Source: Candidatus Gastranaerophilales bacterium
GTDB lineage: Bacteria > Cyanobacteriota > Vampirovibrionia > Gastranaerophilales > Gastranaerophilaceae
DNA length: 35,606 nucleotides
Reading direction: 5' to 3'
Assembly (NCBI GenBank): GCA_944324245.1
Contig: CALUVO010000001.1
Location: forward strand, 1-35,606
Part shown: in pieces, positions 1-35,606 of the stretch
Layout: each line of letters starts with the position of its first letter
How positions within the stretch are numbered: the stretch's first letter is position 1
Made by a program: the position numbers and the translations under genes
Notes under the pieces: model-generated
The model's input: only the letters and a program-made list of their open reading frames with translations
What the model was told of the DNA's origin: nothing
Databases searched by the model: none

Positions 1-165
1 AGCGGCAGCAACGAGCGGGAAGGAATTTCAAGAAAGCGAAATCAGACTGGCACGCCGTGTGAGGCTTTGCCGAACCCAGTGTCATTGCGAGCGGAAACGT
101 TGAGTTTTCGTGAGCGTCTGATTTCAAGACAACCGGCGGGGCCTGCGACACCAGATTAGATATTA
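1..165. repeat. GC-richer intergenic block, possible dispersed repeat
   Basis: This stretch is clearly richer in G and C than the AT-rich DNA after it, and the change is abrupt near base 160. It contains inverted copies of AAATCAGAC (39-47) and GTCTGATTT (116-124), and the word ATTTCAAGA occurs twice. The word GTCATTGCGAGCGG near 81-94 resembles the short dispersed intergenic repeats found in many bacterial genomes. The block runs off the left edge, so its full extent is unknown. One forward frame is open to a stop at 157-159, but the translation is Arg- and Pro-rich with no recognisable family. I favour a non-coding repeat over a gene end. Confidence 0.45.
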
Positions 166-255
166 TCACGATTAAAGAATTGATAGAATTTTCATTCTTT
201 TATTCATTTTTATCATTTTAACGATTAGATTACCAATACATTAATCTGGCATAGA

Positions 256-273
256 ATTACATAACATATACAA
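256..273 (-). repeat. Copy of a TTGTATATGTTACATAAT-like word
   Basis: On the minus strand this reads TTGTATATGTTATGTAAT, which matches 16 of 18 bases of a word found twice at 9312-9389. It lies about 60 bases upstream of the promoter for the Lrp-type regulator. The remaining bases of 165-330 show no gene and no clear structure. It could be a regulatory site or a remnant of a short repeat; AT-rich chance similarity is possible. Confidence 0.35.
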
Positions 274-333
274 GGGTGAACAATTTTAGCTGATTTTAGT
301 GTATCGGCTATTTAAATTCAAATTATTGCAGCT

Positions 334-361
334 TTTACAATAAGCCGTTATATATTATAAT
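334..361 (+). promoter_or_regulatory. Predicted promoter of the Lrp/aminotransferase operon
   Basis: TTTACA (334-339) and a perfect TATAAT (356-361) are separated by 16 bases, a good sigma-70-type arrangement. The regulator start codon lies 32 bases after the -10, with GGAGA at 381-385 as ribosome binding site. No other promoter is needed for the downstream aminotransferase, whose start overlaps the regulator stop. Confidence 0.6.
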
Positions 362-393
362 CATTAAAATAAAAGAAAAATTGGAGAAATATA

Positions 394-888
394 ATGAACG
401 ATAAAATGAGAGATGAACTGCTTTCAATACTTGAAAAAAACAGCAGAATAGATTTTAAAGAACTGTCAGTTGTTCTGGGAGCAACAGAAGAAGAAGTTTT
501 AGAGGAAATATCGAAACTGGAAAAAGAAAATATCATCTGTGCTTATCACACACTTATAAATTGGGAAAAGACAGATATAGAAAAAGTTACCGCACTGATT
601 GAAGTAAAAGTTACACCGCAAAGAGGACAGGGATTTGACCATATTGCGGAAAGAATTTACAATTATCCCGAAGTAAAGTCTGTGTATTTGATTTCCGGCG
701 GTTATGATTTACTTGTTACGCTGGAAGAAAAATCTTTGAAAGAAATTGCTGCTTTTGTCTCTGATAAACTTTCCACTTTAGACAGTGTTTTAAGTACTGC
801 CACACATTTTATTCTTAAGAAATACAAAGACCATGGTTCATTGATAAACAAAACATCCAAAGATGAAAGAGAGGTCATTATTCCATGA
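394..888 (+). CDS. Lrp/AsnC family transcriptional regulator
   Basis: The 164-residue product has the two-part layout of the Lrp/AsnC (feast/famine) family. Residues 5-50 form an N-terminal helix-turn-helix (ELLSILEKNSRIDFKELS followed by a second helix pair). Residues 65-150 form the C-terminal alpha-beta RAM domain that binds amino acids and drives oligomerisation (VTALIEVKV, then VKSVYLISGGYDLLVTLE). Length fits the family. GGAGA eight bases before the ATG supports the start. Its stop overlaps the next gene's start by 4 bases (ATGA), so the two are translationally coupled. Known family behaviour suggests that it controls its own operon, probably in response to an amino acid or the aminotransferase's substrate; the ligand cannot be read from sequence. 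Confidence 0.9.
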   Translation: MNDKMRDELLSILEKNSRIDFKELSVVLGATEEEVLEEISKLEKENIICAYHTLINWEKTDIEKVTALIEVKVTPQRGQGFDHIAERIYNYPEVKSVYLISGGYDLLVTLEEKSLKEIAAFVSDKLSTLDSVLSTATHFILKKYKDHGSLINKTSKDEREVIIP

Positions 889-2054
889 GAAACTTCCTTT
901 CTGATAAAGTAACGGGTTTAAAACCATCGGGTATAAGAAAGTTCTTTGATATTGTAAGCGAGATGAAAGACGCAATATCACTCGGTGTCGGAGAGCCAGA
1001 TTTTGATACGCCGTGGTTTATAAGAGACGAGGGTATTTATTCACTTGAAAAAGGCAGAACCTTCTATACTTCTAATTCAGGTTTGAAAGCATTAAGAGAA
1101 GAAATATCAAATTACATAAAAAGAACACAGGGAATATCTTACAACCCTTATGACGAGATTGTTGTAACTGTCGGCGGCTCAGAAGCTATAGACATAGGGC
1201 TGCGTGCTGTTATAAATCCGGAGGATGAAGTTATTATCCCCCAGCCGTCTTATGTTTCTTATGAACCATGCGCTATTCTGGCAGGTGCAAAGCCCGTTAT
1301 AATTAACCTTAATGCAGAAAATGAATTCCGTCTGAAACCGGACGAGCTTCTCGAAGCAATCACAGACAAAACAAAGGTGCTTATACTTCCATACCCCAAT
1401 AACCCTACCGGTGCGATTATGGAAAAGGAGGATTTGGAAAAAATAGCAAAGATTGTCATAGAAAAAGACCTGCTTGTTATGTCTGATGAAATCTATTCTG
1501 CTTTGACATATAAAAACAAACATGTTTCTATTGCTTCTTTAGACGGGATGAAAGAACGCACAATTTTGATAAACGGTTTTTCAAAAGCTTATGCAATGAC
1601 AGGCTGGAGACTCGGCTATGCCTGCGGACCAAAAGATATTATCAAACAAATGACAAAAATTCACCAGTTCGCAATAATGTGTGCTCCGACAAACAGCCAG
1701 TATGCAGCTGTTGAAGCCTTAAAAAAAGGTGATGAAGAAGTAGAGAAAATGCGTCAATCTTATAATCAGCGAAGAAGATTTTTGATGAATGCATTTAACG
1801 AAATGAAGCTTAATTGTTTTGAGCCGTACGGGGCATTTTATGTTTTTCCGTGCATAAAAGAATTTAATATGACATCAGAAGAATTTGCTACAAGACTCCT
1901 AAAAGAAGAAAAAGTTGCGGTTGTCCCGGGCACTGCCTTCGGCGATTGCGCAGAAGGGTACTTGAGAATTTCTTATGCATATTCTATTGACAACTTAAAA
2001 ATAGCAATTGAGAGAATTAAAAATTTCGTCGACAAATTAAGAAATAATTCTTGA
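885..2054 (+). CDS. PLP-dependent aminotransferase, class I/II
   Basis: This 389-residue enzyme belongs to the fold-type I aspartate aminotransferase superfamily. Visible landmarks are the N-terminal GVGEPDFDTP (34-43), the PNNPTG loop (171-176) with the conserved Asn, DEIY (201-204) whose Asp and Tyr contact PLP, and the Schiff-base lysine K234 in GFSKAYAMTGWR. A C-terminal YLRISYA supplies the Arg that grips the substrate carboxylate. The length is normal and no key residue is missing. It transfers an amino group between an amino acid and a 2-oxo acid in the cytoplasm. The exact substrate (aromatic, Asp or Ala-type) is not decided by these motifs. It is coupled to the Lrp-type regulator upstream, a common pairing. 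Confidence 0.92.
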   Translation: MRNFLSDKVTGLKPSGIRKFFDIVSEMKDAISLGVGEPDFDTPWFIRDEGIYSLEKGRTFYTSNSGLKALREEISNYIKRTQGISYNPYDEIVVTVGGSEAIDIGLRAVINPEDEVIIPQPSYVSYEPCAILAGAKPVIINLNAENEFRLKPDELLEAITDKTKVLILPYPNNPTGAIMEKEDLEKIAKIVIEKDLLVMSDEIYSALTYKNKHVSIASLDGMKERTILINGFSKAYAMTGWRLGYACGPKDIIKQMTKIHQFAIMCAPTNSQYAAVEALKKGDEEVEKMRQSYNQRRRFLMNAFNEMKLNCFEPYGAFYVFPCIKEFNMTSEEFATRLLKEEKVAVVPGTAFGDCAEGYLRISYAYSIDNLKIAIERIKNFVDKLRNNS

Positions 2055-2067
2055 AAAATTCGAGAAA

Positions 2068-2140
2068 ACACTTCACAAGCTGTTATAAATGTAGTAAAAT
2101 AGAAATAGAGAAAGTTGTTTATAAGTAAGGGGTGAAGTGT
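2068..2140. repeat. 9-bp inverted repeat spanning promoter and start codon
   Basis: ACACTTCAC at 2068-2076 is exactly complementary to GTGAAGTGT at 2132-2140. The left arm overlaps the predicted -35 of the next gene and the right arm runs from its ribosome binding site into its GTG start. A transcript reading through from the aminotransferase could pair the arms and hide the start, whereas one beginning at the local promoter would lack the left arm. Confidence 0.5.
2072..2100 (+). promoter_or_regulatory. Predicted promoter of the SprA-like gene
   Basis: TTCACA (2072-2077) and TAAAAT (2095-2100) are separated by 17 bases. The start codon at 2139 follows 38 bases later, after an AAGGGG ribosome binding site near 2127. 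The -35 overlaps one arm of an inverted repeat. Confidence 0.45.
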
Positions 2141-2525
2141 GTTTATAAGCAGTTTTTCAAATTCATGTTCAACTCCGCTTAAGGATTATCATAAGCAAAA
2201 AGATGAACTAATCAGAAAGAATTACAATCATATATATGCACACGAACTGGCTCACAAAACAGTCGGCGGTTCTTTTGCAGGTGCAATTTCTATAGAAAAT
2301 GACGCCAACGGAATACCTGTTGCAGGACATGTTCCGATAAAAATGCCTGTTTTAGACGAAAAAGACCCCCAAAAAACCATTGATCACGCCAATATTGTTA
2401 TAAAAGCAGCACTTGCTCCTTCTGATCCATCATCTCAGGATTATAAAGTTGCTTCACAGGTTTCTGCAATCAAAGAAAAAGCCGAAGCTCTGAAATCAAA
2501 GAAAAAATTGAATTATCTTGCTTAA
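2139..2525 (+). CDS. Small SprA-related putative metalloprotease-like protein
   Basis: The 128-residue protein matches the core of the SprA-related family (PF12118), often labelled putative metalloprotease. The shared core is AHELAHKTVGGSFAG followed by GIPVAGHVPI, then a DPQKTI..A..V..AALAPS.PS.QD stretch and a helix rich in Ala and Lys. HELAH (35-39) is an HExxH zinc motif. Members are usually longer, so this is close to the minimal domain. No signal peptide is evident. Translation starts at GTG, chosen because AAGGGG lies a few bases upstream and no ATG precedes the conserved core. Proteolytic activity is inferred from HExxH only and may not exist. It converges on the DUF1893 gene with a 2-base gap. 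Confidence 0.7.
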   Translation: MFISSFSNSCSTPLKDYHKQKDELIRKNYNHIYAHELAHKTVGGSFAGAISIENDANGIPVAGHVPIKMPVLDEKDPQKTIDHANIVIKAALAPSDPSSQDYKVASQVSAIKEKAEALKSKKKLNYLA

Positions 2526-2527
2526 GA

Positions 2528-3013
2528 TTATTTTAGCATACTGCTGAATATTTCATAGGCTTGTTCAGGGGAATCTATGTTTTGCACCTTTTTTTCCATA
2601 GGACAAAGATCCGTGCCCATGTTGTTTTTTATATTTTCGACAACCTCGTCAGCGGAATATTTTACATTGTTGTCCTCAAAAACTTTTATTGCAGGTTTTG
2701 ATATTACCGGTGTATAAACCTTTTTTGCCTGACCGTAGACGAGTAAAAGAGCAGAAGCTTTGCCTATTCTCTTATCCGCTACATATGCATTTTTAAAATT
2801 GTCGTTTTTCAGGTAATTAATAAGCGGTTTAATACCTCGTCCCTCATAAAAATTTGTTTTGCCGTCTTTTACAACTACAAGAGAATGCTCTTTCAGATAG
2901 TTTCTGAGTACATTTTCAGACGGGCGGAAAATACCGGCATAAGCAGCGGCTGCTATAGTAAAAATTGCTATAACTGCAATCAATGGATATACAAATAATG
3001 GTTTTCTGTTCAT
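2528..3013 (-). CDS. Membrane-anchored DUF1893 domain protein
   Basis: The product (161 residues from this start) begins MNRKPLFVYP and has one hydrophobic segment near residues 6-27, predicted to anchor or export it. The rest matches DUF1893 (PF08973): SLVVVKDGKTNFYEGRGI, KRIGKASALLLVYGQAKKVYTPVIS and a late CPMEKKV. Soluble DUF1893 proteins normally lack a membrane segment, so the N-terminal fusion is notable. The function of the domain is unknown; family members resemble cytidine-deaminase-like folds. I start at 3013, not 3040, because GGAG lies six bases upstream of this ATG. Confidence 0.75.
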   Translation of the reverse strand: MNRKPLFVYPLIAVIAIFTIAAAAYAGIFRPSENVLRNYLKEHSLVVVKDGKTNFYEGRGIKPLINYLKNDNFKNAYVADKRIGKASALLLVYGQAKKVYTPVISKPAIKVFEDNNVKYSADEVVENIKNNMGTDLCPMEKKVQNIDSPEQAYEIFSSMLK

Positions 3014-3117
3014 AATAAACTCCAGAAATAATTTTAACAATTGCTATAATAGCATAAATTCAAGACCCTGAGTAAGTTGATGATATAAAAAATAGCAAAA
3101 ATTTTTTTTTACGCTTG

Positions 3118-3146
3118 TTTACTTAGCATAATGTTTGGCGTATTAT
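3118..3146 (+). promoter_or_regulatory. Predicted promoter before the 3187 gene
   Basis: TTTACT (3118-3123) and TATTAT (3141-3146) are 17 bases apart, 41 bases ahead of the TTG start at 3187. Confidence 0.45.
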
Positions 3147-3186
3147 AAAAATTCGCTAACCGGACATAGACTGTGGGAGATTTTAA

Positions 3187-4491
3187 TTGACGGAATTTAA
3201 TTCGACTTATGCATTAATAATGCCAAAAGTAAAACTTACACCTGTAAAACAAAAAACTAAGCAGGAAGAAGTAAAAGAGATTATACAAAATCCGAATGAT
3301 CCTTTAGCAAAGTACCCGCTTAGAGCCTTTGGTTATTCTAACGAAGTCGGGGCAGCAGTATCCGCAATGCCAGGGTGGGGAAAAGCCGCAGAACTTGCGC
3401 TGTGGGTACCTGCTTTAATGTATCTTGGTGCGGATATTTATGATAAATACAAAAGAGGAAAAGAAGGTGATTACACAAAAGCATCTGCCGCAGCAGCAGT
3501 GGAGCAGGCTACCTTTCAGGCACTTGCCAGTGTAATTCTCCCAACAACCGCTGTAAAAATAGGACAGGGTATAGCAGGACAGTTTACAAAGTTTGACAAC
3601 GCTGGCCTGAGTGCAACCGTGAAAGAAGAATTATTTGAAAAGCTTCAGGATGATTTCGCCAAGGCAAAGTTTGCAAAAGGCGACAGGATAGAAAACGGCA
3701 AACTAAAAAAAGGTAAAGATGCTGTATGGGAAAGAATATACGATCACAGTTTTTTGCATGAACTTGATGCAACTAAAGAAAAAATTAAAAACGAAAGTGT
3801 ATTAAAAAAGATTTTAAAATTTTTTGGACACCCGTCAGGCTATAATGCTGCTTGCAAAACTCAACGTACAAAGATTGAAGCTTATTTGCAGAGAAAAGTC
3901 TATGATATTTTTGATCTGCAAACAGTTCTCGAAACAAAATCATCAGAGCAAATAAAAAACTATCTTATTGACAAGAAATTTGATAAAAATTTACTAAAAA
4001 TATATAATAGAGCACTTCAAAAATCAGAAAAGAACTCTCAAACACTTATAAAAGAAAGACCCAATTTTGTTATTGAAAAAATTCTTTCTTCGGACGAAAA
4101 ACAGTATTCTGATTTAATTAGTACAATAAGAACAGAATTTCCTAATATAAGTGATAGAAAGGTTCTTGTATCCGCCACAGATAATGGAAAACAGATTTCT
4201 GCTTCACTGTTAAAGAAATTTATGCAAAATGAAAATAATAGAAATCTGATTGAAACTATTGCACAAAAAGCAACAATATCAAATGAAGTTATTGATAAAT
4301 TTATACAGAATAAAAAATTGAAAATGGGACTTTTAAAAACAACAGGCGGATTTATTTCACTGGCGCTGCTTGCTATTCCTATTGACAATTTTGTACACAA
4401 GTATATTATCAAAAAATTTGTTGAACCGGGATTAAAAAATGTTTCCGATTTTAAAGAATTATTGTCGTTTAAAAGCAAGCATAACAACTAA
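3187..4491 (+). CDS. Lineage-specific protein with membrane segments, unknown function
   Basis: I do not recognise a described family in these 434 residues. Residues 55-85 include a hydrophobic stretch (AAELALWVPALMYLGADIY) and 105-130 a second (FQALASVILPTTAVKIGQG). The middle is a long, charged, Lys-rich region, mostly helical in character. Residues near 380-400 (TTGGFISLALLAIPIDNF) form a third possible membrane segment. The overall plan, membrane segments at both ends with a long charged middle, resembles the gene at 17537 and may be a shared lineage-specific architecture. Start is TTG, supported by GGGAGA six bases upstream. The 3' end interlocks with the stop of the GIY-YIG gene. Confidence 0.75.
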   Translation: MTEFNSTYALIMPKVKLTPVKQKTKQEEVKEIIQNPNDPLAKYPLRAFGYSNEVGAAVSAMPGWGKAAELALWVPALMYLGADIYDKYKRGKEGDYTKASAAAAVEQATFQALASVILPTTAVKIGQGIAGQFTKFDNAGLSATVKEELFEKLQDDFAKAKFAKGDRIENGKLKKGKDAVWERIYDHSFLHELDATKEKIKNESVLKKILKFFGHPSGYNAACKTQRTKIEAYLQRKVYDIFDLQTVLETKSSEQIKNYLIDKKFDKNLLKIYNRALQKSEKNSQTLIKERPNFVIEKILSSDEKQYSDLISTIRTEFPNISDRKVLVSATDNGKQISASLLKKFMQNENNRNLIETIAQKATISNEVIDKFIQNKKLKMGLLKTTGGFISLALLAIPIDNFVHKYIIKKFVEPGLKNVSDFKELLSFKSKHNN

Positions 4492-4754
4492 TACTGATAT
4501 AAAGAAGAGCTCTTAATAAGCTCTTCTTTTTGCTTGCGTGTCAATTTTTTTATCCGGCATTCTTCTTTCATTGCTTCGGATTTAGTTGAAAATTCTTTTG
4601 TGTATACCATTTTTAGCGGTTTATGCGAGCGTGTATATTTTGCAGCAAGACCGGCTTTGTGCTTTTCAAATCTTGATTTTAGATCATCTGTATATCCGCA
4701 ATACAAGGTGTTGTCGACTGTTAATATAATGTAAGTGAAATACTTTTTGTCCAT
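4488..4754 (-). CDS. GIY-YIG nuclease family protein (UPF0213/YhbQ-like)
   Basis: This 88-residue protein is a stand-alone GIY-YIG domain of the YhbQ/UPF0213 type. FTYIILTVDNTLYCGYTDDL holds both halves of the signature, R28 is the conserved arginine after it, AAKYTRSHKP follows, and E65 in KEECRIKKLTRKQK is the expected metal-binding glutamate. All catalytic positions appear intact, so nuclease activity is plausible. Cellular roles of small GIY-YIG proteins are poorly known; DNA repair is often proposed. Its last codons contain the terminator hairpin at 4501-4531. It is divergent from the AAA+ gene. Confidence 0.88.
   Translation of the reverse strand: MDKKYFTYIILTVDNTLYCGYTDDLKSRFEKHKAGLAAKYTRSHKPLKMVYTKEFSTKSEAMKEECRIKKLTRKQKEELIKSSSLYQY
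4501..4531. terminator. Intrinsic terminator inside a gene end
   Basis: AAAGAAGAGCT (4501-4511) pairs perfectly with AGCTCTTCTTT (4519-4529) around a 7-base loop, with a T-run on the plus strand. It sits 10 bases after the stop of the 3187 gene and within the last codons of the opposite GIY-YIG gene, so one strand uses it as coding sequence. The complementary A-run gives weaker support for termination on the minus strand. Confidence 0.75.
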
Positions 4755-4848
4755 TTCTTCATTGTATATATAATGTGATTTGATGACAAATAATTTTCAT
4801 TCTTGTATAAGTTTTTTTAGTACAATTTTATGTAAGAAGGAAAAATAA

Positions 4849-6345
4849 ATGAAAATATCCAATCTATCATATCGTGTACCATCACCGCAATCCAGAAGCA
4901 CTTTTAATGTAACATGTGATGTATATAGTACAAAATCAGACAAATGTTATGCTGACAGAAGTAATATTATGTCTTTAAACAATATTGCTTTTCACGGCTT
5001 ATTTAGTAATAATAATCCTACTACGGAAAACAGGCTGAATGCAGCTATTCAAAATCTTGATGATAAAAGTATTTTGATATTTGCTGATGACCTTGATAAA
5101 GCCAGGAATGAATTAAAAGGTCAGTTGAAAAACATTGATTTTCCAATATACAATATTTTTTTCGTGGAAAACACGTTTGATTATAACAGTTTTGCCGTAT
5201 ACAAAGATAAATCCGACAAATATAAAATTTTTAAAATACAGCCTTTGAGTTCTGTTTATTTATCAGACAAGCATCCGAAAGAAATAAGATTTCTGGATAA
5301 AAAACGTCTTGATACAGCAGATTCTTCTCTGGAGTTAAATAACGGTCAGTATATAGAAATAAGTTCATATCAAAAAGAAGCTGTATTTAAGATGGATTTT
5401 AATTCAAAAAATTTAAAACAAATTTTTGACAAAAATGTTGATAAATTTTCTTTTTTCGATAGTAAAGAAAATGTAGAAAAGTTTAATTCACTAAGATTGT
5501 CCATAAATACGCGTCCTCAAAAAATTACAGACACTTCAAAAAAAATAAAGTTTTCCGATATTGGCGGACTGGATAAACAGATTGAAATGCTGGAAGAGAA
5601 TGTAGTTTTTCCTCTGTTATATCCGACATTTTATAAAGATTTCAGATTGAATAAAGGGATTCTTTTATTCGGGCCGCCAAGATGCGGCAAAACAATGCTT
5701 GCAAATGCTTTATCTAATGAACTTGGAATAAATTTTATAAAAGTTGCAGCCGATGACCTGACAGATGCAAAAGTCGGACAAACAGAAAAAAACTGGCGTG
5801 ATTTATTTAAACAGGCAAGAGAAAATCAGCCCTGTCTGATATTTATTGACGAGTTTGATGCAATAGCAAAGCAGCGTTCGGGCTCTGAACAGGCAAGGTA
5901 TCAGGATACTGTTGTAAATCAGCTTCTTGTCTTAACAAGTGATATTGAAAAAAGTCAGGATAATGTTTTTGTTATAGCAGCAACAAACAGAGAAGATTTG
6001 ATAGACAAAGCTCTTTTAAGCGCCGGACGATTCGGGCTAAAGATAGAAATACCAATGCCTGATGTTGAGGGTATAAAACAAATTTTTGATAAAACGAAAA
6101 AAGAAAAACCTGTAGATGTCAATATTGATGAAGATAAACTCTGCACTATGATGTTTGACAATAAATTTAACGGTTCTGATGTTGTGGAAACATTTTATAT
6201 AGCATACCAAAGCGCAATACGAAGAACAGGCGTATACGAAAAAATGAAAAGCAGAACACTGACAGAAACTGACAGATTTTCTTTAACCATTAATCAAACA
6301 GATATTGAAAATGCAATAGAAAAAATTGCTGCACAAAAACAGTAA
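4849..6345 (+). CDS. AAA+ ATPase (Cdc48/FtsH-like module) with novel N-terminal region
   Basis: The 498-residue protein has a complete classic AAA module at about residues 234-410. It shows FSDIGGLDKQ, Walker A GPPRCGKT (275-282), Walker B IFIDE (331-335), sensor 1 in AATN (N380) and an arginine finger in AGRFG (R394). All catalytic residues are present, so ATP-driven remodelling is expected. Residues 1-230 match no family I know. They include NNIAFHG (44-50), close to the ISFGG and SFKR motifs near the N-termini of the 16689 and 17537 products. No protease domain follows, so it is not FtsH itself. AAGAAGG precedes the ATG. It is convergent with the MATE gene, 3 bases apart. Confidence 0.85.
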   Translation: MKISNLSYRVPSPQSRSTFNVTCDVYSTKSDKCYADRSNIMSLNNIAFHGLFSNNNPTTENRLNAAIQNLDDKSILIFADDLDKARNELKGQLKNIDFPIYNIFFVENTFDYNSFAVYKDKSDKYKIFKIQPLSSVYLSDKHPKEIRFLDKKRLDTADSSLELNNGQYIEISSYQKEAVFKMDFNSKNLKQIFDKNVDKFSFFDSKENVEKFNSLRLSINTRPQKITDTSKKIKFSDIGGLDKQIEMLEENVVFPLLYPTFYKDFRLNKGILLFGPPRCGKTMLANALSNELGINFIKVAADDLTDAKVGQTEKNWRDLFKQARENQPCLIFIDEFDAIAKQRSGSEQARYQDTVVNQLLVLTSDIEKSQDNVFVIAATNREDLIDKALLSAGRFGLKIEIPMPDVEGIKQIFDKTKKEKPVDVNIDEDKLCTMMFDNKFNGSDVVETFYIAYQSAIRRTGVYEKMKSRTLTETDRFSLTINQTDIENAIEKIAAQKQ

Positions 6346-6348
6346 TAT

Positions 6349-7734
6349 TTATGCAGTGAGTCTTTTTTGCAAATTGTATGTAACTCTTGCTTTCTTTGCT
6401 ATTCTGAGCAAATTTGTAAAATATCCTGCAGCAAGAATAACAGAAGCAGTTATCCACGCAATAGGCCCTGCATAGAAAATGCCGAAATAGCTGAACTTTA
6501 CAGCAAGATATACCGCTGCAAACGAGCGGACAAGAAGCTCTGCTATGCTGGATGCCAGAGGCAGCATGGCTTCACCCATACCCTGAAGAGCATTCCTGAA
6601 AATAAATATTTGCCCCAGGAAGAAATAGAATAAAGTACTTATCCACAGATACTGTCTTGCTATTTCTATAATGTGATGTTCTCCTCTTCCTATAAATATA
6701 CCGACAATACTGCTTCCGAAAAAGTGTATGATTAATGTCATTATTACGCTGAGACTGATATTTATAATAGATGTTTTCTGGACTCCGGAGCGGATTCTGT
6801 TAAAGTTATTGGCCCCAAAGTTTTGTGCAGTGTAAGACGCAAGAGCAATACCAAAGGATATCATAGGCATTGTTGCAATCTGCTCTATTCTAAGAGCAGC
6901 GGTAAATGCTGCAATGACATCAGAACCGAAAGTATTGCAGACACTTTGTATAATTAATATTCCTAAGCCGAGAATAGATGATTGTACAGCCATTGGTATT
7001 CCGACTTTTAAATGTTCTATTGCAAAAGGAATACTCTCTTTTCTTACGGCATACAGCCAATCAGCTTTTTTTAGATGCAAAATAGGAAAACGCTTTTTTA
7101 CATATATAAGGCACAATAAAACAGATACCGCCTGAGACAGTACAACGGCCACAGCCGAACCAGGAACACCCCAGTGAAATTTAAGAATAAACAACAATGC
7201 AAGAAATACATTTAAAACAGAAGCAAAAATAAGAAAATAAAGAGGAGTTTTGCTATCCCCGAGTGCTCTTATGATACTGGCTAACAGATTATATGCATTA
7301 CAAGCAATAAGCCCAGCAATAACTATCTGTATATACAAGAAAGCGTCATGCCTGATTTCCTGCGGTACATTCATCCAAACAAGTATATGATTCATTAATA
7401 GGGCAATAACCAGTGAAAAAGCGATTGTTATGCCTGTGCTTATCACAGTAGACACTGTGACGGAACGTCTGACGCCTTCAGGATCTTTTGCACCGAATTT
7501 CTGGCCTGTTATAACGGCAAAACCTCCGGTTAATCCGACGACAACAAACATTATAAAAAAGAATATCGGTGATATTGCACCTACCGCAGCAAGTGCTTTC
7601 ATTCCGAGAGTTCTTCCTACAATAACAATATCGGCTATATTGTACAGCTGTTGGAACACATTTCCTATCAAAAGCGGAACTGAAAACCAGAAAATCAAGG
7701 ACAACGGGTTCCCTTTTGTCATATCGTTAATCAT
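6349..7734 (-). CDS. MATE family multidrug/metabolite exporter
   Basis: The 461-residue integral membrane protein has about twelve hydrophobic segments and the MATE signature near its N-terminus: MTKGNPLSLIFWFSVPLLIG, then FQQLYNIADIVIVGR and GMKALAAVGAISPI. The second half repeats the fold (GIPMAVQSSILGLGIL...). Length is typical. MATE proteins export organic cations, drugs or metabolites in exchange for Na+ or H+; the substrate here is unknown. No regulator is adjacent. The first ATG has only a weak upstream AGAG; a second Met lies four codons inside and cannot be excluded as the start. Confidence 0.92.
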   Translation of the reverse strand: MINDMTKGNPLSLIFWFSVPLLIGNVFQQLYNIADIVIVGRTLGMKALAAVGAISPIFFFIMFVVVGLTGGFAVITGQKFGAKDPEGVRRSVTVSTVISTGITIAFSLVIALLMNHILVWMNVPQEIRHDAFLYIQIVIAGLIACNAYNLLASIIRALGDSKTPLYFLIFASVLNVFLALLFILKFHWGVPGSAVAVVLSQAVSVLLCLIYVKKRFPILHLKKADWLYAVRKESIPFAIEHLKVGIPMAVQSSILGLGILIIQSVCNTFGSDVIAAFTAALRIEQIATMPMISFGIALASYTAQNFGANNFNRIRSGVQKTSIINISLSVIMTLIIHFFGSSIVGIFIGRGEHHIIEIARQYLWISTLFYFFLGQIFIFRNALQGMGEAMLPLASSIAELLVRSFAAVYLAVKFSYFGIFYAGPIAWITASVILAAGYFTNLLRIAKKARVTYNLQKRLTA

Positions 7735-7826
7735 ATCTCTGTAACCTTTGTAAAAAACCTTGTTGTTATTAATTTTATTTTACTATACAAATATTATAAA
7801 ATTATATCAACCAAAAGGATGTATGA

Positions 7827-8612
7827 ATGATAAAATTAATTACCTCGGATATGGATGGTACTCTGTTAAATGACAGGGGGGAATTTGCGCCGGATTTTTT
7901 TGAAGTTTTAAAAGAGCTGAACAAAAGAAATATAAAATTTATAGCTGCAAGCGGCAGAAGCTGTTATGCACTGGAAGAAGTGTTCGGTAACAGGAAAAAT
8001 GAAGTTTCATATATTTCAGATAACGGCGGTCATATAAAATGCAAAGACACAGAAGAAATTATTCTTCCGATGAACAGAGATGAAGTTTTTTCTACCGTAG
8101 AAATATGCAAAAATATAGAAAAACTACAATTGATACTGTGTGCAAAAGACAAAGCGTATTTTCTAAATCCTGATAAAGAATATCTAGATGCAATAACGTA
8201 TTATTATACAAACTATGAAATAATAGATGATTATAAGAATCTGAATGAACAGATACTAAAGGTTGCACTGTTTGATGTGTATGGCTCTGCAGCAAATTCC
8301 TACCCAAAAATCAAAGATAAACTGGATAAAAACCTTTCTGCAGTCGTTTCTTCCGTAAACTGGATAGATATTATGAATAAAGATTTAAACAAGGGAACGG
8401 CTGTAAAAAGACTGCAGAAACTATACAATATAAAAGAAGATGAAACCATGGCATTCGGGGATTTTAATAATGATATAGAAATGTTAAAATGTGCACGGTA
8501 TTCTTTTGCTATGGAAAACGCAAATGAACAGGTGAAAAAGAATGCCAATTACATTGCTGATACTAACAATAATTTCGGCGTTGTAAAAGCAATAAAAGAT
8601 TTTGTCTTTTAA
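7827..8612 (+). CDS. Cof-type HAD-IIB family phosphatase
   Basis: This 261-residue enzyme carries all four HAD motifs. Motif I is SDMDGTLL with nucleophile D8 and D10. Motif II is AASGRS with S42. Motif III is K189 in DLNKGTAV. Motif IV is FGDFNNDIEML with D212 and D216. The cap between motifs II and III is of the C2B type. Cof-like enzymes hydrolyse sugar phosphates, flavin or PLP-type phosphates; substrate cannot be assigned. AAGGATG lies just ahead of the ATG. The LUD-domain gene follows 40 bases later in the same direction, so they may be cotranscribed. Confidence 0.92.
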   Translation: MIKLITSDMDGTLLNDRGEFAPDFFEVLKELNKRNIKFIAASGRSCYALEEVFGNRKNEVSYISDNGGHIKCKDTEEIILPMNRDEVFSTVEICKNIEKLQLILCAKDKAYFLNPDKEYLDAITYYYTNYEIIDDYKNLNEQILKVALFDVYGSAANSYPKIKDKLDKNLSAVVSSVNWIDIMNKDLNKGTAVKRLQKLYNIKEDETMAFGDFNNDIEMLKCARYSFAMENANEQVKKNANYIADTNNNFGVVKAIKDFVF

Positions 8613-8652
8613 TAAGCAGAATAAAATTTATAAAAAATAACAGGAGTTTGAT

Positions 8653-9309
8653 ATGTCTGAAAACAAATTTGTAAAAGAAAGAAATCAAAAGTTAGGGGAA
8701 AAAACAGCAGAAGCCTTTAAAAAAAGACATTTTGATGCATATTTTTGCAAAGATAAGGAAGAAGCAGTAAAAACAGTTCTGTCTCTTATTTCAAAAGGCG
8801 ATACAATAGCATGGGGAGGGTCAACAACACTTGCAGAACTCGGACTTGCCGATTATCTGGAGAATAACGGTTACAAAACAATAAACAGAGACAAAGCTCC
8901 TGATGCTCAGGCAAAGCAAAAATGCGCTTATGACAGTTTTTTTGCTGATGTATTTTTAATGAGCGCAAACGCAATATCCGAAGACGGGCAGCTTGTTAAT
9001 ATAGACGGACTCGGAAACCGTGTTGCGGCACTGGCATTCGGGCCTAAAAAAGTTATTGTTATTGCAGGCATGAACAAAGTGGTTAAAAATCTGCAGGAGG
9101 CTTATACAAGAGCAAGAACTTATGCGGCTCCCTGTAACCTTCAAAGAATAGCTTCTGCTGCAAACAGCAAAACACCTTGCGCTGTTACAGGAAGCTGCGG
9201 AGATTGCCTGAGTCAGGATTCTATTTGCTGCCAAATAATAACGACAAGACTCTGCAGACCACAGGGGAGAATAACTGTTGTACTTGTTAACGAAGAGTTA
9301 GGATATTAA
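8653..9309 (+). CDS. LUD domain protein (LutC/YkgG-like)
   Basis: The 218-residue protein matches the LUD (DUF162) family. It opens with a helical lead (MSENKFVKERNQKLGEKTAEAF) and then GDTIAWGGSTTLAELG, FLMSANAISEDGQLVNIDG, NRVAALAFGPKKVIVIAGMNKVVKN and a C-terminal Cys-rich GSCGDCLSQDSICC. In lactate utilisation operons such proteins partner Fe-S and GlcF-like subunits. Here it stands alone, but a GlcF/LutA-like protein lies at 13099-14337. The TGSCGDC..SICC cluster suggests metal or Fe-S binding in this single-protein subfamily. AGGAG precedes the start. A role in lactate or 2-hydroxyacid oxidation is possible but unproven. Confidence 0.85.
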   Translation: MSENKFVKERNQKLGEKTAEAFKKRHFDAYFCKDKEEAVKTVLSLISKGDTIAWGGSTTLAELGLADYLENNGYKTINRDKAPDAQAKQKCAYDSFFADVFLMSANAISEDGQLVNIDGLGNRVAALAFGPKKVIVIAGMNKVVKNLQEAYTRARTYAAPCNLQRIASAANSKTPCAVTGSCGDCLSQDSICCQIITTRLCRPQGRITVVLVNEELGY

Positions 9310-9311
9310 GA

Positions 9312-9389
9312 ATTGTATATGTTCCATAATCTTTTGTATATAGATCCTTCGGTCGTTACACTCCCTCAGGATTGTATATGTTACATAAT
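9312..9389. repeat. Near-identical 19-bp direct repeats flanking a palindromic insert
   Basis: ATTGTATATGTTCCATAAT (9312-9330) and ATTGTATATGTTACATAAT (9371-9389) differ at one base. Between them lies a more GC-rich segment whose ends, ATCCT (9344-9348) and AGGAT (9368-9372), are inverted repeats. The second copy contains the perfect palindrome TATGTTACATA (9377-9387). The arrangement looks like a small repeat element inserted with duplication of its target, or two operator copies. The rest of 9390-9570 is AT-rich and shows no gene. Confidence 0.55.
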
Positions 9390-9497
9390 TCGATGACAGA
9401 TTTAATATATTGATAATATTTATTATCACTACATATATACATTTTAGTTTTTACTTTTATTATTTCTTATAAAAAAATAACAATTTTTATCACCAAA

Positions 9498-9513
9498 ATA
9501 TGTGACATATACA
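9498..9513 (-). repeat. Inverted copy of the TGTATATGTnACATA word
   Basis: ATATGTGACATAT (9498-9510) is a perfect 13-bp palindrome around G9504. Read on the minus strand, 9499-9513 matches 14 of 15 bases of the word repeated at 9312-9389. It may be a binding site in the gap between the LUD gene and the convergent gene at 9605. Confidence 0.4.
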
Positions 9514-9571
9514 TGAATGACATTATAGCTGTATATCGGGAATAGTTGGTGTAAAGTTTATAAGTTCCATA

Positions 9572-9606
9572 AAAAAGAAGAGACTTTTATTTTTTCTCTT
9601 CTTTTT
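9572..9606. terminator. Strong, likely bidirectional terminator
   Basis: AAAAAGAAGAGA (9572-9583) pairs with TCTCTTCTTTTT (9595-9606) in a perfect 12-bp stem with an 11-base loop. A-runs and T-runs lie at the stem ends, so it can end transcription in both directions. It overlaps the stop codon of the minus-strand gene at 9605. Confidence 0.7.
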
Positions 9607-9988
9607 AATCTATATAAAAGAAATCTTCGTTTTCATCCTGATAATCTTCCCAGAGAGGAATTTTGTCTTCCAGAAGTTTCTTTTTCTTTTCTTTTAATTC
9701 TTCTTCTGTTTCTTCCAATTGTGTTTTTTGTTCTTTTTTCTTCTTTATAATATTTGCCACATTCATCATTGCAAGAGAATTTAGGGTAGCATTGAGCTGA
9801 GCGCTTCTGTCTACGAACTGTGATTCGCTAAAGTTCTGCCCTTCTTCACCCTGCTGCTGCAAGAAGTATTCCATTCCGGGGCTTTGTCTGTCGTCTGCTG
9901 TTTTTGCCGCAGTACCGGATATGTCGCCGCTTTTAAAATTAAAGCTGCCACCGATTCCGAAAAATCCAGCTGAACGATTGTCTACCAC
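9605..9988 (-). CDS. Hypothetical protein with charged coiled-coil
   Basis: The 127-residue product is not recognised. It starts with a Gly- and Phe-rich stretch (FFGIGGSFNFKSGD), has a Gln/Glu-rich middle, and then a strongly charged helix (IIKKKKEQKTQLEETEEELK and on) that should form a coiled coil. It ends with an acidic, aromatic tail. There is no signal peptide or membrane segment. The start is GTG with AGGAG about ten bases upstream; a stop lies immediately before, so no longer form is possible. It is followed by the strong terminator at its stop codon, and may be a single-gene unit. Confidence 0.7.
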   Translation of the reverse strand: MVDNRSAGFFGIGGSFNFKSGDISGTAAKTADDRQSPGMEYFLQQQGEEGQNFSESQFVDRSAQLNATLNSLAMMNVANIIKKKKEQKTQLEETEEELKEKKKKLLEDKIPLWEDYQDENEDFFYID

Positions 9989-10145
9989 TTATGAAAATCT
10001 CCTGTGTTGTTCTCTCTGTAATGAAGATATCTTATAAAAATTTGTATTTATTATATTAAAACCGTGCAAAATATTTTTTGCTAGTTCTCAACTATATTTT
10101 AATGTATATTAACATTTGTTTACATCCGTCTTTTGATGTAATATG

Positions 10146-10412
10146 CTACAAACCTAGTATGACAAGCATCCTTACAACTGCAAATTGCAAAATCTGCAGA
10201 AATAAAAGAGCAATAATTGGCGAAAAGTCCAGCCCGCCCATCGCCGGTATTATTCTTCGAAACGGATCAAGCACTATATCAGATATTTGTGCAAGGAATC
10301 TAAACGGCTGTGCATACCAATTGATAGAAGGTATCCATGTTAAAAATATTCTGACAATAATTATCCAGAAATAAATATTGAACAGGTCATTTATTATAGC
10401 CGCTATACTCAT
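10146..10412 (-). CDS. YggT family membrane protein
   Basis: These 88 residues match the YggT family (PF02325): two hydrophobic segments at about 3-22 and 63-86 flank the conserved RIFLTWIPS.NW...PFRFL...SDIVLDPFRRIIP core. Length is standard for cyanobacterial and other bacterial members. Family members are inner-membrane proteins linked to cell shape, division or plastid/thylakoid nucleoid organisation in relatives. The gene lies 29 bases after the methylthioadenosine phosphorylase gene on the same strand and is probably the last gene of that operon. Confidence 0.9.
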   Translation of the reverse strand: MSIAAIINDLFNIYFWIIIVRIFLTWIPSINWYAQPFRFLAQISDIVLDPFRRIIPAMGGLDFSPIIALLFLQILQFAVVRMLVILGL

Positions 10413-10441
10413 TTAGTATTTACTCCCCGTTAAAATTTATA

Positions 10442-11245
10442 CTATACTCTTGAAGAGGATACAGTGTTTGCACAGTTGCATTTTGTTCTTTCAAGCGGAA
10501 GCTTTTCAATCAGATTGAAAAGAAGCGCTTTTAGTTTTTCATTGTTATCGTTGAACACTTTTATTACCTCAGCATGTTGTACAGGAGGCACTTCTCCGAC
10601 AAGTCCAGCATCGTAATCTGTTATCAATGATATATTCAATGGACACATATCCATTTCTTTTACGAGATATGCTTCAGGGAATTGTGTCATATTAATTACT
10701 TCCCAGCCTTGAGATGTAAAGAATTTTGATTCTGATTTTGTAGAAAATCTGGGGCCGTTTATGACAACAACAGTACCTGTTTCATGTACAGTAATACCTA
10801 ATTCTTTAGCAGTTGCAACAGCCGTTTGTCTCATTTCTTCACAGTACGGGTTAGCCGCACTGACATGTGTAACAACAGGCCCGTCAAAAAATGTGGATTT
10901 ACGTCCGTCTGTCCAATCAACAAACTGATCGCATATTACAAAGTGCCCTGGAGCAACATGTTTTTGCAGACTTCCTGCAGCACACGGAGATATTACTCTC
11001 GTACAGCCTATTGATTTCATAGCCCAAACATTTGCTCTGTAGTTAATTAGATGAGGGGGTATAGTGTGGCTTCTGCCGTGTCTTGGCATAAATGCTACTT
11101 TATGCTGTCCTATTTTACCTATAAATACGCTGTCAGAAGGTGCGCCGTACGGCGTTTCTACTTTTACTTCTTCTATATTATCAAGAAATTTGTAAAAACC
11201 TGAACCGCCGAATACACCTATATCTGCTAATTGTTTATTTTCCAT
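10442..11245 (-). CDS. mtnP: S-methyl-5'-thioadenosine phosphorylase
   Basis: The enzyme cleaves 5'-methylthioadenosine with phosphate to adenine and methylthioribose 1-phosphate, removing a by-product of polyamine synthesis and feeding methionine salvage. Conserved parts visible are GVFGGSGFY near the start (phosphate site), RHGRSHTIPPHLINYRAN, VVINGPRFSTKSES, the substrate-loop NMTQFPEAYLVKE and TDYD, whose Asp favours 6-aminopurines over inosine. The 267-residue length fits. I start at 11245 rather than 11305: GGAG lies six bases upstream, and the longer form would overlap the preceding pseudopilin gene. It is probably cotranscribed with the two pseudopilins upstream and yggT downstream. 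Confidence 0.92.
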   Translation of the reverse strand: MENKQLADIGVFGGSGFYKFLDNIEEVKVETPYGAPSDSVFIGKIGQHKVAFMPRHGRSHTIPPHLINYRANVWAMKSIGCTRVISPCAAGSLQKHVAPGHFVICDQFVDWTDGRKSTFFDGPVVTHVSAANPYCEEMRQTAVATAKELGITVHETGTVVVINGPRFSTKSESKFFTSQGWEVINMTQFPEAYLVKEMDMCPLNISLITDYDAGLVGEVPPVQHAEVIKVFNDNNEKLKALLFNLIEKLPLERTKCNCANTVSSSRV

Positions 11246-11274
11246 CTCTTTCTCCGTTGTAAATCTGCCTTTTA

Positions 11275-11946
11275 CTATTTTACTGTGGTTGGATTTTTTA
11301 TCCATTCATATGCTTTAGCTGATGTTTTTGGAACAGTAACACGCCCGTCTCTGAATATTTTTACCTTATATCCCTTGCCTGCACCTGCACATGACGGGTC
11401 TATTTCAATTTCATATGTTCCTTTTTTATTTTCATCAACTAATCCTCTAAAACATACGCCGATAGAAGATTTTACATTTACATCAGTGTTGTTGTCGCAA
11501 TTTATAGCGCCTATTGTATTTATTTGTTCTGCAATATAATAGCAGACTGCATTTTCCTGCTTCAATTCACTGTCACATGTAGTATCTTCGTCATTTTTTG
11601 CTGGACACGCTGTTTTTTCTTTTCCTTTGTCTAGATATTTTATTTTTGCACTTGGCAAAGGGTTGTATGACAGGTCAAGATGCAGCTCTCCCAGACTTTC
11701 ATCAACTTGTCCGTCTGCATAAATATTCTGGTCGTATTTTGTATAGTCGTTAACAGAAGAGCGGACAATTTCTTCTATTGCATGATATGACTTTATAAAT
11801 AATACTTTATCTTTGTCAGGGTCTACACGTGTTATGGCTCTGATTAATAACCCCATAATTACGCTGATTATAAGCATCGTCAGAAGTATTTCAGCAAGTG
11901 TAAAACCTGTTTTTGGATTTATTATTTGTTTACTGTAATTTTTCAT
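11275..11946 (-). CDS. Pseudopilin-like protein with type IV prepilin signal
   Basis: The 223-residue protein has a short positive leader and a canonical prepilin site, KTG|FTLAEILLTMLII, with G14 before the cleavage point and Glu at mature position 5. One hydrophobic helix follows, then a soluble domain with several Cys (ACPAKNDEDTTCDSE, INCDNNTD, GVCFRG, PSCAG) likely paired as disulfides. It should be processed by a PilD-type peptidase and assemble in a type IV pilus or type II secretion pseudopilus. It is a clear paralogue of the product of the gene upstream (11962-12696), with matching VDPDKDKVLFIKSYHA and C-terminal AYEWIKNPTTVK. GGAG precedes the ATG. Confidence 0.85.
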   Translation of the reverse strand: MKNYSKQIINPKTGFTLAEILLTMLIISVIMGLLIRAITRVDPDKDKVLFIKSYHAIEEIVRSSVNDYTKYDQNIYADGQVDESLGELHLDLSYNPLPSAKIKYLDKGKEKTACPAKNDEDTTCDSELKQENAVCYYIAEQINTIGAINCDNNTDVNVKSSIGVCFRGLVDENKKGTYEIEIDPSCAGAGKGYKVKIFRDGRVTVPKTSAKAYEWIKNPTTVK

Positions 11947-11961
11947 TAATAATTCTCCGCC

Positions 11962-12696
11962 TTACTTAACTGTAGTTTGGTCATTCATCCATTCAAAAGC
12001 CTTAGTCTGATTAGCATTTTCGTCTTCTTCCGGTACTGTAAGCTTTCCATCAGTGGTTATATAAACTGCATACCTAAGATTTTTATCACCTGCATTGCAA
12101 GAAGGAACAATGCTAAATCTATGTATGCCATCAGCATCAGGTCCATTTAGCCAGCCAATACAAGCACCGTTTGAAAACCTCATATTAAGCCCACCTTCTT
12201 TTTTGCCATTTACTGTAATCCCGTCACCATTTTTACAATTAATTTCACCAATTGTATTCATTTGAGCAGCTGTAAAATAGCACAGAGCGTTATTTCTTGT
12301 CAGTTCTATATCACATCCTTGTTTATCAATTGTTCCATCCCCTTTTGTTACTGAAGGACATGCTGTTTTTTGTACTCCATCTTCAATCACAGTCACTCTT
12401 GCTGATGGCATAGGCGTATAACGAAAATCCAGGTGTAAGCTGCTTTTTTCCTCGTCTGACATTTTTTCGATTTCATTGTCTGCATAATAGTTAGGACTGT
12501 ATTTTGTCGGATCATTTATTGTATCCGCCATTACTGCTTCCATTGCGTGAAAAGTCTTTAGAAACAGTATTTTTTCTTTATCCGGATTTACTCTGTTTAT
12601 TGCCCGCATCATTACTGCCATCAAAACGCCTGCAATCGTCAAAGTGAGCAGTGTTTCTGCAAGTGTAAAGGCAAAAGATTTATCGCTATTTTTCAT
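11962..12696 (-). CDS. Pseudopilin-like protein, paralogue, Ala at -1
   Basis: This 244-residue product parallels the next gene in the operon: leader, FTLAETLLTLTIAGVLMAVM helix, VNPDKEKILFLKTFHAMEAVM, Cys-bearing soluble region and a C-terminal AFEWMNDQTTVK. The cleavage site reads SFA|FTLAE, with Ala9 where Gly is usual and Glu at mature +5. Ala at -1 is tolerated by some prepilin peptidases, but processing may be slower. Part of the soluble region is longer than in the paralogue (a Gly- and Asn-rich insertion). AGGAG lies nine bases before the ATG. It is the first gene of the putative four-gene minus-strand operon, 15 bases ahead of its paralogue. Confidence 0.85.
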   Translation of the reverse strand: MKNSDKSFAFTLAETLLTLTIAGVLMAVMMRAINRVNPDKEKILFLKTFHAMEAVMADTINDPTKYSPNYYADNEIEKMSDEEKSSLHLDFRYTPMPSARVTVIEDGVQKTACPSVTKGDGTIDKQGCDIELTRNNALCYFTAAQMNTIGEINCKNGDGITVNGKKEGGLNMRFSNGACIGWLNGPDADGIHRFSIVPSCNAGDKNLRYAVYITTDGKLTVPEEDENANQTKAFEWMNDQTTVK

Positions 12697-12850
12697 GTGC
12701 TGTAACTCCTATTCTTTTTGTCAATTATATTCTATATTCCACTATTTTGCAAAAATAAATCATAGATTTACTTTATTTTACAATTCAGGCAATTATTTTT
12801 TACAAAATGTTTTTATATATATAAGGTAGTAATGTAAGGTTAATATACTT

Positions 12851-13090
12851 ATGGTTAACGGAATTTCATCTTCTTATCTCCCCTATAGCGGATATCCGGC
12901 AAATGCAACAGGTGCTACTCAGGTAACAAAAGATATTGCAAGTTATTGCTATGATACACAAAGACCTGCAATTGCAGAAACATACGAATATCTGACAACA
13001 GATCACAAACCCGACTATAAATGGCCGGTAATTGGTTCTATTGTGGGTGCGTTATCGCTTGTTGCAGTCAGATTGATTAAACGCGGCTGA
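12851..13090 (+). CDS. Small protein with C-terminal membrane segment, unknown
   Basis: The 79-residue product is unrecognised. Its N-terminus is Ser-, Tyr- and Gly-rich (MVNGISSSYLPYSGYPANAT), its centre is polar, and residues 58-75 (WPVIGSIVGALSLVAVRLIK) form one hydrophobic segment ending in positive residues. That layout fits a small tail-anchored membrane protein. AAGG lies 11 bases before the ATG, which is rather far. It is convergent with the Fe-S gene, 8 bases apart. The N-terminal style recalls the Tyr/Gly-rich start of the 19812 repeat protein, but I see no clear homology. Confidence 0.6.
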   Translation: MVNGISSSYLPYSGYPANATGATQVTKDIASYCYDTQRPAIAETYEYLTTDHKPDYKWPVIGSIVGALSLVAVRLIKRG

Positions 13091-13098
13091 TTCTTTGT

Positions 13099-14337
13099 TT
13101 AAACGGTTTTGCAGTATTTTGCTAAAAACAAGAAAAGATTCATTACTTCGGGTATTTTTTCTTTGCCGTTTTCTGCAAGAATCTCTGTAATGCCTTGATT
13201 TAGACCCAGCTGGCATGCCGGACAAGTTGTGAGTATAAAATCGGCCTGTTCGTCTATATAGTTTTGTGCTTTTTGTTTGGCAATTTTTCTTGAAATTTCC
13301 TGATTTTTTAGTGCAAATTTTCCAGAAAACCCGCAGCACTTATCATAGTCTTTTGCCTCAATATATTCAATTCCCTTTATATTTTTTACAATATCAATAA
13401 AATCATACGTATCATGGCAAGGTTTGTGTACTGTTATACGGTATGGTTTTACTGCTTCAAATGTAAAATTCTTAATTAAATCAGTGACCATAATAACGCT
13501 ATCAGACAGTTTTTTGGCAGAATTTTTGCTGCTGTATAATTTATAATTTTTTAAAGTTTCATAACAGGAGGCGCAATCCGTGATTACATAGTCGTATTCT
13601 GTATCAAGTTTTTTTAAATTTCTGTTTAACAGACTCAAAAATTGTTCAATATTTCCGTCATTTAAATAACTCACACCGCAGCATTCAAAATCTTTTTTGA
13701 TAAGCTCTATATTTGATTCTTCCAGAATATTTTTTACGGCTTCCTCATTTTCTTTGTTTATATATTTATTAAAACATCCTTCAAAATATACTGCTTTTTT
13801 TATTTTATGTTTTGATTTACGAAGTCTGTTTTTGTATCTGCAGTTTGCAAGCGAATTTAATAGTAACAGCCTTTTACCTAAAATTCCTGCTTTGCAAAAG
13901 AACTTATCAAAATATTTTATAATCCCGGGCAGTCTCAGGAATCTGTAGACAGAAAAAAATATTCTGCCGGATAAAAGTCCAACTTTAAATAAAGTATAGG
14001 AATTTATAATTTTTTCAAAAAAAGATATGCTATTAGTTTTATAATATTCCGCTTTTGCTGCGGTAAATATTTCTTTTACATCTATTTTGCTGGGGCAAAA
14101 GTCATGACAGGCATTACAGCCTGTGCATAAATCGAGGTATTTTTTCACTGTTGAATTCAGGTTCAATTCGCCTTTTATTATTCCGTTTAAGATATTAAAC
14201 TTGCCTCTTGAAACAGCACACTCGTTTAATGTTGCCTTATAAACAGGACATACGGACTGGCACAGTCCGCAGCGGGAACATTTGTATATTTCATCTTCAT
14301 AATCTTTTAAGTTTTTCATATTATTAATTATATTCAC
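13099..14337 (-). CDS. GlcF/LutA-like (Fe-S) oxidoreductase subunit
   Basis: The 412-residue protein has two 4Fe-4S ferredoxin motifs near its start: C20xxC23xxC26xxxC30P and C71xxC74xxC77xxxC81P. Two CCG domains follow, with FECCGVSYL and DCASCYETL in the first and KCCGFSGKFAL and CPACQLGL in the second. This is the architecture of glycolate oxidase subunit GlcF and of other electron-transfer subunits that partner flavin 2-hydroxyacid dehydrogenases. No FAD subunit (GlcD-like) is encoded in this window. It probably moves electrons from a hydroxy acid to the respiratory chain or another carrier. Start is uncertain: GTG at 14337 or ATG at 14319; neither has a clear ribosome binding site. It is divergent from two zinc dehydrogenase genes. 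Confidence 0.88.
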   Translation of the reverse strand: MNIINNMKNLKDYEDEIYKCSRCGLCQSVCPVYKATLNECAVSRGKFNILNGIIKGELNLNSTVKKYLDLCTGCNACHDFCPSKIDVKEIFTAAKAEYYKTNSISFFEKIINSYTLFKVGLLSGRIFFSVYRFLRLPGIIKYFDKFFCKAGILGKRLLLLNSLANCRYKNRLRKSKHKIKKAVYFEGCFNKYINKENEEAVKNILEESNIELIKKDFECCGVSYLNDGNIEQFLSLLNRNLKKLDTEYDYVITDCASCYETLKNYKLYSSKNSAKKLSDSVIMVTDLIKNFTFEAVKPYRITVHKPCHDTYDFIDIVKNIKGIEYIEAKDYDKCCGFSGKFALKNQEISRKIAKQKAQNYIDEQADFILTTCPACQLGLNQGITEILAENGKEKIPEVMNLFLFLAKYCKTV

Positions 14338-14391
14338 AAAGTATAATTTAGTGATAGAATTTTCATTATTAGGGATCTAGAGAAAATTAAT

Positions 14392-15429
14392 ATGAGAACA
14401 GCAGTTGCTCAAAATCAAAAGATAGAAATAAAAGATGTTAAAATACCGGAACTCAAAGATTATAATAACAAAGGCGCTATTGTAAAAGTGCTCGGCTGCG
14501 GGTTATGCGGTTCCGATATTGTAAAATTTTTACATGATGGCAATGAAAAAGTACTCGGACATGAAGTAGTGGGCAAGATAGTCGAAATCAAACCCTCTTT
14601 TATGTCAAAGTTTAAAGTCGGGGACAAAGTTGTTTTAGGACACCATGTTCCTTGTATGAAATGTGATTACTGCGAGAATAAAAACTATTCTATGTGCAGG
14701 CAGTTTAAAGAAACTAATATATTTCCCGGCGGCTTTTCTGAATATATCTATGTATCTCCACTCCATTTAAAAAATACGGTTTTTAAAGTTCCAAAGAATC
14801 TTGATGATATGGAAATATCTTTTATGGAGCCTCTGGCATGCTGTGTTAGAGCGGTAGAAAGGGCGGATGTTAAAGAAGCATCTACTTCTCTTATAATAGG
14901 GCTTGGTTCTATAGGACTTTTAATGGGGCAGACAGTAAAAGCTTTTAAAGGTGATGTCATAGGCTGTGATTTGATAGAAGAAAGAGTTGCTTTAGCAGGA
15001 AATTTGAATTTTGATGCGGCAATAAAGTTTGAAGATAACGATGCTACATCAGAAAAAATCAGAGAAATGACCTGCAAAATGGGTGTTGATATTGTGTTTA
15101 TGACATCCGGTTCTGATAAAGCTATTGATTTTGCTCTAAAATCAGTAAGGGATGGCGGAACAATACTTGTATTCTCTTCTGTACCTAATGATACGGCGGG
15201 GTATACAAACAATGATATTTACTACAGGGAATTAAAGATTTTGGGCAGTTATTCGCCTTCTCCTATGGATCTGGCGCTTGCTCATAAATTGCTGACAAAA
15301 AAGAAAGTTGTTGTTAAATATTTTTCAACGGCATATCCTATGGAAAATCTTGCCGAAGCGATACAGGATACAATAGAAAATAAAACGCTCAAAGCTTATA
15401 TAAAAATAAGCGATGATGCTGAAAAATAA
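14392..15429 (+). CDS. Zinc-dependent medium-chain alcohol/polyol dehydrogenase
   Basis: The 345-residue enzyme is a zinc-containing medium-chain dehydrogenase. Catalytic zinc ligands are C39 in CGLCGSD and H57-E58 in GHE; the structural zinc site is C88xxC91xxC94x7C102. The cofactor-binding Rossmann motif follows as GLGSIGLL. A typical acidic residue after the second strand (CDLIEERV) favours NAD over NADP. The closest functional classes are sorbitol (L-iditol) and L-threonine dehydrogenase-like proteins; substrate is not assignable. It is 33 bases upstream of a second, paralogous dehydrogenase. Ribosome binding signal is weak. Confidence 0.88.
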   Translation: MRTAVAQNQKIEIKDVKIPELKDYNNKGAIVKVLGCGLCGSDIVKFLHDGNEKVLGHEVVGKIVEIKPSFMSKFKVGDKVVLGHHVPCMKCDYCENKNYSMCRQFKETNIFPGGFSEYIYVSPLHLKNTVFKVPKNLDDMEISFMEPLACCVRAVERADVKEASTSLIIGLGSIGLLMGQTVKAFKGDVIGCDLIEERVALAGNLNFDAAIKFEDNDATSEKIREMTCKMGVDIVFMTSGSDKAIDFALKSVRDGGTILVFSSVPNDTAGYTNNDIYYRELKILGSYSPSPMDLALAHKLLTKKKVVVKYFSTAYPMENLAEAIQDTIENKTLKAYIKISDDAEK

Positions 15430-15461
15430 GCTTGTTTTAAACATTTTACGGTTGGTAAAGT

Positions 15462-16499
15462 ATGAAAATGAAAGCAATAAGATATTATGCCCCTCAGGAT
15501 ATAAGATACGAAGAGGTAGAAATAAAAGAACCCCAAGAAGGTGAAGTACTTGTAAAAATAGAAGCTGCACTGACATGCGGAACTGATATAAAAACATTCA
15601 GACGGGGGCATCCTGTTTTGATAAAAAAGACACCTTCGGGCTTCGGGCATGAATTTTCCGGTGTAATTGAAAAAGTCGGGGCAGGAGTTTTGGATTTTAA
15701 GCCGGGAGACAGAGTCGTTGCCGCAAATTCGGCTCCATGCGGGAAATGCTTTTATTGCTTAAAAAAGCAGTACAATCTTTGTGAAAATTTGGATTTATTG
15801 AACGGGGCTTACGCTGAATATATAACAGTTCCCAAAAGAATTGTAGAAAAAAATCTGCTAAAAATCCCGACCGGTTTAAGTTTTGAAAAAGCAGCTTTTA
15901 CAGAGCCGCTAGCCAATGTTGTTCACGGTGTGGAACGCACCAATATTCAACCCGGTGACACAGTCGGGGTAGTCGGCATTGGCCCTATAGGGCTAATGTT
16001 TGCAAGACTTGCTAAGCTTAAAGGTGCAAAAGTTATTGCTGCAGGCAGGAACCCATTGAAACTCAAGCTGGCTGATGAATTTGCTAATGCTGATGAAATT
16101 ATTGATTTAAAAAAATATCAGCATCCTGAAAAAATATTTAAATCTTTTACAGAAGGCGGACGAGGCCTGGATGTGGTTGTAGAGTGTGTAGGGCTTCCTG
16201 AGGTCTGGGAAAAGATGTTTTCTCTTGTCAGAAAAGGCGGGAAAGTGCATCTTTTTGGCGGATGCAAAGGCGGTACGACTGTAAATATTGATACCCGCCG
16301 TTTGCATTATGATGAGGTGCAGATTATAAGCGTTTTTCACCATACACCTCAGTATTTCAGGCAGGCTCTGGATTTAATAGCTGACGGGCATGTGGATGTT
16401 ACAAAACTTATTACAAAAAAATATCCTTTATCACAGGCAAAAGAAGCAATTCTAGAGCATGAGAGCGGCAAAGCAATAAAAATATTATTAACTCCTTAA
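15462..16499 (+). CDS. Second zinc-dependent medium-chain dehydrogenase, tandem paralogue
   Basis: Also 345 residues, with all MDR landmarks: C39 in TCGTD, H63-E64 in GHE, structural zinc C93xxC96xxC99x7C107, and Rossmann GIGPIGLM. It shares the plan with the gene before it, but the sequences have diverged enough to suggest different substrates. The C-terminal part (HHTPQYFRQALDLIADGHVDV) resembles threonine/sorbitol dehydrogenase-type enzymes. A second Met two codons inside could also be the start. The pair may act in successive steps of a polyol or amino-sugar oxidation, or on related substrates; this is inferred from adjacency alone. Confidence 0.88.
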   Translation: MKMKAIRYYAPQDIRYEEVEIKEPQEGEVLVKIEAALTCGTDIKTFRRGHPVLIKKTPSGFGHEFSGVIEKVGAGVLDFKPGDRVVAANSAPCGKCFYCLKKQYNLCENLDLLNGAYAEYITVPKRIVEKNLLKIPTGLSFEKAAFTEPLANVVHGVERTNIQPGDTVGVVGIGPIGLMFARLAKLKGAKVIAAGRNPLKLKLADEFANADEIIDLKKYQHPEKIFKSFTEGGRGLDVVVECVGLPEVWEKMFSLVRKGGKVHLFGGCKGGTTVNIDTRRLHYDEVQIISVFHHTPQYFRQALDLIADGHVDVTKLITKKYPLSQAKEAILEHESGKAIKILLTP

Positions 16500-16688
16500 T
16501 TCTAAATATTAAGTTTTGTATAGCATTTATTTATTGTTTAAAATACACTATTTTCGCCGTTGTTTGAGGCTTTTTCATGAATCGGGTGGATTGCTTTGAA
16601 AATTTAATATGCTAAACTAGCAAATAATGGAATTTACAAACTTTATATAAATGAAGTTTAAATCACCTAAGACTTGTGAAAGAGAAAA

Positions 16689-17537
16689 ATGAAAATTTTA
16701 CAAACGACAAAGGTTAATAAAATTCCGGCGCCCAGAGATTACAAATCGCATTTCGGGCAGGTTTCGGATTTTTCTCTTCATTCCTCTTTTGAGAACATGT
16801 CTCATGAATCATTAAATTCTAAGTCTATTAATATTAATATTTCTAATAAAAACAAAAAGACCGCCAATGTTATTTCATTTGGCGGTTTTTCTTTATCTGA
16901 AGTCCAAAAAATTAAAAATTCAGGTTTGTGGAAGTTTTTAAATGCAGGCTGGTTTGAGAAATTTATAGCAAAAGCAGATGCAAGCCAGACATTGTTTGAT
17001 GCATTTTTTGCATTGTTTCTTACCTGTGCACTTCGTCCGGCTGCTATAATGGCTCAATCTAATGAAAAAAATAAAAAGAAAAATACCAAGGCTGCTGCTC
17101 ATTCTATTTCTTCGGGTTTAATCGGCTATGGTTTTGCAAAGGTTGTATTTTCTCCGATAAAAAATGCAATAGATAAAATAAAAGCTCATCCTGAGTTTTA
17201 TGCCAAAGGTGCAGAAAAATTCTTCAGATATGCTGATAAATTTACAAACAAACCTATGTACAGAACAATGAGTGCTTCTAAGAGAATGCAGACATTTACA
17301 ATGTTATTTAATAAATCTGCTGAAGTTCTTACAGCAAGTGTTCGTTCTGGTATAACTATTGCAATGATTCCTTATATTGATAAATATGTCCTAAATCCGT
17401 TGTTTGGTTCTTCTGAACCGGTTTCGACAAAGAAAGAGCTTCAAATGCCTGCTTATAAATATTCTTATATTATCAATTTTAAAAACAGCCAGGAGTCTGA
17501 CAGAATATTCAAGAATTTTACAGGAGGGATTAAATAA
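16689..17537 (+). CDS. Lineage-specific protein with membrane segments and ISFGG motif
   Basis: The 282-residue protein matches no described family I recognise. Its N-terminal 60 residues are polar and Ser/Asn-rich, followed by NVISFGGFSLSEVQKI. Residues 95-125 (FDAFFALFLTCALRPAAIM) and 135-155 (SISSGLIGYGFAKVVF) are hydrophobic, as is 228-246 (SGITIAMIPYIDKYVL). An intrinsic-terminator-like hairpin lies within the coding region at codons 56-68, just where ISFGG is encoded. GAAAGAG precedes the ATG. It is coupled to the next gene by a TAATG overlap, so both are likely made together and may form a membrane complex. Confidence 0.78.
   Translation: MKILQTTKVNKIPAPRDYKSHFGQVSDFSLHSSFENMSHESLNSKSININISNKNKKTANVISFGGFSLSEVQKIKNSGLWKFLNAGWFEKFIAKADASQTLFDAFFALFLTCALRPAAIMAQSNEKNKKKNTKAAAHSISSGLIGYGFAKVVFSPIKNAIDKIKAHPEFYAKGAEKFFRYADKFTNKPMYRTMSASKRMQTFTMLFNKSAEVLTASVRSGITIAMIPYIDKYVLNPLFGSSEPVSTKKELQMPAYKYSYIINFKNSQESDRIFKNFTGGIK
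16855..16893 (+). terminator. Intrinsic terminator-like hairpin inside the gene at 16689
   Basis: ACCGCCAA (16860-16867) pairs with TTGGCGGT (16879-16886). The stem can extend through a G-U pair into an A-run and T-run, and TTTTTCTTT follows. The loop is 11 bases. It lies about 170 bases inside the coding region, so it could attenuate expression of this gene and the coupled one downstream, with translating ribosomes preventing its formation. Coding constraint for the FGG motif may also explain part of it. Confidence 0.5.
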
Positions 17538-18502
17538 TGATTATAAATTCATATAATCTAAATACAAACAAATATAATCCTTCTTTTAAAAGAATAGATG
17601 CAGCTGCTGTTACAAAAACTGCAAAACAGGCAAAAAAGATTTTAAATAACACCTCTGACAGAGCAACAAGTTATATGGCTCTTGCTATAGGTAAGTTTGC
17701 ATCATTTAAATCCGTACAAAAAGTTGTTGACTGGTTTAAGGATAAGAATTATCAGGCTCACCTTGCCGCAATTGTAGGATGTATTTTATCCGGATTTTAT
17801 ATGCTTGATACTGCACGTTCAAAAACAATTGAAAAAGATCAAAAAATGCCATTGATATTAAATCAGGGTGTTGTTTGTGCTTTTTCTACAATAGGTGCTT
17901 ATACGCTTAACAATTATCTTGATAAAAAGATTAATAACGTATATGAATTGTTTAGTATCGCAAAAATTAAAGATAAGAAATTACAGGATCATTTCTTAAA
18001 ATACAAGACAAATCCTGAATATGCAGATGTAATTGAGCGTACGGCATTAAAAAATGAAAAACTCTGCAGAATCTTGAAAAAGCTTGAAAGTAAATTTGAG
18101 TTTACAAATAATACACTTGTATTTATTAAAGATGAACTTAAAAAATCAAAAGATGATACAGTTGCAAAAGAATTTCTTAAGGAAATTAAAAATATAAATA
18201 CAAATGGACGTGATAAAGCAGATGTATTAAAAGAGTTATTTTTGAAACGGATGAAAGACAGTAAAGTATTAAAATCCGTTTATAACAGAGAATCGATGAA
18301 TAATGCTATTAAATTGTATGCAGGTATGCCGCAATCCGGCAATCTTCCTAAGTTATTGAACGGATTTAAAACAGCAAAAGCACTAATGATATTTGCATTG
18401 ATATACAGATTTGTTTCGCCTGTTATTGCTACACCTATTGCTAACAAATTCAGCGAAAAATTTGAAGCCAAAAAGAAAACCAAGTATAATTCTGCTGCAT
18501 AG
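17537..18502 (+). CDS. Lineage-specific membrane-associated protein, SFKR motif
   Basis: These 321 residues match no family I know. The N-terminus reads NKYNPSFKRIDAAAVTKTA. Two hydrophobic segments follow at about 73-92 (HLAAIVGCILSGFYMLDTA) and 105-125 (LILNQGVVCAFSTIGAYTL), then a long Lys-rich helical region (about 135-280). A final hydrophobic stretch near 285-305 (ALMIFALIYRFVSPVIATPI) leads to a positive tail. The plan of membrane segments at both ends with a charged middle resembles the product of the gene at 3187. The ATG overlaps the previous stop (TAATG), so expression is coupled to the 16689 gene. Confidence 0.78.
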   Translation: MIINSYNLNTNKYNPSFKRIDAAAVTKTAKQAKKILNNTSDRATSYMALAIGKFASFKSVQKVVDWFKDKNYQAHLAAIVGCILSGFYMLDTARSKTIEKDQKMPLILNQGVVCAFSTIGAYTLNNYLDKKINNVYELFSIAKIKDKKLQDHFLKYKTNPEYADVIERTALKNEKLCRILKKLESKFEFTNNTLVFIKDELKKSKDDTVAKEFLKEIKNINTNGRDKADVLKELFLKRMKDSKVLKSVYNRESMNNAIKLYAGMPQSGNLPKLLNGFKTAKALMIFALIYRFVSPVIATPIANKFSEKFEAKKKTKYNSAA

Positions 18503-18503
18503 C

Positions 18504-18535
18504 AAAAAAAATCCCGCATTGTACCGGCGGGGATT
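18504..18535 (-). terminator. Intrinsic terminator of the GYLPA-repeat gene
   Basis: Read on the minus strand, AATCCCCGCC at one side pairs with GCGGGATT at the other with a one-base bulge, followed by a run of eight T. It lies about 57 bases beyond the stop of the minus-strand gene at 18592. It also begins two bases after the stop of the plus-strand gene ending at 18502, but the T-run direction favours the minus strand. Confidence 0.7.
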
Positions 18536-18591
18536 GGTTAGGTTTTAGTTTATAATAGGTTATTAGTTTAATTTGACTTAATAATAATTTA

Positions 18592-19812
18592 TTATTTCAT
18601 TTGTGCCAATAGTGCTTGAAGTTTGTCGGCACCTTTAGCATTTGAACCTATACTATAGCCTTCACTTAAAGTTTGTGGAGTATGAGTTGTGTAAACAACT
18701 TCTCCGTTTTTCATTAAGTCAGGTCTTATATTTGATAAATTGTTATTTGTTTTTTGCAATTGAACAGACGGCATTTTGTATACATTTCCAGAAGAAGGAA
18801 GATTCATAGCAGCCTGCTGTTTTGCAAGTGCTTCTGCCTGTTTACTTGTATATTGCGGCAACAAACCTTTTACATTTTGTTTTGCTCCGGGCAGATAGCC
18901 TTTGACTCCCTGATGAGGAATATTAAATGTTTGCTGCTCTTTCGGTAAATAATTTTCAACTGGACCTAAGTTTACTTTAGGTGATTCAACTTTTACCGGA
19001 AGATTTTGTTGTCCTGAAGCCGGAAGATAACCTGCAACCTGAGTTTGAGCAGCTGGTGTTGTGAAAACATTACCGGATGAAGGAAGATTCATAGCAGCCT
19101 GCTGTTTTGCAAGTGCTTCTGCCTGTCTGGCTGTCTTTGCAGGCAAGTAACCTGCTATATGTGTTGTCTGAGCACTCTGTGCCGGATTTGTCGGATTAAC
19201 AGGATTTGTGTTAACAGGATTTACCGGTTTATGAGTTGGAGCCGGCAAATATCCAGCTACACGGCTTGTCTGAGCACTCTGTGCCGGATTTGTAGGATTA
19301 ACAGGGTTTGTATTGACAGGATTTACCGGTTTATGAGTTGGAGCCGGCAAATATCCAGCTATACGGCTTGTCTGAGCACCCTGTGCCGGATTTGTCGGAT
19401 TAACTGGTGGTGTATTAACTGGATTTGTATTAACCGGTCTTGTCGGTTTTTTGCCTTTACGTAATGCCAGTAATAGTGCAGCTGTACCTAACGCTGTACC
19501 TAAAATGCCCAGCATTGTTGGAACTTCGTCATGTTTTTTGTGAGCAGCTATAGGTCTGGCATAATAGTTATTGTTTTTGTCATCATTTTTTATTAAATAA
19601 TCTGCATTGAATTGACCAATTCCAACACCGTTCATAGGAGTCATAAAGCCTCCCATTCCCATGCCCATATATCCGGGGTAAATACCCATGCCACAGTAAC
19701 CGCCCATTCCAGTACCTCCGCCGTAAATACCGCTGTAACTAGCTTGAACATTATACATTGGACTCATCAAGCTTTGGAAACTTGTGCTGTAATTGTCAAA
19801 ATTCATAACCAT
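18592..19812 (-). CDS. Pro/Asn-rich protein with GYLPA repeats, probable surface protein
   Basis: The 406-residue protein is not a known family. Residues 1-65 are Tyr/Gly/Met-rich (GIYGGGTGMGGYCGMGIYPG and on). One hydrophobic segment, about 98-117 (VPTMLGILGTALGTAALLLA), is followed by positive residues (LRKGKKPTRP). After it comes a low-complexity region built on NPVNPTNPAQ, and a motif GYLPA/GYLPG occurs at least six times, ending with two copies of AEALAKQQAAMNLPSSGNV. It looks like a bitopic membrane protein with an extended disordered repeat domain, perhaps binding a partner through GYLP. GGAG lies eight bases before the first ATG. Repeat copies differ, so length may vary between strains. 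Confidence 0.75.
   Translation of the reverse strand: MVMNFDNYSTSFQSLMSPMYNVQASYSGIYGGGTGMGGYCGMGIYPGYMGMGMGGFMTPMNGVGIGQFNADYLIKNDDKNNNYYARPIAAHKKHDEVPTMLGILGTALGTAALLLALRKGKKPTRPVNTNPVNTPPVNPTNPAQGAQTSRIAGYLPAPTHKPVNPVNTNPVNPTNPAQSAQTSRVAGYLPAPTHKPVNPVNTNPVNPTNPAQSAQTTHIAGYLPAKTARQAEALAKQQAAMNLPSSGNVFTTPAAQTQVAGYLPASGQQNLPVKVESPKVNLGPVENYLPKEQQTFNIPHQGVKGYLPGAKQNVKGLLPQYTSKQAEALAKQQAAMNLPSSGNVYKMPSVQLQKTNNNLSNIRPDLMKNGEVVYTTHTPQTLSEGYSIGSNAKGADKLQALLAQMK
18782..19125. repeat. 59-bp near-identical repeat pair
   Basis: Copies at 18782-18840 and 19067-19125 (offset 285 bp) differ at three positions, all near one end; the remaining stretch of over 40 bp is identical. Both are inside the 18592-19812 gene and encode the AEALAKQQAAMNLPSSGNV unit. 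Such identity at DNA level implies recent duplication or gene conversion. Confidence 0.75.
19166..19440. repeat. 102-bp tandem repeat, 2.7 copies
   Basis: Units begin at 19166, 19268 and 19370, each with GTCTGAGCA(C) followed by the GCCGGATTTG segment. The period of 102 bp encodes a 34-residue unit carrying NPVNPTNPAQ and AGYLPAP on the minus strand. The third copy decays into a shorter Thr/Asn/Val-rich stretch. Confidence 0.8.
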
Positions 19813-20028
19813 GACCTATTCTCCGAACTACCTTTAATTTTTTTTAAAATCTAACCTTACTTTTATAAAAACAATCGATTGGTAAAAATTGCCCGAATAA
19901 TAAAATATGTTAAGAAATATTAAACACTTTTGTTAAATAACACTGTTATTTTGGATATCAGCAGGTACAATAGACATAGGTTATAATTTTTATATATTAT
20001 GATGGGTACATAAACAGAGGGGATAAGA

Positions 20029-21411
20029 ATGCTTGAATTTGACTACAGAAATGTCAAAGCTGAAATTGTCGGTGAAGAAAACGGGTTAAATCTAGAAGAA
20101 GCCTTTAACAATTTCAATGACAAAATAGCCAGAATTATAAGCGACTTAAACTCTAAAAAAGATAAACCGGGTCAGTGGCTGCAGTGGATGAATCTTGGCT
20201 ATAGTGAAGAAACAGTATGGCTTGTTAAAGAATATGCAGCAATGACACAGGGCATGTTTGATAATGTACTTGTACTGGGTATAGGAGGATCTGCACTTGG
20301 GGGTATGGCGGTGTGTGAAGCACTTTTAAAGCCGTATTGGAATTTATTAGCTACCGAACAAAGGAACAATTTCCCGAGAATTTTTTTCCTTGATAATGTT
20401 GATCCTGATCAGATAAACGGATTGCTCAATATACTTGACCTAAAGAAAACACTGGTAAATGTTATTACAAAATCCGGTTCTACGGCAGAAACCATGTCGC
20501 AGTTTATGATTCTCAAAAACAAACTGCAGGAAGAACTCGGAGATAATTATGTCAGACACATCGTTGCAACAACCGATAAAAATTCAGGTATATTAAGACA
20601 GATTTCTAATGAAGAAGGATACAAAACTTTTGTAATTCCTGATGATGTAGGCGGAAGATTTTCTGTATTTTCTGCGGTCGGTTTATTGCCGTTTGCTCTT
20701 GTCGGTATAGATATTGAAGAGCTTGTTCAAGGGGTAAAAGACATGGATTTGGCTCTTAAAAATACCGATATAAGACATAATATAGCTGCACAAAATGCTC
20801 TTATCCATTATTTAATGGATACACAGAAAGGAAAAAATCTTTCTGTTATGATGCCATACTCTACAAGACTAAAATATGTGGCTGATTGGTTTGTTCAGCT
20901 TTGGGCAGAGAGTCTAGGGAAAGAAAAAGATAATGACGGAAATGTTGTACATATAGGTCCTACTCCGATAAAAGCATTGGGTGCAACTGATCAGCATTCA
21001 CAAATTCAGCTTTATAATGAGGGCCCGAATAACAAGCTTATCAATTTTATTCGTGTTAAGGAATTTGATACAACACTTGAAATTCCCAAAATTTTTGAAT
21101 TTACGGGAATCGGATATCTCGGCGGTAATTCAGTTAACTCGTTGATAAATGCAGAAGCTGATGCCACCAGAGTAGCTCTTGTCGATTATCAAAGGCCAAA
21201 TGTGACAATAACACTTGAAAAGGTTAATCCTTATAATGTAGGACAGCTTTTATACATGCTTGAAGTGCAGACAGCAATAACAGGAGAGCTTTATAATATT
21301 AATACCTTTAACCAGCCAGGTGTTGAGCAGGCCAAAAATTATACATATGCACTTATGGGAAGAGCAGGTTATGAAGAGTCTGCAGCTACGTTGAAAGAAA
21401 AGATGGCATAA
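20029..21411 (+). CDS. pgi: Glucose-6-phosphate isomerase
   Basis: The 460-residue enzyme interconverts glucose 6-phosphate and fructose 6-phosphate in the cytoplasm. It has the short, Firmicutes-like length (about 450 residues). Landmarks are GIGGSALGG (phosphate/sugar site), TKSGSTAETMSQF, GGRFSVFSAVGLLP (the GPI signature region) and the late DQHSQIQLYNEGP. No key motif is missing. GAGGGGAT lies a few bases before the ATG, a strong ribosome binding site. The 216-base gap upstream separates it from the divergent GYLPA-repeat gene; I see no clear promoter there beyond AT-rich words. No other glycolytic gene is adjacent. Confidence 0.95.
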   Translation: MLEFDYRNVKAEIVGEENGLNLEEAFNNFNDKIARIISDLNSKKDKPGQWLQWMNLGYSEETVWLVKEYAAMTQGMFDNVLVLGIGGSALGGMAVCEALLKPYWNLLATEQRNNFPRIFFLDNVDPDQINGLLNILDLKKTLVNVITKSGSTAETMSQFMILKNKLQEELGDNYVRHIVATTDKNSGILRQISNEEGYKTFVIPDDVGGRFSVFSAVGLLPFALVGIDIEELVQGVKDMDLALKNTDIRHNIAAQNALIHYLMDTQKGKNLSVMMPYSTRLKYVADWFVQLWAESLGKEKDNDGNVVHIGPTPIKALGATDQHSQIQLYNEGPNNKLINFIRVKEFDTTLEIPKIFEFTGIGYLGGNSVNSLINAEADATRVALVDYQRPNVTITLEKVNPYNVGQLLYMLEVQTAITGELYNINTFNQPGVEQAKNYTYALMGRAGYEESAATLKEKMA

Positions 21412-21422
21412 ATCCTTATTGG

Positions 21423-21439
21423 TGTAACATAAAGTTACA
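21423..21439. promoter_or_regulatory. Palindromic operator-like site TGTAAC-N5-GTTACA
   Basis: TGTAAC (21423-21428) and GTTACA (21434-21439) are perfect inverted repeats with five bases between. They end four bases before the predicted -35 at 21444, with the centre about 48 bases before the likely transcription start. That position suits a DNA-binding activator or repressor. It resembles, but does not match, NtcA-type GTA-N8-TAC (here the spacing is 9). Confidence 0.5.
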
Positions 21440-21443
21440 TATT

Positions 21444-21472
21444 TTTACATACGATTATGTCTTTGCTAAAAT
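21444..21472 (+). promoter_or_regulatory. Predicted promoter of the coiled-coil gene
   Basis: TTTACA (21444-21449) and TAAAAT (21467-21472) are separated by 17 bases; the ATG at 21509 follows 36 bases after. It means the large coiled-coil gene need not depend on read-through from pgi. Confidence 0.5.
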
Positions 21473-21508
21473 TAATTACGGAGCTTTTTAATTAGAGAGT
21501 AGTTTTAT

Positions 21509-24148
21509 ATGTCAGACATTAATTCCTTTGAAATAATACAAAATAAACTGGACGCACTGGTTGAAAAAATAGTACAAAAAGAAAATTCTGATGAGGATTT
21601 TCGTATTACTTATGCTCAAATTTTAGAAAAGATTAACACTAAAATGGATCTTTTTTCTAATGATGATACATATGAGCGTATAAATTTAATCGGTGCGGAA
21701 CTGAATAAACTATTGCAGGAGCGTCAGGAAGTTATTGATGCAAAATTTAATGCTGTAAAAGGTGAATTTGATAATTTAAATGAAATATTGCTAAATTCTT
21801 TGAAAACTCCGGAGCTTCTTGCTGCTTTTAACAAAATTCAGAATCAAATACATTATTTTTCTGAAGAACAAGAAAGTCAAAAATTTACATTTAATTCTAT
21901 AATTTCTCATATTGAAAAATTTGGTACACTTGAAGAAACGAATGATAATATAAGAGCAAATTTTGCTATTGTAAAAGAACAAAATACAATTATAAATGAG
22001 AATGTTAATAAACAAATTGACTTATTAAATAAATATAATTCTTTGATTGAAGAAAATAATCAAAAACTGTTAGATGACTTAAATACTGTTATTTTAAGCA
22101 TTAGAGAATTCTCTGAATTGACAAATAAAGACAGTGAAGAAATAAAAAAAATTATCAATGAAAAAATTGATTCAGTTCTTCAAGAAGCAAAAGAAGCAGA
22201 TACTTTGATAAGTGTTTTGAATAATAATCTTACTACTTTAATGCAGGTTGTCGGCAACATATTTGATGATGAATCATTTCAGGAGACAAAGTCAGATATT
22301 GCTGATATACTAGTAAAAACAGCATTTCTATCAGAAGCTGTTTCTAAATTAGCTACAAAAGATGAACTGTTAAGTAATTCTGAAAAAAATAAGGAAGAAA
22401 TTAAAGAAAATACAAAGCAGCTGGTTGGCTCGCTTGAAGAAAAAATTCTTGCAAAACTTGACTTCTCTTCTCTTGAAGATATAAAAAATTATACAGAAAA
22501 AATGTTCTTTCAAGGTACTGAAGTACTAAAAGAAGAAATGTGGGCAATAAAAGACAATGTTGCTAATTTTAGCAAAGAATCTCTTAAAAAGTCTGATTTT
22601 GATAATACAATACATGAGTTTAAAGAATTCAATAATAACATAAAGGAAGATTTAACTGATGTTATTTCAGAAGAAAGTGTTGCTACATCAGACCAATTGA
22701 AAGAAATATCAACATCTATCGAAGCATTAAGTGAAAATACAACAGAAAATAATAATGAATTATCTTCTCATTTGACAGAAATATCAACATCAATTGAAAC
22801 ATTAAGAGATGATATATCAGAAAATAATTCTACTGCTTCTTCCCAGTTAGTAGAAATTTCAACTCTAATTGAGACATTAAAAGAAAATGTTTCTCAATTA
22901 GTTTTAAACGAACAAAAATGTCAAATAGAGAAACTTTTGCAGGATTTGCAGTCAAAGTTTGTCACGCAACTAGTTCAAATAGCAGACAACATCTCGTTTG
23001 ATGAGCAGGCAGATGACATAAATGAAAATATATTTGATACTTGCAAAAATATTAAAGAAAAAATAACGACTGATATAGAGTCTGTAAAAAATGATATTCA
23101 GCAGCTGCAAAATAATTCTCTGACAGATAATAACAAGATAGTTGATATTTTGTCTCAGATTGATGATGCTGTTAATAATGATATAACAAGCGATTTAAAA
23201 ACTCTTATTTCAAGTTTCAAATTGTTAACCAGTGGTGTAAATAACGACAAAGATTATTTGTATACACTACCTGATATTGAATCTGACTTATCTAAAATAA
23301 GAGTTGATTTACAAAATATTCAAAAGACATTAAATTCTTCTGGTGATGGTATAGAAGAAGACCAAGCTGATATAACATCTAAGATTACCAGTATTAAAAA
23401 AACTGTTGAGAAAATTCAGCAAAGTCCGATAAATTCAGAAATTGCAGAAGTAAAAGCCCTTTTTACCGGCTTGAATGAAGATATTTCAAGCATTAGTAAA
23501 CGTACAAATAAACTTATAATCGCTTCTGATGAGGTTAACAAAGCATTAAAGTCAAATGTTATAGCTTTTACCTCCTTGATAAACAACTTTGAAAAACAGA
23601 GCAAAGAATTTTACAATTCAACTTTTATGAAAGAACTGGACACCAGAATCGAAAATCTCTCTAAGATGACAGCGTCTCTTGTTCAATCCGATCAGGTTAT
23701 GACAGAAGCATTTATGTATATGGGCGAATGGATAGATACAGCAAGTGATTCATTTGATGAAATAAAAACAGATGTATCAAAAATGAAAAAGTCGCTCCTG
23801 TCAGATGAAGCAGGTGCTGCACAGAGTCTTGAGCTTACAATTAACAATTTAAGTCAGAAAGTCGTTGAGCAAGATACAATAATTGGAGCTATTGATGAAA
23901 AATTGAATCAACTTGTTGCTCAACAACAAGAAACAAAAGAATTAAAATCTCTTATAGAATATGTTGCATCTCAAGTCAGCCTGACAAATGAAAAGGTTGT
24001 TGAAAATGATAAACTTGCTCAAAAAATAGCAAATATTGAAAAGCAGCTGAAAAAAATAGAAAAAAATGTTGCTGCAATTACTGAATATATTGATGAAGAT
24101 GATTCAGAAGAAGATGAATTCTTCGATGAAGATGATTCTGAAGATTAA
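21509..24148 (+). CDS. Large coiled-coil protein with acidic tail, unknown
   Basis: The 879-residue product has no recognisable catalytic domain. It is almost wholly helical in character, rich in Glu, Lys, Asn, Ile and Leu with heptad-like spacing, and has few aromatic residues or Pro, so a long coiled-coil rod is likely. Residues about 399-470 contain three copies of a 25-residue unit built on EIS-T-S/L-IE-L-E. There is no signal peptide or membrane segment. The C-terminus is strikingly acidic (IDEDDSEEDEFFDEDDSED). Such proteins may act as cytoskeletal, scaffolding or chemotaxis-related rods; no direct evidence favours one. Base composition matches its neighbours. Its stop interlocks with that of a small minus-strand gene. 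Confidence 0.8.
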   Translation: MSDINSFEIIQNKLDALVEKIVQKENSDEDFRITYAQILEKINTKMDLFSNDDTYERINLIGAELNKLLQERQEVIDAKFNAVKGEFDNLNEILLNSLKTPELLAAFNKIQNQIHYFSEEQESQKFTFNSIISHIEKFGTLEETNDNIRANFAIVKEQNTIINENVNKQIDLLNKYNSLIEENNQKLLDDLNTVILSIREFSELTNKDSEEIKKIINEKIDSVLQEAKEADTLISVLNNNLTTLMQVVGNIFDDESFQETKSDIADILVKTAFLSEAVSKLATKDELLSNSEKNKEEIKENTKQLVGSLEEKILAKLDFSSLEDIKNYTEKMFFQGTEVLKEEMWAIKDNVANFSKESLKKSDFDNTIHEFKEFNNNIKEDLTDVISEESVATSDQLKEISTSIEALSENTTENNNELSSHLTEISTSIETLRDDISENNSTASSQLVEISTLIETLKENVSQLVLNEQKCQIEKLLQDLQSKFVTQLVQIADNISFDEQADDINENIFDTCKNIKEKITTDIESVKNDIQQLQNNSLTDNNKIVDILSQIDDAVNNDITSDLKTLISSFKLLTSGVNNDKDYLYTLPDIESDLSKIRVDLQNIQKTLNSSGDGIEEDQADITSKITSIKKTVEKIQQSPINSEIAEVKALFTGLNEDISSISKRTNKLIIASDEVNKALKSNVIAFTSLINNFEKQSKEFYNSTFMKELDTRIENLSKMTASLVQSDQVMTEAFMYMGEWIDTASDSFDEIKTDVSKMKKSLLSDEAGAAQSLELTINNLSQKVVEQDTIIGAIDEKLNQLVAQQQETKELKSLIEYVASQVSLTNEKVVENDKLAQKIANIEKQLKKIEKNVAAITEYIDEDDSEEDEFFDEDDSED
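22703..22900. repeat. 75-bp degenerate tandem repeat in the coiled-coil gene
   Basis: Units start at 22703, 22778 and 22853, each with GAAAT(A/T)TCAAC, encoding a 25-residue EISTSIE-type unit. The third copy is partial. The period of 25 does not equal whole heptads plus stutters as usual (21 or 28), so each repeat shifts the coiled-coil phase. Confidence 0.65.
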
Positions 24149-24348
24149 TTGTTGCTCAGAACGAGCTTAAATGTTGCAAGATTTTTAATTGCAAACAATT
24201 TTGTTTTCATATTCTGTTCTTCATTGATTTTAAAAATTCTTATAATACGCTGGATTTCTTCAACATTTTTACGTGATGAAATGTCATATACATTTTTAAT
24301 CGGATCTGAAACAACGTCCATTATAGTATTTAATTCATGTTCTTGCAT
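24145..24348 (-). CDS. Small hypothetical protein
   Basis: The 67-residue product is Ile- and Lys-rich and probably helical, without a recognised domain. The call rests on a good ribosome binding site, AGAGGA nine bases before the ATG, and on a start that does not clash with any other gene. Its stop overlaps the stop of the large coiled-coil gene (TTAA serves both strands). A plus-strand frame at 24149-24388 covers the same DNA but has no ribosome binding site and is unlikely to be used. Confidence 0.55.
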   Translation of the reverse strand: MQEHELNTIMDVVSDPIKNVYDISSRKNVEEIQRIIRIFKINEEQNMKTKLFAIKNLATFKLVLSNN

Positions 24349-24551
24349 AATAGGTATTCCTCTAAGACTCTATATTTCTATAAAGTGAATTTGATTATAA
24401 AAATTGCTAAATTTGTTATGAATTGTTAAGAAATATATACAAAGTATATAAAATTATATTCAAATCTAAAGATATACTTGAAATAGTGGATAAATTTATA
24501 ATATATTCATATATAATATAAGACATATCAGTGATATAAAAAGGAGACCTT

Positions 24552-24806
24552 ATGCTGCCTATAGTATCAGAAGAGCACGCATCTTTAGCATTTGCGGAGA
24601 TATTTCAGGATGTTCACGGTTGGAGAAAAAAGATGATTCATTATATCAAAGATGAAAATCCTGAAATTAACAGTGCAATTATAGAAGCAGCAAATAATAC
24701 AGACTTGGATCCCAAAGCCGTTGCATTAGGAGCCTATATGACATATATCCTGCTTGAAATGGCCGCAAAAGATGATGACAACATGGGATATGATATCGAA
24801 GACTAA
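24552..24806 (+). CDS. Small acidic hypothetical protein
   Basis: The 84-residue protein is soluble and acidic, with an all-helical look: LPIVSEEHASLAFAEIFQ, a basic HGWRKKMIHYIKDENPEI, then AVALGAYMTYILLEMAAK and an Asp-rich end. No family recognised. AAAGGAG lies five bases before the ATG, a strong site. The upstream 200 bases (24349-24551) are very AT-rich and hold only promoter-like words. It ends two bases from the stop of the convergent gene at 24809. Confidence 0.7.
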   Translation: MLPIVSEEHASLAFAEIFQDVHGWRKKMIHYIKDENPEINSAIIEAANNTDLDPKAVALGAYMTYILLEMAAKDDDNMGYDIED

Positions 24807-24808
24807 TA

Positions 24809-25171
24809 TTACTGAACGATTTTTATTTTAAAATTTTGTATCGGCTGATTTGTTAATAGTTTTTTCTGATTTTCAAGTGTATTTTTTATGGAGAAAATCC
24901 AGCCTGTCTTAGGATTTACAAACAGAAAAAATGCTGCCTGACTTTCAAGTATACGCTGCTGTTTGTCGATTATCAACTCTCCTTTATCAGAAAGTTCAAA
25001 AATCGTAAAAGACAACGGTGTTGTAATATTACTGTCTATGTATGCATCAAACATAGTATTTCGAAGCTTTGTTGTATCTTTTAACACCGGCTGGTCCTTA
25101 TATGTCGTACACCAGTGATAAAGCCTTGTAACTATTTTATCAATTTTATTTGTTTGATTGTTTTCGTTCAT
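24809..25171 (-). CDS. Hypothetical protein cotranslated with the GGDEF gene
   Basis: The 120-residue product shows no known domain. It is polar, with a beta-rich centre (SFTIFELSDKGELIIDKQQR, AAFFLFVNPKTGWIFSIKN). Its start lies inside the last codons of the GGDEF gene (26-base overlap, different frame), so its translation probably depends on ribosomes finishing that gene. The coupling suggests a partner or regulator of the cyclic-di-GMP protein, by inference only. Confidence 0.65.
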   Translation of the reverse strand: MNENNQTNKIDKIVTRLYHWCTTYKDQPVLKDTTKLRNTMFDAYIDSNITTPLSFTIFELSDKGELIIDKQQRILESQAAFFLFVNPKTGWIFSIKNTLENQKKLLTNQPIQNFKIKIVQ

Positions 25172-27065
25172 CCATTAATCCTATAAACTCATCAACCAGT
25201 TTTTCATTCCATTTTTTGCCTGATTCAAGTCTGATTATTTCAAGCGCTTCTTCTTTTGATCTTGCCACTCTGTAAGGACGTGCCTGTATAAGAGCAAAGT
25301 ATGCATCAATAAGCAGTATAATTTGTGATGAAACGGGTATATCTTCTCCGCTAATCTGCTTTGGATATCCGGTACCATCCCAATTTTCGTGATGGGCTTC
25401 TATTATAGGAACTATATCCGTTATTGAAGTTATCGGTTTTAATATTTTTCTGGCTGCTATAAGCGGGTGTTCTTTTATTTGTTTCTTTTCTTCCTCAGTT
25501 AAAGGCTCTTTTTTATTCAGGATTTCTTCAGGAATCATTAGTTTTCCTATGTCATAAAGAAGCATTGCTATTTTTAGCTTGTCTATATCTTCTTTCGACA
25601 TTTCCATTTTCTTGCCCAGTTCAATTGCAAGAGATACTTTTTGTTTTGTTACTCCTCGTTTATAGTGATTATTGTATGTCTGAGCAAGAGTATCTGCAAC
25701 GGAAAAAATAGTATCTTTTGTATCCGCCGCATTTATGGCTTTTAGTTTTGAAGTAACTTCTTTGGCAATTTTATCAGGTATGGGCACTTTTTGCTTTGTA
25801 AGAATATCCATAAAAGCGCCGAATGCAACTTCATGCCACTCGGCTTCATCATTTGCCGTTTTGACCAGAGTAACTCTGTTTCTTCCGTTAATTTTAGATT
25901 TGTACATTGCCTGATCTGTTAAATCAAGAAGTTCATCAAGTTTTATAGAATGTTCCGGAAATGTACCGACACCCAGACTGGCCGTAATATGACCTATTGT
26001 ATCAAGTTCTTTTGCTTCTATTGCCGCACGGATTCTTTCTGCGGCAATCATTGCACCGGAAGAATCTACGCCTGGTAAAAGAACAGAAAATTCTTCACCC
26101 CCAAGACGTGCAGGCGTATCTATAGAACGGGCATTTTTCTTTAAAATATCAGCAATTGTTTTTATTGCTAAATCTCCAAAAAAGTGTCCGTAGGTATCAT
26201 TGATTTTTTTTAGATAATCCAAATCAAGGCTTATTATAGAAAATGGTTGGTGCAGACGCATTGCACGTTCCGCTTCTTTTTGCAGTGCCTGATTAAAGTA
26301 TCTTCTGTTGTATAATTCAGTTAAAGAGTCTGTTACAGCCTCTTTTTTCAGATTTTCAAATAAATTTGCTATTGTAATAGCCATTTCTACCTGATTACCA
26401 AATAAAGTCAAAAAGTTCAATTCTTTGTCTGTAACATCTTCCCTGGGGGAAAAGACCATCATAACCCCGAATGGTTTGTTGGACGGATTTAGAGGGATAC
26501 ATATAACACTTTTGCTCACACCCAACTTATTAATTGCATCTATAACCTCCTGCTTAAAGTCATATAACAGACTATTTATAACTTCCAGATAGTTTTTGGA
26601 ATGCAATATGCTTTTTTCTTCAATTGCTTTTGATATAAGCATCTGTGAGTCATATTTCAGATGATATTCGTGTATATCAATATTTTTTTCATTTAAATAT
26701 TCAGTTAATTTTTTCAATATTGGGCTGTCTGAAAAAGCTTTTACTTTATAGTATTTTCCTTTTTCATCATCACATACCTGCAGAATTGTACTGTTTATAT
26801 AGCCCATTTCACCATGCAGGGAATTTACAAGCTTTTGCAGAACACTTGACAATGGTTCTGATGAATTCATCAGCTCCCATACGTGTTTTAAGGTTAAAAA
26901 TGCTTTGTTTGCCTGATCTAACTCCTGTGTTCTTTGCACAATCTCTTTTTCAAGCGCCAGATTTCGTTCATAAATTTCTATGAATTCTTTTTTATTACTT
27001 GAAATACTGTATTCTATTTCATTTACTTTTTGTGTATATTCTTTGAATTTTTTAAATAAATCCAT
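25146..27065 (-). CDS. GAF-GGDEF-degenerate HD-GYP signalling protein
   Basis: The 639-residue protein has a coiled-coil lead (1-60), a GAF-like sensor domain (about 65-235), a GGDEF domain with GGEEF (322-326) and an RxxD inhibitory site (R313-D316) five residues earlier, and a C-terminal HD-GYP-like domain (about 455-620). The diguanylate cyclase looks active, making cyclic di-GMP, with product feedback. The HD-GYP part has HHENWDGTGYP (558-568) and H533, but the first metal His is V472 and the HD pair is Y504-D505. Loss of two metal ligands suggests it cannot hydrolyse cyclic di-GMP and may bind or sense instead. No membrane segments, so cytoplasmic. It overlaps the small gene at 24809-25171. 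Confidence 0.9.
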   Translation of the reverse strand: MDLFKKFKEYTQKVNEIEYSISSNKKEFIEIYERNLALEKEIVQRTQELDQANKAFLTLKHVWELMNSSEPLSSVLQKLVNSLHGEMGYINSTILQVCDDEKGKYYKVKAFSDSPILKKLTEYLNEKNIDIHEYHLKYDSQMLISKAIEEKSILHSKNYLEVINSLLYDFKQEVIDAINKLGVSKSVICIPLNPSNKPFGVMMVFSPREDVTDKELNFLTLFGNQVEMAITIANLFENLKKEAVTDSLTELYNRRYFNQALQKEAERAMRLHQPFSIISLDLDYLKKINDTYGHFFGDLAIKTIADILKKNARSIDTPARLGGEEFSVLLPGVDSSGAMIAAERIRAAIEAKELDTIGHITASLGVGTFPEHSIKLDELLDLTDQAMYKSKINGRNRVTLVKTANDEAEWHEVAFGAFMDILTKQKVPIPDKIAKEVTSKLKAINAADTKDTIFSVADTLAQTYNNHYKRGVTKQKVSLAIELGKKMEMSKEDIDKLKIAMLLYDIGKLMIPEEILNKKEPLTEEEKKQIKEHPLIAARKILKPITSITDIVPIIEAHHENWDGTGYPKQISGEDIPVSSQIILLIDAYFALIQARPYRVARSKEEALEIIRLESGKKWNEKLVDEFIGLMDERKQSNK

Positions 27066-27132
27066 ATTTGTTTGATTATTATTGTACCGTGGAGTTTTAT
27101 TATACTACTTTTTGCTTACAAATGTAAGGGTT

Positions 27133-28197
27133 TTAGAATAAAATTTTGTCAATAAGAGATATTAATTGTTCCGGCTTTATCAGTCTGCAGCATTTGTTTT
27201 TATCTGTTTTAAGCCTGCAATTCTTTTTAAGACAAGGACGGCAGTCTAATTCGGGAGCAAGTACATAACAATTGTCGCCGAAGGGTGCACTTCTTTTCTC
27301 CGCTGTAGCACTGAATAAAGTTATTATTGCAGGTTTTGAAACAGCCCAGGCTATATGAGCGCTTCCTGAATCAGGTGAAATTACTATGTCACAGCGTCTG
27401 AACAACTCTGCAAGTTCTTCGAGATTTGTTTTACCCGCAAGATTTATACTGTTTGTGCAGGTAGTTTGTTCTAATATCCTATTTATTAACGCATTATCAG
27501 AGTCCATGCCTGTAAATATGATATTTGCTTTGTCTTTTAAAGACTCAATCACTTCAGACCAGTAGGGTTCATACCAGTGCTTGTTTTTCCAGGTAGTTGC
27601 CGGTGAAATTGCTATAATTTTTTTTGTTTTATCAATACATTCTAGCAGTTTATCAATTTTTTCTTTGACCTGTTTTGATGAAGGTTTTAGAACAAACTTT
27701 ATTTCGGACGTATCCGCACCGAGATGTGCTGCAAATTCAAGGTTTCTTTTTACTACATGATAATCCGGATCAAAGAGCTTATGCGATTGGGGGTATATCT
27801 CATTTGAAAACAGCCAGTAAAATTCTCGGCCACCTGAGAGTGTAATTTTCCTTTTAATATTTAAAAATGGAAGTATAGAGGCGCTTTTAAAAAGCTGCTG
27901 TGTATCAAGAACTGCGTCATAATGTTCCTCATTAATAGAATCTACTATATCTTTGAATTCTTTAATGTTTTTTAGAGAAATTATTCTGCGTTTTTTCCAC
28001 TCTTTTTTAGGTAATACATAGCATTTGTCAATCAGAGGATTATCTTTTATAAAAAGCTGTGCTTTGTCTTCTACAACCCAGCCAATTTTACAATCGGGAA
28101 ATGACTTTTTTATTGCGTAAGCAGCGGGAAGTGTGTGTATTGTGTCTCCAAGTGCACTAAGACGTAATATAAGAACTTTTTTTAACTCGTTATCCAT
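27133..28197 (-). CDS. Glycosyltransferase family 9 (heptosyltransferase-like)
   Basis: The protein has the GT9 layout: an N-terminal VLILRLSALGDTIHTLPA strand-loop, a middle linker, then ISPATTWKNKHW and the donor-site PDSGSAHIAWAVSKP. A late Cys-rich CRPC-KKNCR segment is usual for this family. GT9 enzymes add ADP-heptose or related sugars to lipopolysaccharide inner core at the inner membrane, so an LPS-type outer envelope is likely. I start at 28197, so the protein is 354 residues, because LRLSALGD normally sits within 15 residues of the start. A longer form from 28278 would add 27 basic residues; neither start has a clear ribosome binding site. Confidence 0.88.
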   Translation of the reverse strand: MDNELKKVLILRLSALGDTIHTLPAAYAIKKSFPDCKIGWVVEDKAQLFIKDNPLIDKCYVLPKKEWKKRRIISLKNIKEFKDIVDSINEEHYDAVLDTQQLFKSASILPFLNIKRKITLSGGREFYWLFSNEIYPQSHKLFDPDYHVVKRNLEFAAHLGADTSEIKFVLKPSSKQVKEKIDKLLECIDKTKKIIAISPATTWKNKHWYEPYWSEVIESLKDKANIIFTGMDSDNALINRILEQTTCTNSINLAGKTNLEELAELFRRCDIVISPDSGSAHIAWAVSKPAIITLFSATAEKRSAPFGDNCYVLAPELDCRPCLKKNCRLKTDKNKCCRLIKPEQLISLIDKILF

Positions 28198-28371
28198 TTT
28201 TTTATTATATAAAAAACTCAATAACCATACGAAAGATTTACTCTTCTTAATGTTTTTTAGACTTTTTGGTGGAGTCATGAATTTATCAAATTTATTATTA
28301 TAGAAAAGTTGAAAATCGTCGATTATAAAAAATAGAACTACCCCAGCTATAAACAGGAAGGTTATTCACTA

Positions 28372-28620
28372 ATGAGCAGTAAAAAAGTCCTCAAGCTCCG
28401 TCAATCAATATTAAAATACAACACAGAACTTTTAAAATTAAAAACACATCTGCCCTCCAGTGATGATGCAAATGTTAAATATAATAAAATTCTGATAAAA
28501 AAAGCAGTCTGCAGACAGGAACTTGAAGATACAAATGTATCCTTAGTTCACAAAATATTAAAGACTTTTTCCAAAACAAGCAAAAGTGAAAAGCTGATTT
28601 GTGATTATTTCAAATCATAA
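28372..28620 (+). CDS. Small basic hypothetical protein
   Basis: The 82-residue product is Lys-rich, helical in character and unrecognised. AGGAAGG lies ten bases before the ATG. It occupies the space between the divergently placed glycosyltransferase gene and the convergent thymidine kinase gene, with its stop adjacent to the kinase stop (no gap). A DNA- or RNA-binding role is possible from its charge alone; I would not claim one. Confidence 0.6.
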   Translation: MSSKKVLKLRQSILKYNTELLKLKTHLPSSDDANVKYNKILIKKAVCRQELEDTNVSLVHKILKTFSKTSKSEKLICDYFKS

Positions 28621-29235
28621 TCATTTTGTAAAATTTAACAGCCTGAACGATTTTTTCTTATTTTCCGCTTCTCTGTCAGGGAGTTCATAGCAGTTAAGGC
28701 ATCTTGCTTCATAAGTTTCATCTCCGCCTATCATAATAAGAGGAGAAGATTTGTCTGCAGGAAATCCGTTTATAAGCCTTTGTGTTCTTGTTGCATGGTC
28801 AGAACCGCATTTCATACAAACAGCCGTTAATTTATCCACTCTGTCTGCAAAGCAGAGTAATTCCGGCATTGAGCCGAATGGTTCGCCTTTAAAATCCAAA
28901 TCCAGACCTGATGCTATAACTCTTTTACCGTGTTCAACCAGTTTTTTTACAACAGTTACTATGTCATTGTCAAAGAACTGTATTTCATCAATAGCAATTA
29001 CTTCATCTTCAGGTGAAATCGTATTTAAAATTTCCCGGGCATTTTTAACTGTTATTGCATCAAGCCACAGACCGTTTCTGGATTCTATATAATCACCCTT
29101 TGCTCTCGTATCAAGTTCGGGAGAGATTACTTTTACTTTCTTCTGTGCTATAATACATCTTTTTACTCTGCGCAAAAGTTCTTCTGTCTTTCCGCAGCTC
29201 ATAGGCCCTGTTATTATTTCAAAGTGGTAACCCAT
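28621..29235 (-). CDS. tdk: Thymidine kinase
   Basis: The enzyme phosphorylates thymidine to dTMP with ATP, in the nucleotide salvage pathway. It is the type II kinase: P-loop GPMSCGKTEELLRRVKR, Walker B-like AIDEIQFFD, ASGLDLDFKGEPFG and a zinc ribbon with CMKC and CLNC. The start at 29235 gives 204 residues, typical for the family, and GGGGA lies eight bases upstream. A start at 29271 would place the inverted repeat at 29262-29277 partly in coding sequence. It is convergent with the small gene at 28372 and divergent from the histidine kinase operon. Confidence 0.93.
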   Translation of the reverse strand: MGYHFEIITGPMSCGKTEELLRRVKRCIIAQKKVKVISPELDTRAKGDYIESRNGLWLDAITVKNAREILNTISPEDEVIAIDEIQFFDNDIVTVVKKLVEHGKRVIASGLDLDFKGEPFGSMPELLCFADRVDKLTAVCMKCGSDHATRTQRLINGFPADKSSPLIMIGGDETYEARCLNCYELPDREAENKKKSFRLLNFTK

Positions 29236-29261
29236 AGTAATATCCCCAAATCTCCAATATT

Positions 29262-29277
29262 TTACATTCACATGTAA
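29262..29277. promoter_or_regulatory. Palindrome TTACAT-N4-ATGTAA upstream of tdk
   Basis: TTACAT (29262-29267) and ATGTAA (29272-29277) are perfect inverted repeats around TCAC, about 27-42 bases ahead of the tdk start. If the -10 at 29307-29312 is used, the site lies in the leader, where it could be a repressor site or a small RNA hairpin with a 4-base loop. Confidence 0.45.
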
Positions 29278-29306
29278 TCAAATTTTTACATGACATTCTT
29301 CCCCTT

Positions 29307-29335
29307 ATTATATGATAAATTTAAAAATATTTTAA
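29307..29335 (-). promoter_or_regulatory. Predicted tdk promoter
   Basis: On the minus strand, TTAAAA (29335-29330) and a perfect TATAAT (29312-29307) are 17 bases apart. The tdk start lies about 70 bases downstream of the -10. Confidence 0.5.
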
Positions 29336-29357
29336 TAATTAGCCCCGACAATTGCCC

Positions 29358-29369
29358 TATGTTAACATA
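29358..29369. promoter_or_regulatory. 12-bp palindrome before the histidine kinase gene
   Basis: TATGTTAACATA is a perfect palindrome 6 bases ahead of the ATG at 29375, in the place where a Shine-Dalgarno sequence is absent. It could be an operator overlapping the transcription start of a short-leader or leaderless transcript. Confidence 0.4.
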
Positions 29370-29374
29370 TTATT

Positions 29375-31054
29375 ATGACAAAGGTATTGTTGATATCTGA
29401 TAATGAAAAACAAAATGAACAAATAACTCAAGCTCTGGCAAAATCTTCTTTTGCTGTTATTTGTTCTTCTGATGAAGCTGCAGCATTGGGTTATGTCCAA
29501 AAAGGACTTGTTTCTCTTGTAATAATAGATGAAGAGCTAAAAGTACCGGATTCTGCAATTTTATGCAAAAAACTGCATGCTGCAGCAATTAAAGAAAATG
29601 TTGTAATAATTGCACTGGTAAATCAAAAAACCGAAAATTTGGAGCTTTTAAAACACACTAATGCATATATCACCAAACCTGTTAATGAAATAGTTCTTGC
29701 AGCCTGTGTAAGTTCTAATTTAAAGCTAAAAAGAGCTGTTGATACTCTAACATTAAATAATAGTGAACTGGCAAAGAGTCTTTATCAGCTTGATGTTTTA
29801 TATAATACTTCCACGCAGCTGGCAGGGTCATTAGATAAGCAAAAGCTCATAAATATTATGATAGACGGTCTTGAAAAAAGCTTAAGCTTTTCATTGTCTT
29901 CTACCCTTGTATTCAATGATGAGCACAATATAGAGCTTATTATAAATTCATTATACGGAATTTCACCAAGATTGGAACATTCTTTAAAATTACGCGCTAT
30001 ATTGAGTTATCGTGCACTTTTTGATAAAAAAAGAGTGCCTTATGAACTTAATGTAAACGATATAAAGGTTATAAAAAACATTAAGCACCATTTAGAAGAG
30101 TATGATCTTAATATTTTAAAGTTTGATAATCTTTTTGCACCGATAAATGTGGGCGAAAAATTTTTCGGTCATATTGAGGTTTTTAGGGAGACGGATTTTT
30201 CTCAAGAGGATACAACCTGTTTTCAAACTCTTGCCAGACAGGTCTCGCTTCCTCTGGAAAATGCTGCTTTGTATGAAGAAATAAAAAATACAAATACAAA
30301 ACTCGAGAAACTGGAAAGACTAAAATCAGAGTTTATTTCTATTGTTTCTCATGAATTAAGAACTCCTTTGACGGCAATAAAAAATTCTCTTGAAATCTGT
30401 TTGAGCGGTAAAGCCGGAGATGTAAGCTCCATAATGGACAAGTTTTTGAATATGGCGTCACGTAACGTAACAAGATTGTCAGGTATAATTAATGATTTGC
30501 TTGATTTATCAAAGGTGGAAGCCGGAAAAATGGATTTTAAATTTGAAAAAACAAATATTAATGCGCCGGTTGAATTTATAAAAAATACATTTGAAAATGT
30601 CGCAAGAGAAAAGAATATAGAATTAATTCTGGATAAAGACAAAAATATAAGTGATACCTATATTGATAACCAGAGAATAGAGCAGGTAGTTTCAAATCTT
30701 ATTTCAAATGCAATAAAATTTACAAATGAAGGCGGTAAAATAACAGTTAAAACAGAAAATATCAAACAGTCTGATATCGATAAAACAAAACTTTTCGATA
30801 TAGAAAAACCTGTATTTTATGACAATTATGTAAAAGTTTCTGTTTCAGACAGCGGAATAGGTATAGCTCAGGAGGATTTGAAAAAAGTATTTGACCAGTT
30901 CCAGCAGATAGAAAATTCTTTGAACAGGAAAAACGGCGGTACAGGACTCGGGATGCCTATTGCAAAACAGTTAATCGAAGCTCATAAAGGCTTTATCTGG
31001 GTAGAAAGTGAATTGAACAGAGGAACTACATTCTCTTTTGTTATTCCTGTTTGA
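29375..31054 (+). CDS. Receiver-GAF-histidine kinase
   Basis: The 559-residue cytoplasmic protein begins with a receiver domain (1-120): phosphoacceptor D52 and K101 are present, but the acidic pair reads ISDN, with one Asp replaced by Asn. A GAF-like region follows (about 145-300), then the kinase: H-box SHELRTPL with H326, N-box NLISNAIKF with N445, DSGIGI and GGTGLGM. The kinase core looks active. It probably passes phosphate to the CheY-like protein encoded 430 bases downstream. It has no membrane segments, so the signal is internal. It lacks a clear ribosome binding site. It overlaps the next gene by 4 bases (TTGA). Confidence 0.9.
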   Translation: MTKVLLISDNEKQNEQITQALAKSSFAVICSSDEAAALGYVQKGLVSLVIIDEELKVPDSAILCKKLHAAAIKENVVIIALVNQKTENLELLKHTNAYITKPVNEIVLAACVSSNLKLKRAVDTLTLNNSELAKSLYQLDVLYNTSTQLAGSLDKQKLINIMIDGLEKSLSFSLSSTLVFNDEHNIELIINSLYGISPRLEHSLKLRAILSYRALFDKKRVPYELNVNDIKVIKNIKHHLEEYDLNILKFDNLFAPINVGEKFFGHIEVFRETDFSQEDTTCFQTLARQVSLPLENAALYEEIKNTNTKLEKLERLKSEFISIVSHELRTPLTAIKNSLEICLSGKAGDVSSIMDKFLNMASRNVTRLSGIINDLLDLSKVEAGKMDFKFEKTNINAPVEFIKNTFENVAREKNIELILDKDKNISDTYIDNQRIEQVVSNLISNAIKFTNEGGKITVKTENIKQSDIDKTKLFDIEKPVFYDNYVKVSVSDSGIGIAQEDLKKVFDQFQQIENSLNRKNGGTGLGMPIAKQLIEAHKGFIWVESELNRGTTFSFVIPV

Positions 31055-31476
31055 GTGAAAGAGAAAAATTCGTTTCTGATATGCAAAAAGAAATTTCAAA
31101 AGCAAAAGCCTGCTCCCAGCATGTACTGGTTGTATTGATACAGGAAGAGCTAAATCAGCGTTATTCCTTTATTAACGATGTAATGGAAGAAAAAATTTCA
31201 ATAATAAGAAAAACATCTAATACAAAAGAAGTTTGTTATACTGAAAACAATAAAAAATATCTGGAAATTATGATACCGGAAGCTGACAAATTTGCACAGG
31301 GCTTTATAGAAAAGAAAATAGAGAGCATTATAACAACCGAAACCGATGAAACAAATGCTAAAAAGTATGATATATTGTATTCAACGGCGATTTTTCCTGA
31401 TAATGGAGAAGATACGGATTCTTTGTGCGATTATTTAACATCGGCTTTAAAAAAGAACACAATGGCGGAGGTGTGA
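31051..31476 (+). CDS. Small protein with degenerate GGDEF-like tail
   Basis: The 141-residue product sits between kinase and response regulator genes. It lacks a GGDEF motif, but the C-terminal ILYSTAIFPDNGEDTDSL with the helix after it resembles the last strand and helix of GGDEF domains (typically 'GIA.FP.DG.D...LL..AD.AL'). It might be a shrunken, non-catalytic relative, or this likeness may be chance. The start is TTG, overlapping the previous stop (TTGA) and so coupled; ATG at 31081 is an alternative with a weak GAAAGAG upstream. No known function. Confidence 0.6.
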   Translation: MSEREKFVSDMQKEISKAKACSQHVLVVLIQEELNQRYSFINDVMEEKISIIRKTSNTKEVCYTENNKKYLEIMIPEADKFAQGFIEKKIESIITTETDETNAKKYDILYSTAIFPDNGEDTDSLCDYLTSALKKNTMAEV

Positions 31477-31481
31477 ATTAA

Positions 31482-31862
31482 ATGAGCAGTGAAAGCAACG
31501 GCAAAAAAATTCTTATAGTAGACGATGAGCAGGATATTGTAGAAACTCTGAAATTTATGCTTGAAGCTCAAGGCTATGAATGTTTTTGCGCTTACGATGG
31601 TGAAAACGGGCTTAATATGGCTAAAGAAATTATGCCTGATTTAATGATTCTTGATGTTATGATGCCCAAAATTAACGGCTACAAAATCAGCAGGCTTTTA
31701 AAATATGATAATAAATATAAGGATATTCCAATTATTATGGTAACTGCACGCTCACAGGAAGATGATAAATTAATCGGACAGGAAACCGGCGTAAACGAAT
31801 ATATAACAAAGCCTTTTGAACTTGATGAAGTTATTGCAAAGGTGAATGAATATCTGGCATAA
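31482..31862 (+). CDS. CheY-like response regulator
   Basis: The 126-residue protein is a single receiver domain: acidic pair D14-D15, phosphoacceptor D58 in LMILDVMMPKINGY, T88 in MVTAR and K110 in ITKPF. All are intact. It has no output domain, so it acts by binding a partner. GGAGG lies upstream of the ATG. It comes directly after the kinase and its small companion, and directly before the PilB-like ATPase gene, a natural candidate for its target. Confidence 0.93.
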   Translation: MSSESNGKKILIVDDEQDIVETLKFMLEAQGYECFCAYDGENGLNMAKEIMPDLMILDVMMPKINGYKISRLLKYDNKYKDIPIIMVTARSQEDDKLIGQETGVNEYITKPFELDEVIAKVNEYLA

Positions 31863-31904
31863 TTGGAACGATTATCAGAGTTTTTCGTCCGGAGAGTTGA
31901 AAAA

Positions 31905-33299
31905 ATGGAGTTTGTAAGAAATAAAACTTTAGAAAAATTAAAATATGATCTGGTTCGTGACAACCTTATAAAATACGAAGATCTGGAAACTGCAGAGCAG
32001 GTTGCACAAGTGCAGCATGTAAATGTAGGACAGGTTTTGATATCTTCCGGATTAATAGAAGAAGAAAAACTGCTTAAGTTCTTAGAGAGCAAACTTCATA
32101 TTCCGTATGTAAATCTCGATGATTATTCTCTGGATAAAAAGTGCCTCGGTTACATTAATTTAAATAATGCCCAGAAATATAAAGTTATTCCTCTTTTTGA
32201 GATAGAAGGGATTTTGACTGTTGCTATGTCAGATCCTCTTGATTTGTTTGCTATAGATAAAATTGTAGAGGATGCAAAATGTGAAATAGAACCTGTAATT
32301 TCATCAGAAAATGCTATTTTAAAAAAGATTGAGGAGTATTATACAAGCGGAAGTTCAGTAGGACAGATTTTTATCGATGAAGATAAACCAAAATATGACT
32401 GGAGAGATGTCCTAAATGATGAAAATGTTTCTCAGGGGTTGTCTGATGAACATATTCAAAAACTAATACGTGCAATTTTGAAACAGGCTATATCTGATGA
32501 TATTCACGAACTGTTTTTTGAACATATTCCAGAAGGTTTGAGCGTAACTTTTAGAAAAGAAGCACAAAATATTTCTACGGGGGATATTCCTTTAATTCTT
32601 GCTGCGCCTTTTATTGCAAGATTAAAAACCCTTTCCAATCTTGATCCGACAGTTTCAGAACTGCCGCAGCTTGGTAAATTGAGCTTTAAAGTGGATGATA
32701 TGGCGCTTATTGCTAGTATCTCTGCATTTCCTACCATACATGGTGAAAGAATTTCCATAAAAATATACAAGCCGCCTAAAAAATTGTGTGAAACAGCTTT
32801 AGATACAAAAAAAATAAATACAATCCATAATGCATTAAAAGTACCGGGAATTATACTTGTATGCGGCTCCGGTCTTTGCGGTAAAACTCATATGATTTAT
32901 TCTATTTTATCAGATATTGCTGATGATTCCCGTAATATCATGACAATAGAGTCAATAACAAAATATAATCTGGAAAATATAAATCAGTGCGAGTTGAACG
33001 AGCATATAGGTTTCAACCTTGATAAGGCAATGAGGTTTATAGAATTCCAATCTCCCGATATTCTTTATTTTGAAGGCATTAACACAAAAGAGGGTCTGGA
33101 TTATTTTACATCTCTTGTATTGAAAAATAAGACTCTGATTACAGAGTTTTTGGCTGAAAATATGGCTGATTTGATGAAAAAGATGGCGCTAAACGAGTTT
33201 TCCATGTTTAAATCTCTCTTAACTTGCTTAATATTTCTTCACAATAAAGACAGTATTGAAGTTTTCGATAAAAAGGCTTTAGAAAAATATTTTGGCTAG
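31905..33299 (+). CDS. Degenerate GspE/PilB-like ATPase with MshEN-type N-domain
   Basis: The protein (464 residues from this start) has an N-terminal T2SSE_N/MshEN-like region (LISSGLIEEEKLLKFLESK, IPYVNLDDY) and a C-terminal secretion/type IV pilus ATPase core. ASDIHIE appears as SDDIHELFFE and Walker A as GSGLCGKT. The Asp box TIEDP is altered to TIESITKY, Walker B VGEIRD to YFEGIN, and the His box to TEFLAEN. The Cys-rich zinc motif of true PilB is absent. It may bind ATP but hydrolysis is doubtful, and its role may be regulatory. GGAGAG eight bases before the ATG at 31905 favours this start over the TTG at 31863. Confidence 0.8.
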   Translation: MEFVRNKTLEKLKYDLVRDNLIKYEDLETAEQVAQVQHVNVGQVLISSGLIEEEKLLKFLESKLHIPYVNLDDYSLDKKCLGYINLNNAQKYKVIPLFEIEGILTVAMSDPLDLFAIDKIVEDAKCEIEPVISSENAILKKIEEYYTSGSSVGQIFIDEDKPKYDWRDVLNDENVSQGLSDEHIQKLIRAILKQAISDDIHELFFEHIPEGLSVTFRKEAQNISTGDIPLILAAPFIARLKTLSNLDPTVSELPQLGKLSFKVDDMALIASISAFPTIHGERISIKIYKPPKKLCETALDTKKINTIHNALKVPGIILVCGSGLCGKTHMIYSILSDIADDSRNIMTIESITKYNLENINQCELNEHIGFNLDKAMRFIEFQSPDILYFEGINTKEGLDYFTSLVLKNKTLITEFLAENMADLMKKMALNEFSMFKSLLTCLIFLHNKDSIEVFDKKALEKYFG

Positions 33300-33368
33300 A
33301 ATTTAGAAAAATTTTTATTAACAAAATGTAAAAATATTTTAACAATCCTTGAAATTCGGTAAATTCGT

Positions 33369-33397
33369 TGAAAAAAATGTTTTTTATTATTATATAG
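33369..33397 (+). promoter_or_regulatory. Predicted promoter of the 33427 gene
   Basis: TTGAAA (33369-33374) and TATATA (33392-33397) are 17 bases apart in the 127-base gap after the ATPase gene. The unknown protein and the HD-domain protein can thus be expressed separately from the kinase operon. Confidence 0.5.
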
Positions 33398-33426
33398 GAA
33401 ACCGAAGGTAAAAAAGGAATATTATT

Positions 33427-33915
33427 TTGAGTGGCGAAAATTTAAAAATCCCACAATTAAATATAAGTTTATCATCAACAGGTGCTGATTCTGCAGCTGG
33501 TGAACCTGCTTTTACATCAGCAAAACCAATGTTGTTTAATACAGGTCTGATAGACGCACGTGAATATGCTATTAACGGACAGGAACAGAATACTGTATCT
33601 AATGTCAATGTTAGTCTTGAGCAAGCTCTTTTTGAGTCAAAGCTCAAAACTCAGCAAGCACAGGTAAAACCTGAAGAATTGCCTGCAAATATCAGAACAG
33701 GCGCATTAGCTGCAATAGGAAATTATTTAAATAGAATAAAATATGGTGTAGACAAATTAGATACAGCTATTGATGATCGTGCGCTGGATGTACTTCAAAG
33801 GTACAGTATTCCTGAGTCTGATTTAAAAACAATGTATGAATCAAACCCGAGATTGCAGGCAATCATTTATCAAATGCTGCAAGCGGGGGCAAATTACGGA
33901 ATTCAAATGGGATAG
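33427..33915 (+). CDS. Hypothetical protein upstream of the HD-domain gene
   Basis: The 162-residue product is unrecognised. Its first half is Ser-, Ala- and Gly-rich and probably disordered (IPQLNISLSSTGADSAAGEP). The second half is helical (TGALAAIGNYLNRIKYGVDK onwards) and ends AGANYGIQMG. There is no signal peptide or membrane segment. The start is TTG with AAGGA about ten bases upstream. The HD-domain gene follows 20 bases later, so they are likely cotranscribed. Confidence 0.65.
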   Translation: MSGENLKIPQLNISLSSTGADSAAGEPAFTSAKPMLFNTGLIDAREYAINGQEQNTVSNVNVSLEQALFESKLKTQQAQVKPEELPANIRTGALAAIGNYLNRIKYGVDKLDTAIDDRALDVLQRYSIPESDLKTMYESNPRLQAIIYQMLQAGANYGIQMG

Positions 33916-33935
33916 TATTACAGGGGATATTTGGA

Positions 33936-34484
33936 ATGAAAACAAAAGATGTATTGCATTATGAAAATTTAAAAACTATAAAATATACACATCTGGCTAC
34001 GACAATTGTTTATGCTCGTGCTATAGCAGAAGTTCTTGGGTATTCAAAAGAACAGATTCATGTCATAGAAGTTGGGGCATCTCTTCATGATATAGGCAAA
34101 TCATTTATCCCGCCGTCAATTTTAAACAAGAAGGGAAAATTAACAAAAGAAGAACGTGAGATTATCAATTATCACTCTGTAATCGGCTATGAAATTTTAA
34201 AATCCGCAGGCTATGGTGTTAATGTTGCGGAAATTGCAAGAGACCATCACAATCCGCTGTCAAGAAATCCGATGGCTCAAATTGTAAGAGCTGCTGATAT
34301 TTATTCTGCAATGAGAGAAGAACGTTCTTACAAAAAGGCAAAGACACATGAAGAAGCAATGGAGGTTTTGAAATCCGCAAGGGTGCCTCAAAAGATTCTT
34401 GATGCACTGGATAAAAAATACGGTAAAAAATATACAGCAACAAATCCTATTCAAGGCTTTTCAGTTCGCACTGCAGTTGCTTAA
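33936..34484 (+). CDS. HD-domain phosphohydrolase related to HD-GYP, lacking GYP
   Basis: The 182-residue protein has HD-family metal residues: H19, HD at H51-D52 in LHDIGKSFIPPSIL, H80 in NYHS, and H104-H105 in DHHN. The surrounding pattern (HDIGK, IPPSILNKKGKLT, ADIYSAMREERSYK) is that of HD-GYP phosphodiesterases. The GYP loop after the double His is replaced by PLSRNP, so cyclic di-GMP hydrolysis is uncertain although the metal site looks whole. This is the opposite pattern to the 25146 protein, which keeps GYP but has lost metal ligands. AGGGGAT precedes the ATG. Its last 38 bases overlap the end of the TPR gene on the other strand. Confidence 0.85.
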   Translation: MKTKDVLHYENLKTIKYTHLATTIVYARAIAEVLGYSKEQIHVIEVGASLHDIGKSFIPPSILNKKGKLTKEEREIINYHSVIGYEILKSAGYGVNVAEIARDHHNPLSRNPMAQIVRAADIYSAMREERSYKKAKTHEEAMEVLKSARVPQKILDALDKKYGKKYTATNPIQGFSVRTAVA

Positions 34485-35382
34485 TGCTTGTTTTTAGCGT
34501 ATCGTTGTTGTTTAGAGCTTCTTTCAAACATTGTTTGTAGTTTTCCGTATCACCTGCTTCTTTATATAACTGTGCAAGTATATAATAAACATCTCCATTA
34601 TATGGGTTATTTTGCAAAGAAGTTTTCAAAAGGTTCATTGCTGTATTCAAATTTTGCTCTTTTGCATATATTTTTGCCAGTATAATAGAAGCATTATCGT
34701 CTTTAGGATTTAACTCAAGTGTTTTTTGCAAATATTCTTTTGCCTTTTGAGTATCTCCTTCCTCATAAAAAATAGAGCCGAGATTAAAATATGCCCAGCT
34801 GTAGTCCGGACACAGTTCTAATACTTTTTCATAGTGCTGTTTACATAAATCTCTTTGTCCTGTTTTGTCGTATTCATAAGCAAGGTAAAAATGCGCGAGA
34901 TGATCATCAGGGTTAAGTTCAATAGCTGCTTTCAGGCATGTTATAGATGTGTCATGCTCTTCTTTTTTTGAATATAAATATCCGAGGTTAAAATAGCTGT
35001 TTGCATCATCCTCTTCCAGCTGTAATACACGTTTGAAAAACGGGATTGCTTTATCAAATTCTTGTGTCTGCAAATACGCATATCCAAGGTTGTATAAAAA
35101 ATCAGGTTCATCAGGGCTTATGTTTAGTGCATTTTGATAAGATATAATAGCTCTGTCAAATTTTTTCAGATTTTCAAGAACAATACCTGCATTATAGTGC
35201 AATCTTGAATCTTCAGGAAATCTCTTCAGAAGATAATAAAGATGTTTTAGAGCTTCTTCATTATATCCGTTTTCTAACAACTCCGTAGCCAGCTCTCTTC
35301 TGACTTTAAAGTCAGTGGGATCATGCTGTATTTTTTCATTTAGCTCTGTAATTTTTTTTATACTATTTTCATTGTTTTCCAT
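34447..35382 (-). CDS. Tetratricopeptide repeat protein
   Basis: The 311-residue protein is made almost entirely of TPR units of 34 residues, about eight in tandem, with the usual W/L-G-Y-A-P spacing (for example AYAYLQTQEFDKAIPFFKRV and AYFNLGSIFYEEGDTQKA). There is no signal peptide, so it is cytoplasmic or peripheral. TPR arrays bind partner proteins; in this lineage they often accompany pili or cell-envelope assembly, but no partner is encoded next to it except the convergent signalling genes. No clear ribosome binding site precedes the ATG. The 3' end overlaps the HD-domain gene by 38 bases. Confidence 0.9.
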   Translation of the reverse strand: MENNENSIKKITELNEKIQHDPTDFKVRRELATELLENGYNEEALKHLYYLLKRFPEDSRLHYNAGIVLENLKKFDRAIISYQNALNISPDEPDFLYNLGYAYLQTQEFDKAIPFFKRVLQLEEDDANSYFNLGYLYSKKEEHDTSITCLKAAIELNPDDHLAHFYLAYEYDKTGQRDLCKQHYEKVLELCPDYSWAYFNLGSIFYEEGDTQKAKEYLQKTLELNPKDDNASIILAKIYAKEQNLNTAMNLLKTSLQNNPYNGDVYYILAQLYKEAGDTENYKQCLKEALNNNDTLKTSIKQLQCELKSLE

Positions 35383-35446
35383 AATTCAATTTTAACGTTT
35401 TTTAGCTTATTTGCAAAATATAAAATATTACTAATCCAAGAATTGC

Positions 35447-35606
35447 TTGACATATTTACTATTTTAAAGGAATATAGTTATACGGTTTTGCATTGTGATC
35501 AGAATGCACGAAGTGCTCCGCCACAATACACGTAGTTGAAAATTAAATAATTTGCCCTGGTGGCAGGAACCAGCAAGGCATAAAATATACAAAAACAATT
35601 AAGTAT
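35447..35606 (+). ncRNA. Possible structured RNA or leader at the right edge
   Basis: The 224 bases after the TPR gene start contain no gene. A perfect TTGACA lies at 35447-35452; the best -10, TATAGT at 35473-35478, is 20 bases away, too far for a strong promoter. Downstream, TTGTG (35493-35497) pairs with CACAA (35522-35526) and encloses the hairpin GCAC-gaa-GTGC (35506-35516). A second stem follows: CTGGT (35557-35561) with ACCAG (35569-35573), flanked by TGCC/GGCA. It matches no riboswitch or RNA family I know and may be cut off by the window edge. Confidence 0.35.

Follow-up and report, generated by a model that had tools for sequence, protein, structure and literature searches.

A predicted three-gene signalling module containing a PilB-derived pseudo-ATPase in the order Gastranaerophilales

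The order Gastranaerophilales, relatives of cyanobacteria that live in the gut, carries a group of three linked genes that, judged from sequence, forms the real unit of the locus described here: a histidine kinase, a stand-alone receiver and a pseudo-ATPase derived from the pilus motor PilB. The ATPase has lost catalytic residues, it is strongly constrained, and the module persists in genomes without pilus motors. We propose, with modest confidence, that the module is an order-specific two-component system whose partner is a nucleotide-binding pseudo-motor, in which the signal would pass from the kinase to the receiver and from there, by contact, to pseudo-PilB, with an output beyond pili.

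Layout of the locus

The window, by which we mean the whole stretch of 35,606 nucleotides that was analyzed, comes from a 2.0-Mb draft genome that is 85% complete. Going by the ATPase, MAGs of Candidatus Gastranaerophilales are the nearest named relatives, which agrees with this order. The locus comprises six open reading frames, all on the plus strand as a preliminary description of this DNA had listed them, and we re-derived their coordinates and Pfam domains. The features are:

29375 to 31054, plus strand: histidine kinase with a degenerate receiver followed by GAF, HisKA and HATPase_c domains (Pfam HisKA 64.4 bits, HATPase_c 98.7 bits)
31046 to 31056, plus strand: site at which the kinase and the GGDEF-fold domain are split, with one base fewer than aligned relatives (DNA alignment with genus members)
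31051 to 31476, plus strand: GGDEF-fold domain without a GGDEF motif, which in relatives forms the C-terminus of the kinase (continuous reading frame in relatives, structural model, PDB matches)
31482 to 31862, plus strand: stand-alone CheY-like receiver of a single domain (Pfam Response_reg 97.7 bits)
31905 to 33299, plus strand: PilB-derived pseudo-ATPase with an MshEN-like N-terminal domain and a degenerate T2SSE domain (Pfam MshEN 62.8 bits, T2SSE 90.8 bits)
32865 to 32888, plus strand: retained P-loop of the pseudo-ATPase, GSGLCGKT (sequence, alignment)
33427 to 33915, plus strand: reading frame of unknown kind, a genus-level neighbor outside the core (neighborhood comparison)
33936 to 34484, plus strand: HD-domain protein without GYP, a genus-level neighbor outside the core (Pfam HD 60.3 bits; distribution)

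The open reading frame of the pseudo-ATPase spans 31863–33299 and opens at a TTG codon at 31863, but judged by its homologues the best start is the ATG at 31905 (MEFVRNKT). A scan for promoters and terminators gave matches that were no more frequent than in shuffled sequence.

The ATPase has lost the residues of an active motor

In order to characterize the ATPase we counted residues at key positions in 49 pseudo-ATPase members and in 17 PilB controls, with all 17 controls being intact at the scored positions. The preliminary description had read the protein of the window as an ATPase that keeps Walker A and has lost its Asp, Walker B and His boxes. Walker A is indeed kept, as GSGLCGKT in the window and with the P-loop Lys present in 45 of 49 members, and the loss of the Asp and His boxes extends well beyond the window, with the Asp-box Asp replaced in 49 of 49 members and both His-box His residues in nearly all. 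Loss of Walker B is true of the window's family, where the catalytic Glu has become Gly (27 of 49), but not of the order as a whole, as Glu is retained in 13 of 49 members, chiefly in families f2–f4. Additionally, the Gly of the GEIRD motif is Glu in every one of the 49 members, and the Arg fingers are replaced, the first by Phe in 47 of 49 and the second being Arg in only 1 of 49. The C-terminal domain is also cut, with a median of ∼46 residues after the His box versus ∼150 in PilB. The P-loop motif is degraded in genome G004 and in three f6 genomes, all of which still have the gene and its neighbors in place. Motifs that stand in place of the lost ones are fixed (for example TIESI.KY, RFIEFQSPDI.Y.E and ITEFLA.N), and 35 alignment columns are invariant across families.

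A structural model of the pseudo-ATPase shows the PilB/GspE fold (pLDDT 84.3, pTM 0.62), as judged by PDB matches. Its best NCBIfam match is the PilB model TIGR02538, at 189.1 bits against a cut-off of 675.65, and the TfpB model, whose cut-off is 850, scores 97.7 bits. In a maximum-likelihood tree 36 of 36 sampled pseudo-ATPases fall on one branch (SH-aLRT 100) that has a stem of 3.2 changes per column and is separate from both PilB and PilT. The protein thus does not group with active PilB, and the earlier reading of it as a degenerate relative survives the phylogeny. The tree and the lost catalytic residues together rule out that it is an ordinary PilB.

The N-terminal domain has the fold and position of the MshEN c-di-GMP receptor, whose motif needs an Arg and a Gln in each half (PMC5013675). 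A point overlooked in the preliminary description is that these key residues are replaced in the pseudo-ATPase, Arg by Lys or Asn and Gln by Ala, Ser, Lys or Asn. The two RLG..LL..G..(4)L...L..Q motifs by which the receptor is recognized are not found in the domain, and NF053729, the NCBIfam model of the c-di-GMP motif, gives 24.3 bits, below its cut-off of 38. The replaced residues and the score below cut-off rule out that the protein is a c-di-GMP receptor via MshEN.

The kinase, receiver and ATPase genes stay together across the order

Of the order's 192 genomes, 187 have an orthologue of the pseudo-ATPase, spread over seven families, and 187 likewise have one of the kinase. We compared 48 loci across genera and families and found the kinase beside the ATPase in 38 and the receiver beside it in 41. 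Kinase, receiver and ATPase in this order form the only widely recurring arrangement, as other clusters of neighbors occur in at most 6 of these loci. A further 80 loci were taken from GTDB genomes, partly of the same species as the first set. In this set 76 loci have room for a receiver ahead of the ATPase, and in 71 of them it is the gene immediately upstream, mostly 10 nt or less away; the kinase lies upstream of the ATPase in 60 of 69. Linkage to the ATPase is tighter for the receiver than for the kinase. In a few f3 genomes the ATPase is found away from the receiver. Of the six-gene unit proposed in the preliminary description, these two sets of loci retain the three core genes, which are conserved together in relatives, and leave the reading frame at 33427 and the HD gene outside the conserved unit.

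The immediate neighbors that we examined are unrelated housekeeping genes, among them EPSP synthase, a coaBC-type flavoprotein, mgtE and a carbon-nitrogen hydrolase. Because the surroundings are shuffled while the three genes stay together, a mere remnant of ancestral gene order does not account for their linkage. No fusion of a receiver to the ATPase was seen. Outside the order, members of the same class show only ordinary PilB with <30% identity to the pseudo-ATPase, neither kinase nor receiver stands beside ordinary PilB in the 14 loci that were read, and no kinase orthologue was found in the 26 genomes searched.

In one locus (L129) flhB adjoins the module, but a flagellar link is not general, as the related locus L133 has other genes at that place. 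The kinase and the ATPase are both missing in genomes G086, G146 and G191, in which pili are present. We do not claim this co-loss (p ∼2e-5) as functional linkage, since missing contigs explain it equally well: G086 and G191 also lack the upstream neighbor gene, an incompleteness of 2% would by itself give about 3 of 181 genomes, and genes that are linked drop out together when their contig is absent.

Functional residues are complete in the kinase core and in the stand-alone receiver

In a check of the HisKA and HATPase residues, the H, N, G1 and G2 residues of the kinase were intact in 39 of 39 sequences. Its N-terminal receiver is degenerate, with neither the acid pair nor the Lys conserved in residue counts, which the preliminary description had overlooked. 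The match to GAF is weak and falls under the Pfam cut-off, and the kinase has no match to a transmembrane family. The stand-alone receiver carries all of its D, D, D, T and K residues in 42 of 42 sequences; it is the sole receiver of the module with all five functional residues, and it has no output domain. The earlier idea of a regulatory unit made partly from retired enzymes is thus borne out: the ATPase, the GGDEF-fold domain and the receiver within the kinase are degenerate yet kept, alongside an intact kinase core and an intact stand-alone receiver.

The module persists without pilus motors

Across the order, only a few genomes have neither PilB nor PilT. In three genomes, G107, G164 and G176 (97, 97 and 99% complete, respectively), we found no T2SSE protein above cut-off except the pseudo-ATPase and no T2SSF platform gene. 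Chance absence of at least three unlinked loci in each of these genomes is very unlikely. In all three the kinase and the pseudo-ATPase lie side by side, and the receiver is also present in L124 and L139, the two loci from pilus-less genomes that were read in detail. Pilus, Tad and type II secretion motors all use T2SSE/T2SSF proteins, and the retention of the module in their absence thus indicates that none of these motors is required for it. A fourth genome, G017, has the same pattern, but we do not count it because its completeness is just 82%. The tree places G107 and G176 as sisters, and as the pilus-less genomes come from two sister genera they possibly reflect a single loss event.

The preliminary description suggested that the locus controls type IV pili or secretion, and as a general function this fails in the three genomes that keep the module without motors or platforms. 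A related alternative is that pseudo-PilB joins or competes with active PilB/PilT, in the manner of TfpB or PilU, with the receiver acting as the switch. The descent of pseudo-PilB from PilB, visible in its best NCBIfam match, fits such a pilus regulator, as does the presence of PilB/PilT in nearly all module-bearing genomes, and in cyanobacteria PATAN-type response regulators bind PilB1 (PMC12288463). We nonetheless believe this to be unlikely, as the three motor-less genomes retain the module, pilus genes adjoin it in none of the 48 loci examined, and a protein that has lost its Arg fingers and the greater part of its C-terminal domain is less likely to mix into an active hexamer.

Predicted signal flow and relation to known systems

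In two-component systems the kinase autophosphorylates and the phosphate then passes to an intact receiver. By analogy, the kinase of the module would sense an internal signal through its GAF domain, autophosphorylate on His and hand the phosphate to the adjacent stand-alone receiver. Because this receiver is without an output domain, its output would occur by protein contact, and we propose that the phosphorylated form most likely contacts the product of the next gene, pseudo-PilB, in that direction. The regulators that bind PilB1 in cyanobacteria (PMC12288463) lend support to such an output. To go by its sequence, the P-loop of pseudo-PilB may still bind nucleotide in most lineages, but the protein has lost the residues for ATP hydrolysis and for a power stroke. 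Pseudo-PilB would thus be a nucleotide-gated scaffold or switch and no motor, with a final output that probably extends beyond type IV pili. Since f6 and G004 have lost the P-loop but retained the module, nucleotide binding does not seem to be needed everywhere.

Pseudo-PilB could also stand at the other end of the pathway, sensing a nucleotide or another ligand and controlling the kinase, with the receiver functioning as a phosphate sink or acting elsewhere. This alternative is kept alive by Myxococcus, where PilB precedes the Dif kinase in the pathway and is suggested to signal in its nucleotide-free form (PMC5544727), and the P-loop that most members keep is in line with it. We regard it as unlikely, as the receiver and not the kinase is most tightly linked to the ATPase and the module is still there where the P-loop has been lost.

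A close precedent for the module comes from the same organism. Myxococcus PilB regulates exopolysaccharide via the Dif CheA/CheY proteins, separably from pilus assembly and ATP hydrolysis, and is thus likewise tied to a kinase (CheA) and a CheY-like receiver (PMC5544727). There, however, PilB is an active motor with an additional role, and the pathway includes pili, whereas here a dedicated dead paralogue lies in one predicted operon with kinase and receiver. The pseudo-ATPase resembles PilB (TIGR02538) in the order of its MshEN-like and T2SSE domains, in fold and in the position of the P-loop, but it differs in its missing catalytic residues, its shortened C-terminal domain and the lack of linkage to pilC. 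Like TfpB and PilU it is an additional PilB/PilT-family protein besides the main motor (PMC11656802), but unlike these it is retained in three genomes without any pilus motor. PATAN/PixG regulators are receiver proteins that bind PilB (PMC12288463), as the receiver of the module would, but this receiver has no PATAN domain and needs no active PilB.

The domains themselves are known; what would be new is a dead motor fixed as a putative signalling partner over a whole order. In the open-access literature that we searched we found no description of a module of kinase, receiver and pseudo-ATPase and none of pseudoenzymes in the secretion/pilus motor family. Whether a pilus motor ATPase has here been permanently turned into a dead two-component partner, independent of pili order-wide and thus a previously undescribed kind of receiver target or sensor, we judge to be evenly balanced. 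If true, this would show that a motor fold can be put to new use in signalling only. The pseudo-ATPase is an almost constant feature of an uncultured order of gut bacteria, is under selection about as strong as that on the receiver and is kept after pilus loss, and the module offers a clean test of the idea from Myxococcus that PilB signals by its nucleotide state and not by motor work.

Selection and the split kinase of the window

Close relatives gave a dN/dS of ∼0.046 for the pseudo-ATPase, and the stand-alone receiver gave ∼0.036, both values being rough because most pairs approach saturation at synonymous sites. Comparison of sequences thus indicates that the pseudo-ATPase is under strong purifying selection. 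That the genes are functionless pseudogenes decaying from an old pilus cluster is highly improbable, as the motif loss and the split kinase ORF of the window that would suggest it are countered by the low dN/dS of the ATPase, by its invariant columns and fixed replacement motifs, and by its separate clade on a long stem.

In other families, and in those members of the genus that we examined, the kinase ORF continues through the GGDEF-fold domain to a length of ∼690–700 aa. The window is one base short in a brief stretch of T near 31050, and the kinase ends at a TGA at 31052, leaving the GGDEF-fold domain as an ORF that overlaps it. This frameshift may be a true deletion or an assembly error. 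The small GGDEF-like remnant of the preliminary description therefore exists as a domain but not as a separate gene, with the DNA alignment with genus members identifying it as the C-terminus of the kinase. An AlphaFold2 model of the domain (pLDDT 88.6) has only GGDEF domains as its top PDB matches (E 1e-5), and the GG(D/E)EF active-site motif is missing from 17 of 17 aligned members. With a median dN/dS of 0.23 the domain evolves faster than other parts of the module, and it is absent from many genera, in which the kinase stops at ∼560 aa. Its fast evolution and its absence in many genera suggest that it is a dispensable relic.

The reading frame at 33427 and the HD gene at 33936 occur near the module only in close relatives, and in L113/L114 they form one fused gene. 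The latter was correctly described as an HD protein without GYP: the HD domain is present by Pfam, and the GYP segment that follows the HH pair is missing from its translation.

Variation in the module

At window positions 31046-31056, a single base is missing from a short run of T residues, which cuts the kinase off from its GGDEF-fold domain. Among the relatives aligned, this split is found only in the window genome. An overlapping TTG could serve as a start for the open reading frame downstream of the deletion.

Four loci, from family f6 and genome G004 (L106, L107, L108 and L102), encode a pseudo-ATPase with a decayed P-loop; despite this decay, the gene and its kinase and receiver neighbours are still present. 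At one locus from a single genome (L129, 4657-6424), flhB and a sigma factor gene directly follow the module, an arrangement absent from the related locus L133.

Pilus genes and c-di-GMP signalling

Genome-wide, G107, G164 and G176 lack T2SSF platform genes and, apart from the pseudo-ATPase, any T2SSE motor. Type IV pili have apparently been completely lost in this clade of Gastranaerophilales.

Three further features of the window are as follows.

11275-11946 and 11962-12696, minus strand: two adjoining prepilin-like proteins with GFTLAEILLT-type N-termini
25146-27065, minus strand: GAF-GGDEF-HD-GYP protein
18592-19812, minus strand: low-complexity protein with PVNPTNPAQ-rich repeats

The prepilin-like pair lies distant from any pilus motor gene. 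Because the GGEEF and HHENWDGTGYP motifs of the GAF-GGDEF-HD-GYP protein are both intact by eye, c-di-GMP signalling is probably alive in the window genome.
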